The position numbers were made by a program, and so were the translations under genes. A model generated the notes under the pieces. It saw nothing but the letters and a program-made list of their open reading frames with translations. It did no database searches and had not been told where the DNA came from. A stretch of 55,896 nt of DNA from an uncultured delta proteobacterium. GTDB lineage: Bacteria; Desulfobacterota; WTBG01; CAIYCZ01; CAIRTM01. Where the stretch lies: NCBI GenBank assembly GCA_903881505.1, contig CAIRTM010000051.1, positions 1-55,896 on the forward strand. The letters are read 5' to 3'. Positions 1 to 55,896 of this stretch are shown piece after piece (the stretch's first letter is position 1; every line of letters starts with the position of its first letter).

Positions 1-1577
1 ACCTCGCAGCCCAGCTCAAAATAGCGTCGTATCTTTTCATCCGTCAGGATACCAAAGCAGTCGATAACCGCGGTCGGGTGGCCGACATTTTTAACCAGCC
101 AGTCGGGATCAAGCTCAAGATACGGTTTGTGCGGAACAGCCAGGATAACCGCATCGCAATCGTGGAGCGCTTTTTCAAGATCGGATTCGATGCGCTGATT
201 TTTCAGGCCTTCCTGGTTTCTAAAAAACCGAGCCCAGCTCAGCCCTGTTGCTGGGTAGCTGTCCTGACTTTCGAATTCCCACCAGTGATCAACATAAGGG
301 TCATGCACCTTGAGTTCCGCACCCATTTCCGTCAAACGGCGCACTACAATCTCCGAGCCACTGTAGCGCGTGTCTCCGACATCCTGTCGGTAGGCGGCGC
401 CCAGCAGAAGCACAGCCGCAGCGGCAATCGGCTTGTTCATATTGCGCAGGGCATCGCGCACAAGCTGTGCAACCCTTAGAGCGCGGGTGTCGTTGATGTT
501 GATGGCCATCTCGGTCATTTTGAAGATTTCATCCTCAAAGCCCATCAAGTGCTTATAGGCCCACATGCCGAGACCTCCGTCCTTGGGCAGGCAGTAGCCG
601 CCGATGCCCGGTCCCGGGAACATCATGTTATTGTGAGTAGGCCGCATTTTTATGGCATTGATTACTTTAACCAGGTCAACGCCGTTGCGCTCAGCAAATA
701 CGCTCCATTCATCCAGAAACGCTAGCATGGCCGCGCGGAAACTGTTCTCGACAATTTTAGCCGTTTCCGACTCTATCGGCTTATCCATTACGGTCAAGGG
801 AAAATCACGCGTATTGAGCACATCCTCCAAAAATTTTTTAACCCGTCTGCGGGCCTCGTCATTGATGCCGCTGCAGACCCGCCAGAAATTTTTAATACTG
901 TCAACGTAGTCTTTACCCGGCATAACGCGCTCATAGCTGTGCGCCAGCAGGGGATCAGTCGTAATGCCGCGCTGCTTGAAGACTTTTTTCATTGCAGGAA
1001 AGGCGATCTGCTCGGTAGTGCCGGGAGGAACGGTTGTTTCAATCAAGACCAGCGCGTCAGCCTTGATGCGATCTGCAATAACCGTCAGGGAATCTTCCAG
1101 GGCCTTTATGTCGGCATGGCCGTCAACCACATTGCCCAGGCTGTTTTTAATATAGTCGCACTGAACGTCCACCACGACGACATCGGCCAGGGAAAGCACA
1201 TCATAGGTGTAGGTCGCGATAAAATTTTTCTTTTCATTTACTGTGCGCGCTATGATGGTATCCACCTTGGGATCTTCGGAGGTAACCGGCGGAACCCCCC
1301 TGTTTATGTAGCTTATCTTCCAGAAGCTGCGCGGGCTCGGACGCTGCATGCCGATAACAAAATACAGGGGCCGCCCCTGGCTGTCCTCGCTGTCAGCCAC
1401 AACGCCTGCCATAACCGATCCGACAAACCCCAGTCCGATAACAACAACAATTTCACGGCCCATAGCGCGTTGCTTATTAACAATGGCGGAAATGCGCTCG
1501 AATTCTCCTTTGTAATCCGCTTCAACGGGTAGAGGGTACTTCTGTCCGTCAGGGCCAGTGGAGGAGTACTTGGTCAT
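1..1577 (-). CDS. Nucleotide-sugar dehydrogenase (UDP-glucose/GDP-mannose dehydrogenase family), 3' end missing
   Basis: This gene enters from its start at 1577 and runs off the left edge, so about 525 codons are visible and the C-terminus is missing. The ATG is preceded by a good ribosome-binding site (AGGAGA). About 40 residues precede the Rossmann fold, whose dinucleotide motif reads VIGLGFVGS. The central part has the family motif PGPGIGGYCLPKD with the catalytic cysteine, and the C-terminal substrate-binding domain begins near GAAYRQDVGDTRYSGS. Enzymes of this family oxidise the C6 hydroxyl of a UDP- or GDP-sugar to a uronic acid using two NAD+. The N-terminal extension and an insert between the first two beta strands make it longer than the usual 430-450 residues. 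It diverges from the UDP-glucose dehydrogenase at 1808 across about 230 bases, so the two may share a control region. The exact sugar cannot be read from the sequence. Confidence 0.88.
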   Translation of the reverse strand, partial: MTKYSSTGPDGQKYPLPVEADYKGEFERISAIVNKQRAMGREIVVVIGLGFVGSVMAGVVADSEDSQGRPLYFVIGMQRPSPRSFWKISYINRGVPPVTSEDPKVDTIIARTVNEKKNFIATYTYDVLSLADVVVVDVQCDYIKNSLGNVVDGHADIKALEDSLTVIADRIKADALVLIETTVPPGTTEQIAFPAMKKVFKQRGITTDPLLAHSYERVMPGKDYVDSIKNFWRVCSGINDEARRRVKKFLEDVLNTRDFPLTVMDKPIESETAKIVENSFRAAMLAFLDEWSVFAERNGVDLVKVINAIKMRPTHNNMMFPGPGIGGYCLPKDGGLGMWAYKHLMGFEDEIFKMTEMAININDTRALRVAQLVRDALRNMNKPIAAAAVLLLGAAYRQDVGDTRYSGSEIVVRRLTEMGAELKVHDPYVDHWWEFESQDSYPATGLSWARFFRNQEGLKNQRIESDLEKALHDCDAVILAVPHKPYLELDPDWLVKNVGHPTAVIDCFGILTDEKIRRYFELGCE

Positions 1578-1807
1578 GGTTATCTCCTGTAAAAAAAAGG
1601 ATGATGTTTAGTATGCAAAATATCAAAGAAGTTTCTGTGCGTTGAGGACAATAGCAAAACAAATCACAGAGAGTCAATAAAAACATACGGTCGATAATAG
1701 TAACCGCATACAATCAAAAAACCATTGTGTCAGAGATAAAAAAAGTTTACTATCGGATACTTCTAAAATTTAAAAGTTCTATTCCATACTTTCGGGAGTA
1801 TTTGATA

Positions 1808-3193
1808 ATGACAAGCACTATCTTTAAAAAACACATCGTCTGTATCGGAGCGGGCTATGTCGGCGGCCCCACCATGGCCATGATAGCGGCCCGTTGCCCG
1901 GAGTATGCAGTGACCGTTGTGGATATCAATCCAGAGCGCATCGCCGCTTGGCAGACCGACAGCCTTCCTATCTATGAACCCGGCCTGCTGGTGCTTGTGC
2001 GTGAATCCTTGGGACGAAATCTGTTCTTTTCAACCGATATCAGCGGCGCTATCCATAAAGCCGACATCATCTTTGTATCCGTCAATACGCCGACAAAAAC
2101 CTATGGCGAAGGCGCTGGCAAGGCCGCGGACCTGCAGTACTGGGAGAAAACAGCTCGCACCATCCTGCAGGTTTCTGGTTCGAATAAAATAATAATTGAA
2201 AAAAGCACACTGCCGGTTCGCACAGCCCTTGCGATGGAGCGCATTTTAAATGCCAACGACAAGGGGCTGCATTTTGAGGTGCTCTCCAACCCGGAATTCC
2301 TTGCCGAGGGTTCGGCTGTTGCTGATCTGGAAAATCCTGACCGCGTGCTGATCGGATCGCGTGAAACCGAGTCCGGCCTGAAGGCCCGGGCTGAGATTGT
2401 AGACATTTATGCTCACTGGGTTGCCCCCGAACGCATCATAACGAGCAATCTCTGGAGCGCGGAGCTCTCCAAGCTGGTTGCAAATGCCTTCCTTGCCCAG
2501 CGGATTTCATCCATAAACAGCATTTCGGCTCTGTGCGAAAAAACCGAAGCCAGTGTCGGTGAAGTGGCACTGGCCATCGGCACCGACAGCCGTATCGGGC
2601 CAAAATTTTTGAATGCCAGCGTCGGTTTCGGCGGCTCATGCTTTAAAAAAGATATCCTCAATCTGGTGTATATCTGCGAGCATTACGGCCTGCATGAGGT
2701 CGCCCGCTACTGGGAAAGCGTTGTAATGATGAATGAATATCAGCAGCAGCGCTTTGTGACGAACATGATCAAGGTCATGTTTAATACTGTGGCTGGCAAG
2801 CGTATTGTATTGCTGGGGTTTGCCTTTAAGGCAAACACCAGCGATACGCGCGAATCACCTTCGATTGCGGTAGCCCGCAAATTGTTAAATGAACATGCAC
2901 TGGTTGTCATTACCGACCCTAAGGCGCTGGATAACGCCCGGATAGATCTGCACGATTGTGCCGGGCGGATTGAGTTTTGCGACGATCCGTATGAGGCCTC
3001 ACGCAATGCACATGCAATTGCCGTTATGACGGAATGGGACCACTACTGCGAGCTTGACTATGCTCGCATTTTTAAACACATGGAAAAGCCCGCCTTTATT
3101 TTTGACGGACGTAATATTCTTGATCATAAAAAACTTTTCACTATCGGGTTCAATGTTTTTTCGATCGGCAAGTCGCCCCTGAAGCATTTTTAA
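1808..3193 (+). CDS. ugd: UDP-glucose 6-dehydrogenase, animal-type
   Basis: Oxidises UDP-glucose to UDP-glucuronate with two NAD+. The 461-residue product starts with the NAD-binding motif GAGYVGGPT (about residues 14-22), has the catalytic cysteine in [10 protein letters not shown] (Cys278) and ends with a C-terminal Rossmann-like domain. Blocks such as [50 protein letters not shown] and ILGFAFK-type segments follow the animal UGDH sequence closely, much more than the short bacterial Ugd (about 390 residues) does. I chose the ATG at 1808 because a GGGAG site lies just upstream and the protein then begins like its homologues; a GTG at 1727 would add 27 residues. The epimerase at 3216 follows after 22 bases, so the two probably form an operon making UDP-galacturonate. 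Family identity is very secure; the animal-like affiliation is my reading from memory. Confidence 0.95.
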
Positions 3194-3215
3194 AATATAC
3201 TGAAAGAAAAGCCGA

Positions 3216-4274
3216 ATGGGGAAAAAAATCCTTGTTACCGGTACGGCCGGGTTTATCGGTTTTCATGTCGCCCTGAAACTGCTGGAGCGCGGTGACATGG
3301 TTATCGGTCTCGACAGCATAAATGAGTATTACGACGTGCGCGTGAAGCATGGCCGCCTTGCAAACACAGGAATTAACATCGCCGATGTCCGCTACGGCAG
3401 CTCAATTCCTAGCACGCTTTTTCCCAACTACGCTTTCGTGCAGTTAAAGCTTGAGGATCGCGATGCGCTGCTGCGGTTATGCGCCAGCGAAAAATTCGAT
3501 GCCGTTTGTCACCTTGCAGCACAGGCCGGTGTGCGCTATTCGCTTACCAATCCGCATGCCTATGTCAGCGCAAACCTCGATGGCTTCTTGAATATCCTTG
3601 AAGCCTGCCGTCACAGCGCTGTGGGCCACCTTGTATATGCAAGCTCATCAAGCGTGTACGGCCTCAACTCGAATATGCCTTTTTCTGTCCATGATAATGT
3701 CGATCACCCGGTGAGTCTGTACGCAGCCAGCAAAAAGGCCAATGAATTGATGGCGCACGCTTACAGCCACTTGTTTGGCCTGCCGACAACCGGCCTGCGC
3801 TTCTTTACCGTGTACGGCCCATGGGGCCGTCCTGATATGGCCCTTTTTATTTTTACGCGGGCAATTCTGTCCGGCGAGCCGATCGATGTATACAACAACG
3901 GCAATATGCAGCGAGACTTTACCTATATCGACGATATTGTTGAGGGAGTCGTGCGTGTTATCGACAGGCCAGCTGAAGCACATTCCAATTGGAGCGCCGC
4001 CAGTGACGATCCCGTCTCCAGTCCGGCCCCGTATCGGCTTTATAACATCGGCAACAGTTCGCCGGTCAAACTGCTCGACTTTATCGAGGCCATCGAAAAA
4101 GCGCTGTGCAAAGAGGCCAAGAAAAATTTCATGCCTATCCAGCCCGGCGACGTGCCCGCAACCTGGGCTGATGTCGATGACCTTATCCGTGACTTCAGCT
4201 ACAGCCCGTCTACCCCACTTCAGGAGGGAGTAAAAAAATTCGTTGAATGGTATCAGGGGTTTTACGGGGTATAG
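3216..4274 (+). CDS. NAD-dependent epimerase, UDP-glucuronate 4-epimerase type
   Basis: A 352-residue short-chain dehydrogenase-type epimerase. The N-terminal glycine motif is GTAGFIGFH (residues 8-16), the serine region is ASSSSVYG and the catalytic Tyr-x3-Lys is YAASKKANE. Length and the segments [36 protein letters not shown] and [10 protein letters not shown] are those of bacterial UDP-glucuronate 4-epimerases, which invert C4 of UDP-glucuronate to give UDP-galacturonate. Lying 22 bases behind ugd, it would use that enzyme's product directly. It carries a short insert of about 14 residues near 255-270 (SNWSAASDD region), which is common in this subfamily. Substrate is inferred from subfamily and neighbour. 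Confidence 0.92.
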
Positions 4275-4435
4275 GACCGGTAGTAGTGGGCAGGACGGCA
4301 TGGCTTGTCATCCTTGATTCCTGTGGTACAATTCTATGTAAGAAGGCTACGGCAAGGGTCAAGTTTTTAAAGCTGATGGCAATAAATTAAGTTGCCTTGT
4401 TGCAAGAAAATATTGTGGGAGAAGGACTGCAGAGC

Positions 4436-5488
4436 ATGGAGCAGATTTCCCGTCGCGAGCGAATCCTGGTTGTTGATGATGAGAGTCAGGTGAGTGATAT
4501 TATCGCTCAATGCCTTGCGATGGAGGGGTTTCGCTGCGATACTGCCGATTGTGCTGAAACCGCCCTTAGTCTCTGTGAACGCAACGACTATAACCTTATT
4601 ATTTCTGATATCATGATGCCCGGCAAATCGGGTATTGAACTGCTTGGCCTTATCAGGCAGATGTACCCTGATGTTGCCATTATCATGGTAACCGCGGTTG
4701 ATGACCGGGCAACCGCGGTTAATGCACTGCACCTCGGCGCCTACGGGTATGTAATCAAACCCTTTGACCTGAATGAAATCGTCATCGGCGTTGTCAACGC
4801 TCTTGAACGGCGCCGCTTGAGCATGCAGAGCAGAGAATATGAGAGAAGACTCGAAAATGATGTTCGCCAGCGCACAGCAGACATTCAGCGCCGTGAAGAG
4901 GAGATTTGCCTGCGCCTGGCTGCCGCGTGCGGATACCGGGACCTTGAAACCGGCTCGCATAACCGGCGGCTTGGATTATACAGCGCAGTGCTTGCACGGG
5001 AACTTGGCTGGCCCGGGCAGTCCCAGGATGAAATCCGAATTTCTATTGCCATGCACGATATCGGCAAAATCGGACTCCCCGACAATATCCTGAGAAAGCC
5101 AGCCCGGCTTACAGACGAAGAGTTTGCGGTTATTAAGACACACACGGTTATCGGCGCACGGATGCTGAAGGGCTCTGATTTTTCCCTATTGAATATGGCG
5201 CACTCTATTGCGCTGTCCCATCATGAAAAATGGGATGGGTCCGGTTATCCCTACGGCCTCAGCGGCGAAGAGATACCTCAACCCGCCCGTATCTGCTCCG
5301 TGCTGGATGTCTATGACGCGCTGGTGCACAAGCGTATATACCGTCCGGCAATGCCTGAAGAAGCAGCCTTATCCATTATGACGGCAAGCCGCGGTTCGCA
5401 TTTTGATCCCGAAATTTTTGACTGTTTCATTGAAGCGCTTCCACAACTGCGCGCCATACGCTCTGAAGTACGCGATCTGGAAGAGTGA
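4436..5488 (+). CDS. Response regulator with HD-GYP phosphodiesterase domain
   Basis: Two-domain signalling protein of 350 residues. The N-terminal receiver (about residues 8-125) has the acidic pair in ILVVDDE, the phospho-acceptor aspartate in IISDIMMPG, and the conserved Lys in YVIKPF. A coiled-coil-like linker rich in Arg/Glu follows, then an HD-GYP domain (about 160-335) with MHDIGKIGLPD and the diagnostic HHEKWDGSGYP. Intact HD-GYP domains hydrolyse cyclic di-GMP, so phosphorylation of the receiver probably controls local c-di-GMP breakdown. No histidine kinase is adjacent, so its partner is elsewhere. The ATG at 4436 has a GGGAGAAGGA site upstream; an in-frame TTG at 4397 is a weaker alternative. 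PilZ proteins, possible c-di-GMP receptors, occur at 20861 and 44396. Confidence 0.93.
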   Translation: MEQISRRERILVVDDESQVSDIIAQCLAMEGFRCDTADCAETALSLCERNDYNLIISDIMMPGKSGIELLGLIRQMYPDVAIIMVTAVDDRATAVNALHLGAYGYVIKPFDLNEIVIGVVNALERRRLSMQSREYERRLENDVRQRTADIQRREEEICLRLAAACGYRDLETGSHNRRLGLYSAVLARELGWPGQSQDEIRISIAMHDIGKIGLPDNILRKPARLTDEEFAVIKTHTVIGARMLKGSDFSLLNMAHSIALSHHEKWDGSGYPYGLSGEEIPQPARICSVLDVYDALVHKRIYRPAMPEEAALSIMTASRGSHFDPEIFDCFIEALPQLRAIRSEVRDLEE

Positions 5489-5773
5489 GGCCGCAATCTG
5501 ACAGTAGTTTTCGCAACCCCGCCCACACAGTATCATCCGCACCTGCCGTCTTTTGTTCCTTATAGTAAATCAGTTGCTTAATCGATTTACCGTATCGCTA
5601 TCCTCACAGGCGTATTTTGTAAATATGCTTTTTGGAGAATTCGAAGTAGACCAAAAAAAGATATAAATATTTACAAATATGTTTTTATTATGTATATAGG
5701 TAATATTTTTTATGTCGTTCGATAACAGGATATGGCTGATTTAAAAAAATAATATCTCAGAAAAGGAGGGGAA
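5489..5773 (+). promoter_or_regulatory. AT-rich leader of the orphan sigma gene with a large imperfect hairpin
   Basis: These 285 bases hold no gene and become strongly AT-rich after 5560, unlike the GC-rich flanks. A long imperfect inverted repeat lies at 5616-5677: TTTGTAAATAT and CTTTTTGG on the left pair with CCAAAAAAAG and ATATTTACAAA on the right around a loop of about 15 bases. A smaller pair, GTAAATC at 5565 and GATTTAC at 5584, lies upstream. The Shine-Dalgarno AAAGGAGGGG for the sigma gene ends just before 5774. The region probably carries the promoter and a control structure; no clear -35/-10 pair stands out. Confidence 0.4.
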
Positions 5774-6352
5774 ATGGCAAGCAGTAGCGATCAAGAACTG
5801 GTTATGCAATGTCTGGGCGGTTGCGAATCAGCCTGGCAACAGCTTTACAGCCGGATTGAGAAAACCGTTATGTATATTATCCGCTGGAAACAATGGAGAT
5901 TCAGCCTTCAGCAAATCGAGGAGGTTGGCCAGGAAGCGCTTAACAGTTTTTTTTCAGCGCTGGACTCTTTTGATTTTAATTGTTCGCTTGAAACGTTTGC
6001 ATCAACAATCGCTAAAAACAAGTGCATCTCTGAAATACGGCGTCAGTCTGCTGCAAAGCGGGCCGGAGAACGCTTTGCGGTGCCGGTACAGGGCTATGAT
6101 TTTGCCGCCGGCTCCGGCGGTAGAGATGAGTGCAGACTTATGAATGCGGAGGAGCACCGGCAGCTTCTGGCTGCCTTCAGGCAGCTGGAAGAAAACAGCA
6201 GGATAATTTTGCACATGCGATACTATGAAGAATACAGCTACAAAAAAATTGCCGAGTTGCTTAATATTCCCGAAGGAACAGTGGCCTCACGTCTCAAGCG
6301 CAGCCTTGCACATCTCAGGAAAAAAGTGGAGGAATTCTCACCCGAAGGCTGA
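5774..6352 (+). CDS. ECF-type RNA polymerase sigma factor (orphan)
   Basis: A 192-residue sigma-70 family protein with the two-domain ECF layout. Region 2 (about residues 10-90) includes the polymerase-binding and -10 recognition helices around IEEVGQEALNSFFSAL and ETFASTIAKNKCISEIRR. Region 4 (about 130-185) has the helix-turn-helix MRYYEEYSYKKIAELLNIPEG followed by TVASRLKRSL. The start is fixed by a near-perfect ribosome-binding site. No anti-sigma gene follows: the next gene is convergent on the other strand, so control must come from another locus or from its unusual AT-rich leader. Its target promoters cannot be told from here. Confidence 0.9.
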   Translation: MASSSDQELVMQCLGGCESAWQQLYSRIEKTVMYIIRWKQWRFSLQQIEEVGQEALNSFFSALDSFDFNCSLETFASTIAKNKCISEIRRQSAAKRAGERFAVPVQGYDFAAGSGGRDECRLMNAEEHRQLLAAFRQLEENSRIILHMRYYEEYSYKKIAELLNIPEGTVASRLKRSLAHLRKKVEEFSPEG

Positions 6353-6449
6353 ACCGGAAGCAGCCATGCACTATCTGATACAGTCGTTGGCCAATTCATC
6401 GACTTTCGGTTCGTGTGCAGCCGCAGCAAACACAATATACGGCTTAGAA

Positions 6450-7214
6450 TTACAGACCTGGCCGTATAGAACTGTGTGTCCGATCAAAAAGGCTTGATTT
6501 TTTGAACCCGCTTTTTTGAAGTACAAAAGCCATCAGTGCCAGCAGGGTCTGTGTGCCGTAGACTGCACTGTTTTTAAAGTTGATGGAAGATGCTTCGGAG
6601 AAGTATCGCACCGGAACCGGCACGCAGCCGATGCGGAAACCGAAGTACACCGCCTGCACCAGGAACTGCGTGTCAAACACGAAATTGTCAGAGTTGTTCA
6701 TGAAGGGGATGGTTTCAAGGACCCTGCGCGTATAGGCCCGGTAGCCCGTGTGAAAGTCCGACACGTTCTGGCCCAACACGATATTTTCAGCCGTGGTCAG
6801 CATCCGGTTGAAAAGGTATTTATAGGCCGGCATGCCGCACGCGAGAGTCTCCTGCCGGGTCCTTATGCGCGAACCCAGAATCACGTCGCAGATATCCAGA
6901 TCGAGAAAGCCCTGTATATATGGCACCAGGCGGCTGTCATACTGGTAGTCGGGGTGAATCATGATGATGATGTCGGCGCCGCGCTTGAGAGCTTCGGTGT
7001 AGCAGGTTTTCTGATTGCCCCCGTAGCCCCGGTTTTTAGGATGCACGATGGTGTGAATACCGAGAGCGCGCGATATCTCGACAGTATTGTCGGTGCTGTT
7101 GTCGTCGACCAGTATAATGTCATCGACATATCCGGGCGGTATGTCATCCAATGTTCGTTGCAGGGTTTCGGCCGCATTATAGGCCGGCATAACGACAATG
7201 ACCTTTTTTTTCAT
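6450..7214 (-). CDS. Family 2 glycosyltransferase, dolichol-phosphate mannosyltransferase-like
   Basis: A 254-residue GT-A fold glycosyltransferase. The N-terminus [16 protein letters not shown], the first acidic motif [11 protein letters not shown] (about residues 38-48) and the DxD-like HPDYQYD segment are those of the GT2 family members related to dolichol- or polyprenyl-phosphate mannosyltransferases; [12 protein letters not shown] is the nucleotide-binding loop typical of that group. It lacks C-terminal membrane helices, so it is probably a cytoplasmic or membrane-surface enzyme that loads a sugar on a polyprenyl phosphate or another acceptor. The ATG is 21 bases after the DUF3786 stop, so it is the last gene of the three-gene minus-strand operon. 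Donor and acceptor are unknown. Confidence 0.9.
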
Positions 7215-7235
7215 AACAATTCCACGTATGATTTG

Positions 7236-7871
7236 TCAGGATGTGAGGTTTTTTATTAATTTTATGACAATGTGCTGACACAAGACAGCAATATCTTCGG
7301 CGCAGAGAAAATTCTCGGCGCCGGCATCAAAAAGAATCCCGGCTTCAGGGGCGAATTCCGCATCACCTTTCCACAGGCAGCAAATAATGTCAAGCCGGGG
7401 CAATGCGGGTATGCGCACGGCACAGTCGCCGAAGCCGGCGAGTTCTCCCCCAAGCGGTGACGCGGCTGAGCCCAGGCTGCCGGGCGAGCTGCCGAATGCC
7501 TTGACAAGCGGCTGAATGCAGCGCCGCTCGAATGCAGGCGCATACACGGCCCCGTCACGCAAGCGGCGGTAATTGATAAGCGTATGCTGCAGCCGGGCCC
7601 GGGCGCTGTTGGCGAGATAGTGCATGATGAGAATCTGCTCCCAGGCCGGAACTTGTTCTCCGGCATATGCCGTCCTGAAGCACGCCTGCGGCAAGGTAAT
7701 ATAAACAGGCATGTTTAAAAATGCAAGACGGATTGTGCGCTCGTCCACCCCTGACCGGGCCAATACGGCGCCGCCTCCGGAGCAGCAGGCAGCCATGTCG
7801 CTGGCGAGCAGTGCCTGTCGCGCGCGCTGCAGCGCTTCACGATAGGCAGCTTGGAATGTGTTTTCGCGCAC
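7236..7871 (-). CDS. DUF3786 domain protein
   Basis: A 211-residue cytoplasmic protein of the DUF3786 family, which I know from Deltaproteobacteria and clostridial anaerobes and whose function is not established. Recognisable family features are EQILIMHYL near the middle, followed by the Tyr/Arg-rich NYRRLRDG, and the C-terminal LDIICCLWKGDAEFAPEAGILFD motif region split around residues 160-183, then CAEDIAVLCQHIV. The start is most likely the GTG at 7871, which overlaps the stop of the preceding gene in TAGTG, implying translational coupling; a longer reading from 7934 would run through the neighbour's coding end. It sits between a zinc-ribbon/EIIA fusion and a glycosyltransferase. Confidence 0.8.
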   Translation of the reverse strand: MRENTFQAAYREALQRARQALLASDMAACCSGGGAVLARSGVDERTIRLAFLNMPVYITLPQACFRTAYAGEQVPAWEQILIMHYLANSARARLQHTLINYRRLRDGAVYAPAFERRCIQPLVKAFGSSPGSLGSAASPLGGELAGFGDCAVRIPALPRLDIICCLWKGDAEFAPEAGILFDAGAENFLCAEDIAVLCQHIVIKLIKNLTS

Positions 7872-8707
7872 TATGGAATGGTTTTCTTGGTGAGTTGGCT
7901 GAGCAGTTTCCACATTTTGTCCTGCGCTGCGCATTCGAGCAGTTTCGCACGGCTGTCGGCCTCGCGCAGCGATTCCATCAGGCCGGCAATGAGCTGCAGG
8001 TAAAAAGCGCTGGCTGCCAGCGGAATAACGATAAAGAAAATAATTTTCGTCAGCCTGTTCTTGGGTGCTCCGAACTGCAGGCCCTGCTTTTTAAGGCCGG
8101 CGGCAAAAATCAGGCCGCCGCCTTCAACGCCGCGCACGTGCGGAAACGCCAGCCCGTGTTCGATCGCGGTCGGCACTACCGACTCGCGGCTGATAGCGGC
8201 CGCAAGCAGGGTTTCGGGCTTCTCAACGAAGCCCTCGGCCGCCATCAGGTTGATCATCTCCTCGAGCGCTTCATCGCGGGTTTTCGCCTCAAGCTGTGGC
8301 AGCATCAGGCGGCTTGAAGAAAAGCGCGCGATTCCGGGAGAGGGTTTTTCATTGATGGCCCGTATGCGCTTGAGCTGCCGGGGCAGGGCGTCGCGGTAAA
8401 ACAGAATACGCGTGCAGCGCGGGCACTGGATCAGTTTCGCGCCGACCTGCACCTCGTAGGCCAGAATCGTCGGCACGGACATGCCGCAACCCGAACAGGT
8501 ACCGCCCGACATGGGAACCACGGCCGTGGCATAGTGGTTTAAAAGATTCGTGAATGTCCTGCGGATATCCTCGGGCAGGTCCCGGCTCAGGGCGGCAATG
8601 TTTTTTTCAAGGATCTCAAGATGTGTTTCGGCGGTAAGGGCTTTTTGCTCCTGCAGGGTAAAATTGAGATCCTGCAGCTGAATAAGCGCTGTGATAATAT
8701 GTTTCAT
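7871..8707 (-). CDS. Zinc-ribbon protein fused to a PTS EIIA (fructose-type) domain
   Basis: A 278-residue protein with two parts. Residues 1-115 resemble the C4 zinc-ribbon family with a helical coiled-coil front: four cysteines occur as CSGC (71, 74) and CPRC (95, 98). Residues 130-275 form a type-2 PTS EIIA domain, with the phospho-accepting His190 in HGLAFPHVRG and the helix-strand pattern after it (GAPKNRLTKIIFFIVIP). EIIA domains receive phosphate from HPr in sugar or nitrogen-related phosphotransfer systems; here no EIIB or EIIC is nearby, so a regulatory role is more likely than transport. The ATG at 8707 has a CGGAG site; the reading frame could extend 17 codons further. Its end overlaps the DUF3786 start. 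Confidence 0.82.
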   Translation of the reverse strand: MKHIITALIQLQDLNFTLQEQKALTAETHLEILEKNIAALSRDLPEDIRRTFTNLLNHYATAVVPMSGGTCSGCGMSVPTILAYEVQVGAKLIQCPRCTRILFYRDALPRQLKRIRAINEKPSPGIARFSSSRLMLPQLEAKTRDEALEEMINLMAAEGFVEKPETLLAAAISRESVVPTAIEHGLAFPHVRGVEGGGLIFAAGLKKQGLQFGAPKNRLTKIIFFIVIPLAASAFYLQLIAGLMESLREADSRAKLLECAAQDKMWKLLSQLTKKTIP

Positions 8708-8896
8708 TGAAGCGTCTCCGGATAGTGTATGGTGCAGCGTATTTATCGGTTGGCACATGCCGGACCTTGTTTTAAAATAAAGCAGAAGCGCAATTTTAAC
8801 AACTGAAAATTTGGTTCAGGGGTCTTTTTTTAGGCAACGGACTCGTGTTCGGCATTGTAAAGACAGCATATCGTTCTTTGAACAGGGAGTTATTGT

Positions 8897-9907
8897 ATGG
8901 ATATACTATTACAGAAGGTTGCGCTCAGCGACATTGATGTCGGCGACCGGATGTTTGTCGTAACCGAAGGCCGGGGCATAGAGGCCCTGCAAAACTCAAT
9001 CGCGGCCTGCGGGCTGTTGCAACCACCATGTCTGTGGCGCCCGCAGGCAGACGCGGCCTTTGTGACCGTCTGCGGCTGTCTGCGCCTGCAGGCAGCGCTC
9101 AATCTCGGGCTTCAGGGAATATGCGCCCGGGTGCTCGATCCGGCAACCCCGCGGGCCGTCCTGCTCGCCTGCGCGCTGCATGATAATCTGGGACACCGGG
9201 TGTTTAACCCGGTAGAAACAGCGCATGCCCTGCAGCGCCTGCTTGCGTGCCTGCCGCGCAACGAGGTTATCGGGCACTGGCTGCCGCTTTTCGGCCGTGC
9301 AGCCTCGGCGCGCACGCTTGAGCGTCTGCTGTGCCTGTGCACGCTCGAGCACGAAGTGCGCGCGGCCCTGATTGCCGGAAGCCTGACCGAGGCAAGCGCG
9401 CTGAGGCTCGGCGCCTATGCGGCTGATGACCGCCGGGCGGTGTTCGCGCTCATGGGGCACCTGCATCTGAGTGCCGGCAAGCAGGCTGAACTGCTCGAGT
9501 GCCTCGAGGACCTTGCCCGCAGGGATGCGGTCGCGCTGCGGGAGGTCGCTGCGGAAGACGATATCCTGCAGGTGTGCAGGGATGAGCGCCGCACCCGTGT
9601 TCAGAAAACCGAGCAAGTCCGCCGCATCCTGCGGCTGCGGCGTTTTCCCCGCCTGAGCGCGGCGGAAGCGCGCTTTGATGCTGCCCTGAAAGAGATGCGC
9701 ATGGGGCCGGGCATACGGATCATGCCCCCTGAGAATTTTGAAGCCCGTGTGTTCCGGGCCGAGATCACCTTCAGTTCGGCCGATGAACTGCGCCGCCATG
9801 CGGGCGGGCTTTTGGATGCGGCCCGGCGCCAGGCATGCGAACGCCTGCTTGCCGTGCCCGGCGAAGACGGGGCCGGCAAGCACAGAACGGAGCCGCAGCG
9901 TGGATAG
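8897..9907 (+). CDS. ParB-like nuclease-fold protein paired with an Spl-family enzyme
   Basis: A 336-residue protein whose first 100 residues read as a ParB/Srx-type domain: VALSDIDVGD, then EALQNSIAACGLLQPPCLW and the GCLRLQAALNLG segment, which sits where ParB proteins have the G-x-x-R motif. The following helical region could contain a helix-turn-helix. The remaining part is unfamiliar. The last codons overlap the GTG start of the radical SAM gene at 9900, so the two are translationally coupled. It is not next to parA or the origin and is unlikely to be the chromosome partition protein; a specific DNA-binding or nucleotide-binding role in the same process as the radical SAM enzyme is my inference. 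A GGGAG site precedes the ATG. Confidence 0.75.
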   Translation: MDILLQKVALSDIDVGDRMFVVTEGRGIEALQNSIAACGLLQPPCLWRPQADAAFVTVCGCLRLQAALNLGLQGICARVLDPATPRAVLLACALHDNLGHRVFNPVETAHALQRLLACLPRNEVIGHWLPLFGRAASARTLERLLCLCTLEHEVRAALIAGSLTEASALRLGAYAADDRRAVFALMGHLHLSAGKQAELLECLEDLARRDAVALREVAAEDDILQVCRDERRTRVQKTEQVRRILRLRRFPRLSAAEARFDAALKEMRMGPGIRIMPPENFEARVFRAEITFSSADELRRHAGGLLDAARRQACERLLAVPGEDGAGKHRTEPQRG

Positions 9908-11039
9908 ACCGTTTCGACCGGATACAATTTTTGTCGAACAGGCGGTTGAATCCTATCCGCTGACCGGGTCAGTTCTTGAGCGCTGCCCGGGCGTGCCGGT
10001 AGTGATGGTGCATGACGCCGCCGCCCTGGTCAAACAATTCCAAGACGACCCTCCCGCTGGGTTCAACGGCAAGCGCAACCTGCTTTTGTGCCGCAACCGA
10101 GGGCGCTTTCTCGAGGCCTGTCCAGGCACCGGCCGCGCCTACCGCTGCTGCCAGTACCTTATCCTCAACACCGGCCTGGGGTGCCCGCTGGCCTGTACGT
10201 ACTGCGTGCTGCAGGCCTATCTGAACAATCCGTTTCTTACCCTGTTCGTCAACCGGGACGATATGCTGCGCGAGCTTGAGCGCAGCGCGCGACTTGCCCC
10301 GGGTCGATTTCTGCGCATCGGCACCGGCGAATACATGGACAGCCTTGCCCTTGAGCACCTGACCGGATTCGTTCCGGCGATTGCGGGCTTTTTCCGGCAG
10401 CGGCCGCATCTCAGGCTTGAACTCAAAACCAAGACAGCGCTCACGGCAAGCCTGCAGGAGCATGATTACAGCGATGTTTTTATCGTCTCCTGGTCGCTGA
10501 ACGCAGAAGCAATCTGCTCCGGCGAAGAGCCGGGCGCGGCAGCGCTTCCGGAGCGGATCATGGCGGCGCGTGATCTGATTGACCGGGGCTACCGGGTGGG
10601 GTTTCATTTTGATCCGCTGATCGCCTTTGACGGCTGGCAGGAGGGCTACCGGGCCACGGTCGAGCTGCTCAAAAAACATATCCCGCCTGAGCGGGTTGCC
10701 TGGATCAGCATCGGGTCGCTGCGCTTCATGCCGCGCCTGAAGCATATCGCGCAGACGGCCTGCGCGAGCACGGCTATCTACACCGGCGAATTTGTGACCG
10801 GGCTTGACGGTAAAATGCGTTACCTGCAGGAAATCCGGCTCGAATTGTATGCCCGGCTGGTGGGCTGGCTGCGGGAATACGGCCCTGATATCTACCTGTA
10901 TTTCTGCATGGAAAGCCCGTATGTCTGGGAGCGCATCATGGGAGCGGCCCCTTCTTCCAACTGGGAGCTGAAGCGCATTCTTGATTGCAGCATTTCAGGG
11001 TGCCCCCGGGAAACGTGCGCTGAGAATGGCCATGGCTGA
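9900..11039 (+). CDS. Spore photoproduct lyase family radical SAM protein
   Basis: A 379-residue radical SAM protein. The cluster motif is CPLACTYC (Cys95, Cys99, Cys102), and the upstream RFLEACPGTGRAYRCCQYLI resembles the stretch before the cluster in the Spl family. Later blocks GYRVGFHFDPLIAFDGWQEGY also match the family. Spore photoproduct lyase splits the UV-induced 5-thyminyl-5,6-dihydrothymine dimer. However, the position that in the Bacillus enzyme carries the hydrogen-donating Cys141 (in FEASCTSD before HLTH) here reads FLRIGTGEY before HLTG, so the cysteine is replaced by glycine. This makes a classic lyase reaction doubtful. The GTG at 9900 overlaps the ParB-like stop and has GGAG upstream. 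The next gene overlaps its end. Confidence 0.85.
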   Translation: MDRPFRPDTIFVEQAVESYPLTGSVLERCPGVPVVMVHDAAALVKQFQDDPPAGFNGKRNLLLCRNRGRFLEACPGTGRAYRCCQYLILNTGLGCPLACTYCVLQAYLNNPFLTLFVNRDDMLRELERSARLAPGRFLRIGTGEYMDSLALEHLTGFVPAIAGFFRQRPHLRLELKTKTALTASLQEHDYSDVFIVSWSLNAEAICSGEEPGAAALPERIMAARDLIDRGYRVGFHFDPLIAFDGWQEGYRATVELLKKHIPPERVAWISIGSLRFMPRLKHIAQTACASTAIYTGEFVTGLDGKMRYLQEIRLELYARLVGWLREYGPDIYLYFCMESPYVWERIMGAAPSSNWELKRILDCSISGCPRETCAENGHG

Positions 11040-11925
11040 GCGCTCATTGATCGTCAATGCCGATGATTACAATACGAACCCAGAGCGCAATCGGGGTATT
11101 ATTGAGGCTGCGCAGAAGGGTATTGTAACAAGCGCAAGCGCATTGACCAATACGGCCGGACTTGACAGCGCGCTTGCTGCGCTTTCGCAGGAACTTGGGC
11201 CGCATATCGGTGTCCACCTTAACCTTACCAGCGGCCGCCCGCTCATGCAGGGCGTTCACTCCCTTACCGGGGAGGAGGGTGACTTTCTGACAAAGGCCTC
11301 TGTCTGGAGCAGGGCCCTGCGGCGCTGCTATAACCCAGATGAACTCAGGCGGGAATGGAGCGCCCAGATCGAAGCATTCTGCCGCAGCGGGCTTCACCCC
11401 GATCATCTTGACGGCAACAATCACCTGCATATATTTCCGGGCTGCGTCCGCATATGCGCTGAGCTTGCAGTGCGTTTTAACATCCGTTGCGTCCGGCTGC
11501 CGCTGGAGCCGCTGCGTGCGCCCGGGCTGTGCTGCCGCAGCGGATTGAAGCGTTTTTTTATTGCTGTGCTGGCCGTGCGCGCGCGCAGCGTGTTTCGCGC
11601 GTTCGGCCTGTGCATGCCGAACAGGATGTTCGGAATAAGCTTCCCGGCTGCAGGCGATACCGAATCGCTGTGCCGTTTCCTGAAAGCGCTGCCGCCCGGT
11701 ACAACTGAACTCATGTGCCATCCGGGTTACCCCTCACCCGGAATGCCGGGCTTTTCCGGCGCCGGACGCGAACAGGAACTGCTCGCACTGACCAGTCCGG
11801 CTGTGAGCGCGGCACTCGTCAAGCAGCACATCAGGCTGGTTTCCTTCAGCGATATCGCTGATGTTCAGTATAAGGGGCCGGCTGACCCGGTCGCCGTGCA
11901 CAGGCAGTGTGCCGGCGAAAAATAA
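11032..11925 (+). CDS. YdjC/ChbG-like carbohydrate deacetylase
   Basis: A 297-residue member of the YdjC/ChbG family, metal-dependent deacetylases acting on N-acetylated sugars such as chitooligosaccharides. The N-terminal metal-binding aspartates are in SLIVNADDYN (residues 11-12), GVHLNLTSGRPL is a family block, and the histidines are in HPDHLDGNNHLHIFP. TELMCHPGYP near the C-terminus is the expected third motif. The start is uncertain: ATG codons at 11026 and 11032 both overlap the end of the Spl-like gene, pointing to coupling. The substrate may be a hopanoid-, lipid- or polysaccharide-linked amino sugar; nothing in the sequence decides this. Confidence 0.88.
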   Translation: MAERSLIVNADDYNTNPERNRGIIEAAQKGIVTSASALTNTAGLDSALAALSQELGPHIGVHLNLTSGRPLMQGVHSLTGEEGDFLTKASVWSRALRRCYNPDELRREWSAQIEAFCRSGLHPDHLDGNNHLHIFPGCVRICAELAVRFNIRCVRLPLEPLRAPGLCCRSGLKRFFIAVLAVRARSVFRAFGLCMPNRMFGISFPAAGDTESLCRFLKALPPGTTELMCHPGYPSPGMPGFSGAGREQELLALTSPAVSAALVKQHIRLVSFSDIADVQYKGPADPVAVHRQCAGEK

Positions 11926-12032
11926 TTTGCCATCATTGTGCTGAACTGCTATTCTGAAAAGGTGAACGCCCTGTAAAAACGGGCACGAATGGATAGGATA
12001 TAATTATTAATAAGACAGGGAGTGCTATTGCG

Positions 12033-13723
<1,691 letters not shown>

Positions 13724-13727
<4 letters not shown>

Positions 13728-14212
13728 CGCGCTGATTCTCCAAGACGCAGGTCAATCCTGCGATAAATATCTTCGATGTCCTGCGCCTCGGCTGTTATCG
13801 TTGACCAGCCTGCGTTCGGTCCGACAGGTTCATTTTTTTCTTCATGGTTGTAGCGGCGGATTGTTTTGCTCACCTTATCTTTCATTTGAACCCTTTTAGC
13901 GATCGCTACGCTGACGGCTCCATTGCGCTTTTTGAGGTACACATCCAATTTCCAGCGGCTCTGCCCAGATGTGTCAAAGGTGTTAATCCATTCCGTTTCA
14001 AGGTAGCCGCCGCTTTTTTTAGTTTTACGCTCGACACAGCCCAGTTCGTCAAAAAGCACAGCGGTCACGGCTTCCCAGACCTCATCGTAGGGCTTCCGGT
14101 AGACGCGGGCGTCTGTTCCGGGGGCTACCCGGCCGCGCGCGCATGCGCCGGCAAGCAGCCCACCGGCCAGCACCAGACATAATAAACATGCGTGCTTTCT
14201 TATCGCCGTCAT
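13724..14212 (-). CDS. Hypothetical lipoprotein
   Basis: A 162-residue protein with a lipoprotein signal: LLCLVLAGGLLAGACARG ends in a lipobox-like AGAC with the lipidated cysteine near residue 24. The mature part contains YRKPYDEVWEAVTAVLFDELG followed by beta-rich sequence, a pattern seen in small outer-membrane lipoproteins with a BamC-like fold; that resemblance is weak. It heads the minus-strand group lipoprotein, secreted protein, bioD, overlapping its neighbour by four bases. Confidence 0.78.
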
Positions 14213-14296
14213 AGCTGTCGTCCGTTCATTGAGATACTACATGCGCGCTATGCTGCAGGGCATCATCGTATTGTTCCCCACAAACAGAAGTCCTGT

Positions 14297-14351
14297 CAAG
14301 TAAAAGCTGTATTTTACTTGAAACGCGTCGATGTTAGGGTATAGAATACCC
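14297..14351 (+). promoter_or_regulatory. Two perfect inverted repeats in front of the ubiD-family gene
   Basis: Between divergent genes, a 9-base inverted repeat with arms CAAGTAAAA (14297-14305) and TTTTACTTG (14312-14320) has a 6-base spacer. A second repeat, GGGTAT and ATACCC around AGA, lies at 14337-14351, ending 27 bases before the ATG at 14379. The first looks like an operator; the second could be an operator or leader hairpin. No regulator gene is nearby. Confidence 0.45.
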
Positions 14352-14378
14352 GTACCTAACCAAACAGGGACGCCCGCC

Positions 14379-15824
14379 ATGTATTTCAAGGACTTTGCCC
14401 ACTATCTACAGATGCTCGAACAGCGCGGAGATCTGCACCGCGTGCGCGTACAGGCTGATCCGCTGCTTGAAATAACCGAAATCGCCGACCGGATGGTAAA
14501 AAAGGGCGGCCCGGCCCTATTGTTTGAACAGCCCTCCGGCGCACGATTTCCACTGGCGATCAATGTTTTCGGCACGCAGGAGCGGGCCTGCTTTGCGCTG
14601 GGGGTCGAGCGCTTTGACGATGTGGCCGCGCGGATTAAAAAAATGATTCCGGAAATGCCGCTGACAACGTTTACCGACAAGCTGAAGCTTCTGTGGAATC
14701 TGCGCGACCTTAAAAATATTCAGCCCGTAACCGTGCGCAGCGCTCCGTCGCAGCAGGTCGTTGAAATGGAGCCGAACCTGCGCGATCTGCCGGTTCTGCA
14801 ATGCTGGCCCCGTGATGCCGGCCGCTTCATAACGCTGCCGCTGGTGGTCACCCGCCATCCCGAAAACGGCCTGCAGAACACAGGCATGTACCGCATGCAG
14901 ATTATCGATGAAAAACACGCGCTGATGCACTGGCACCTGCATCATGACGGCGCAGTGCATCACCGGCTGTGGAAGGACCAGGGGCGGGACACGGACGTGG
15001 CCGTAGCCCTGGGCTGTGACCCGGCAACCATCTATGCCGCGACCGCGCCGCTGCCCCCGGGGCTGGATGAAATGCTGTTTGCGGGGTACCTGCGCAACAG
15101 CCCGGTCGAAATGGTCAGGGCTAAAACCGTTGACCTGATGGTCCCGGCACATGCCGAATTTATCCTGGAAGGCACGGTATCGGCAAACCGCACCATGCTT
15201 GAAGGCCCGTTCGGCGACCATACCGGCTTTTATTCGGACGCCGACCGGTATCCGCTGTTTACGCTCAAGGCGATCACGCGTAAAAACACCCCCGTGTATC
15301 CGGCGACAATCGTAGGCCCCCCTCCCATGGAGGACTATTATCTCGGCAAGGCCACCGAGCGGTTTTTCCTGCCCCTGATCAAGCTGCAGCTGCCGGAAAT
15401 CATCGACATCAATTTTCCGGCCGAGGGCGTGTTTCATAACTGCGTGCTGGTGTCGATACGCAAGCAGTATCCGGGCCACGCCCGCAAAATCGCCTCTGCG
15501 CTCTGGGGCATGGGCCAGATGATGTTTACGAAGATGATCGCCGTTTTTGACGCCGATGTCGACGTGCAGGATTGCTCGCAGGCCGCCTGGACCGCGTTCA
15601 GCAACGTCGATCCCGAGCGCGACCTGTTTTATACAAAGGGGCCTCTCGATGTGCTGGACCACTCCTCGCCGACAGCAATTTACGGCTCAAAAATCGGCAT
15701 CGACGCCACCCGCAAATCTGCCGCTGAAGGCCACCCGCGCGAGTGGCCGGCTGTTATCACCATGGATGAGGCCACCCGGGAGCTTGTGACCAGGCGCTGG
15801 AGCGAGTATGGGTTTACTCGCTAA
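14379..15824 (+). CDS. ubiD: UbiD family prenylated-FMN decarboxylase
   Basis: Non-oxidative decarboxylase that needs prenylated FMN. The 481-residue product has the usual N-terminus MYFKDFAHYLQMLEQRGDL and the prFMN/metal-binding block EGTVSANRTMLEGPFGDHTG split around residues 283-305, plus the TPVYPATIVGPPPMED segment. Size fits UbiD (about 490 residues). It overlaps a UbiA-like prenyltransferase gene by 17 bases; in anaerobes using the futalosine pathway such a pair (MqnP and MqnL type) prenylates and decarboxylates 1,4-dihydroxy-6-naphthoate on the way to menaquinone. Ubiquinone synthesis is a less likely alternative. AGGGA precedes the ATG; an in-frame ATG at 14331 would add 16 unlikely residues. 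Confidence 0.92.
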   Translation: MYFKDFAHYLQMLEQRGDLHRVRVQADPLLEITEIADRMVKKGGPALLFEQPSGARFPLAINVFGTQERACFALGVERFDDVAARIKKMIPEMPLTTFTDKLKLLWNLRDLKNIQPVTVRSAPSQQVVEMEPNLRDLPVLQCWPRDAGRFITLPLVVTRHPENGLQNTGMYRMQIIDEKHALMHWHLHHDGAVHHRLWKDQGRDTDVAVALGCDPATIYAATAPLPPGLDEMLFAGYLRNSPVEMVRAKTVDLMVPAHAEFILEGTVSANRTMLEGPFGDHTGFYSDADRYPLFTLKAITRKNTPVYPATIVGPPPMEDYYLGKATERFFLPLIKLQLPEIIDINFPAEGVFHNCVLVSIRKQYPGHARKIASALWGMGQMMFTKMIAVFDADVDVQDCSQAAWTAFSNVDPERDLFYTKGPLDVLDHSSPTAIYGSKIGIDATRKSAAEGHPREWPAVITMDEATRELVTRRWSEYGFTR

Positions 15825-16668
15825 AACCGGAACCATCCTGGAGATGATTAAATTCGAGCACAGTATTTTTGCCCTCCCGTTTGCCTACCTGGGGATGGTG
15901 CTGGCTGCCGGCGGCATTCCGGACGCGGCAACCATTCTCTGGGTCACGCTTGCCATGATCGGGGCGCGCAGTTTTGCCATGGCCCTCAACCGTCTTCTCG
16001 ACCTGAATGTTGATCGCAGCAATCCGCGAACCGCTTCGCGGGCTCTTCCGCAGGGACGGGTTTCAGTTCCAGAGGTGATGGCGTTTCTGGCAGCAAGCCT
16101 CGGGGGCTTTTTTTTTGCGGTCATGATGCTGCCCCCTCTGTGCCGCAGGCTGTGGCCGGTTGTTCTGATCCCGATGGCACTGTATTCAATGACAAAGCAT
16201 GTAACCTGGCTGTGCCATTTCGTACTGGGGCTGTGCCTGGCGCTGGCGCCGGCAGGGGCCTGGGTCGCTACGGTAAACACGCTGCCGCCGCCGGGTGTCT
16301 GGCTGCTGGCGCTGGCCGTTCTGCTCTGGACCGCAGGGTTTGATATTATTTACAGCTGCCAGGATTATGCGTTTGACTGTTCGGCTGGGCTTCGCTCGGT
16401 GCCCGTGCGCTTCGGGATCGCATCGGCGCTCAGGGCGGCAAAAATACTGCACGCGCTTACCGTTGTGCTCTTTTGCGCTGCCGGGGCTGTGCTTGGACTG
16501 GGGCCGGTCTACTTCCTCGGCATGGCTGCCGTGGGGATCTTTTTGTGGTATGAAAACAGCATCATATCGCCCGACAACTTCGGCCGGGTTCAGAGTTCGT
16601 TTTTTACCATGAACGGCTGCGTCAGCATCGCGGTGTTCGTGTTCGCTTTTCTCGCGGTCCTGCTGTAG
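15808..16668 (+). CDS. ubiA: UbiA family aromatic prenyltransferase, MqnP-like
   Basis: An integral membrane prenyltransferase of 286 residues with about eight or nine hydrophobic segments. The first aspartate-rich motif is NRLLDLNVDRSNPRT (about residues 61-75) and the second is YSCQDYAFDCSAGLRSVP (about 178-195); these bind the prenyl diphosphate through magnesium. The N-terminal IKFEHSIFALPFAY is typical of the UbiA subgroup that includes the putative MqnP of futalosine-pathway organisms. It starts 17 bases inside the end of ubiD, so the two genes are translationally linked and very likely serve menaquinone synthesis. Confidence 0.92.
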   Translation: MGLLAKTGTILEMIKFEHSIFALPFAYLGMVLAAGGIPDAATILWVTLAMIGARSFAMALNRLLDLNVDRSNPRTASRALPQGRVSVPEVMAFLAASLGGFFFAVMMLPPLCRRLWPVVLIPMALYSMTKHVTWLCHFVLGLCLALAPAGAWVATVNTLPPPGVWLLALAVLLWTAGFDIIYSCQDYAFDCSAGLRSVPVRFGIASALRAAKILHALTVVLFCAAGAVLGLGPVYFLGMAAVGIFLWYENSIISPDNFGRVQSSFFTMNGCVSIAVFVFAFLAVLL

Positions 16669-16850
16669 CGTCCTCCGTTTTTTTTAAACCCTTGCACAGA
16701 AAAAAATAAAACGGCAAAACTGTTCGTAGTGAGCATGCCGAACCATGAACGGGGTTGTTTTACGCTGCGTGCCCCGTGCGCCCTGTGACAAACGGGCGGG
16801 AAAACAGCGCTTTTCCAAACTGTCGATAGTATTTTGAAAAATGCTCTAAG

Positions 16851-17009
16851 AGGCTGTTGAAAAATGCCTGCCTGCTGCGTTGCGCCCGGCATTCGTCACT
16901 GCGGCGTACGCCAGGGGCACGGCATGCCGTGCCCCTGCAAAACATATTTGCCTGTACGCAGGTGTCAAGGACCGCACGCGCCTTGAATCGAAGCATTTTT
17001 GAATAGCCT
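16851..17009. repeat. MITE-like palindromic repeat
   Basis: The intergenic stretch 16669-17060 has no gene. It contains an element of about 159 bases with imperfect terminal inverted repeats: AGGCTGTTGAAAAATGC at 16851-16867 and GCATTTTTGAATAGCCT at 16993-17009 (15 of 17 positions complementary). Inside is a perfect 26-base palindrome (16912-16937, centre GGCATGCC) and the 10-base palindrome GGCGTACGCC next to it. The RNA or single strand would fold into a long cruciform. The layout resembles non-autonomous transposable repeats with ends like TTTTTCAACAGCCT that I remember from deltaproteobacterial genomes. A related half-motif occurs just upstream at 16834-16850. Confidence 0.65.
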
Positions 17010-17060
17010 GCACAAAATCACTTCCCCCATAACCTGCGCTCATGCTCTTTCCCTGCCAGG

Positions 17061-18383
17061 TCAGCGCCGGCAGGCTCCAAGCGCTTTTTCCAGACCGGCC
17101 AGCGCCAGCAGTGCGCCGGGGAGCACCAGCAGGAACACCGGCCTGTGCATGGCCAGACCGGCCAGCAGGCCCAGCAGGCCTCCCAGCACTTCGATCGCGG
17201 CCAGGTTTTCCCCGGCAACCCGCATGATCATGTTCTCGAATTCCTCAGTGGGCTGGCCTACAATGTTGTCTGCGATAATCCTGCGGATATTAAGCCGATC
17301 AATAATGTCCGGTATAATGTCCTGAATTTTTTTTATGTTCGCGGGGCGCTGCAGAAACCGGCGAACCCGGTCGGGCACGGTCTTCAGCAGCGGCTGGGCC
17401 AGGCGGTCGATATCGGCCCAGGCCCCGGGTCCGTTCAGCCAGGCGTCGATGCGCTCCCGCAGGGCCGGCAGGGCCCGGAAACGTGTGGCGTTCAATACCG
17501 TCTGCTCGAACCACTGCTGAATGTTTTCACGTATCTGATCCTGCTCAAGATATGCATCAATGGTGTACAGGTTGTCTTCGACCAGACCGGCGACCATGTC
17601 GCAGGTTCCCGGATCGCGCAGGGCATTAAGGATCATCTGTTCAATGTTGGCTGCCCTTATGCCGGACAGCGTACGAACCCCTTCAAGCAGCAGCTGTTTC
17701 CAGGCGGTCTGTCCGGCAATATAGCGGTCAAGGCCCTGCGCAAGCATTTCGGACAGTTCCTTAGCGCGTCTCATCAGATGTTCTACAATCCAGGAGGCGG
17801 TCTGACGCTTGAGATCTTCTGAAGCAAAGAAGGCCTGCAGGCGCGGCTTGACAGCAGACCATATCCGCTCAGCGGCGCCGGGCCTGCCCGCCAGTTCCGC
17901 CAGCCAGTTTTCCGCGTTGCGGGCCAGCCATGTAAACAGCCGGTCGGCATAATCGCCGTAAAGGCGCAACACTGCATCTGCGACCGCACGACGGTTTTCA
18001 TCGCGCGCCAGGTAGCGCTCAGCCATCACGACAACCGACTCAATCGTTTGCTCGACGATCCGTTGCCGCTCGATATGGGCCATGATAATGTCGACATTGA
18101 GCAGCCGCTTTTCGGTTTCTGTTGCGATACTGTCGGCAATGGCCGGCTTGTTCCGGGGTATGAGCCCCTGCCGGCCGAACACGGTGGGCTTGAGCGGCCG
18201 GAACAGCATGCGGATCGCGATACTGTTGGTACCGATGCCGATCAGTCCTGCAAGCGCAATTGAGAAGGTCCAGTCGACAACGGACAGGTCGGGATACAAC
18301 CGGCCTGCCAGCAGGCACGCAAGAAGCACGCAGGGCAGTCCTCCCAGCAGCAAAATCCGCAGTTTCGTATAAATGCTTTTCAT
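17061..18383 (-). CDS. DUF445 family membrane protein
   Basis: A 440-residue protein with membrane helices at both ends (about residues 8-25 and 33-50, and 400-430) and a long helical middle. GIGTNSIAIRMLFRPLKP followed by GRQGLIPRNK is the DUF445 signature, and repeated helical stretches with I/L heptads follow, such as IIDRLNIRRIIADNIVGQP. The family (E. coli YjiN, Bacillus YheB) is thought to be membrane-associated with a cytoplasmic or periplasmic helical domain; its function is not established. It ends close to the repeat element and is not obviously in an operon with greB, whose stop lies 46 bases upstream of its start. Confidence 0.88.
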   Translation of the reverse strand: MKSIYTKLRILLLGGLPCVLLACLLAGRLYPDLSVVDWTFSIALAGLIGIGTNSIAIRMLFRPLKPTVFGRQGLIPRNKPAIADSIATETEKRLLNVDIIMAHIERQRIVEQTIESVVVMAERYLARDENRRAVADAVLRLYGDYADRLFTWLARNAENWLAELAGRPGAAERIWSAVKPRLQAFFASEDLKRQTASWIVEHLMRRAKELSEMLAQGLDRYIAGQTAWKQLLLEGVRTLSGIRAANIEQMILNALRDPGTCDMVAGLVEDNLYTIDAYLEQDQIRENIQQWFEQTVLNATRFRALPALRERIDAWLNGPGAWADIDRLAQPLLKTVPDRVRRFLQRPANIKKIQDIIPDIIDRLNIRRIIADNIVGQPTEEFENMIMRVAGENLAAIEVLGGLLGLLAGLAMHRPVFLLVLPGALLALAGLEKALGACRR

Positions 18384-18428
18384 ATACGGGATGCTGTCAT
18401 AATATGAAAGAAGTCTGGGGGCTGCTGA

Positions 18429-18941
18429 CTATTCCGGATCAACGGCGACGTGAATGATTCCATACCATGCTGCGCCGCCCGGGCGTTGAACCTCGATCTC
18501 GTCACCGGCCTGTTTGCCCACCAGGGCCCGTGCCATGGGAGATTCAGCACTTATTTCTTTGCGGGTGCTGTCCCATTCATCCGGGCCGACTATGCGGTAG
18601 CGTATCCGGCGGCCCTCTTCATCTTCAAGCGTAACGTAGCAGCCGAAATACACGCGGCCGTCTTTTTTAGGCTTTTCGGTTACAACCTTCAGAGCTTCAA
18701 GACGATTGCCCAGAAAACGCAGGCGGCGGTCGATATCGGCCAGCTGACGCTTGCGATAGATATATTCGGCGTTTTCAGAGCGGTCCCCTTCGGCAGCCGC
18801 TGCGGCAAGCGCTGCGGTCACTTCCGGGCGCCTGCGGTTCCACAAAAAATCGGCCTCGTCCTGCAGGCGGCGAAAGCCTTCGGCAGTGATATAGCCCGGT
18901 TGCCTGGACGTGTCCGGCCGGGTCCGTTCACGGGTGCCCAT
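18429..18941 (-). CDS. greB: Transcription elongation factor GreB
   Basis: Cleaves the backtracked RNA end in stalled RNA polymerase. The 170-residue protein has the N-terminal coiled coil with the acidic tip GDRSEN (Asp53 and Glu56 positions) that reaches the polymerase active centre, and the GreB-type run YITAEGFRRLQDEADFLW, RRPEV and IDRRLRFL. The C-terminal FKBP-like domain contains GRVYFGCYVTLED and SAESPMARALVG. GreB rather than GreA is supported by these segments. The ATG is one base past the stop of the NifX-like gene, so they are cotranscribed. Confidence 0.92.
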   Translation of the reverse strand: MGTRERTRPDTSRQPGYITAEGFRRLQDEADFLWNRRRPEVTAALAAAAAEGDRSENAEYIYRKRQLADIDRRLRFLGNRLEALKVVTEKPKKDGRVYFGCYVTLEDEEGRRIRYRIVGPDEWDSTRKEISAESPMARALVGKQAGDEIEVQRPGGAAWYGIIHVAVDPE

Positions 18942-18942
18942 G

Positions 18943-19302
18943 TCAGTGCCCCGGGCAGGCGCCGTGATCGCTGCATATGACCGGAGCGTCGGTAAGCCGG
19001 CCGCTTACGTAGTCTTCAACAGCCTGTTTGACGTTTCCCGTGCAGCCGCGGATAACCGCGATTCCGGCAGCAGCCAGCTTGTTGACCGCGCCCTGCCCCA
19101 TGTTGCCGGCCAGCATGAGGCGCACACCGCGTTCAGCAAGACTTCCGGCAATATTTGATTTGCAGCCGCAACCGGGCGGCGGGCTTATTGTCTCCTCAGA
19201 GCTGATCTGGTGCTGCTCGTCGAGGGAAAAAACTGTAAAGTATTCGCAGTGGCCAAAATGTGAATCAATTTCTCCATTGCGTGAGGGCACGGCTATTTTC
19301 AT
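18943..19302 (-). CDS. NifX/NifB-like dinitrogenase iron-molybdenum cofactor domain protein
   Basis: A 119-residue stand-alone domain of the NifX/NifB C-terminal family: MKIAVPSRNGEIDSHFGHCEYF at the start (His-Phe-Gly-His motif) and GVRLMLAGNMGQGAVNKL followed by GIAVIRGCTGN. Such small proteins are common in anaerobes without nitrogenase and may bind or carry iron-sulfur or iron-molybdenum clusters; many occur beside MRP/NBP35-type ATPases, but none is here. The C-terminal tail SDHGACPGH is rich in His and Cys and could bind metal. The gene is directly followed by greB. Confidence 0.88.
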   Translation of the reverse strand: MKIAVPSRNGEIDSHFGHCEYFTVFSLDEQHQISSEETISPPPGCGCKSNIAGSLAERGVRLMLAGNMGQGAVNKLAAAGIAVIRGCTGNVKQAVEDYVSGRLTDAPVICSDHGACPGH

Positions 19303-19411
19303 GTGAAGCTCCTGTGTAAAAATGCGTAACCATTTGTAATTGCTCTATTATACGTACTGCCGGCCTGCCTGTCAAAGCCGATGCAGTACTATTGGCTGTA
19401 AAAGAAGAGCC

Positions 19412-19438
19412 CCCCTGGCAGGGGCAATGCCAGAGGGG
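19412..19438 (-). terminator. Probable terminator of the DksA-like gene
   Basis: The 387 bases between 19303 and 19691 hold no convincing gene. On the minus strand a hairpin with arms related to CCCCTCTGGCA and TGCCAGGGG is followed by a T-rich run (CTCTTCTTTT). It lies about 250 bases after the stop of the DksA-like gene at 19691 and would stop its transcript before the NifX-like gene. Confidence 0.4.
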
Positions 19439-19690
19439 CGAGGAGGGGGGATAAGAATTGTGCTGGCTTAGTTATAACACAAATTGGAAACGGCGCAAGA
19501 GGTATAACGAAATTTTTTATTTTTTTCTCTCCGTGGGGAGGGATAGCGGCCGTGAACGGTTTCCGAAACCCTGAGAGGACCCTGAGCTTCATTGAAAATT
19601 CACGAACAGGGGCCGGCATTGAACATGCAGAACCTGGTGCTGTTTCATAAGCATCCCGCAAGGGTTTTCAGGGGCGGGGATCAGCGGCAT

Positions 19691-20113
19691 CTACTCGTCG
19701 TTGATTTCTATATCGGTGATGGAAACATCCTTATACAGAAGCTTGTCTTCCATGGTTTCATTGCTGACGATGCCCTGCCGCTCCATTTCAGATTGACATT
19801 CAATGCAGCAGCGGGCAAATGGGAGCACACTCAGGCGTTTTTTGGGAATTTCACATCCGCATTCCTCACAGATGCCATAGGTTTCATCTTCGATTTTTTC
19901 AATCGCATCATCGATGTGCGCCAGTTTTATGCGGTCGCGTTCGCTCAGCAAATGGTTAAGCTGCCTTCCCTTTTCGCTCTCGGCATCGTCGTAGAAATCT
20001 CCAACGTCGCGCTGGGGGGCGCGGCGCTCGGTTGAAATAGTATCACCGATTTCCCTTAAGATATCGGCTCGCATTTTCTGCAGCTTTTTTACAAGAGCAA
20101 CGTTCTTTTTCAT
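19691..20113 (-). CDS. DksA/TraR family zinc-finger protein
   Basis: A 140-residue protein with a coiled-coil front half and a C4 zinc finger: CEECGCEIPKKRL (Cys82, Cys85) and ARCCIECQ (Cys102 or 103, Cys106), with LPFARCCIECQ typical of the family. DksA binds the secondary channel of RNA polymerase and with ppGpp alters promoter activity. The coiled-coil tip here reads DFYDDAESEKGRQ, which keeps acidic residues like the DxxDxA tip of DksA but is not identical. It could be DksA itself or one of the shorter TraR/YocK-like paralogues common in Deltaproteobacteria. Confidence 0.9.
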   Translation of the reverse strand: MKKNVALVKKLQKMRADILREIGDTISTERRAPQRDVGDFYDDAESEKGRQLNHLLSERDRIKLAHIDDAIEKIEDETYGICEECGCEIPKKRLSVLPFARCCIECQSEMERQGIVSNETMEDKLLYKDVSITDIEINDE

Positions 20114-20860
20114 GCTTTGATCCCGTTACCGTGCCAGCCCCGGAAGCGTTTCGCATTCCAGAAAACCGGACCGATTATACCGTTTGACTGAACGTGCAGG
20201 CATGAAAGCATCTCCGGGCCTGCAAAAGTGAAGATGTTGTATAGTCGTTAAAAAATAATTTGTCAACACCAAAAAACCATTATCAGATTTACATCGAGCA
20301 CACGGGGTGTTCTCGTTGAAATTATCGTTGCATTTGGCTGGTGCATGCGGCTTCAAGTCCGGTCATCTTTTACAGGCCAAGGTTTCTTTTCTACAGCAAA
20401 TGCTTTTACATATATGACGGCCAAAGCCATCAACCCTGTGTTTTTATTTTTATCCTGTTGAAATCACATCTGTTTTTAAGATCTGCCGCAATACAGGGAA
20501 GCTTTTTGCTGGAGCCATTTTTTAACCCCCTGTTTTTACTTGCTTTTGTCGAAGGTGGTCAATTTTGTAGCAATGTGCCAATAAACCTTGTTTCCCGAGC
20601 CTTAGAGCGTTTTTCAACAAAGCAATCCACAGGTTTTACTATTCTGCTATGATTTGTCGTCTCCTGCAGGTTCTGGCCCTCTCTCTTGCCCTACGTCGTT
20701 GTTTTTTGCCCGCGCTACTTTCACGCACATGTAACGGTGTGCCGTAAAGATGCCCGCAGATTCGAAACGCACGGAATGATGATACCTGTAACCGCTGTTT
20801 AACGTATAAAGCAACATTTTCGAGTTGGAATGGGGAAAAGGCCGCAGTGGTAGATGAGGA
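20114..20860. other. Gene-poor region, possible trace of a transposable element
   Basis: Nearly 750 bases with AT-richer composition and no convincing gene. On the minus strand a 22-codon reading frame (20518 to 20450) starts MAPAKSFPVLRQILK after a GGGGG site and then stops; it weakly recalls the N-termini of IS4-family transposases. At 20601-20617 the sequence CTTAGAGCGTTTTTCAA is, on the other strand, 16 of 17 bases identical to 16834-16850 beside the MITE-like repeat. I read this as decayed mobile DNA. A plus-strand frame at 20341-20652 has no recognisable features and poor composition for a gene. Confidence 0.3.
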
Positions 20861-21220
20861 CTACAGGATGGAATAATTTTGAATTTCTTTTTCGTATTTT
20901 TTTACAAAATCATCGAGCTTGGCCCGCGCGGTATCATCCATTTTTACAAATTGTATCCCCATGCCTTTGGGGAATGCATTTTTGCGTCCCTTGGGGTTTA
21001 TCCAGACCACCCGGCCTTCAATTTCAAGCGGTGTCGTGTCAGAAGGAAGAATCAGCCTAAGGTGGACAGGGTAATCCAGCGGGAACGGGTCTTCGGTCTT
21101 GACAAAGATCCCGCCTTTGCTGACGTTGAGCATGTACACCTTGACGAATGCCCCATATTCACGGAACATGATTTCTATTTTTGTCGGGGTGCGCGGACTA
21201 GTCCGCTGTTCGTCAGCCAT
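20861..21220 (-). CDS. PilZ domain protein
   Basis: A 119-residue single-domain protein. Near the N-terminus RTSPRTP gives an Arg-x3-Arg motif and, about 25 residues later, NVSKGGIF gives the (D/N)-x-S-x2-G motif; together these bind cyclic di-GMP in PilZ proteins. GMGIQFVKMDD near the C-terminus is also typical. It probably acts as a c-di-GMP receptor. It stands alone, between gene-poor DNA and the Spy-like gene, with its stop at 20861. The ATG follows GAGGG closely. Confidence 0.9.
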   Translation of the reverse strand: MADEQRTSPRTPTKIEIMFREYGAFVKVYMLNVSKGGIFVKTEDPFPLDYPVHLRLILPSDTTPLEIEGRVVWINPKGRKNAFPKGMGIQFVKMDDTARAKLDDFVKKYEKEIQNYSIL

Positions 21221-21411
21221 AATACCCTCGAATTGAGCAGATAGGCAGTGGTATAGCAGATTTTAACGGAACTTGCCAATAAGTATTTAGCAGAAGGCCG
21301 TACAGAGTGCATCTATTCTTCCCTGGCGGAGACGGCGTATATTTCAGGGATGTTTCTCGTATGAGACAGTATGCTGTTTTCTCTGGAGAGGGCAGAGGGA
21401 AACGCGACGCC

Positions 21412-21897
21412 TCATCTTTGGTACGCCTGTTCACGGCCCCTGCCGCGCAGGTGCTGCCTCCCCGGCCCACCCTGCAGGCAGCGTCCGATACCGCGAAATG
21501 CAGGATCAGTAGCCATCATAGGCGTTAGTTCATCAAAACGCCTGCATTGATGTTCGTCCAGAATTGAGCGCAATGCCGCACGGGTCTCAAGCAGCGCTTT
21601 GCGAACCTCCGGCTGGTGCTTGTGGCGCAGCTGCCTGATTTTGTCCATGCCCTCACGCAGAACCGGTTCAAACTGTTCGCGCTGCTCAGGCGTGAGTTCA
21701 AGTTCGCGTGCAAGCCACTCGATGCGCCCGGCAGGCTCTCGGCCAATGAGGCTGCCGAGCCGTGCAAGAGGCCTCATAGCGCCGTAGGGTGCATCCGGGC
21801 GAAGCGACTGAAACAGCGCAAGCGCACCGGCACCGGACAGGAAACCGGCAATAAATACAAGTGCCACTACCATGCTGGCCTTGGCTGCAGCCTTCAT
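21412..21897 (-). CDS. Spy/CpxP-like membrane-anchored periplasmic protein
   Basis: A 161-residue protein with an N-terminal hydrophobic segment (MVVALVFIAGFLSGAGALAL, residues 9-28) that may be a signal or an anchor. The helical middle, ELELTPEQREQFEPVL then MDKIRQLRHKHQPEVRKALLETR, has the LTPEQ motif and pattern of the Spy/CpxP and heavy-metal-sensor families, which hold unfolded envelope proteins or report metal stress. The tail is Gly/Arg-rich. It lies four bases after the anti-sigma gene, so it is the third gene of the sigma operon and may be a target or sensor in that response. Confidence 0.75.
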   Translation of the reverse strand: MKAAAKASMVVALVFIAGFLSGAGALALFQSLRPDAPYGAMRPLARLGSLIGREPAGRIEWLARELELTPEQREQFEPVLREGMDKIRQLRHKHQPEVRKALLETRAALRSILDEHQCRRFDELTPMMATDPAFRGIGRCLQGGPGRQHLRGRGREQAYQR

Positions 21898-21901
21898 AAT
21901 G

Positions 21902-22366
21902 CTACCTTTCTATGGTTTCTCCGTGCATGGCCGCCAGCATCAGGTCAGTGCTGAGCGGATGATCGTCCAACAGCAGTTCTTCGGCCGGTACGATTACCGG
22001 TGCCTCGCCGGGCGGAGCGGTTAGCCAGGCGCCGCTGAAGCTGACCAAGAGCGCCACGGCTGCCATAGCGGGGGCGAGCCGCAGCCCTGCGCGCGCCAGC
22101 AGTTCTGCCAAGGCCGGAGCCGGCTTCGGCACACATGCGGCCCCAACAGCAGCCTGCAGCCGGGCCACGAATGACGCTGGCGGCTCCGGAACCGGCGCGG
22201 CAGCAGCAACGCGCAGCATGTTTCTCAGCCCCTGCCGGTATCCTGCGCTGCGGCATGCCGGGCACTGGCTGAGATGGGCCTGCATGTCCCCGGCACGTTC
22301 AACCGGCAGGGTTCCTTCGTGAAAAGATTCAAGAGCCTTTTGTACGCTTCGGCAGTGCAGTTTCAT
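21902..22366 (-). CDS. Anti-sigma factor with zinc finger (ZAS type)
   Basis: A 154-residue protein with an N-terminal zinc-binding anti-sigma motif: His31, Cys35 and Cys38 in HLSQCPAC, with an earlier cysteine (Cys5) and a helix in front. One membrane helix (about residues 96-115, MAAVALLVSFSGAWL) separates a short periplasmic tail. Such proteins hold an ECF sigma factor inactive at the membrane until a stress signal releases it. It overlaps the sigma gene by four bases (ATGA), the usual arrangement for a cognate pair. Confidence 0.87.
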   Translation of the reverse strand: MKLHCRSVQKALESFHEGTLPVERAGDMQAHLSQCPACRSAGYRQGLRNMLRVAAAAPVPEPPASFVARLQAAVGAACVPKPAPALAELLARAGLRLAPAMAAVALLVSFSGAWLTAPPGEAPVIVPAEELLLDDHPLSTDLMLAAMHGETIER

Positions 22367-22974
22367 GAACGTTTCTCCTGAAAGCGTGTGCGCGGTGCGT
22401 TGCCGAGCATCATTGTTGCAAGCACGTCCCGGGCGTGCTTGCGGGCGCGGTGACTGATGACCTTCACATGCAGTTGAGAAATACCCATCATACCGGCGGT
22501 CTCCCTGAGGCTCAGGCCTTCAACGTCCCGCAGGGTCAGCACCATCTGCTCGCGGGGTGAAAGAGCTCCAAGCAGCCGGGCGGTTATGTCGCGCGCTATA
22601 AGAGAGGTTTCCGGGTCCTCGATGCGAGCGGGTGCATGCAGGCAGCATTGATCAACACATTCACGCTCCCGGCCGCTCAATTCCGGCAAAGCAGTTTCAG
22701 AGCGCTTTGAGCGCAGCCTGAGTTCCCGGTAGCAGCGGCGCACGGCAATAGTCGTCAACCAGCTGATAAAGGGCCGTTCCCGGCTGTACGTGCCAAGAGA
22801 TTGGTAGGCCTGCAGCAAAATATCCTGCACAATATCTTCAGCCTGCTGTCTGCTGTTGAAAAAACGGTAGGCAAGCTGAAAGATGCGCGGCATATAGCGC
22901 CCGGCAAGCACATCAAAGGCTTGCCTGTTACCGTTGAGCACGTTGTGAACGAGCGTACAGTCATCCGCTGCCAT
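22363..22974 (-). CDS. ECF-type RNA polymerase sigma factor
   Basis: A 203-residue sigma factor. Region 2 includes QLAYRFFNSRQQAEDIVQDI with the polymerase-binding helix, and FISWLTTIAVRRCYRELR; region 4 includes LSPREQMVLTLRDVEGLSLRETAGMMGIS followed by VKVISHRARK, here VIS where many family members have VKSRL. The overlapping anti-sigma gene and the following Spy-like gene suggest an envelope or metal-stress regulon, related in layout to RpoE/CnrH-type systems. The ATG lacks a strong ribosome-binding site. Confidence 0.92.
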   Translation of the reverse strand: MAADDCTLVHNVLNGNRQAFDVLAGRYMPRIFQLAYRFFNSRQQAEDIVQDILLQAYQSLGTYSRERPFISWLTTIAVRRCYRELRLRSKRSETALPELSGRERECVDQCCLHAPARIEDPETSLIARDITARLLGALSPREQMVLTLRDVEGLSLRETAGMMGISQLHVKVISHRARKHARDVLATMMLGNAPRTRFQEKRS

Positions 22975-22982
22975 GGTTTCAT

Positions 22983-23011
22983 TCTATACAATTGGCCTGC
23001 TGCAAATGCAA
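22983..23011 (-). promoter_or_regulatory. Candidate promoter of the sigma/anti-sigma operon
   Basis: On the minus strand TTGCAT and TATAGA are 17 bases apart, and the ATG of the sigma gene begins eight bases after the second element. If used, the transcript would start at or next to the ATG and be nearly leaderless, which fits the lack of a Shine-Dalgarno. The match to the -35 consensus is weak. Confidence 0.25.
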
Positions 23012-23136
23012 GTGCGTATCATTGCGGCAGCACCGAGCGAGAGTATGTGTGCAAAACCAGACCAGGCTCGGCGCCGCAATCCTTTTTTATTATTGCACGG
23101 ATGCCGCCACCTCCTCCTGCATGCTTTCGAGCGGAC

Positions 23137-23188
23137 CGTAAAAAATAATTTGCAACAGCCTGCGGCCGAGAGTTCCGCAGTCTGTTGC
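23137..23188 (-). terminator. Intrinsic terminator of the Spy-like gene
   Basis: Eighteen bases after the stop at 23206, the minus strand forms a 14-base stem with one mismatch (GCAACAG then CTGCGG on one arm, CCGCAG then CTGTTGC on the other) around a 9-base loop, followed by AAATTATTTTTTACGG. This is a convincing Rho-independent terminator separating the Spy-like gene from the sigma operon. Confidence 0.75.
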
Positions 23189-23205
23189 CTGCACCATACG
23201 GCGCT

Positions 23206-23700
23206 TTATCTCCACGGGCAGTCAGGCCGGCCAGCATATCGGCCCCGGCCGCCCCGACCCGGGCCTGAAAAAAAGAGGGGCGATTTTTTCTCCAGCATGA
23301 CTGCGCGCTGTTCAGGCGTTAAAAGCTGTACAGCGGAAATCATGGCAGCGTGCCGAATTTCAAATATTTCCGCGTTGATATTTTTCTTGCGCTCCAGCAG
23401 CGTTTCAAGAGCCGCTGTATCAATGGTCGGCGCAAACAGCGCCTCGGGAATTTCAAGGCTCTGAAGCTCGGCGCGCAACGCGAAAATCTTTGCCCGGGTT
23501 GCTGTCTCCAGGGCATCGATGTCGCCGCGCTGTTGTTCTGTAAGATCAAGACCGCTGATACAGCGAAAAATGCCCGGCTCTGAGCAGCCGGGGCCATAGC
23601 CCGGCCCCGCTCCCCGGAAAGCCGGAGCGTGTACGGGTGTACCAAGAATCATTGCGGTGACGATACAGGCCAGGACAATAAAGAGTTTTGTGCGTGCCAT
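23206..23700 (-). CDS. Spy/CpxP family periplasmic protein
   Basis: A 164-residue secreted protein with a signal peptide (LFIVLACIVTAMILGTPVHA). The mature helical domain has two LTxxQ motifs, LTEQQRGDIDALE and LLTPEQRAVM, the mark of the Spy/CpxP chaperone family that protects periplasmic proteins and modulates Cpx signalling. Gly/Arg-rich sequence fills the tail (GPGRGGRGRYAGRP). The ATG at 23700 has an AGGAG site; reading upstream would lose the signal peptide. It has its own terminator, so it is a separate unit from the sigma operon, although the function fits. Confidence 0.82.
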   Translation of the reverse strand: MARTKLFIVLACIVTAMILGTPVHAPAFRGAGPGYGPGCSEPGIFRCISGLDLTEQQRGDIDALETATRAKIFALRAELQSLEIPEALFAPTIDTAALETLLERKKNINAEIFEIRHAAMISAVQLLTPEQRAVMLEKKSPLFFSGPGRGGRGRYAGRPDCPWR

Positions 23701-23899
23701 TATGAAGTACTCCTGTGTTAAATATGTTTTTAAACGGTCATCATATCGGGCTTTCGCATGATCTTTGTATAATAGGTGCGCACATCGAGCCAAAAGGTTA
23801 CATATTTTCCTGTACAGCATAGTGCGGAGATGCTATCTAAAAATCATAAAATGCGGTGTGCGGTTAGCCTGTATACCGTGCATGGATTGATAGCCGGCA

Positions 23900-24160
23900 A
23901 TGAATGATCAGCAGATTCTTGATGAACTCGAAGCGCTTCTGGAAACGCTGGGTGTCCGGGTGCGCCATGAAGCGCTCGAGAATTCCCCGGGGGGTATGTG
24001 TACAGTTAACGGCCGCTGCACAATGTTTCTCGATGTATCCGCACAACCGTCAGATCTTGCCCGCCTGTGCGCCGGCGAACTGAGGAAGAGGGGCGATGTT
24101 GAGGCAGTCTACCTGAAGCCCGAAGTTCGACGCTATCTTGAAAAAACAGCATCCGATTGA
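23900..24160 (+). CDS. Small conserved hypothetical protein
   Basis: An 86-residue protein. The middle, GGMCTVNGRCTMFLDVSAQPSDLARLCAGEL, recalls small uncharacterised proteins of Deltaproteobacteria and Chlorobi that have a G-x-C-x-V-x-G-(K/R) segment followed by hydrophobic strand and a helix. I know no function. It diverges from the Spy-like gene with about 200 bases between, and no operon partner follows. Confidence 0.6.
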   Translation: MNDQQILDELEALLETLGVRVRHEALENSPGGMCTVNGRCTMFLDVSAQPSDLARLCAGELRKRGDVEAVYLKPEVRRYLEKTASD

Positions 24161-24197
24161 GCGCCTGCGCTCCACGTGATGCGGTGTTAAGGCTCGA

Positions 24198-24545
24198 TCA
24201 AAAATTCGGGGCATCAGATGCTATAAACGTCACATGCTTTATGGGCTGCGGGGGGGTATTTACGATACCATGATCAACCTTGCCTTGCAGCATCCGCTTG
24301 AAAGTTGCTTCAGCATAGAGCCAGAGCAGTTGGTTGAATGAATGCGCCGGCTGTCGGGCTGCGCACAGCTGCACCGGAAAACGCACGGGGTACACACGGT
24401 CGCATGAGCCTGAAAAGGCTATATCCCGAATGTGTATTTTGATGATATCGCGGGGCGTAACGAGGCTGACGACGCGCTGTGCTACTGCCTGCTGCAGGGT
24501 ATTGATTTCACCCGGGCGATTCTCACGGGCCGGGCGGAATTTCAT
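24198..24545 (-). CDS. Possible short hypothetical gene, weakly supported
   Basis: The 795 bases between 24161 and 24956 contain one reading frame worth naming, 115 codons from the ATG at 24545. The product reads plausibly (SLVTPRDIIKIHIRDIAFSG, FNQLLWLYAEATFKRMLQG) but I recognise no family and see no ribosome-binding site. It may be a decayed gene. The rest of the stretch, 24612-24885, shows nothing I can name. Confidence 0.22.
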   Translation of the reverse strand: MKFRPARENRPGEINTLQQAVAQRVVSLVTPRDIIKIHIRDIAFSGSCDRVYPVRFPVQLCAARQPAHSFNQLLWLYAEATFKRMLQGKVDHGIVNTPPQPIKHVTFIASDAPNF

Positions 24546-24885
24546 CGGAAATTCTGCAGAAAGTAAAGTCCGCAGGAATCCCGCTCCGGCTTTCCCGCTG
24601 GGCACCCACACATCAGGCCATTTTGCAGCCTAGAGATATGGTAATCACGGTTATCAGATTCGCCATGAGAGGAGAGAGGGGGTACCGTGTACAGCCATCC
24701 CGGGCCTGCGCGCTTCCCCCGGGGACCGGGGTGATGAGACATTTTGTATAAAACTGAACTCAGCGGATCGGGCCGGCGGGATATATGTAATTAAGGGGCT
24801 ATCCAGCAAGCTGAAAAGCCTGAAGATGCTCAGACTCAGCGCATAAATATGTATAGACAACAATGATTTTTAGTGTTAAAAATTA

Positions 24886-24928
24886 TTGTCAATCATCGGT
24901 TGACAAGAAATCTTCATATATATTATTT
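24886..24928 (+). promoter_or_regulatory. Promoter and possible operator of the polysaccharide export operon
   Basis: A consensus -35, TTGACA at 24900-24905, is followed 15 bases on by TATTAT (24921-24926). The -35 is half of a perfect inverted repeat, TTGTCAA (24886-24892) and TTGACAA (24900-24906), with a 7-base spacer, so a repressor bound there would cover the promoter. The DNA is very AT-rich. The operon's first ATG is at 24957. Confidence 0.5.
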
Positions 24929-24956
24929 AATAATTTTTTATGAAAGCTGATCGGAT

Positions 24957-25574
24957 ATGAAAACCTCAGCGTATACACGTATTATCAGGTGTCTGCTGCT
25001 TATTTTCTTCGCAGCATGGCTGCCGTCATGTGCCAGTGAATACAATGTCGTAAATTCCGTTTCAGATGTAATGCAAACGCTGCACACTGCCGAAGAATAT
25101 GTAATTGGACACGGAGACAGACTTAACATTACCGTGTGGGGGCAGGAAGGACTTGATAAGGACGTCATTGTGCAGCCAGACGGCAAGATTTCCCTTGCCC
25201 TTGTCAATGACGTTCCAGCGGTGGGCCTGACGGTTGGTGCGCTCAGGAAGGAACTTGAGAAGCGGTACAAGGAATTTATCTTTGAGCCGAATGTATCGAT
25301 AACGGTTCAGGAAATCAAGAGCCTGAAAATCTATGTCATCGGCGAGGTTAATAATCCCGGTGAATTCGACCTATTGACCTATACGGATGTGTTGCAGGCA
25401 ATTGCAAAAGCGGGCGGTTTTACCATCTATGCCAAGCCAAACAAGATTGAAATCATCAGGACGTTCGGGGGCCAAAAAACAAAAACTCGGTTCAATTATA
25501 ATCAGGTGTTGCGGGGTAAAAATCTGCAGCAGAATATCCCTTTAAAGCCGGGCGATGTGATCGTTGTTCCCTGA
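24957..25574 (+). CDS. Polysaccharide export lipoprotein, Wza/XrtA type
   Basis: A 205-residue outer-membrane lipoprotein. The signal sequence ends in a lipobox LPSC (Cys25). The body has the poly_export domain (about residues 45-125), with YVIGHGDRLNITVWGQEGL at its start, and a SLBB-type domain (about 127-190) with KIYVIGEVNNPGEFDL. It is shorter than E. coli Wza (379), the size usual in PEP-CTERM/XrtA-associated clusters. It would form the outer-membrane part of the channel that exports an exopolysaccharide. It opens the five-gene operon. Confidence 0.92.
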   Translation: MKTSAYTRIIRCLLLIFFAAWLPSCASEYNVVNSVSDVMQTLHTAEEYVIGHGDRLNITVWGQEGLDKDVIVQPDGKISLALVNDVPAVGLTVGALRKELEKRYKEFIFEPNVSITVQEIKSLKIYVIGEVNNPGEFDLLTYTDVLQAIAKAGGFTIYAKPNKIEIIRTFGGQKTKTRFNYNQVLRGKNLQQNIPLKPGDVIVVP

Positions 25575-25622
25575 TGCGGATTTGCTGCACACCATGAAAC
25601 AGCCGAAACAGGAGGTCGTGAT

Positions 25623-27335
25623 ATGAAGCATGCGATGGCGTATCTTTGCGGGCTGGTATTTTGTGCGATTGCCGTATTGTTTTCGGGCGGTGCACAGGGG
25701 GCTGACAAAACCGAATCCGCTGAGGCGGGAGGTTTTTATACTGTGCAGGTAATGGCGCTTAAGGACAATAAAGCAGCTCATGAAGCGGCGGAGGCCTTAA
25801 TAGCTAAAGGGTATGATGCGTATGTGGTTACCATTGCCGACGATTCAACTGGACTGCCGCACAAAGTGCGTTTTGGACATTTTCAGCTCAAAGCAGATGC
25901 CCAGCGTTCTGCGGCAAGCTATGAAGCGCGCGAATCAGATGCATCGTATGTGGTGCACGAAGCAGGAATATCTCTGGGAGTACCCGCCCAGCCCGCAGTT
26001 ACGGCTGTTGCCCCTGCTCAGCAGGGTTCGGCCGCCGGTTCTTCACAAAATTTTTTAACACAGGCTGTTCCTGAAGTCTCCTTCGGCAACCTGCTTGGCG
26101 GCCGCACGTATCTGGAAATTGCGCCTGCCTTCTCCTATCGTCTGCAATATGAAGACAACATTGACTATGACACCAGCGATAAATTAAGCGACTGGAGCAA
26201 CGTTTATATGCCTGAAATTAAGGTTGGCGCATTGGGACCGCGCTTCTCGCTGAGCTCTGTAGCCAGGCTGTGGATCACCGAGTATATCAATGAGCGGGAT
26301 TTTAATAACGTAGATCAGGACTACAACCTGACCCTGGGATATACGCCCAATGACCGGCTTGAGGTCTCCGGCGGCGTTGGTTATACGTTATATAATAATA
26401 CCAACCGCTTTCTCGAAACAGGGGGTGGCGGCGGTGCTGATAGTTTTGAGAATTACAAAGAGGAATCGAAACTAATTAACGGCGGCTTTACCTATGCACT
26501 TACTCCCCGCAGCACAGTAGGGTTGAATGGCTTTTTTACTCAGTATACTATTGACGATGCAAACGACAGCAATAATTTCTATGGCGGCACAGCGGAGTAT
26601 TCCTATCAGTACAGCCCGAGGACACAACTGATATTGGGCGCGAATTATTTTGGCTATGATTTCAACAGCGGCGGAGATTATTCGTATTATTCCGTAGATA
26701 ATCCGTATTATTCAACCAGTGGCTATGAATTAACCAATTACAGCATAACCGGTGGTTTTGACCACACGGTCGATCAGAGTTTAAGGTTTGGCGCGAAGGC
26801 CGGTATGCGTTTTTCTGAAAACGACTCCACACAGCCAACCGGTGATCCTGTCAAACCCAAGAAAAAAGTATCAGGCGATGGCACCGGCTGGGTAGCGGCG
26901 TTTGATATTGAAAAACGTGTTGGTGATTTTAACTTCGCGTTTGAGGCCTCTCATGATATCTCCATCAACTCCACCGGAGGTAATTATGAAAGCACCAAGT
27001 TAATATTAACCAATACGTATAATATTACCCGCCTCTTAAGCGCGCAGCTGGGGTTACAGTACTGGATAATGAAATCAGACGGAGATGAGTTTACCGGTTA
27101 TGCGGCCGGTTATGATGAGGACCGGAAGTTGTATTACATCACTTCTTCCTTGACCTACAAAATCTACCGCTGGCTCGAGCTCAGTCTTGTGCATTACTAC
27201 AGATATCAGGATCAGGAATTTGACAGATACGATCCTGCCCTTTCTTCTTTTGTTAGCGATTCTCAAACCTATAATGGTAATACCGTTTATTTACAGCTGC
27301 GGTTCACCCCGCTTCGTCCGTGGGTTATACGCTGA
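25623..27335 (+). CDS. Outer-membrane beta-barrel protein with N-terminal SPOR domain
   Basis: A 570-residue secreted protein. After a signal peptide (about residues 1-26) comes a SPOR domain (about 37-115: FYTVQVMALKDNKAAHEAAE), a fold that binds peptidoglycan lacking stem peptides. From about residue 160 the protein is a beta-barrel with alternating aromatic strands (YRLQYEDNIDYDTSD, LTLGYTPNDRLEVSGGVGY) and ends in a strand, PLRPWVIR. It resembles the PEP-CTERM-associated outer-membrane proteins in Gammaproteobacteria and Deltaproteobacteria, which probably assist polysaccharide secretion. Its TGA overlaps the next ATG (TGATG). Confidence 0.85.
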   Translation: MKHAMAYLCGLVFCAIAVLFSGGAQGADKTESAEAGGFYTVQVMALKDNKAAHEAAEALIAKGYDAYVVTIADDSTGLPHKVRFGHFQLKADAQRSAASYEARESDASYVVHEAGISLGVPAQPAVTAVAPAQQGSAAGSSQNFLTQAVPEVSFGNLLGGRTYLEIAPAFSYRLQYEDNIDYDTSDKLSDWSNVYMPEIKVGALGPRFSLSSVARLWITEYINERDFNNVDQDYNLTLGYTPNDRLEVSGGVGYTLYNNTNRFLETGGGGGADSFENYKEESKLINGGFTYALTPRSTVGLNGFFTQYTIDDANDSNNFYGGTAEYSYQYSPRTQLILGANYFGYDFNSGGDYSYYSVDNPYYSTSGYELTNYSITGGFDHTVDQSLRFGAKAGMRFSENDSTQPTGDPVKPKKKVSGDGTGWVAAFDIEKRVGDFNFAFEASHDISINSTGGNYESTKLILTNTYNITRLLSAQLGLQYWIMKSDGDEFTGYAAGYDEDRKLYYITSSLTYKIYRWLELSLVHYYRYQDQEFDRYDPALSSFVSDSQTYNGNTVYLQLRFTPLRPWVIR

Positions 27336-29014
27336 TGGAGAAAAAAGAAGCTTTACAGCTAATATTTGAGTATCTTGATGTCTTCAAGCGCGGCAAGTAC
27401 TTGGTTCTTGTTCCGTTTTGTGTCTGTGTTTTTCTGGGATCTGTTGTAGCGTTCAAGCTGCCGAAAATGTATCGCTCAGAAGCAAAAATGTTTTATATGC
27501 AACAGCAAATCCCGGACTGGGCAAAGCTTGAAACCGTGAACATATATCTTGAAGCCATGCTTGTTTTTATTGAAGCTATGGCGCTTAATCCTGATAGTAT
27601 TCTTAAATTAATTAAAGAGTTAGATCTTTACCCTGAGCTGGAGGGAACGGTTGCCAGCAGCGATATTATTGAAAATTTCAAGAAGAACTACACCTTAACA
27701 TATGATTATACAAAAGTCCCTTCAAAATACGGGGGACGCACTGAAGAGATTATAACTGGTTTTACCTTTTCGTTTGATCATAACGATGCACGGAAAGCCT
27801 ACTATGTAGCCAATGCTCTGGCAACCAGTTTTATAGAGTATTTCAGAAAATTTCGAGAGGGTTCGAGCGCCCAGAGTTCTACTTTTTTTGAGACGGAGCG
27901 CGAGCGTCTCAGGCGTGAGATGTCGGTTATTGATCAGCAGGTTGCAAATTTCAAGGAGAAGCATGTCAATGAGCTGCCCGAGCTGTTTGCGCTCAATTAT
28001 CGCATGGTAGAAGTTCTTACTAACAAGATTTTCCAGATAGATCAAAAGATGTCGGAGTTGCGGGCCCAGGCGCGCAATGTTGAAACCGAACTGAGCACGA
28101 TGAGCCCTCTTCTCGGTATGACCGGCCTGTCGGGCGAGCGCATTGTAACCCCGCAGGAACGTTTGGCGGCGCTTCAATCGGAGTTGGGGCAGCTGCGTGC
28201 ACGCTATTCTGATCGTCATCCGGATGTGGTGCGCGCGAAACATGAAATCGGCAAACTGGAAGCCCTGCTTGCGGAGCAGAAGCAAAACCCGGAGACCGCC
28301 AATAATCAGAAGGCCGCTGACGCCAGGGGAAAAGTTGACCGCTATGTTGCCGAGCAGACCGGTGGCGCTTTTAACCCGGCATATACGCAGCTGAAAGTAC
28401 AGCTTGAGGAAATCAAAATCGAGATGCAGAACCTGCAGCAGGATCGGGCGCAGCAGGAGATCGACCTGGCTGAGTATGAGCGCCGTGTGGGCCTGATGCC
28501 GTATGTAGAAAAAGAATGGATGATTCTTTCGCGCGACCGCGAAAGCGCAGAGAAGCGCTTTAATGATCTGGCGACACAGGTTCTCACCATGGAAAGCGCG
28601 TCTGAAATGGAAAAACGCGAGCTGGGTGGCCGTCTCAGCATTGGCCAGCCTCCGCAAATTCCAACAGCGCCGTTTAAGCCGAATGTTCTTTTGATTATAG
28701 CGGTCTCTGTTTTTATCGGTCTGTGTTCCGGAGTCGGCCTGCTGCTGGGCTGGGAATACATGCAGAAAACCGTCAGATCCTCGTATGACCTTAAGCCGCT
28801 TGGTGACATGCCTCTTCTGGTGGAGCTGCCGCTGGTGGTCACCGAGACACAAGCGGCACGGTTTAAACTAAATACTGCCCTTGTGCGGATTGTCGTAGTG
28901 GTTTTGCTCATCGGACTTGTTGTCGCGGTGGATCTTTTTTTTATGAAAATTGATGTGCTGATTGTTAAACTGATATATTTGATTAAGACAAAACTTGCCC
29001 TGATAGGCTTGTAG
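27335..29014 (+). CDS. Polysaccharide chain-length determinant, Wzz/GumC type (XrtA-associated)
   Basis: A 559-residue inner-membrane protein. One helix near the N-terminus (YLVLVPFCVCVFLGSVVAF) and two at the C-terminus (about 448-475 and 510-530) enclose a large periplasmic coiled-coil domain. The coiled coil spans about residues 180-400 (Glu/Arg/Gln-rich, e.g. ERERLRREMSVIDQQVANF). It has no cytoplasmic ATPase part; that is supplied by the next gene. Such proteins set polymer chain length and form the periplasmic spine of the export complex with the Wza-like protein at 24957. The start at 27335 is fixed by the one-base overlap with the preceding gene. Confidence 0.9.
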   Translation: MEKKEALQLIFEYLDVFKRGKYLVLVPFCVCVFLGSVVAFKLPKMYRSEAKMFYMQQQIPDWAKLETVNIYLEAMLVFIEAMALNPDSILKLIKELDLYPELEGTVASSDIIENFKKNYTLTYDYTKVPSKYGGRTEEIITGFTFSFDHNDARKAYYVANALATSFIEYFRKFREGSSAQSSTFFETERERLRREMSVIDQQVANFKEKHVNELPELFALNYRMVEVLTNKIFQIDQKMSELRAQARNVETELSTMSPLLGMTGLSGERIVTPQERLAALQSELGQLRARYSDRHPDVVRAKHEIGKLEALLAEQKQNPETANNQKAADARGKVDRYVAEQTGGAFNPAYTQLKVQLEEIKIEMQNLQQDRAQQEIDLAEYERRVGLMPYVEKEWMILSRDRESAEKRFNDLATQVLTMESASEMEKRELGGRLSIGQPPQIPTAPFKPNVLLIIAVSVFIGLCSGVGLLLGWEYMQKTVRSSYDLKPLGDMPLLVELPLVVTETQAARFKLNTALVRIVVVVLLIGLVVAVDLFFMKIDVLIVKLIYLIKTKLALIGL

Positions 29015-29038
29015 CCGGGCAGCGAGGGATATTTTAAA

Positions 29039-29812
29039 ATGAGCCGAATAAAAGATGCTCTCCAGAAAGCTCGGCAGGAACGGCCAGAAACCGCGCCTGC
29101 GCCTGTAACTGAAGGCACACCGGCAATGGTTGCCGGTTTCCCGGCTGCGCGCATTATTAATTATTCCGAGGCCGCGGTTGTCAAACATAAGATACTCGCT
29201 CCGCCGTTCATTGATAACGATCTGGCCGAACGTTTCAGGCTGCTGCGCGCAAAAATAGTTTCCGAAACCCAGCAAACCGATGACCGCAGCTTTCTGGTAA
29301 CCAGCACCCAGAACATGGAAGGCAAAACATTTACCGCGCTCAACCTGGCAATAACCTTCGCCCGCGAGGTAGACCATAAGGTGCTGTTGCTGGACATTAA
29401 TGTGAAAAACCCGTCAGTGCTCAAATATCTGGGCATAGATGAACAGCCCGGTCTTCTGGACTGCATGCACGACAATGTTCCGATTTCAGACATGGTTATA
29501 TGCCCCGGCATAGAGCGCCTGCTGCTGCTGCCGCTGGGTATCGGCCGCGTAAAATCGGCTGAATTGCTGCGCTCGCGCAAAACGCAGATGGTGCTGCAGG
29601 AGATGAAACGGCGCCATAAAGACCTCTACATAATCCTTGACGGGCCAGCGGTCACCGACGGCGTTGACTCGATTGTGTTGTCGGAATTTATTGACAGGAC
29701 GCTTTTTCTGGTCGAGCACGGCCGCATCCCGCAGAAAAAATGCTCTGAAGCCCTCAGCCTTTTGGACAAGGATAAAATGCTGGGTGTTGTTTTCAATAAG
29801 CGGATTTCTTAA
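29039..29812 (+). CDS. CpsD/BY-kinase-like ATPase with altered P-loop
   Basis: A 257-residue cytoplasmic ATPase of the bacterial tyrosine kinase (CpsD/CapB) family; MSRIKDALQKARQER is the start typical of the XrtA-associated members. The usual Walker A, PGEGKT, reads NMEGKT (Lys96), the A' motif is LLLDINVKNPSV where LLIDADLRRPS is usual, and Walker B is YIILDGPAV. The C-terminal tyrosine cluster that such kinases phosphorylate is absent (the protein ends FNKRIS). It likely energises or regulates the chain-length determinant encoded just upstream; kinase activity is uncertain. Confidence 0.85.
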   Translation: MSRIKDALQKARQERPETAPAPVTEGTPAMVAGFPAARIINYSEAAVVKHKILAPPFIDNDLAERFRLLRAKIVSETQQTDDRSFLVTSTQNMEGKTFTALNLAITFAREVDHKVLLLDINVKNPSVLKYLGIDEQPGLLDCMHDNVPISDMVICPGIERLLLLPLGIGRVKSAELLRSRKTQMVLQEMKRRHKDLYIILDGPAVTDGVDSIVLSEFIDRTLFLVEHGRIPQKKCSEALSLLDKDKMLGVVFNKRIS

Positions 29813-29832
29813 CCAGGATTGCGTACCCTACC

Positions 29833-30939
29833 ATGTATGAAGCCTTTTACGGCTTTCGCGAAAAGCCCTTCAACGCCCTGCCGGATCCTGATTTCCTGTA
29901 TCTGAGCAAAAAGCATGAAATGGCCCTGACGTATCTTGAATACGGGCTTTCATCCCAGGCGGGCTTCATGGTGCTGACCGGGGAGGTCGGCGCCGGCAAG
30001 ACAACCCTGATCAATTATCTCCTGCGTACCCTCGACAGCAGTTCCTCAAAGGTGGCGCTGATTTTCCAGACAAATATTCAGCCGCTCGAGTTGCTTGAGT
30101 CCATACTGGCGGAGTGGGATCTGCCGTATGTAGGCAAAGGCAGAACACAGATGTACGAGGCGCTGAACAGCCACCTCCTGGAGTGCTACCGGCAGCAGCA
30201 GCCGGTTGTGCTGATTCTGGATGAAGCCCAGAACCTGCCTTTTGAGACGCTTGAGGAAGTCCGCATGATATCAAACCTCAATGATGAAAAGGTGCCGCTG
30301 GTGCACATTATTTTTTCAGGGCAGCCCAACCTGAAGGACAAGCTCAACAGCCCCCGTCTTACCCAGCTGCGCCAGAGGGTTACCGTGCACTATCACCTTG
30401 AGCCCCTGGACATCGATGAAACAACTATTTATATCCAGCATCGCCTGAAAAGCGCCGGCGCGGCGGATATGAATATTTTCACCCCGGAGGCGGTTCGGGC
30501 TGTTTTTGAGCACTCCAATGGCATCCCCCGGGTCGTTAACCTTATCTGCGACCTTGCGCTGGTATACGGCTTTGCCGAACAGCGGCGCACCATAGACAAA
30601 GACATCATCGACGTGGTTCTGCAGGACCGGCGCAAAATGGGCCTGGGGGTCGGCATGCAGGAAATGCTGTCGAAGGATTATACCGGCTCAGACGACAGGC
30701 TCGAACATATTGAAAAAAAACTGCATGAGTTAAATGACAATGTCTATGAAATCGCCCTGATTATCCGCAAGCTGATTAAAAACAGGGATGCCCTGAACCA
30801 TAGCCAGGAGGAGATCAGCCTTCTTCACAAACGCGTCAAGGCGCTGGAGGAAAAACCGGGCATGGCGGCCTATCAGGAGATGTTTTCCAGCATCCTGCGC
30901 GAACTCGGGCACGCCAGGGACGAGCACAGGGGCGCATAA
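29833..30939 (+). CDS. XrtA/PEP-CTERM-associated ATPase, ExeA-like
   Basis: A 368-residue AAA-type ATPase. MYEAFYGFREKPFNALPDP is the N-terminus of the ExeA/GspA group; Walker A is GEVGAGKTT (residues 50-58), Walker B VLILDEAQN (about 120-128), and NGIPRVVNLICDLAL is the sensor-2 region. Members of this subgroup accompany exosortase and polysaccharide loci. The C-terminal 80 residues form a coiled coil. It is the last gene of the operon. The exosortase gene itself is not in the window. Confidence 0.9.
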   Translation: MYEAFYGFREKPFNALPDPDFLYLSKKHEMALTYLEYGLSSQAGFMVLTGEVGAGKTTLINYLLRTLDSSSSKVALIFQTNIQPLELLESILAEWDLPYVGKGRTQMYEALNSHLLECYRQQQPVVLILDEAQNLPFETLEEVRMISNLNDEKVPLVHIIFSGQPNLKDKLNSPRLTQLRQRVTVHYHLEPLDIDETTIYIQHRLKSAGAADMNIFTPEAVRAVFEHSNGIPRVVNLICDLALVYGFAEQRRTIDKDIIDVVLQDRRKMGLGVGMQEMLSKDYTGSDDRLEHIEKKLHELNDNVYEIALIIRKLIKNRDALNHSQEEISLLHKRVKALEEKPGMAAYQEMFSSILRELGHARDEHRGA

Positions 30940-30974
30940 AAAAGCCCGGATCTGGGTGCGCGTCCGATCCGGGC
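30938..30974 (-). terminator. Intrinsic terminator of the DsbA-like gene
   Basis: Nine-base perfect arms GCCCGGATC and GATCCGGGC (30944-30952 and 30966-30974) with a 13-base loop; on the minus strand the stem is followed by TTTTTT. It lies 64 bases past the stop of the DsbA-like gene and sits at the end of the ATPase gene on the plus strand, which it may also serve weakly. Confidence 0.8.
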
Positions 30975-31037
30975 CGTTATGTACCGTTGCGGCAGAAACG
31001 TTCGGGCTTCTGCACGCATGTCTTTAACCGCTTCAGG

Positions 31038-31898
31038 CTATTTCTTTTTCAGTTCTGCATCCACCATTGCAGCCATCCCCTGCAGGGAACGGTCTTGTAC
31101 GGGGCTCCCGTTAATGTACAGGCTCGGCACGCCGCGCACGCCTGCTTTTCTCGCCAGCTGGCGGTCTCGCTGAATCTGCTGCTGATGAGAGCTGTCGGCG
31201 CGATCCTGCTGGAATTTTTCAAGATCGAGCCCGACCTCCCCGGCAAGCTTGACAAGTGCCGCCTCGTCCAGAGTGCGGAAGTTTTTCAGCAGCTCACGTG
31301 AGAGGTCAAGATACTTGCCCTGCTTTTCTGCAGCCAGGGCGCCGATGGCAGCCGTGGCGGCAAATTTGTGTGAATTCAGAGGAAAATGCTTTATAACAAG
31401 CCTGAGGTCCTGCGGATACTGCTTCAGCAACTGCTCGATAACCGGGAATTCGCGGCTACAGTACGGACATTGAAAATCCAGGAACACGGTCAGCGTAACC
31501 CGCGCATCCATAGGTCCGATGACCGGGGAAGAATCAACCGGCAGCTCGGTGGTCTCGGACAGCTTGATAATCGTAATATTTTTGTCGGAGGAGCTGGTCA
31601 GCAGCAGCGCGTTTGATCGGGGGGCAACACCGATGCCGGTAAACTTTTTGTCCAGGGGGATTGTATCGAGTATGGTGTTTTCCAGCAGGCTGAAAACTAT
31701 AATACTATATTCAGGACTAAAGAAATTTTTTTTGGTCAGGATATAGACGGCGCTGCCGTCCGCTGAAACGGCCGTGTCGATCGGCTTTACATCAAGTTCT
31801 ATCTCCCGGTCAAACTCCCATTCTGTTTTTGCCTGGACTGGGGAGACGATGAGCAGCACAGCAACTAAACCGCACAGCAGCAAAACGTTCTTCTTCAT
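31038..31898 (-). CDS. DsbA-family thioredoxin-fold protein with N-terminal beta-propeller-like part
   Basis: A 286-residue exported protein. A signal peptide (NVLLLCGLVAVLLIVSPVQA) is followed by about 95 residues resembling YVTN-type propeller blades (DTAVSADGSAVYILTKK, GIGVAPRSNALLLTSSSD). From residue 125 it is a DsbA-type thioredoxin fold: active site CPYC (144-147) and cis-proline in RGVPSLYING. The product would oxidise or isomerise disulfides in the periplasm. The propeller front is too short for a full propeller and may act as a binding piece. The start at 31898 has GGAGG five bases upstream. Confidence 0.88.
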   Translation of the reverse strand: MKKNVLLLCGLVAVLLIVSPVQAKTEWEFDREIELDVKPIDTAVSADGSAVYILTKKNFFSPEYSIIVFSLLENTILDTIPLDKKFTGIGVAPRSNALLLTSSSDKNITIIKLSETTELPVDSSPVIGPMDARVTLTVFLDFQCPYCSREFPVIEQLLKQYPQDLRLVIKHFPLNSHKFAATAAIGALAAEKQGKYLDLSRELLKNFRTLDEAALVKLAGEVGLDLEKFQQDRADSSHQQQIQRDRQLARKAGVRGVPSLYINGSPVQDRSLQGMAAMVDAELKKK

Positions 31899-32079
31899 AC
31901 ATCCTCCGATCAAACATGTAGAGATTGTTAATCACTTCCGGTCCGTTGTTGGTTCTAACCGGCCCCTGCCATTCAGGCAGGGACAGCTGACCACCAGCGC
32001 CGGCCGGTTTTTATTGTAACTTTTCTGAAAATTATGGCAAGCTTATTTTCAGACAACTATCAGCCAGCGGGTTTATTCT

Positions 32080-33024
32080 ATGCTCCAAGCGCTTCACTAT
32101 CGTCCGAAAACCGCAGTAAGCATGTGTGCCGCTCTTCTTTTTTTCAGCGCCTGTGCGGGCCGCCACCAACACCCGGCGCCCAGCCAGCCGCAGGCCCTGT
32201 CTATTGGCGGGCTGCTTGAGGGGGCCTGTCAGGCGGCCGGCAGAGCCGGTCCGGCAGTTAGGCATTGCCCGCCTTATCTTGAAATGCTTGTGGCCGACGG
32301 CCGCATCACGGTCGGGCTCGGCATCGGCACGCAGGATCTCGGCCGCGTGCAGATTCCTGAAGATCCCACGCTGTGGCGCAGTTCGCAGCACTGCCGGCTG
32401 TTCGGCCGGGACGTTGCAGTTGAGGCCCGCCTGATTCTTACCAAAGAGGATTTCCGCAGGGCTCTGGAAGAATGCGAAGTGCTTTTTATTACCTCGCATT
32501 CGCGCTTCGGCGCGGGCCCGGTGTTTCTGCATGACGGCAAGTCGCAACCGTTTCGCATGCAGACCACGCCGGATTATAAAGTCGTCATGCCGGACAGCGA
32601 AGTGGCGGGCTATCAGGGCGCGGTGCTGAGCACATTTCATGACAGCGAGAAGGACAGGGGCTATACGGTATTTGCGCCGGACGCCAGTGACCTCGAGAAC
32701 AGCTTTCCCCTGCGCGGCTACCAGCTGCTGGTTATGTCAACCTGTTCAAGCCTGCGGCATTTTCTCGACGACATTGAGGCCTTCCGGAAGGGCTATCCAA
32801 CCACCGGCATCTTCGCCGCCAGTCCGTCGCTCATGGACACCGACATGCGGGTTTTCAAGCGCCTTATCTATGAAATTTTCCGCGGCGCATCGGCGCAGGG
32901 AATTGTAGACGGCATCAACGCTGAATACCGGGCAGTGGCATGGTCGGAAATGAAGCGCGGCAGGCCGCCCTGGAAAATGGTTGAAGCGCTTTTTACGCTC
33001 GGCATTGACACGGTTTCGCCCTAG
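32080..33024 (+). CDS. Lipoprotein with a possible caspase/CHAT-like His-Cys pair
   Basis: A 314-residue protein with a lipoprotein signal (SMCAALLFFSACAGR, Cys25). The mature part contains VLFITSHSRFGAGPVF (His140) and, about 80 residues on, YQLLVMSTCSSLRHFLDDI (Cys222). A strand ending in His followed by a strand ending in Cys is the layout of clan CD cysteine peptidases, including caspases, gingipains and CHAT domains. I do not recognise a specific family and no protease activity is shown. The start is uncertain because no clear ribosome-binding site is seen. It lies between the DsbA-like gene (divergent) and the hydrolase (convergent, 4-base overlap). Confidence 0.7.
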   Translation: MLQALHYRPKTAVSMCAALLFFSACAGRHQHPAPSQPQALSIGGLLEGACQAAGRAGPAVRHCPPYLEMLVADGRITVGLGIGTQDLGRVQIPEDPTLWRSSQHCRLFGRDVAVEARLILTKEDFRRALEECEVLFITSHSRFGAGPVFLHDGKSQPFRMQTTPDYKVVMPDSEVAGYQGAVLSTFHDSEKDRGYTVFAPDASDLENSFPLRGYQLLVMSTCSSLRHFLDDIEAFRKGYPTTGIFAASPSLMDTDMRVFKRLIYEIFRGASAQGIVDGINAEYRAVAWSEMKRGRPPWKMVEALFTLGIDTVSP

Positions 33025-33749
33025 CGTGCAGGGCTGCAGCCCGCACGCAGGTGCTGTTGAAACCAGGCACAGCATGCCTCCAGCGCGATATTTCGATGGT
33101 GCGGGTCGCTGATGGTATGATCGGCGCCCTCGATAATGACGGGCCGGCCGGCACCGGGAAATGCCGCATGCAGCTTGTGGGCATGCGAGACCGGCACGAC
33201 TTCGTCCCGGCTGCCGTGAATAATCTGCAGCGGGGCAGACAGGCTCTGCGTAGAGGGATGATAGCGGGCCGCATCACTGAAAAAACCGGGTTTAAGGCGT
33301 GCAAGGTCCCCGGGCGGAATATTGTTTTTGATGACTGACAGTTCATGCGGGGCGGCCCAGACCGACACGGCCTTGAACAAACGGCTTTCCGCATACAGCA
33401 AACCCACGAATCCGCCGAGCGAGCTGCCCATGAGGCCGCTGTCGGGGCCAAGGCAGGCATGGCCTTCGGCAAAGCGGACGACCGCATCGAGTTCCTGCAG
33501 GCGCCGGGTTACGGTGGTGTCGGCGATACTGCCGGTGCTAGAGCCGCAGCCGCTGAAATCAAAGCACAGGGCTGCGATGCCCGCGCGGCAGAGCCTGCCT
33601 GCCAACCCGGTGAATTTCTCGGAGGCCATGCTGCTGAAAAGCCCGTGGCAGAGCACTACCCAGGGTGCGGCCTCACAGACGCCACCGGGCCGGTGCAGGG
33701 ATCCTGCTATCATGCGGTCCGTCAGGGGGATTTGAAATGCTTCAACCAT
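33021..33749 (-). CDS. Alpha/beta hydrolase
   Basis: A 242-residue serine hydrolase with the alpha/beta fold. The oxyanion region is LCHGLFSS, the nucleophile elbow GSSLGGF (Ser about 109), the acid in HGSRDEVVP, and the catalytic histidine in GADHTISD. Its length and VVRFAEGH-type helix fit small esterase/dienelactone hydrolase or YqiA-like families. No signal peptide is seen, so it is probably cytoplasmic. The substrate is unknown. It is divergent from metG, with about 80 bases between, and convergent with the lipoprotein gene. Confidence 0.85.
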   Translation of the reverse strand: MVEAFQIPLTDRMIAGSLHRPGGVCEAAPWVVLCHGLFSSMASEKFTGLAGRLCRAGIAALCFDFSGCGSSTGSIADTTVTRRLQELDAVVRFAEGHACLGPDSGLMGSSLGGFVGLLYAESRLFKAVSVWAAPHELSVIKNNIPPGDLARLKPGFFSDAARYHPSTQSLSAPLQIIHGSRDEVVPVSHAHKLHAAFPGAGRPVIIEGADHTISDPHHRNIALEACCAWFQQHLRAGCSPAR

Positions 33750-33832
33750 TTGACACCTTTCATCCGTTGCCCTATACTTTCAACTTTACCTGCTCTGCCG
33801 CTCAAAAAGCAACCTGATTGTGGAGTATGTGC

Positions 33833-35956
33833 ATGAAGCGCCTGATCACCTCGGCCCTGCCGTATGTCAATAATGTGCCCCATCTGGGTAACATTATCGG
33901 CTGCGTGCTCAGCGCCGATGCCTATGCCCGATTCTGCCGCCTGCGGGGCTATGACACCCTGTTTGTCTGCGGCACCGATGAGTACGGGACCGCCACCGAA
34001 ACCCGCGCGCGGGAGGAGGGCTGCACGCCGCGAGAAATCTGCGATAAGTACCACGCCATCCACGCGGACATTTACCGCGACTTCAATATTTCCTTCGATG
34101 TCTTCGGCCGCACGTCAACCCCTGAGCAGACCCGCATAGCGCAGCAGATTTTTCTCGATCTTGAGGCAGCCGGATTTATTACTGAAAAAATATCGGAGCG
34201 CACCTATTGTGCGGCCTGCGCCATGTTTCTGGCCGACCGGTATGTCGAGGGAACCTGCCCGCACTGCGGCTATGAGGATGCGCGCGGCGACCAGTGCGAC
34301 CAGTGCGGCAGGCTGCTTGAACCCGAGCAGCTGAAGAAACCGCGCTGCAAGGTCTGCGGCAGCACGCCCGCGCTGCAGGAAACCGCACATCTGTACCTGG
34401 CGCTTGACGCGCTGCAGGCGCGCCTGCAGGCCTGGGTGCAGGCGCGCCAGGAGAGCGGAAACTGGACGCGCAATGCCGTACAGACCACCGCCTCCTGGCT
34501 CGAGAAGGGTCTGCAGCCCCGTCCCATCACGCGCGACCTGACCTGGGGCATTCCTGTGCCCCAAAAGGGGTACGAAAAAAAGGTCTTCTATGTCTGGTTC
34601 GACGCGCCGATCGGCTACATTTCCATTACCGCGGCAGCGCGCAAGGACTGGCGCGACTGGTGGCAGGACCCGGACGGCGTTCAACTCTACCAGTTCATGG
34701 CCAAGGACAACATACCGTTTCACACGGTCATATTTCCAGCTTCTCTTCTGGGTACCGGCAGGCCGTGGACCATGCTGCATCACATCAACAGCACCGAATA
34801 CCTGAACTACGAAGACACCAAGTTTTCAAAATCGCGCAATGTCGGCGTGTTCGGAGACGATGTCAGGCGCACCGGCATTCCAGTCGACCTGTGGCGCTTC
34901 TACCTGCTGTCCAACCGTCCCGAGCGCAATGACACGGCCTTTACCTGGCAGGATTTTTTTGAAAAAACCAATGCCGAGTTTATCGACAACATCGGCAACC
35001 TGGTGAACCGTACGCTGGTGTATCTGACGAATAATTTTGACGCTACAATCAAGGACTTCCCGCTGGACGGTACGCAGCGTGAATTCGTGCAGGCCTGCCG
35101 GAAGGACTGCGCTGCCGTGACGCAGGCTCTGGAGGAGGTCCGCCTGCGCGACGCGCTCCGGCGCATGCTCGCGCTGGGCAACCGCGCCAATAAATTTTTT
35201 CAGGACATGCAGCCCTGGGAAACGATTAAAACCGACCGCAGCCATGCCCATGCCACGGTCAGCCTTCTGGCCTATGCGGTCCGCAGCCTCGCGGTTGCGC
35301 TGGAACCGTTCATGCCGGGAACCAGCCGGCGCATGCTCGCCATGCTGGCGATTGCGGAATATAACTGGACGGCAGTCGGACGCTTTGATGGCCTTGACGG
35401 CCACCGGATTGCACGGCCCGAGATCCTGTACCCGAAGCTGGACATGGCTGACGCGGAAAAATTCCGCAAAAAATTCAGCGGCGCGCAGCCTGATTTCAGC
35501 CGTCTTGCGATCCGGGCCGCCCGGATCCTGAAAGCTGAACAGCATCCGGACGCCGCGCACCTGTACTGCCTGCAGCTCGACTGCGGAGAGGCTGAGGCGC
35601 GCTGTGTGGCGGCCGGTCTGGTGAAGCATTACAGGGCCGAGGAGCTTATCGGGCGCAGCGTGCTTGTGCTTGCCAACCTCAAGCCTGTGGATGTACGCGG
35701 CGTGCTCTCGCGAGGCATGGTCCTGGTGTGCGAAAAACGCAATAAGATCGAGTTGCTTGACGCCGGCGAAGCCCCTGCCGGCACGCCGGTTGAAGTCGAC
35801 GGGCAGGCGGGCAGGGATTCTGAAATCAGCCTTGAGGCTTTCAAGGCCGCCCCGCTGCGCATTGTCAACGGCCGGATGATGTTTGACGATGCTGCCTGCA
35901 CGCTTGACGGAAAACCGGTGTGCACCCGTGTGCTGAAAAATGGACCGGTGCGCTGA
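33833..35956 (+). CDS. metG: Methionyl-tRNA synthetase, eukaryote-like, with C-terminal tRNA-binding domain
   Basis: Charges tRNA-Met with methionine. The 707-residue class I synthetase has the HIGH-type signature in PHLGNIIG, the zinc knuckle CxxC pairs (CAAC, CPHC, CDQC, CKVC), and the KMSKS-type signature as KFSKSRN. Blocks such as FVCGTDEYGTATETRA, KYHAIHADIYRDFNISFD, YEDARGDQCDQCG and FYVWFDAPIGY follow the sequence of animal cytoplasmic MetRS, not the usual bacterial MetG. The C-terminal 130 residues form an EMAPII/Trbp111-like OB domain (ARILKAEQHPDAAHLY, LANLKPVDVRGVLSRGMVL), which adds tRNA affinity. The ATG at 33833 has GGAG upstream. Confidence 0.95.
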   Translation: MKRLITSALPYVNNVPHLGNIIGCVLSADAYARFCRLRGYDTLFVCGTDEYGTATETRAREEGCTPREICDKYHAIHADIYRDFNISFDVFGRTSTPEQTRIAQQIFLDLEAAGFITEKISERTYCAACAMFLADRYVEGTCPHCGYEDARGDQCDQCGRLLEPEQLKKPRCKVCGSTPALQETAHLYLALDALQARLQAWVQARQESGNWTRNAVQTTASWLEKGLQPRPITRDLTWGIPVPQKGYEKKVFYVWFDAPIGYISITAAARKDWRDWWQDPDGVQLYQFMAKDNIPFHTVIFPASLLGTGRPWTMLHHINSTEYLNYEDTKFSKSRNVGVFGDDVRRTGIPVDLWRFYLLSNRPERNDTAFTWQDFFEKTNAEFIDNIGNLVNRTLVYLTNNFDATIKDFPLDGTQREFVQACRKDCAAVTQALEEVRLRDALRRMLALGNRANKFFQDMQPWETIKTDRSHAHATVSLLAYAVRSLAVALEPFMPGTSRRMLAMLAIAEYNWTAVGRFDGLDGHRIARPEILYPKLDMADAEKFRKKFSGAQPDFSRLAIRAARILKAEQHPDAAHLYCLQLDCGEAEARCVAAGLVKHYRAEELIGRSVLVLANLKPVDVRGVLSRGMVLVCEKRNKIELLDAGEAPAGTPVEVDGQAGRDSEISLEAFKAAPLRIVNGRMMFDDAACTLDGKPVCTRVLKNGPVR

Positions 35957-36716
35957 GACCATAGGGCACAAAAAATTCTGCCGCCTGCCGGCTCGCCGCC
36001 AGCACGGGCTGCTGGCCGAGCTGGCCCGGACAGCTCTTGAACGCGGCGACTATCAGGCCTTCCTTGAGCGCTATGCGCTTCTGCATGCCTGGGCCGAGCT
36101 TGACCGCTACCATCCTCCGGCCTGGCTGAACCCTGAGGAAGCCCTGCATGAATTCTATTACTTTCACGCGCTCTGCGCGGATGATTCCTCGGACCTTGCG
36201 CCGGGCAGGGCTGAAGATACGCCACTTGCCTGGCAGCCGCGCTTCGATATCACCATCGTGCTTGATCAGGTCAGGAGCCCTTACAACGTGGGTTCCATCA
36301 TCCGCCTGATCGACAATGCCGGCTTTGCCGCTCTGGTGCATGCATCCCCCGGACTGGATCTGCGCCATCCCCGCCTGCGCCGGGCCGCGCGCGGGGCCGA
36401 GTGCTGGATCCCGATACGCTGCGTTGACGATCTCCCGGAATTCCTGCGCGATACCCCCATGCCGGTTGTTGCGCTTGAAAACTGCGCCGGAGCGTTGCCG
36501 GTCGACCGGTGGCACCCCCCGGAAAAATTTCTGCTGGTTGCGGGCAATGAGTCCTATGGCATTGCCGCTGCCGTACGAGCGTGCTGCAATGCATGCGTGT
36601 ATATTGAGATGCATGGATATAAGAAGTCAATGAATGTGCATCAGGCCCTTGCCATTGCGGCACACCGTGCTGTGACTGCCCTGGGTGCCGGCACGCAGGC
36701 CGGCACTTCCGTATGA
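35940..36716 (+). CDS. SpoU/TrmH family RNA 2'-O-methyltransferase
   Basis: A 258-residue SPOUT methyltransferase. The three motifs are clear: DQVRSPYNVGSIIRLIDNAG (motif 1), LLVAGNESYGIA (motif 2) and EMHGYKKSMNVHQALAIAAH (motif 3). The enzyme methylates a ribose 2'-OH in tRNA or rRNA with S-adenosylmethionine; the target cannot be told. The N-terminal 100 residues are an extra helical domain. The ATG overlaps the end of metG by 17 bases and its stop overlaps the next gene by four, so these three genes are coupled and form an RNA-related operon. Confidence 0.9.
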   Translation: MDRCAETIGHKKFCRLPARRQHGLLAELARTALERGDYQAFLERYALLHAWAELDRYHPPAWLNPEEALHEFYYFHALCADDSSDLAPGRAEDTPLAWQPRFDITIVLDQVRSPYNVGSIIRLIDNAGFAALVHASPGLDLRHPRLRRAARGAECWIPIRCVDDLPEFLRDTPMPVVALENCAGALPVDRWHPPEKFLLVAGNESYGIAAAVRACCNACVYIEMHGYKKSMNVHQALAIAAHRAVTALGAGTQAGTSV

Positions 36717-37363
36717 AAGGCCCGCTGCCCGTCATGCTTAACCGCACCGATGCATCTGAACGCTTCGACAGCGCCGCGATCAACCGGCTGCCCGTCTGCC
36801 GCTACGAAGGTCCGGTGAGTGTTGTGCACGATAAGGCCGGCCTGAAAGAAGCGCTGCGGGAGCTGGATGCTGAGCGCCTGCTCGGCTTTGACACCGAGAC
36901 CCGGCCGGCTTTTAAAAAAGGCGTCAGGCATGCGCCTGCCTTGCTGCAGCTGGCGGGCTCCGGGAAGGTGTATGTTTTTCAGCTGGCCGCACTGGGGCTG
37001 CCGGATCAGGTGTGTGCGCTGCTCGCCGACGCGTCACGCATTAAAGCCGGGGTGGCGTTCGCGTATGACGTGCATGAATTGAGAACGATCGCGGAATTTG
37101 TTCCGGCAGGCTTTGTGGAGCTGGAGCAGCTTGCGCGCAGGGCAGGCCTGAAAAATTTCGGCCTGCGCGGGCTTGCAGCCGCTCTGCTGGGCGTGCGCAT
37201 TTCAAAAAAGGCACGTCTTTCAAACTGGGCCGCCCCGCAGCTGAATCCCGATCAGATCGCCTACGCGGCAACCGATGCCTGGATCAGCCGTGAGCTTTAC
37301 CTGCGCTTTCAGCGGGCCGGTTGTGCCGGCGCAGAGATCCCCGCCGCGCCCGGGGGTGTGTAG
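36713..37363 (+). CDS. RNase D-like 3'-5' exonuclease
   Basis: A 216-residue DEDDy exonuclease domain. LLGFDTETRPAF carries the first acidic pair (DxE), VAFAYDVHELR the second aspartate, and the C-terminal IAYAATDAWISRELY carries the Tyr-x3-Asp motif. It is a single domain without the HRDC domains of RNase D, like many small Deltaproteobacterial proteins of this family. It starts in the stop of the SpoU gene (ATGA), implying a joint role in RNA maturation. Confidence 0.9.
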   Translation: MKGPLPVMLNRTDASERFDSAAINRLPVCRYEGPVSVVHDKAGLKEALRELDAERLLGFDTETRPAFKKGVRHAPALLQLAGSGKVYVFQLAALGLPDQVCALLADASRIKAGVAFAYDVHELRTIAEFVPAGFVELEQLARRAGLKNFGLRGLAAALLGVRISKKARLSNWAAPQLNPDQIAYAATDAWISRELYLRFQRAGCAGAEIPAAPGGV

Positions 37364-37370
37364 CGCCCCG

Positions 37371-37395
37371 CCCGCCTACCTGCCGGTCAGGCGGG
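37371..37395. terminator. Weak hairpin between convergent genes
   Basis: Seven-base arms CCCGCCT and AGGCGGG around an 11-base loop lie where the exonuclease and the lipoprotein genes converge. No U-tract follows on either strand, so a terminator role is only possible. Confidence 0.22.
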
Positions 37396-39145
37396 ACAGG
37401 CCGGAGGGCTGAAAGTCGCTGTCGGGCAGGCCGAGGTTGATGCGAATGTCCGTGGTCGTAATGCGCGTTGTGGAGCCATCTGTAAGATTGCGGAATATAG
37501 CCGTATCCCAGTACCAGATACCAAAACTCTGTTTCCAGGAAAACGTTACCTCCTTGCAAATCTCATTGCGGTCGTCATAGTACTCGATTTTGAGAGGCAC
37601 CATGCGCTCAAGGTCAATCATGCTCCTGCGCGATGTATAATAGGTGCACGGTTTGCGCGGCGTGCTCTTGATAAGGACCGCCTGACGGCCGTCATGCGTT
37701 ACTGTCCCAAGCAGTTCATGGTTTTCCGTTTCGGGCAGCAGGTCAACATACTGCTCGAGGAAAAAATTGTTTTCCGCATCCGGACGGTAGGTTTCGATGT
37801 TAAGCGTCCGGCCGGCATCGCCGCGGCGCATGATATACCAGTACCGGTCACCCTCGCCCGGTGAGCGCTGCAGCAGTATTGCGGCTGCGCTGGTCCTGGC
37901 GTCGTTGCGCGTATGTCTCGTTTCAAGATAGCGCAGCACGGTCGCGCAGCGCACTGTGTCCCGGGGCGAATAACGGCGGTGCTTTTCAATGACTGAAATA
38001 TCTTTTGTCTGTCCGTCGCTGAGATTGCTTTCCCACCGGCGCGACAGCACGGCATCGATAAATGAGTTGCTGTCGGCAACTGCGCGCATAACCCCTGCCG
38101 GGTCGCCCGGCGACGCGTACACTACTACCGGGGCCGGGCCGGACCCCGGTTCAGCAGGGCCCGAAAAAGCATACGGCCCCCTGGCGACTTCGGCATAGGA
38201 CCTAACGGGCGACGGCTCGGGCTCCGGCGCAGGTGGCGGCGCTGAATGGGTGAGGGTCAGGAGTTCCCGTGCCCGGGTTTGTCCGGCGGCAAGCAGCTGC
38301 AGCCCGTTCGGGGCCACGTCGTAGTTGAGCATCAGCGCCGCGGTTTCCTGAAGCCCCTTCGGAGCAAAGCTGACTTCAAACACCGGCGGGGGCACCCGCG
38401 CCCCTCTTTTTACCTGCTCGGCAATCAAACCCAGAAGCACGCCCAGAACATCCGATTCAAGCTGCGCGCGCTGCGCTTCTTCGCTGAGATCGGGCGGGGT
38501 GCTGTAGAGCAGGCTGGTAACAAAGCAATCCCGGCCGCCGCTCGGGCGTACCTGGGCAAAAATTTCGAACCCCCACAGCGTTCCCCCTGAATTTGCGGCT
38601 TTTCTTGCGGCATGCCGGTATTTGAGCAGGTCAAATCCGAAGCGTTCGCGGAGCAGTCTGTCCTGCTCGCGGAAGGAAAGTTCCTGCATGCGCTCCCGGG
38701 CACTGTCCGCAAAAAAGCTGCGCGGGTACTTGTGCAGGAATTCGCGGTAGCCCTCCATCGTGTCCTGATTGTCGTAGCGCCTGATTTCAAGCTGCTCGAT
38801 ATACAGGTTGGCCTTGTCGATATACGGATTGTTCGGGTAGAGCATTTTGAACTCAAGATATCCGTCTACAGTATCCTGCTTTTCATACGGCTGGAATTCC
38901 AGCAGAGAAATTTCTTCCCGGACGCGGTTTATGAAAATATTTTCAGGGTATTTGCTGATAAAATCGCGGTAGGCTTCAAGCGTGTTCTGGCCTTTATACG
39001 CTTCGTATATCTGCTGATCGGCAATGAATTTTTTCTGCGGAACCTTCGTACCGCCCTCGTAGGTATATCCCCGCGGCCCGCAGGCCGCAAGCAGCATCAT
39101 GGCACAACAGACAACCCAGACATACGGTGCGGTGCGGCCTCTCAT
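37376..39145 (-). CDS. Lipoprotein with helical repeats and a LolA-like C-terminal domain
   Basis: A 589-residue lipoprotein (lipobox LAAC, Cys22). Residues 45-160 form three repeats of about 36 residues with the pattern Tyr-x2-Gln-(N/D)-T-x4-Tyr-x2-Phe-x4-YP, like short TPR-type repeats. The middle (about 160-340) is unfamiliar and includes a Pro-rich linker. The last 200 residues (TPRKPCTYYTSRRSMIDLE, WKQSFGIWYWDT, TTDIRINLGLPDSDF) fit the LolA-like outer-membrane lipoprotein-sorting domain (DUF4292/LolA group), which holds lipid acyl chains. It is downstream of the ExbB/ExbD/vWA/TPR operon on the same strand, with a 260-base gap that shows no gene, so membership of that operon is possible but not shown. 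Confidence 0.72.
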   Translation of the reverse strand: MRGRTAPYVWVVCCAMMLLAACGPRGYTYEGGTKVPQKKFIADQQIYEAYKGQNTLEAYRDFISKYPENIFINRVREEISLLEFQPYEKQDTVDGYLEFKMLYPNNPYIDKANLYIEQLEIRRYDNQDTMEGYREFLHKYPRSFFADSARERMQELSFREQDRLLRERFGFDLLKYRHAARKAANSGGTLWGFEIFAQVRPSGGRDCFVTSLLYSTPPDLSEEAQRAQLESDVLGVLLGLIAEQVKRGARVPPPVFEVSFAPKGLQETAALMLNYDVAPNGLQLLAAGQTRARELLTLTHSAPPPAPEPEPSPVRSYAEVARGPYAFSGPAEPGSGPAPVVVYASPGDPAGVMRAVADSNSFIDAVLSRRWESNLSDGQTKDISVIEKHRRYSPRDTVRCATVLRYLETRHTRNDARTSAAAILLQRSPGEGDRYWYIMRRGDAGRTLNIETYRPDAENNFFLEQYVDLLPETENHELLGTVTHDGRQAVLIKSTPRKPCTYYTSRRSMIDLERMVPLKIEYYDDRNEICKEVTFSWKQSFGIWYWDTAIFRNLTDGSTTRITTTDIRINLGLPDSDFQPSGLSRLTGR

Positions 39146-39406
39146 GACATTCTTCCTCTATGAATAGTGTTTGCCTGCTGTGTGTGCCCTGCATAAAACC
39201 TGCCGGGAACACGCGCATCTGATCCTGATCCGGATGTTTTACGTTCCAGGAGGAACATGCCCGGGCGTGATCTGCCAGGGCCAGCCCGGACTCCTGTGTG
39301 TTTATTTCAGCATAAACCGCAAAGCCTCTTAAGGGCAACGACATCTCGCCGTCAACGCATGGTATTCATCCTTTATTCGTATGCTTTCCTTAATGCTGGA
39401 GCGGCG

Positions 39407-41890
39407 TTACTGCTTGTCGCCGGCACATATCGTTTCGGCAAAATCCAGAAATTTTTGACGATAGGCACCATCACCAAAACCGGGGTATTTAGTCCGTGTT
39501 GCTGCTATCACATGGCAGGCATCAGACCTCTTGCCGAGCCGTAAAAGCGCGTCCGCCGCCCGAAAACGCGCCTCAAACCATTGCTCGCATCCCGGGGCAA
39601 GGCCCTTTGAAAACCGCTGCCATGTGTCAAAGGCATCCTGCCATTTGTTCTGCTGTTCATAGATAAGGCCAAGCCTGTATATTGCCTCCGCGGATGAGGG
39701 GTCCTGTTCGAGCAGCGTGCGGCACAGCGCGGCTGCCTGTTCGGGCTTGCCGGTTAAGGCATACAGCTCGGCAAGACGCATTGAAACCGGGCCGGAAAGC
39801 TTTCTAAACGAGTCGTTTGCGGTTATGATCTCATACAGTTTTTCATATATGGCGCGTGCAGTCTCTGCTGCGCGCGCGCCTTCGCCTGCATCTTTCGCTT
39901 TTGCGTAGTATGTGTCGCCAAGGTCAAGCACGGATGAGAGTGTTTCCCGGTCGTTCACCATGGCACTGATCTCGCGCTTTGCATCAGCAGGCATGTGCAG
40001 CTGCAGATAACATTCAAGCCGCAGGCTTTTTACCATGCCGTACAAAAGATCGCGCTGCCTGGTGACCGGGAACCTGCTCTCAAAGTTCTGAAGCAGCGGA
40101 AGCGCCTTTTTACAGTCCGGTTCAGGTCCGCGGACGTACAACCGCGCCAGAAGAAACGCAAGGCGCGCCCCGGCCTCAACGCTCCCGGCGGCGTCTGTTT
40201 TTTTTGGTTCCTGCTTTTTGTACCAGCGTTCCGCCCGACTGACGGTCTCGCGGTACAGCTGCAGGGCTTCATCCGATTTTCCACGGCCCTGCCGTTCAAG
40301 CTCTTCAAGCTTTTCACTGTTTGCCTGCAGACTCTCTGCTTCAAATGCACGTTCTGCCTGCTGCGCCTCGGCATAATGGGATGAGTCGTTTTTTACAAGC
40401 GCAAACTCCTGCAGGGCTTCAGCGCTCCTGTTTGCGTGCTGGTAATACTGGCCGAGCTGGAAATGCGCCTCGCTTTTGTCCTGCGAATCCGGGCAGTTTT
40501 TCACGTAGCACTCTGCTGCCTTTATGTAGCTGCCATAGGTTTTCTCTGACGGGCCTGTCTTGTACAGGCGTGCCGCGGCCGCGTAATAGAGGCATGCCGC
40601 CTTGCCCCCGAATGATGATTTAGGAAATTTTTCAAACAGGGTATCAAGGCATGCAAGCGCTTCCTGCCACTGCTGCTGCTGCGACAGGCAATACGCCAGC
40701 CGGAAGCAGATATCATCAAAATGGCTTTTGACGGACGGGTCAGGCGCGCTGTACAGATAGTGGTAATGCTCACGTGCCTTGTCATACTGCTTTTTATCAA
40801 AATACCAGTCGGCAAGACCCATTGCACCCATGCCCCCGAGTTCTGCATCTGGGATCCCGGCAAGCTCCTCGGCATGCTCAAAGACATATCGGTACAGTAT
40901 GGCTGCCTGTGCGGGGTCAGCCTCGGCAATTTTTTTCAGTTCGCGTACCGTATCTTTCCCTGATTCGCCCCCCCGGGCGGCCGTCTTTTTTTCCGCAATT
41001 TCCAGTGCGACGGCTGTCTGCAGGCTTTTCAATTTTTCCCTGACCGCCTGCGGAACGGCGCCGGGCCGGACGGATTCCTGCAGTTCCCGTATCTGTTGTG
41101 CGGCGAGTTCCTTTTTCCCCGACTGGTAGCTGAGCAGTATCTGCTCATAGCCTGCCTGTGCGTAAAGGCTGTCCTCGCGGGACAGTTTTACCATCAGCGT
41201 TTGCAGTTCCTGGCCGGCTTTTTCATAGCGCCCGAGCTCTTTGAGGCAGAGCGCCCGGCCCAAATGACTCCGGTTGACGACCGACTGTTCCTGGAAATCT
41301 ATCATGGCGCGTGCAAACCCGGACATGGCCCCTTCGAGCAGGTTCGTGCGTGCTTGTGCATGCTCAGGATAGAGCAGCCCTCCATAATAGCCGTTCCAGC
41401 CCTGCCAGTAGCTTGCAAGGGATATCAGATACTGAGACTGCTGCCATTCCGGCGATGCAAAAAAGGCGTTTTTATCTTCTTCGCCGCTGAGCCGCTCTTC
41501 CAGAACCGTGTCAATGCGTGTCTGGTTGTAAGAGATTATGCTTTGCAGCAGCTCCCCGTTTTTCAGGAATGCGGATGCAAAGCCTTCCTTCTGCTCGGCC
41601 TGCGACAGATCAGCCGCCTGGCTCAGCTCGACAAGCCGCGAGATGCATTCCCCTGATTTTGTTATGAGATTTTTTTGCGCGTCAAAAGAAAGCAGGTTCT
41701 GGGCCTTCACCCCGGCAAACCCCGACCCGAGTACGCCCACGGCGCTTTGTATTTCAGAAAACGAGCGCATGCGCTCGGCGTTGAGGCTGCTTACATCACC
41801 AGTGCCTGCTGCCGACCACGAGCCCCGGCAGAGCATGAGGATGCTGATCATGGCCAGAGCCCCTATGACCGGGGCTGCAGAAATTTTCAT
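39407..41890 (-). CDS. Periplasmic tetratricopeptide-repeat protein of the ExbB/ExbD operon
   Basis: An 827-residue secreted protein. A signal peptide (APVIGALAMISILMLCRGSWSA) precedes a mature protein made of helical repeats. Typical TPR pairs are seen: GLADWYFDKKQYDKAREHYHYL, AAECYVKNCPDSQDKSEAHFQL, AEAIYRLGLIYEQQNKWQDAFD. The first 280 residues are helical and less regular. TPR proteins usually serve as scaffolds; this one could hold the vWA protein to an outer-membrane or peptidoglycan partner. A GGGAGAAG site precedes the ATG and the vWA gene ends 18 bases upstream, so it is the fourth gene of the operon. No enzymatic motif is seen. Confidence 0.85.
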   Translation of the reverse strand: MKISAAPVIGALAMISILMLCRGSWSAAGTGDVSSLNAERMRSFSEIQSAVGVLGSGFAGVKAQNLLSFDAQKNLITKSGECISRLVELSQAADLSQAEQKEGFASAFLKNGELLQSIISYNQTRIDTVLEERLSGEEDKNAFFASPEWQQSQYLISLASYWQGWNGYYGGLLYPEHAQARTNLLEGAMSGFARAMIDFQEQSVVNRSHLGRALCLKELGRYEKAGQELQTLMVKLSREDSLYAQAGYEQILLSYQSGKKELAAQQIRELQESVRPGAVPQAVREKLKSLQTAVALEIAEKKTAARGGESGKDTVRELKKIAEADPAQAAILYRYVFEHAEELAGIPDAELGGMGAMGLADWYFDKKQYDKAREHYHYLYSAPDPSVKSHFDDICFRLAYCLSQQQQWQEALACLDTLFEKFPKSSFGGKAACLYYAAAARLYKTGPSEKTYGSYIKAAECYVKNCPDSQDKSEAHFQLGQYYQHANRSAEALQEFALVKNDSSHYAEAQQAERAFEAESLQANSEKLEELERQGRGKSDEALQLYRETVSRAERWYKKQEPKKTDAAGSVEAGARLAFLLARLYVRGPEPDCKKALPLLQNFESRFPVTRQRDLLYGMVKSLRLECYLQLHMPADAKREISAMVNDRETLSSVLDLGDTYYAKAKDAGEGARAAETARAIYEKLYEIITANDSFRKLSGPVSMRLAELYALTGKPEQAAALCRTLLEQDPSSAEAIYRLGLIYEQQNKWQDAFDTWQRFSKGLAPGCEQWFEARFRAADALLRLGKRSDACHVIAATRTKYPGFGDGAYRQKFLDFAETICAGDKQ

Positions 41891-41908
41891 GCCGTGCTTC
41901 TCCCGCTG

Positions 41909-43048
41909 TCACAAGTTTTTCAGGAACTCATCAAGATAGGATTCCCATTTTGCCCCAAAAGTTAGAACGACCATCTGTTTTATAACCTTTTCTTCATCTA
42001 CCATGCGCGCGCTCTCTCCGCCGCCTGCCTCGGCGAGCAGTGTGAATTCCGGCAGGACCGCGCGGCTGATCCCTGCGCCGTTAATCTGGCTGGCCTGGAC
42101 ACTTGTGTCAAGCGTAGCGACCGTGCCGCCCATCTGGCTTCTGAATTTTTCCACCATGGCTATTGTTTTCTGCATGTCCTGCGGGTGGGGGGGGGCATCC
42201 CCGATAATCAGGATTATTTTTTTTGAATTCTTATCCCAGTTAAACTCGTTGAGGGCGACACGAAGCCCCTCGTCCACGGCCTCCGCCCGGTCACCGCCGC
42301 CCACCGGGTCAAGGCCGTTAAGAAACTGCTGCAGCTGCTGGGTCTTGTGCGTAAGGGGATAGGATTTTGTCACAAAGTCATCACCCCGGTCCCGGTATGC
42401 AACAAGGCCGATGCGCGTTGCGGGGACAAGGGTCTTGAACGACATGACAAGGTTTGCTATCTTAATTTTTACCTGCCGCAGAAATTGAGCCATGCTGCTA
42501 GTCGCGTCAAAAATGAAAACAACGTCAAGGCCTATTTTACGCACTCCCTGAATATCTCGCGCGAATGACCCTGAAAATTTTTCGCCTGCCCCGTAGAACT
42601 GCAGCCCCGGTGAGCCTATGCTGTTTGCAGGCCCCTTGGGGCCGGCAAGAAGCGACCTGTCAAGGGTCGGGGCGCCGACGATGTTGCTGTCCGCGCGCAC
42701 CTGTATATCGGGCGTGAATTTTACGTCAGGGACGATCGCGTATGTCTCGAGCTTCGGCAGGGAAGTATCCTGCTTGCTGTCCGCCTTCAGTTCGTCAAAA
42801 GCATCTGTGCCCTTGACCCTGAACTCTTCAAGCGTCTGGGGCGCAAGAGGGGGCTGAAAAAGAAACCGGTTTTCGTCCTTTCTCTGTGCGACAATGGATA
42901 TGGCCGGAGGCCTGTTTTCAGTGTTGCGGCGCATGGGACCCCAGTTCGGAGTGCACAGCAGCAGCAGAAGCACAGCATGTATGCAGCAGGACAGCAGAAA
43001 GGAACGCAGCGTCCTGCCGCTTTGACCTGGTGTTGCTCCGGAATGCAT
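41909..43048 (-). CDS. von Willebrand A protein with a TonB-like membrane anchor
   Basis: A 379-residue protein. The N-terminus has about 15 cytoplasmic residues, then one membrane helix (residues 16-34) that reads LLSCCIHAVLLLLL, matching the TonB anchor LLSVCIHGAVVAGLL, with Ser20 and His24 in the Ser-x3-His spacing that TonB needs to work with ExbB/ExbD. A periplasmic linker of about 130 residues is followed by a vWA domain (about 172-340): metal-site motif FDATSS (Asp181, Ser185), GGGDRAEAVDEGL and IGDAPPH, as in VwkA-type vWA domains. There is no TonB C-terminal domain. It lies 13 bases after exbD and has AAGGAG upstream. I infer that it is the force-transmitting partner of the ExbB/ExbD motor. 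Confidence 0.85.
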   Translation of the reverse strand: MHSGATPGQSGRTLRSFLLSCCIHAVLLLLLCTPNWGPMRRNTENRPPAISIVAQRKDENRFLFQPPLAPQTLEEFRVKGTDAFDELKADSKQDTSLPKLETYAIVPDVKFTPDIQVRADSNIVGAPTLDRSLLAGPKGPANSIGSPGLQFYGAGEKFSGSFARDIQGVRKIGLDVVFIFDATSSMAQFLRQVKIKIANLVMSFKTLVPATRIGLVAYRDRGDDFVTKSYPLTHKTQQLQQFLNGLDPVGGGDRAEAVDEGLRVALNEFNWDKNSKKIILIIGDAPPHPQDMQKTIAMVEKFRSQMGGTVATLDTSVQASQINGAGISRAVLPEFTLLAEAGGGESARMVDEEKVIKQMVVLTFGAKWESYLDEFLKNL

Positions 43049-43060
43049 GCTGTGTGCTCC

Positions 43061-43513
43061 TTAAAAACTGTCGGGGGTGTGCGCGTTGCCCGGGTCGGAC
43101 GGCTGGGACTGCCGCCTGTGTTCGGTCGTCAGGCTGATGTTGTGCATGCCGCCCGCCTCAATTTGATCGATAACATCAACAAGCATGGAAACCGCGACCT
43201 GGCGGTCGGCATAAATCACCGCGCACTCGGGGTGCTGCTCCATCAGCAGAGTTATCTTGTCGGTGAGCAGTCCCTGGGTCACCTGTTCATTATTGAGAAA
43301 CACGGTCCCGTCCTGCTTGACGGTAATAAGCATGTTTTTTGTAGGCACCTGGTTCTCCGACGAGGACTGCGGGAGCTGCACACGGATGGAATTCATCACC
43401 ATAACCGGGGTAATGATCATGAAGATGATCAGCAGCACAAGGGCAACATCAATCAGGGGAACCATGTTGATCTCGCTCAAAAACGGTGCGTCATCGGAGG
43501 TTTTAACATGCAT
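43061..43513 (-). CDS. exbD: ExbD/TolR family proton-channel subunit
   Basis: A 150-residue protein with one membrane helix. NMVPLIDVALVLLIIFMIITP holds the membrane aspartate (about Asp22) that carries protons in ExbD and TolR. The periplasmic part (NMLITVKQDGTVFLN, ECAVIYADRQVAVSMLVDVID) is the usual ExbD fold. I chose the ATG at 43513 because GGGAGGG lies at the right distance; an earlier ATG at 43519 overlaps the exbB stop but sits too close to that site. With ExbB it forms the proton-motive-force-driven motor. Only one ExbD is present. Confidence 0.93.
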   Translation of the reverse strand: MHVKTSDDAPFLSEINMVPLIDVALVLLIIFMIITPVMVMNSIRVQLPQSSSENQVPTKNMLITVKQDGTVFLNNEQVTQGLLTDKITLLMEQHPECAVIYADRQVAVSMLVDVIDQIEAGGMHNISLTTEHRRQSQPSDPGNAHTPDSF

Positions 43514-43515
43514 GA

Positions 43516-44118
43516 TCATTTCCCTCCCTGAACTGTGATAACCGTGGAGATGCGCTCAAGCTCAAGGCCGAGCCTGCGTGAGCGCTTCAGGAAATAGTTG
43601 TAGGCAATAACCGCAGGAACTGCGACAAACAGGCCTGCGGCAGTGGAGATGAGCGCTTCGGCAATACCGCCCGCCACAACCGACGGGCCCGCGCTTGCCT
43701 TTATTGCGATTGCCTGAAATGCGCGGATAACCCCGACTACCGTTCCGAACAATCCGATGAACGGTGCAATGTTCGCAATCGTGCCCAGAGCTGCAAGCCG
43801 GTGCTCTGCTTCCCAGCGCAGCCCCTTTGCCTCCTCGGTCAGCAGGGCGCTCAGGGATTCCGCGGGCTGCGCACTGTACTTGATCCCGGCCCGAATCAGC
43901 CTGCGGTGGGGGGTTTCCTTTGCTTTCAGGAAGGAGCCAAGGTCCTGATATCCCTCCCGGCTGTTCTCAAGCAGCCGCAGCAGCTCCGGTACCTGTTCCC
44001 TGTTGGAAAACAGGTAATATGCCTGATTGATCATCACGGTCACAGAATACAGTGACAGCAGCGCAAGGACGATAAAGGTCGGGCTGGTAAGATACATACT
44101 GAGTTCACTGGTCATCAT
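43516..44118 (-). CDS. exbB: MotA/TolQ/ExbB family proton-channel subunit
   Basis: A 200-residue inner-membrane protein with three helices (about residues 14-36, 112-135, 155-178). The channel-forming motifs are IAPFIGLFGTVVGVI and ISTAAGLFVAVPAVIAYN, both typical. Between helices 1 and 2 lies a cytoplasmic helical domain of about 70 residues. ExbB pentamers house ExbD and convert proton flow into motion. The ATG at 44118 has AAGGGG upstream; a longer reading to 44190 is less likely. It opens the operon exbB, exbD, vWA, TPR. Confidence 0.92.
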   Translation of the reverse strand: MMTSELSMYLTSPTFIVLALLSLYSVTVMINQAYYLFSNREQVPELLRLLENSREGYQDLGSFLKAKETPHRRLIRAGIKYSAQPAESLSALLTEEAKGLRWEAEHRLAALGTIANIAPFIGLFGTVVGVIRAFQAIAIKASAGPSVVAGGIAEALISTAAGLFVAVPAVIAYNYFLKRSRRLGLELERISTVITVQGGK

Positions 44119-44149
44119 GGCTGTTTCCCCTTCCGGCATGAAATGTATA

Positions 44150-44179
44150 GTATTATTCAAGCAAAAACTTATGGCGCAA
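44150..44179 (-). promoter_or_regulatory. Candidate promoter of the ExbB operon
   Basis: The 277 bases between exbB and the PilZ gene are AT-rich (especially 44150-44275) and hold no gene. On the minus strand TTGCGC and TAATAC are spaced 18 bases apart, ending about 32 bases before the exbB ATG. The -35 match is partial. Confidence 0.3.
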
Positions 44180-44395
44180 CAATTTTGCAAATTTTTTAAA
44201 ATTTGGTTGATGTTTTTTAAAAATTATTTAACCTGCGCGGAAAATTTTTTCAAGGATTTATTTAAAAGCGCATTACGTTAGTACCGGCATTTATTTTCAC
44301 GTGACACGAGAGCCGATGAAAGACCGGCCCCCTTAAGGCTTTATACGGGATGCGCGCCGCATGCGGCTTTCCCTGCCCGCTTTCTTCTGGTCAGG

Positions 44396-44779
44396 TCACG
44401 CGCTGCGGTCCTGCTTGTACTGGCGGAGAAAGACTTCAAGCTGCTCGCGGTGCTGAACGGTTGCCGGCCTGAATTCAATCCCGCAGCGCTTGCGCACCAT
44501 CGTGCCGTCAGGCAGCTCATCATCGCTGTACGCCGGTAACGGCTGCTCATACACAATCAGGCACGGCATGTTCACAATATGCATGTAGGTGCCGCAGATA
44601 AATATATCGACCGAGCCGCCCCTGAACGCTTGCGCGTCCTTATAATCAAGGTATTCGAATGCCGCACCGCGCATGCTTATGTCCAAAATGCTGCCAACGC
44701 AGGTAAAGCCGCTTCCCAGCGAAATGAAGGCATTGCGGCACGGCCTGTACCGCTCGTGAGCGCGCTGATCCGGACCCAT
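44396..44779 (-). CDS. PilZ domain protein
   Basis: A 127-residue protein. RAHERYRPCRNAF near the start holds the Arg-rich RxxxR-like motif and DISMRGAAF the (D/N)-x-S-x2-G motif of PilZ proteins, which bind cyclic di-GMP. The C-terminal RKRCGIEFRPATVQHREQLEVF is typical too. The start at 44779 has AGGAGG eight bases upstream; upstream reading (54 more codons) is out of line with the family. It is on the same strand as the ExbB operon but 277 bases from it, so cotranscription is unlikely. Confidence 0.87.
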   Translation of the reverse strand: MGPDQRAHERYRPCRNAFISLGSGFTCVGSILDISMRGAAFEYLDYKDAQAFRGGSVDIFICGTYMHIVNMPCLIVYEQPLPAYSDDELPDGTMVRKRCGIEFRPATVQHREQLEVFLRQYKQDRSA

Positions 44780-45042
44780 GGAATCAACCTCCTGCTGCTG
44801 TGCCGCGTGACTTCGGCACAGGGCCTGCGAGCTTGTTTTCTTGCTTTGCAGGGCCGTATGATGTAGCATGCACGCACGGTTTGTGCGGGTGCGCCCGCAG
44901 TCTCTACGCGGCATGGTAAATGAAAACGCGCACAAAAACAACCGCTCCGAACGACGACCCGTACCTGCCGTGCGCTGTATATGCCGGCAAACCCTTTGTA
45001 TAATTATCCTGTACCTATAGCACAGCTTCCCGGCCGGAAACC

Positions 45043-46272
45043 ATGAATTTTTTAGATCAGCACAACCACCCTTTTCTGAAGCAGGGTGACCGCCCGCATG
45101 TTTTTGTTGAACATGGTCTGGGGCCGTATGCCAACACCCGCGCGGCCCTGGCTCATTTCAACCTTGAGAACGTGCGCGGGAAAAACGTGCTGCTCAAGCC
45201 CAATGCGGGCCGCGCGGCCGCGCCCGGAGAAGGTATAACCACCGATCCCGGCGTGGTCGCCGCGGCAATCGATGCCTTTCAGGCCGCCGGCGCATCCGTG
45301 GCCGTCGGCGAGAGCCCTATCACCGGCGTGAAGGCCATGGATGCGCTCGAGGAGACCGGCATTGCCGCGGCAGCCCGTGAGCGGGGCTGCGCGCTGATAG
45401 ACCTGGACGCGCGGCCGCCGGTTGTCCGCTCCATTCCCGGCGCGCAGGCCCTTGATGCAATCAAAATCTGCGCCGACGTGCTGGAGTATGACGTCGTCGT
45501 GTCCATGCCTGTCATGAAAATGCACATGCATACCGGCGTAACGCTGGCGGTAAAGAACATGAAGGGCTGCCTGTGGCGGCGCAGCAAGGTTGACCTGCAC
45601 ATGCTGCCCGCGGCTCCCGGCAGCACGGAAAAACCTCTCAACATTGCCATTGCCGATTTGTCCGGTGTGCTGCGGCCCCATCTTGCCATCATCGACGGCA
45701 CCGTCGGCATGGAGGGTATGGGGCCCAGCGCAGGCACGCCCAGGCCGCTGGATGTCGTTGTCGCCGGCGCGGACCCGTTTGCCGCCGATGCCGTTGCCTG
45801 CGCCCTGATGGGGGTCGAACCTGAACAGATTGCCCATCTGCGACTCGGCGCGGAGCGGGGCTACGGCGTGATCGATCTTGCCCAAATACGGGTGACGCCT
45901 GAGAGCTGGCGTGAGCGGGCATGCGCTTTTGCGCCTGCCCCCGCAAGCATTGACATAGAATTCCCGGGCATCGAAATTCTCGACCGCAACTCCTGCAGCG
46001 CCTGCCAGTCAACCCTGCTGCTGTTTTTGAAACAGTACGGATCCGCCATTCTTGATTACTGTCCTGCCGGCAGCACGCTGAGCATTGCCATCGGATCGGG
46101 GCATGCCCAGCTTGCCGGCGGTACGATCTGCCTGGGCAACTGCACGGCCGCGCATCGCAACGGGCGCTGTTTTGTGGCCGGCTGCCCGCCGGTCGGCAGC
46201 GAGATACTGAAGGCGATTACCGGCCGCACGTCACTTGATTCAAGCAAGGTCAACACCGCGATCAAGGAGTAG
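45043..46272 (+). CDS. DUF362 domain protein with a cysteine-rich C-terminus
   Basis: A 409-residue protein. The first 310 residues are a DUF362 domain: GKNVLLKPNAGRAAAPGEGIT, VAVGESPITGVKAMDALEETG, VVSMPVMKMHMHTGVTLAVKNMKG, and ADPFAADAVACALMG are family blocks. DUF362 proteins are common in anaerobes and often carry a ferredoxin domain; none is seen here. Instead the tail holds seven cysteines (Cys318, 321, 340, 363, 367, 376, 381, in CSAC, CLGNC and CFVAGC), which could bind a metal or cluster. The function is not known. The gene has a GGAAA site and stands alone. Confidence 0.87.
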   Translation: MNFLDQHNHPFLKQGDRPHVFVEHGLGPYANTRAALAHFNLENVRGKNVLLKPNAGRAAAPGEGITTDPGVVAAAIDAFQAAGASVAVGESPITGVKAMDALEETGIAAAARERGCALIDLDARPPVVRSIPGAQALDAIKICADVLEYDVVVSMPVMKMHMHTGVTLAVKNMKGCLWRRSKVDLHMLPAAPGSTEKPLNIAIADLSGVLRPHLAIIDGTVGMEGMGPSAGTPRPLDVVVAGADPFAADAVACALMGVEPEQIAHLRLGAERGYGVIDLAQIRVTPESWRERACAFAPAPASIDIEFPGIEILDRNSCSACQSTLLLFLKQYGSAILDYCPAGSTLSIAIGSGHAQLAGGTICLGNCTAAHRNGRCFVAGCPPVGSEILKAITGRTSLDSSKVNTAIKE

Positions 46273-46389
46273 CGCGCTCACGGCATCCGGACAAACCGGG
46301 TTTTGTGAGAAGCAAAGAACGTGCCCGCGGCGCATCCGGGCCGTGCTGAAAAATATATCAGGCCCGCGTTATTTTTGTGGACATTCCAC

Positions 46390-46421
46390 TTGACAGTATG
46401 CTACATGCATGAACATACATT
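46390..46421 (+). promoter_or_regulatory. Candidate promoter of the HU gene
   Basis: A consensus -35 TTGACA at 46390-46395 is followed by TACATT at 46416-46421 with a 20-base spacer; the downstream element could also be read slightly earlier. The HU ATG is at 46444 with AAAGGAG eight bases before it. Confidence 0.35.
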
Positions 46422-46443
46422 CACCTTTCACAAAGGAGTTGTT

Positions 46444-46734
46444 ATGGCTACCGTAAAACCGTTGACCAAGGCACAAGTGGTATCGCAGCTCGCAGAGAAG
46501 CTCTCCATGACCAAGAAAAACGCCGGTGCCGTGCTTGACGCGCTTGCCGACCTGGCCTGCAAGGAAACGAAGAAGAAGGGCTCCTTTGTACTGCCCGGCT
46601 TCGGTAAACTGGTGAAGGTGCAGCGCAAGGCCCGCACCGGCCGCAATCCCGCCACGGGCGAGGCTATCAAGATAAAGGCCAAGACGGTCGTGAAATTCCG
46701 GGTTGCCAAGGCCTGCAAGGACGCGATCCTGTAA
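46444..46734 (+). CDS. HU/IHF-type DNA-binding protein
   Basis: A 96-residue member of the HU family. The helical front (KAQVVSQLAEKLSMTKKNAGAVLDALADLA) is followed by the beta arms with FVLPGFGKLVKVQRKARTGRNPATGEAIKI, including the tip RNPATGE with its proline. It bends and compacts DNA. The N-terminus has an extra Lys-Pro-Leu stretch seen in several Deltaproteobacterial paralogues. The start is fixed by AAAGGAG. Confidence 0.93.
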   Translation: MATVKPLTKAQVVSQLAEKLSMTKKNAGAVLDALADLACKETKKKGSFVLPGFGKLVKVQRKARTGRNPATGEAIKIKAKTVVKFRVAKACKDAIL

Positions 46735-46890
46735 TCACACCGGGGCAGCAGTAACGGTGCGTTAGCGTAAACGCACGCACAGCATGCAAGCAGTCTGTAT
46801 GGGGTAACGCCCGGCCGAACCGACGTACGGGAGCGCGGGTGGTATTGCCGGTGTATCCTGTACCCGACAGACGGCGGAGGTTGAAAATAC

Positions 46891-46926
46891 GAAGCACTTG
46901 CGCCGTAAGGACGTAAGTGCTTCTTT
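46891..46926 (+). terminator. Probable terminator after the HU gene
   Basis: Arms GAAGCACTTGCG and CGTAAGTGCTTC form a 12-base stem with one mismatch and a 9-base loop, followed by TTT. It lies 157 bases past the HU stop and just before the membrane-protein gene. Confidence 0.45.
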
Positions 46927-46967
46927 GCTGCATGCGCAGCCAACGCTGCCCGCATGAATATTTTTGC

Positions 46968-47468
46968 ATGACGCCGACAACGCATATAGCCTCATCCTGC
47001 CTTCTTGCAGCTGTAATGGTGCGTTCCGGGTCAGGGGAGGCTGTCGTGTCTGGCGTGCTGAGCATCGGCTCTCTCGCGCTGCATTATGCGCTCGACTGTA
47101 TCCCCCACGGCTTCATCACCACCCCCTGGACCATTTTTAAAAGATTCCTTCCGACCGCTGTCGAACTGGTCCCCGGGCCGCTGATACTGGCAGGCTCGGT
47201 TGCAGCCTTCGGACACCCGTTTCTTTTTCTGCTTGCGGCAAGTTTCAGTCTGCTGCCGGACCTGTGCTCGACACTGGTCTGGCAGCACGGCAGGGGATCA
47301 AAGCTTCCTCCCGTGCGCGCCCTGCACCGGCTGCATAGAAAAGTTCACTGGTTTGAAACTGATCACCCCGACGGCAGCGTTACCCACATGTTTCCCAACC
47401 GGCCGCTGCTTGTTTTTGAGGCCTGCCTGCTTGTGCTGATCCTCGGCGCTCTCGTTGCGCTGGCCTGA
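46968..47468 (+). CDS. Hypothetical membrane protein with a metal-binding-hydrolase-like pattern
   Basis: A 166-residue protein with hydrophobic helices at both ends and one in the middle. TPTTHIASSCLLAAV near the start and LALHYALDCIPHG later recall the YdjM-like membrane proteins called metal-dependent hydrolases, which have H-x-(L/I) near the start and D-x2-PH further on. The middle RALHRLHRKVHWFETDHP is His-rich. The function is unproven. The ribosome-binding site is weak, so the start is uncertain, but starts at 46917 would break the pattern. It precedes recC by 86 bases. Confidence 0.6.
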   Translation: MTPTTHIASSCLLAAVMVRSGSGEAVVSGVLSIGSLALHYALDCIPHGFITTPWTIFKRFLPTAVELVPGPLILAGSVAAFGHPFLFLLAASFSLLPDLCSTLVWQHGRGSKLPPVRALHRLHRKVHWFETDHPDGSVTHMFPNRPLLVFEACLLVLILGALVALA

Positions 47469-47554
47469 GAACCGAAACAGGCGGGGCGCACGCGCTTTGC
47501 GCCTGGTTGTGCTATATGGTATGACTGCAGCATAAAGGCGCGCGGGGACAAGGC

Positions 47555-50500
47555 ATGGCACTTGAGCTGATCTGCGGCAACCGCATGGAGTTCCTGGCTG
47601 AAGAGCTGGCGGACGAACTGCGCCGCACGCCCGAAGACCCGCTTGCGGTTGAAACCGTCATCGTGCACGGGCCCGCCATGCAGCGCTGGCTGTCGCTGCG
47701 CCTGGCGCGCACGCTCGGCATCTGCGCCAACACCCGCTTTGAATATCCCAATGCGGCCATATCGGCCCTGCTGCGCCGGGTGCTTCCCGGACAGCCGGAA
47801 ACATCCCCGTTCGAGCCGGACGTTCTTGCCTGGCGAGTGCTGGAGCTGCTGCCTGCATGCCTCAGTCTTCCTGTGTTCGCGCCGGTTGCCGCCTACCTGA
47901 GGCAGGCAACCCCGCGAATGAGCTTCCAGCTTGCCGTGCGCATAGCGGCGGCATTCGACCAGTACCTCATCTACCGGCCGGAAATGATCGAAGCCTGGCA
48001 GGCGGGCAGGCTCGTAACCGGCGCCCGGGCCGAGGAGGCCTGGCAGGCCGAGCTGTGGCGGCGTCTGAACAGTGGCATTGGCAAACCCCACCGGCTCGGC
48101 CTTGTGCGCTCTCTGCTCGATGCCCTCGCATCGCAGCCCGGACTCAAAAGCCTTCTTCCCGCGCGCCTTTCAATGTTCGGCATATCCTACCTGCCGCGGT
48201 TTCATGTGGAATTCTTCGACCGGCTCTCAACACACATGCCTGTGCGCATGTACGCGCTCAATCCCTGCCGTGAGTACTGGGGCGAGATCGTCTCTGAGGC
48301 CCGGGCCGCGCGGCTGAGCCGTACAGGCCTTGCCGAAGAGCTGTACTTTGAACAGGGCAATCCCCTGCTGGCAGCCTGGGGCGCGCACGGGTGCGAGTTT
48401 TTCAACTGTGCGGCAGGCATGAACCTCCCCGTGCGTGAATGTTTTGAAGAGGATCTGCCACATACCATGCTGGGCTTTCTGCAGTCGGACATTCTCAGCC
48501 TCATCGACCGCAGGAGCCCCGGATGCGAACCGCAGGCATGCTCCGGGCACGATTGGAGCGTGCAGGTGCACTCCTGCCATAGTGCGATGCGCGAGCTTGA
48601 GGTGCTGCACGACCGCCTGCTTGACCTGTTCTGCGCCCGCCCGGACCTGCGGCCCGATGACGTGCTGGTGCTGACGCCGGACATGCAGCTCTACGCGCCC
48701 TGCATCCGGGCCGTGTTCGGCACGGCCGACGCAGGCGATATACCCTTCAGCATCGCCGACCGCCCGCTTTCCGGCACGGCAGCGATGGCGGGCGCCTTTC
48801 AGGCCCTGCTCCGGCTGCCCGGCAGCCGCATGCGCGTCTCCGATGTGCTGCCGCTGCTTGAATGCCCGGCCGTGCAACGGCGCTTCGGGCTGTCGCCGGA
48901 AGACGTCGAGCTGCTGCAGGACTGGATCGGAGAGACGCGCATCTGCTGGGCGCTTGATGAGAATGACCGGCAGGCGGCAGGCGTGCCGGGAACACATGAA
49001 AATACCTGGCGCTTCGGCATTGAGCGCATGCTTCTTGGATACGCCATGGATGAAAATGATGGCATGTTCGAGGGCGTGCTTCCCTTTGACGGCATGTCCT
49101 CAGATGCCGCCCTTTTGGCCGGGCAGCTTGCGGACATGCTGGAGGAATTGAAGTCTTTCAGAAGGGCCGCTTCCGCCGAGCATACCCTTGCCGGCTGGAG
49201 CGCGCTCCTGCAGGAGTTGCTGCAGGGTTTTTTCGAGCCTGCCGACGAAGACCGGTACGCATGGAGTCAGCTGCAAAACTGCGCTTTGCGGCCGGGCCTG
49301 CTGCAGGAGCAGGCGGGCTTTGACAGGCCCGTTGCCTTTGAAGTGCTGCTTGAATTTCTGGGCCGTGAACTGGCGGGCGCGCGGCACCCGGCCGGTTTTT
49401 TTTCCGGCTCCGTGACATTCGCCGAGATGCAGCCCATGCGCGGCATTCCCTTCCGGATCATCTGCCTGATCGGCATGAATGACCGTGCATTTCCCCGGCA
49501 GGCATTCCCGCCCGGCTTTAACCTGATAGCGCACACGCGCCGGCCCGGCGACCGCGAGAGAGGCAAGGACGACCGCTACATGTTCCTCGAGGCCCTGCTG
49601 AGCGCGCGCGATGCGTTCATCGTCACCTATACCGGGCAGAGCCAGCAGGACAACGCGCCTCTGCCGCCGAGCGTGCTGGTAAGCGAACTGCTTGATACGC
49701 TGGAATGCTCGTGCCGCATAGACGGGCGCAGCCCGCGTGAACATATGTTTTTCAAACACCATGTACAGCAGTTCAATGCACACTATTTTACGCCCGGAGC
49801 GCGCGAGCAGTCCTTCTCGGCCCGGTACTGCGCCTGCGCGCGCGCACTGGCCGAAGGGCCGGCACAGGCGCAGGATTTTTTTGACCGGCCGCTGCCCCGG
49901 CTGGAGGGCCCCCTGGCCCTGGGCGTTGACGACCTCGTGCGCTTTTTTAAAAACCCTCCTCAATGCCTGCTGCGCGAGCGGCTGAACGTAGGCCTTGATC
50001 CGCAGGTTCTCAGTATTGCCGAACGTGAAAGCTTCCGGCTCGGCAGCCTTGAGAACTACACACTGGAACAGGAACTGCTGGCGGAGCTGATGGAGCAGCG
50101 CGGCGCGAACAGCTCATATGCGCGCAGCGCGGCCCGGGGCATGCTGCCGCACGGTCCTGCCGGGCGCGCCGCCTGGGAAATCGCTTTGCGCGCGGTCGGG
50201 TCGTTCGCAGCGGACGTGCGCAGGGCCGGGCTTGCGGGCGCACAGGCAGAGATCCGGCAGGTGGAAGTCGGGCTGGGTGAGTGCACGCTGAGCGCCGCGC
50301 TGCGGCTTCAGGCAGGCGGCCGCCTTGTGCGCATGCGCCATGCCAGGTTAAAGCCGAAAGATTTCCTGAGGATTTGGCTCGACTACCTGGTCCTGTGCTG
50401 CGCGTCCGGCAGCGCCGTGCTGCCCGCCGTGATTGCCGGCCTTGACCCCGGCGCGGGCGAAAAAACCCGGATTTGGCATTTCAGCCCGGTTAATGATCCG

Positions 50501-50797
50501 CATTCCGTGCTGGCCCGCCTTCTCGACCTGTATTACGAGGGCATGTGCGCCCCGCTTGTCTTCATGCCCAAGGCCTCCTTTGCCTATGCCGAGGCCCTGC
50601 ACAGCGGGAAAACGCAGCGGGATGCCCGCTCGGCCGCAGCAAGAAGCCTTGAGCGCGGCGAGCACAGGGACAGTGAACTTGACGACCCCCATTTCGGCCG
50701 TTTTTTCGACGAAAGCATCGTTGAAATTCCGGACTTTGACCGCTGCGCCCGCGCGGTGTTCGGTCCGATCCTGGAACATTGCCGGAAACACGAGTGA
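47555..50797 (+). CDS. recC: Exodeoxyribonuclease V gamma subunit RecC
   Basis: The Chi-recognising subunit of the RecBCD helicase-nuclease. The 1080-residue protein is close to E. coli RecC in length (1122). GPAMQRWLSLRLARTLGICANTRFEYPNAAI near the start is the RecC signature; SIADRPLSG and ICLIGMNDRAFPRQ are further family blocks. RecC has no active helicase sites. The start ATG follows GGGG-rich DNA. The recB ATG comes six bases after the recC stop, the usual gene order without ptrA. Confidence 0.94.
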   Translation: MALELICGNRMEFLAEELADELRRTPEDPLAVETVIVHGPAMQRWLSLRLARTLGICANTRFEYPNAAISALLRRVLPGQPETSPFEPDVLAWRVLELLPACLSLPVFAPVAAYLRQATPRMSFQLAVRIAAAFDQYLIYRPEMIEAWQAGRLVTGARAEEAWQAELWRRLNSGIGKPHRLGLVRSLLDALASQPGLKSLLPARLSMFGISYLPRFHVEFFDRLSTHMPVRMYALNPCREYWGEIVSEARAARLSRTGLAEELYFEQGNPLLAAWGAHGCEFFNCAAGMNLPVRECFEEDLPHTMLGFLQSDILSLIDRRSPGCEPQACSGHDWSVQVHSCHSAMRELEVLHDRLLDLFCARPDLRPDDVLVLTPDMQLYAPCIRAVFGTADAGDIPFSIADRPLSGTAAMAGAFQALLRLPGSRMRVSDVLPLLECPAVQRRFGLSPEDVELLQDWIGETRICWALDENDRQAAGVPGTHENTWRFGIERMLLGYAMDENDGMFEGVLPFDGMSSDAALLAGQLADMLEELKSFRRAASAEHTLAGWSALLQELLQGFFEPADEDRYAWSQLQNCALRPGLLQEQAGFDRPVAFEVLLEFLGRELAGARHPAGFFSGSVTFAEMQPMRGIPFRIICLIGMNDRAFPRQAFPPGFNLIAHTRRPGDRERGKDDRYMFLEALLSARDAFIVTYTGQSQQDNAPLPPSVLVSELLDTLECSCRIDGRSPREHMFFKHHVQQFNAHYFTPGAREQSFSARYCACARALAEGPAQAQDFFDRPLPRLEGPLALGVDDLVRFFKNPPQCLLRERLNVGLDPQVLSIAERESFRLGSLENYTLEQELLAELMEQRGANSSYARSAARGMLPHGPAGRAAWEIALRAVGSFAADVRRAGLAGAQAEIRQVEVGLGECTLSAALRLQAGGRLVRMRHARLKPKDFLRIWLDYLVLCCASGSAVLPAVIAGLDPGAGEKTRIWHFSPVNDPHSVLARLLDLYYEGMCAPLVFMPKASFAYAEALHSGKTQRDARSAAARSLERGEHRDSELDDPHFGRFFDESIVEIPDFDRCARAVFGPILEHCRKHE

Positions 50798-50803
50798 GCA
50801 CGC

Positions 50804-53800
50804 ATGCACCTTCTTGACAGCAATGACATTGCGCTTTCCGGCACGCACCTGATCGAGGCCAGCGCGGGCACCGGTAAAACCTACACCATCACCACGCTGG
50901 TGCTGCGCCTGCTTACCGAGGGCGGCCTGCCGATCGATGCCGTCTGCGTGGTGACCTTTACCGAGGCCGCCACAGCCGAGCTGCGCGAGCGCATCCGCAC
51001 GCGCATTAAAAACGTCCTTGCCGGGCTCTGCGCAGCGGCCGCAGAAGAGGACCCGTTTCTTGAGACCCGCCGGGCGCTACCGCCTGATATCCATGAGCTC
51101 TGGCGCAGGCGTTTGCAGCAGGCCCTGTCGCGCTTTGACGAGGCTGCAATTTACACCATCCACGGCTTTTGCCGCCGCCTGCTGTGCGATTTCGCCTATG
51201 AAAGCGGCATGCAGTTCGACACCGAACTCGTGACCGCGCAGGAGCAGCTGGTGCAGGAAACGGTCGATGATTTCTGGCGCCGCAATACCGCGGGCGCATC
51301 TGCGCTGCTGAGCGCATTCCTGCTGGAGAAAAAGATCGACCCCGACAGCCTGAAAAAACTGGCCGAACAGGTGCTTCGCAATCCGCTCATGCGCGTTGTG
51401 CCCGCGGTTGAACCACTCGACACGGCCGGGGCCGAAGGCGGCTATGCAGCCGCCTTTAGTGCTGCCGCGCAGCTGTGGCTGGGCCGGCGCGATAACGCGA
51501 AAAACCTGCTCCTTGGCAGCGAAAGCTTGAACAGGGCAACGTATAAGACCGCCTCGATCAATACCTGGTGCGAGGAGCTTGACGCCTTTTTCGGCCCGGG
51601 TGACCCTCTGGGACTGCCGCCTGAGGCTGTCGAAAAATTCAGCGCCGATTTCCTTGAGAAAAAAACCAAAAAAAACTGCCCTCCTCCGCGGCATGCCTTT
51701 TTTGATGCGGCGCAGCAGCTCCTGGATGCGTCCGGGGAGCTTCGCTCCTGTTTTGAGCGCTATGTGCTGTACCTCAAAACCGCTTTGTGCGCCGGCGTGC
51801 GCGGCGGCATCACGCGGCGAAAGCACGAGCAGAATATCCAGTTTTTCGATGACCTGCTGCTGCGCGTACATGAGAGCCTTGGCGGCCCCGGCGGGAAGTC
51901 GTTCGCGCAGCGGGTGCGCTCACGGTTCCGCGCTGCCCTGATCGACGAGTTTCAGGATACTGATCAGCTGCAGTATGAAATTTTCAAGGCGATATTTGAG
52001 CATCCTGACGCAGCGCTTTTTTTTATCGGCGATCCCAAGCAGGCCATCTACAGCTTCCGCAGCGCCGATGTTTTTACCTATCTCGAGGCTGCCGACGGCA
52101 CGCACAGCCGGCAAACCCTTGGCACCAACTGGCGGTCAACGCCGGGACTGCTGCGCGCGCTTGAGCTTGTGTTCAACGGGCATCCGTCTCCCTTCGCGCT
52201 GGAGCGGATAGCATTTGTCCCGGTGCAGCCGGCCGAAGGCGCCCGGGGCCCGCTTGTGATCAGGGGAGAAAGTACGCCCCCGCTGCAGGTGCGCCTGCTT
52301 GACTGCGCCAAAGAGCGCGGCGCTAAAAAAGGAGTGCTGCTCACATCGCAGGCCCGCAGCGCGATCTGTGACGATATGGCAGGCGAGATTGCGGCCCTGC
52401 TTGACGGCAGCGCGGCTCTTGACGGCCGTGCGGTTGAGCCTGCCGATATCGCCGTGCTGGTCAGGACACATGCGCAGGCCCGCATGGCGCAGGCCGCGCT
52501 GCTCAGGGGCGGCGTTGCCTGCATTGTGCAGAACAGCGGCAGCGTGTTCGCATCACGTGAGGCTGCCGACATGGCCCTGGTCCTGGCGGGGGTTGCAGCC
52601 CCGGAAAGCAGCCGCATGGTGCGCTCGGCGCTTGCGACCCGGCTGCTGGGGTACACGGCCGGCCGGATCCTCGCGCTGGCTGAAGACGCGGCCCTGTGGC
52701 AGGCCGAGCTTGAGCGCTTCGCCATCTTCAACCGGCTGTGGCGAACCGATGGCTTCAGCGCAATGCTGCGTTCGCTGCTGCTTGCATACGAGGTGCTGCC
52801 GCGGCTTACGGGCCTGCCGGGCGGCGAGCGCAGTGTTACCAATGTGCTGCACCTGGCCGAACTGCTGCAGGAGCAAAGCACGCGTGCCGGCGCGGGCATG
52901 TGGGAGCTGCAGCGCTGGTTTTCCCGCCAGCTCGCCCAGGATGAAGAAGACAGCGAGGCCTTTTTGCTGAGGCTTGAAAGCGACCGCCGCGCCGTGCGCA
53001 TCATGACCATGTTCAAAAGCAAGGGCCTTGAGTTCGAGATCGTGTTCTGCCCGTTCATCTGGGACGGCTCAAAAGCCAAAAACGACGCTCTCGTGTACCA
53101 TGACGACCACGGCGTTCGCGCGCTTGATCTGGGTTCCGACCGGATCGACGAGCACCGCCATCAGGCTGAAATCGAACGGCTGGCCGAGAACCTGCGTCTT
53201 CTCTATGTCGCCCTGACCCGCGCGAAAAGGCGCTGCTGCTTGTACTGGGGGGCCCTGCCCGGTGCAGAAACCTCGGCCCCGGCCTGGCTTTTTCACAGCC
53301 GCGACAGCGCAGGCCCTCCCGGGCCCGGTGCGCTTGCGCAGAAATTTTTCGAGCTCAGCGATGCCGATATTTTCGAGCACATGCAGGCCCTGGCCGGGCA
53401 GGTCCCCGGCTGCATGGAGGTGTGCAGGGTGCGGCCGGCAGGCGCCGCGGTCCCGGTCGCACATCAGGCGCACGCGGCTGAACTCGCCTGCAGGGTTTTT
53501 GAAGGCCGCATCAGTGTGCCCTGGCGCATTACGAGCTTCTCCGCGCTTGTCTCGGGCCGCCCGCACGAGGCCGAGCTGCAGGAGCGTGACAGCGACGAGC
53601 ATGCAGCCGAGTCGCCTTCTGCCTCCGCCGGGTCCAAGGGGCCCGAGAGCCTGCCGCCCGGGGCCGGAACCGGCACCATGCTGCATGAAGCGCTTGAGCG
53701 TTTTTCGTTTGCGCGCGGGCGGACGCCTGAACTTGAAACCCTGGTGGCTGAAACCCTTGCAGGCCATCAGTTTGACCGGGCCTGGCGCGATGTCGTGGCC

Positions 53801-54397
53801 GATATGCTCTGCCGCACCGCCTGCCAGAGCCTTGCCTCGCCTTTCGGAGCCTTCTGCCTTGCCGATACCGCAGCCGGCTGCCGCGTGAGCGAAATGGGCT
53901 TTCACCTGCCGCTCAGGCGCACCGCGCCGCAGGGCCTGCAGGCCCTGTTTGCCGGGAGAAGGATCCCGGATGTGCCGGAAGGTTTCAGCAGCGAGTTCGG
54001 CCGCTTGACCTTTTCCCCGGTGCAGGGATTCCTGAAAGGCTTCATCGACCTGGTGTTCAGCCACGACGGCCGGTTTTACCTGATCGACTGGAAATCAAAC
54101 CTGCTCGGGCCTGACGCGGAGAGCTATTGCAGGCAGCGGCTCGGCGCGGTCATGGCCCGCGATTACTACATCCTGCAGTACCATCTCTACGCGCTTGCCC
54201 TGCATGCCTATCTCGGATGCCGGCAGCCGGGCTATTGCTATGAAGAGCATTTCGGCGGCGTGTTCTACGTGTTCCTGCGCGGCCTGCGTCCTGACGGCGA
54301 TCCTGACTGCGGCGTGTTTTACGACCGCCCTGAAGGCGCTTTCATGCAGGCCATGGCAGGAGCCCTGATCGACACGGGAGAAATTCATGGGAGCTGA
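50804..54397 (+). CDS. recB: Exodeoxyribonuclease V beta subunit RecB
   Basis: The 3'-5' helicase and nuclease subunit of RecBCD. The 1197-residue protein (E. coli 1180) has Walker A ASAGTGKTYTITTL (about residues 19-32), the UvrD-type DEFQDTD box, and DPKQAIYSFR, VRIMTMFKSKGLEFEIVF and LRLLYVALTRAKRR of superfamily 1. Its C-terminal nuclease domain has FIDLVFSHDGRFYLIDWKSN with the catalytic Asp and Lys. The stop overlaps the recD start region by 11 bases, so the genes are translationally linked. Confidence 0.95.
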   Translation: MHLLDSNDIALSGTHLIEASAGTGKTYTITTLVLRLLTEGGLPIDAVCVVTFTEAATAELRERIRTRIKNVLAGLCAAAAEEDPFLETRRALPPDIHELWRRRLQQALSRFDEAAIYTIHGFCRRLLCDFAYESGMQFDTELVTAQEQLVQETVDDFWRRNTAGASALLSAFLLEKKIDPDSLKKLAEQVLRNPLMRVVPAVEPLDTAGAEGGYAAAFSAAAQLWLGRRDNAKNLLLGSESLNRATYKTASINTWCEELDAFFGPGDPLGLPPEAVEKFSADFLEKKTKKNCPPPRHAFFDAAQQLLDASGELRSCFERYVLYLKTALCAGVRGGITRRKHEQNIQFFDDLLLRVHESLGGPGGKSFAQRVRSRFRAALIDEFQDTDQLQYEIFKAIFEHPDAALFFIGDPKQAIYSFRSADVFTYLEAADGTHSRQTLGTNWRSTPGLLRALELVFNGHPSPFALERIAFVPVQPAEGARGPLVIRGESTPPLQVRLLDCAKERGAKKGVLLTSQARSAICDDMAGEIAALLDGSAALDGRAVEPADIAVLVRTHAQARMAQAALLRGGVACIVQNSGSVFASREAADMALVLAGVAAPESSRMVRSALATRLLGYTAGRILALAEDAALWQAELERFAIFNRLWRTDGFSAMLRSLLLAYEVLPRLTGLPGGERSVTNVLHLAELLQEQSTRAGAGMWELQRWFSRQLAQDEEDSEAFLLRLESDRRAVRIMTMFKSKGLEFEIVFCPFIWDGSKAKNDALVYHDDHGVRALDLGSDRIDEHRHQAEIERLAENLRLLYVALTRAKRRCCLYWGALPGAETSAPAWLFHSRDSAGPPGPGALAQKFFELSDADIFEHMQALAGQVPGCMEVCRVRPAGAAVPVAHQAHAAELACRVFEGRISVPWRITSFSALVSGRPHEAELQERDSDEHAAESPSASAGSKGPESLPPGAGTGTMLHEALERFSFARGRTPELETLVAETLAGHQFDRAWRDVVADMLCRTACQSLASPFGAFCLADTAAGCRVSEMGFHLPLRRTAPQGLQALFAGRRIPDVPEGFSSEFGRLTFSPVQGFLKGFIDLVFSHDGRFYLIDWKSNLLGPDAESYCRQRLGAVMARDYYILQYHLYALALHAYLGCRQPGYCYEEHFGGVFYVFLRGLRPDGDPDCGVFYDRPEGAFMQAMAGALIDTGEIHGS

Positions 54398-55896
54398 CAC
54401 CCGCTCAGCAGGTATCTGCGCGGCCCTGTTGGACAGAGGTTATTTTGCGCCGATCGATTATTATTTCGCGCGCTTTTGCGCGCAGAAAAGCGGCTGCGCG
54501 GATGAGGCCGTCATGCTGGCGGCCGCCCTTGCAAGCCGCCAGACACGCATGGGGCACGTATGCTGCGATCTGGCTGCCATGGCAGGCTCCCAGCTTGAGG
54601 GCGGCCCTGCGGAGATTGCCTTCATGTGCCCGCCGCTTGAAAAGTGGCGCAGCCTGCTTGAGCGCGCAGCGTGCGTGGGCGCGCCCGGCAATGCCAAGCC
54701 GCTGATCCTTGACGGGCACAGCCGGCTGTACCTCTACCGCATGTACCGCAGGGAGCAGCAGGCCGCAGAGCACATTCTCGAGCGCGCCGGCCGCACGGTC
54801 ACGCCCGATGCGGAAGCGCTCGCGCAGGGTTTTTCGCGCCTGTTTCCGCCTGAGGCGGATGCGCACCTGCTGCTGGCAGCCTTCAGCGCGGCCGCAAAAC
54901 CGCTGTGCATTATCTGCGGCGGGCCCGGCACGGGCAAGACCACGACCGCGGCGCGCATTCTGGCCCTGCTGCTCGAGCAGCCCGGTCAGGGCCGAAGAGT
55001 CGCCCTTGCCGCTCCCACGGGCAAAGCCGCCGACCGGCTGCAGAAAGCAGTCGCAGGAGCAGCCGATACGCTCAACACCGGCTCTGAAATTAAAAGCTCC
55101 GTAGCGGTTGAGGCCAGAACTCTGCACCGGCTTCTGGGCATGCAGCCTTCACGGCCGCAGGGCCGCTACACTGACGGCAGGAAGCTGCCCTTCGACATCG
55201 TGGTGGTGGATGAAGCCTCAATGGTCGATCTGCCGCTCATGGCCTGTTTGCTTGAGGCGCTTGAGCCGTATGCCCGCTTGATCCTGCTTGGTGACCACAA
55301 CCAGCTTGCATCCGTCGCCCCGGGCGCCGTGCTGGGCGATGTTGTCCGGGCAGGCTCGTGCGATCTCTACAGTGCGGGATTTCTGCAGGCCGCCAATGCA
55401 ACTGGACTGAGCCTGCCGGACGAAGTGGCCGTGCAGGGTGCTGCCGGAGCGCTTGACGACTGTTTGAACGAGCTGACGATCAATTACCGGTTTTCTTCCG
55501 AAAGCGGTATTGCCCGGCTCGGCTGCGCGGTCACAGCTGGCGATGCCGACGGGGCGCTTGAGCTGCTGGAGCAGGCAGAATCAGGCGATATCGGCTGGCG
55601 GCCCCTGCCTGTTGCGGCCGGCCTTGCGCCAGCCTTGAAAGAAACGGTGCTCTCAGGTTTCAGCGAGTATCTTTCCTGCGCTGACGCCCGTGAGGCGCTT
55701 GCGCTTTTTGACCGCTTCCGGATCATGTGCGCGCTTCGCGAGGGCCCGTTCGGCGTGCAGGCCCTGAATTCGCATGTTGAAACACTTCTTGCCGCCGCAG
55801 GTCTCATTCGTAAGAGCGGCCCCTGGTATCACGGCCGCCCGGTCATGATCACCCGCAACAATTACCAGCTCGGGCTTTTCAACGGCGATATCGGCA
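54387..55896 (+). CDS. recD: Exodeoxyribonuclease V alpha subunit RecD, 3' end missing
   Basis: The 5'-3' helicase subunit. It starts at 54387 inside the recB end, and 503 codons are visible before the window ends. The N-terminal domain (about 165 residues) is followed by Walker A GGPGTGKTTT (178-187) and Walker B VVVDEASMVDLPL, then LLGDHNQLASVAPGAVLGD, all typical of RecD. The helicase C-terminal motifs lie beyond the window. Confidence 0.94.
   Translation, partial: MGADTRSAGICAALLDRGYFAPIDYYFARFCAQKSGCADEAVMLAAALASRQTRMGHVCCDLAAMAGSQLEGGPAEIAFMCPPLEKWRSLLERAACVGAPGNAKPLILDGHSRLYLYRMYRREQQAAEHILERAGRTVTPDAEALAQGFSRLFPPEADAHLLLAAFSAAAKPLCIICGGPGTGKTTTAARILALLLEQPGQGRRVALAAPTGKAADRLQKAVAGAADTLNTGSEIKSSVAVEARTLHRLLGMQPSRPQGRYTDGRKLPFDIVVVDEASMVDLPLMACLLEALEPYARLILLGDHNQLASVAPGAVLGDVVRAGSCDLYSAGFLQAANATGLSLPDEVAVQGAAGALDDCLNELTINYRFSSESGIARLGCAVTAGDADGALELLEQAESGDIGWRPLPVAAGLAPALKETVLSGFSEYLSCADAREALALFDRFRIMCALREGPFGVQALNSHVETLLAAAGLIRKSGPWYHGRPVMITRNNYQLGLFNGDIG

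Follow-up and report, generated by a model that had tools for sequence, protein, structure and literature searches.

The locus

The DNA analysed here (the window) is 55,896 nucleotides long. It represents contig C51 of a genome that comprises 3.16 Mb and is split into 149 contigs. It carries a gene for a ParB-like protein, from here on called the partner, and directly downstream of it a gene for a radical SAM protein similar to spore photoproduct lyase (SPL). The features on which this study is based are the following.

8897 to 9907, plus strand: ParB-like partner gene P0001, 336 amino acids, with a ParB-type N-terminal part and a helical (HTH-like) part followed by a C-terminal domain in which R[YF]PxL and PPxFEG-like motifs occur
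9419 to 9850 (approximate), plus strand: C-terminal half of the partner, about what family f63 retains alone
9900 to 11,039, plus strand: SPL-like radical SAM gene P0003, 379 amino acids, GTG start at 9900, stop codon at 11,037 to 11,039
10,119 to 10,121, plus strand: codon of Cys74 of the SPL-like enzyme, aligned with residue 76 of GtSPL
10,182 to 10,205, plus strand: CxxxCxxC radical SAM cluster motif (C95, C99, C102), then Val103 where GtSPL has Tyr98
10,320 to 10,331, plus strand: GTGE motif, amino acids 141 to 144, with Glu144 aligned with the donor Cys140 of GtSPL
10,905 to 10,913, plus strand: Cys-Met-Glu motif, amino acids 336 to 338, right behind the last predicted strand, found in all of 70 family members
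11,026 to 11,925: YdjC-like open reading frame P0002 (E = 1.4e-59), overlapping the end of the SPL-like gene

A sequence-only reading of this DNA had stated that the two genes P0001 and P0003 overlap, and they do so by 8 nt. The same reading had named a YdjC-like deacetylase gene behind the SPL-like gene. This gene is indeed present, but it does not belong to the unit since it adjoins the SPL-like gene in only one of 44 loci (flanks of at most 1.5 kb, some shortened by the end of the contig), namely in the window itself; we consider it an incidental neighbour. On the other side, at 7871 to 8758 of the window, a gene with zinc-ribbon-like and PTS IIA-like parts (domain names assigned by reading) is found on the minus strand, divergent from the ParB-like gene. 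Such a neighbour of the ParB-like gene recurs in three further loci (L045, L046 and L050).

An SPL fold with an altered active site

The assignment of P0003 to the Spl family of radical SAM proteins holds. The Pfam model SPL (PF20903), which names a wider family, is matched with E = 8.6e-25 and 87.8 bits at a cut-off of 27, and GtSPL is matched by sequence with E = 2.2e-17. The predicted structure (pLDDT 93.4) aligns with GtSPL (4rh0) over 324 residues with a Z-score of 35.3 and an rmsd of 2.2, so that the SPL fold is present; the second-best fold match is MqnE with a Z-score of 15.0. The narrower models give a different picture. TIGR04070, the model for spore photoproduct lyase, yields 85 bits where the cut-off is 400, and TIGR03886 yields 55 bits where it is 437.55. 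The alignment with known Spl proteins and the lyase-like family, suggested as a check in the sequence-only reading, places the enzyme in a separate subfamily. In the tree, the sequences with the GTGE motif form one group with a support of 94/86, separate from the group of classical SPL and TIGR03886 (100/97), and the clostridial-type and TcmP-associated sequences fall on the GTGE side. The family score supports that the enzyme is not a spore photoproduct lyase, and on this score and the active-site residues we rejected an ordinary enzyme of this kind.

We aligned 70 family members, the window's own among them, and compared the active-site residues. The cysteines of the CxxxCxxC motif, which had been read as an intact cluster, are kept in all 70 sequences. 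Also invariant are Y101, R139, G141-T142-G143, D147, S148, K176, K178, H236 and D238 as well as E297, K305, R307, C336, M337 and E338, and Cys83 is found in 67 of the sequences. The stretch FLRIGTGEY...HLTG is found in the enzyme as quoted earlier; the residue at the place of the Bacillus donor cysteine, however, is not the glycine that had been reported. The column of GtSPL Cys140 (Bs 141) contains Glu144, which belongs to a conserved R-x-GTGE-x-x-DS motif and is glutamate in 69 sequences and glutamine in one. Because of this conservation the glutamate is, as judged from the alignment, a trait of the family and no local change. The GTGE motif is similar to GGE, the motif by which other radical SAM enzymes bind SAM. 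The relay tyrosine (Bs Y99, Gt Y98) corresponds to residue 103, which is isoleucine in 41, valine in 25, phenylalanine in 3 and alanine in 1 of the sequences and never tyrosine.

The enzyme had been described as lacking the hydrogen-donor cysteine. This is correct for the Bacillus position, which is replaced throughout the family, but a lack of any donor cysteine is not established because Cys74, conserved in 69 of the 70 sequences, aligns with position 76 of GtSPL. This placement was obtained in two alignments, one of five chains and one with wild-type GtSPL; in the GtSPL sequence search only the 4rh0 chain, which is the C140A/S76C mutant and thus carries an engineered cysteine at 76, puts Cys74 at this position, and the two other chains printed do not. 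In the alignment with wild-type GtSPL, Fusobacterium and two gut phage records have the clostridial-type cysteine four columns away from Cys74. SPL from Clostridium acetobutylicum is reported to use as donor a Cys74 in its own numbering, which is sited elsewhere than C141 (PMC5368176). A second [4Fe-4S] cluster formed by C74, C83, C84 and C336 is a candidate idea which we considered. The enzyme of this genome ends with a cysteine-rich tail (C363, C368 and C373; 10,986 to 11,036 of the window) which is absent from the other aligned sequences.

The ParB-like partner

Structure comparison reveals the ParB N-terminal fold in the partner, with KorB (Z-score 12.6, 197 residues, rmsd 5.4), PadC (Z-score 12.3, 98 residues, rmsd 2.2) and Noc (Z-score 11.4) as matches. 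The Pfam domain ParB_N is detected in 35 of 42 partner sequences at E = 0.01; the window's own protein scores 18.3 bits, which is below the cut-off of 26.3. None of the 42 sequences has the catalytic glutamate of the GERR motif. The phosphate-site residue Arg63 is found in all 42 and Asn97 in 40 of them, and by our own alignment we take these two residues to correspond to R104 and N136 of Caulobacter ParB. A study on the Caulobacter protein reports that the mutants R104A and N136A bind CTP weakly or not at all and that E102A is deficient in hydrolysis (PMC8367383). Since the arginine and the asparagine are kept and the glutamate is absent, CTP-type binding by the partner appears plausible and hydrolysis doubtful.

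In seven genomes of family f63 the partner match covers model positions 152–312 only. The whole open reading frame encodes just 183–200 amino acids in three of these genomes, and in G161 the partner gene is located between a glycosyltransferase gene and the enzyme gene with no space for the N-terminal half. The C-terminal half therefore is the common core of the partner and the ParB domain is not, which makes this domain a weaker argument for DNA chemistry. DNA binding by the partner is no more than putative, as the region of the recognition helix is variable and the N-terminal half is dispensable in f63. A search of the window for a parS-like site gave no match at up to three mismatches, with 0.09 matches expected by chance. 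A second, weaker ParB match is found elsewhere in this genome, on contig C77.

Co-occurrence of enzyme and partner

In 395 genomes of the phylum the enzyme was detected with E ≤ 1e-40 in 227 and with weaker similarity in 18; the other 150 gave no match. The partner was counted at a profile E ≤ 1e-25, the thresholds being picked after the values had been seen. On this basis the partner is present in 204 of the 227 enzyme-positive genomes versus 7 of the 168 others, and the Fisher tests for this and the other co-occurrences ignore kinship. A permissive re-search was applied to 22 of the 23 enzyme-positive genomes without a partner, with the 168 others still counted at the first threshold, and in 17 of the 22 it detected a divergent partner gene right next to the enzyme gene. 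This raises the total to 221 of 227, or to 222 with a partial in-frame fusion in G011, where 65 partner model positions precede the enzyme (E = 1.6e-5; the start codon is putative). No partner was found in G127, G155, G180 and G198, which are 80–86% complete; G009, with the enzyme at a contig end, was left out of the re-search. Four genomes have a partner and no enzyme match, and in these the partner lies at a contig end with the downstream side, on which the enzyme would be expected, cut off. Two further genomes (G123 and G319) have the partner and a weak enzyme match.

The same association is visible in the gene order. In 44 loci which were collected via the SPL-like protein alone (the window included, with flanks of at most 1.5 kb, some ended by the contig), the ParB-like gene adjoins the SPL-like gene in 35 cases. 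Among 80 named loci, which overlap with the 44 by one contig and possibly by more, partner and enzyme adjoin in 24; in the loci from Desulfobulbaceae the enzyme adjoins ssb instead. Long open reading frames around the enzyme in G118, G197, G059, G151 and G037 were inspected as possible ParB fusions, and this was ruled out as no partner match lies in the frame of the enzyme. The co-occurrence of ParB-like and Spl-like genes, which the sequence-only reading had proposed to check, is thus confirmed, and in our sample of the phylum the coupling of enzyme and partner is strong and nearly obligate. Eight genomes from other named phyla contain a strong partner match in six cases and a strong match to the glycosyltransferase described below in four; two of the eight (G398 and G399) have N-terminal ParB matches only, and G398, G400, G401 and G403 are without a strong glycosyltransferase.

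A glycosyltransferase associated with the pair

A GT2 glycosyltransferase is likewise associated with the pair. Using a profile of 30 sequences (A5) and regarding matches with E ≤ 1e-85 as strong, we found it in 210 of the 227 enzyme-positive genomes versus 12 of the 168 others. Other GT2 matches in the phylum are mostly weaker than 1e-70, and in between lie G010 (3e-80) and G057 (6e-84). In the genome analysed here the gene is located outside the window, at 8220–9047 of contig C55. In 26 of the 80 named loci the glycosyltransferase gene is found on the upstream side of the enzyme gene or of the partner gene. In several lineages all three genes stand side by side, and the arrangement varies, as glycosyltransferase and partner, glycosyltransferase and enzyme, or partner and enzyme may adjoin. 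In G310 the glycosyltransferase is fused in frame to the C-terminal half of the partner, and in G406, which belongs to another phylum, glycosyltransferase and partner adjoin without the enzyme. The GT2 domain is found in all 30 sequences, and the nearest solved structure by sequence profile is chondroitin synthase. GT2 enzymes act mostly on glycans or lipids.

The three genes are also absent together: in nine of the families that contain the enzyme, one or more genomes with a completeness of 90% or above have none of them. There are exceptions to this pattern. A strong glycosyltransferase match is missing from 17 of the 227 enzyme-positive genomes, and the f6 genomes G017, G056 and G091 have enzyme and partner and no strong glycosyltransferase. 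Conversely, the glycosyltransferase occurs without the pair in G062, G240 and G359 (94–98% complete) and in G002 and G126 (76%), while G252 and G328 have it together with a weak enzyme match (E = 2e-38 and 9e-38) and no strong partner. Overall, the co-occurrence of the glycosyltransferase with the enzyme–partner pair is strong.

Other neighbours and the question of mobility

Of 20 loci fetched for the partner, eight have purC immediately next to the ParB-like gene, often overlapping it (L160, L161, L165, L168, L170, L171, L173 and L159). In 20 loci of the GT2 gene, ispH and dusB are its neighbours in five each. In L235, L241, L242, L250 and L251 ispH, by its length partly fused to S1, and often dusB are found directly upstream of the GT2 gene. 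Near the enzyme, ssb is found in 27 and dnaJ in 31 of the 80 named loci. The operon genes ssb, dnaJ, purC, dusB, ispH and leuD differ between lineages and were discarded as clues to the function; the gene neighbours are not consistently nucleic-acid genes. On viewing the loci by eye we did not find a precursor peptide or an envelope operon consistently beside the genes.

Relatives of P0003 were searched for in collections of mobile elements. In viral_contigs ten pattern matches were obtained, none of which was confirmed; two phage records and 16 plasmid records were matched, none of the 16 covering 80% of the query. A mobile or viral origin is not supported within these collections. PADLOC gave no match to P0003 and for P0001 only one with E = 0.055, and on this search we rejected a defence system.

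Comparison with known systems

Spore photoproduct lyase (TIGR04070, PF20903) and the enzyme have in common the fold over 324 residues, the CxxxCxxC motif, the tyrosine before the third cluster cysteine, K178 and D147. They differ in that the enzyme has a glutamate in the GTGE motif at the position of the donor cysteine and valine or isoleucine instead of the relay tyrosine, and it further possesses a loop insertion with C83 and C84, a C-terminal extension with the Cys-Met-Glu motif and a dedicated partner. The TIGR03886 proteins (spore photoproduct lyase family protein) belong to the same superfamily; their branch groups with classical SPL and apart from the enzyme. A further comparison is with SPL-like radical SAM proteins linked to TcmP, which share GE-x-x-D[SP], GKxRY and the C-terminal LC[MK]E with the enzyme and also have a partner of their own. 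Their partner, however, is TcmP and not a ParB-like protein; it is adjacent in L217 (2606–4958) and fused in L219 (1014–3107), and was not found in L216 and L218. Because TcmP stands beside or is fused to the enzyme in this other branch, it seems that SPL-like enzymes are accompanied by partners dedicated to them.

The partner shares its fold with ParB, Noc, KorB and PadC and differs from them by the missing GERR glutamate, by its own C-terminal domain and by the loss of the N-terminal half in f63. In Roseomonas haemaphysalidis (L184, 405–2526) two tandem SPL-family genes are found right behind the plasmid gene repB, which presumably encodes a ParB relative. In the tree one of the two falls with the TIGR03886 branch of Deinococcus and the other with the cyanobacterial branch near classical SPL. 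DpdB, which goes with DpdA, is reported as a ParB-like protein that serves the 7-deazaguanine modification of DNA in the Dpd systems (PMC12839542). There a ParB-like protein serves a nucleic-acid-modifying enzyme, yet the class of this enzyme differs, and we liken the two systems by role and not by a comparison for homology. ParBc genes are also reported to occur near CmoX (PMC12783734). Our searches of open-access papers did not find a description of the enzyme–partner pair or of the trio.

Discussion

As judged from sequence, the enzyme represents a new subfamily within the SPL superfamily, one that has a partner of its own and is associated with a glycosyltransferase. The sequence-only reading had suggested that the pair may perform another DNA or nucleotide chemistry, which is possible. 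We tentatively propose, with less than even confidence, that the enzyme carries out a radical SAM modification which depends on the partner and is coupled to glycosylation; a nucleic acid or nucleotide would be a first guess at the substrate. Enzyme and partner would form the core of a conserved multi-protein system which is vertically inherited, and the specific GT2 glycosyltransferase would act in one pathway with them, being encoded next to the pair in some lineages and elsewhere in others. The enzyme would bind SAM via the CxxxCxxC cluster and the GTGE motif, generate the 5′-deoxyadenosyl radical and abstract a hydrogen from a substrate which the C-terminal domain of the partner would help to hold. 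Either Cys74 or Cys336 may then give the hydrogen atom back in place of the Bacillus cysteine. The glycosyltransferase would decorate the substrate or the product, and the ParB-type domain, where present, could be a nucleotide-binding (CTP-like) docking module or a DNA-binding module. Our choice of a nucleic acid or nucleotide as substrate follows from the action of SPL on DNA and from the ParB-like proteins that are found with DNA-modifying enzymes in other systems; it is the weakest step of our explanation. Unlikely, in our opinion, is a more specific version in which a phylum-wide, vertically inherited hypermodification of nucleic acids is carried out by an SPL-derived enzyme, with the partner, in many cases equipped with a ParB-type nucleotide switch, as guide, a DNA or RNA base being remodelled and then glycosylated by the GT2 enzyme.

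The main rival to our proposal assumes a substrate in the cell envelope, be it a glycan, lipid, peptide or protein, for the enzyme, the partner and the glycosyltransferase, with the partner as an adaptor whose ParB domain serves only for nucleotide binding or regulation. The GT2 domain in all 30 sequences and the nearest profile match to chondroitin synthase, the dispensable ParB domain in f63 and the position of the glycosyltransferase gene next to ispH in five of 20 loci are in line with this, whereas the closest fold of the enzyme is the DNA-directed SPL and viewing the loci by eye gave no consistent envelope operon or precursor peptide beside the genes. We regard it as somewhat less likely than our own proposal. 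We would give a small chance to a DNA-lesion repair enzyme which is targeted by a ParB-type clamp, uses Cys74 as hydrogen donor and has nothing to do with the glycosyltransferase. Such an enzyme would suit the SPL fold, the conservation of Cys74 at the place of GtSPL residue 76, the kept Arg63 and Asn97 of the partner and the presence of ssb in about a third of the named loci, but the relay tyrosine is replaced in all 70 sequences, the glycosyltransferase co-occurs with the pair, the recognition-helix region varies and the window is devoid of a parS-like site within three mismatches.

It is very improbable that the enzyme is a drifted ordinary spore photoproduct lyase of the clostridial type beside which the ParB-like gene is a chance operon neighbour. 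Cys74 at an alternative position would fit; the score of 85 bits where 400 are required, the absent relay tyrosine, the GTGE motif and the co-occurrence with the partner speak against it. Also improbable, if less so, is that the genes co-occur because they are conserved core genes with a shared ancestry rather than members of one pathway. The genes are mostly vertically inherited and the Fisher tests are uncorrected for kinship, but this explanation has to contend with the joint absence of all three genes from near-complete genomes in nine families, with adjacency in differing arrangements and with the in-frame fusions in G310 and, partially, in G011.

Should the three genes belong to one pathway, a large part of this phylum of anaerobes would carry a radical enzyme system that is covered by no family model or paper we found. 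The SPL fold would then have been turned from DNA repair to a partner-dependent chemistry with another route for the hydrogen atom. The system would also offer biochemists a handful of proteins that can be tested in organisms amenable to culture, with Desulfobulbus elongatus and Desulfacinum infernum among the named genomes.
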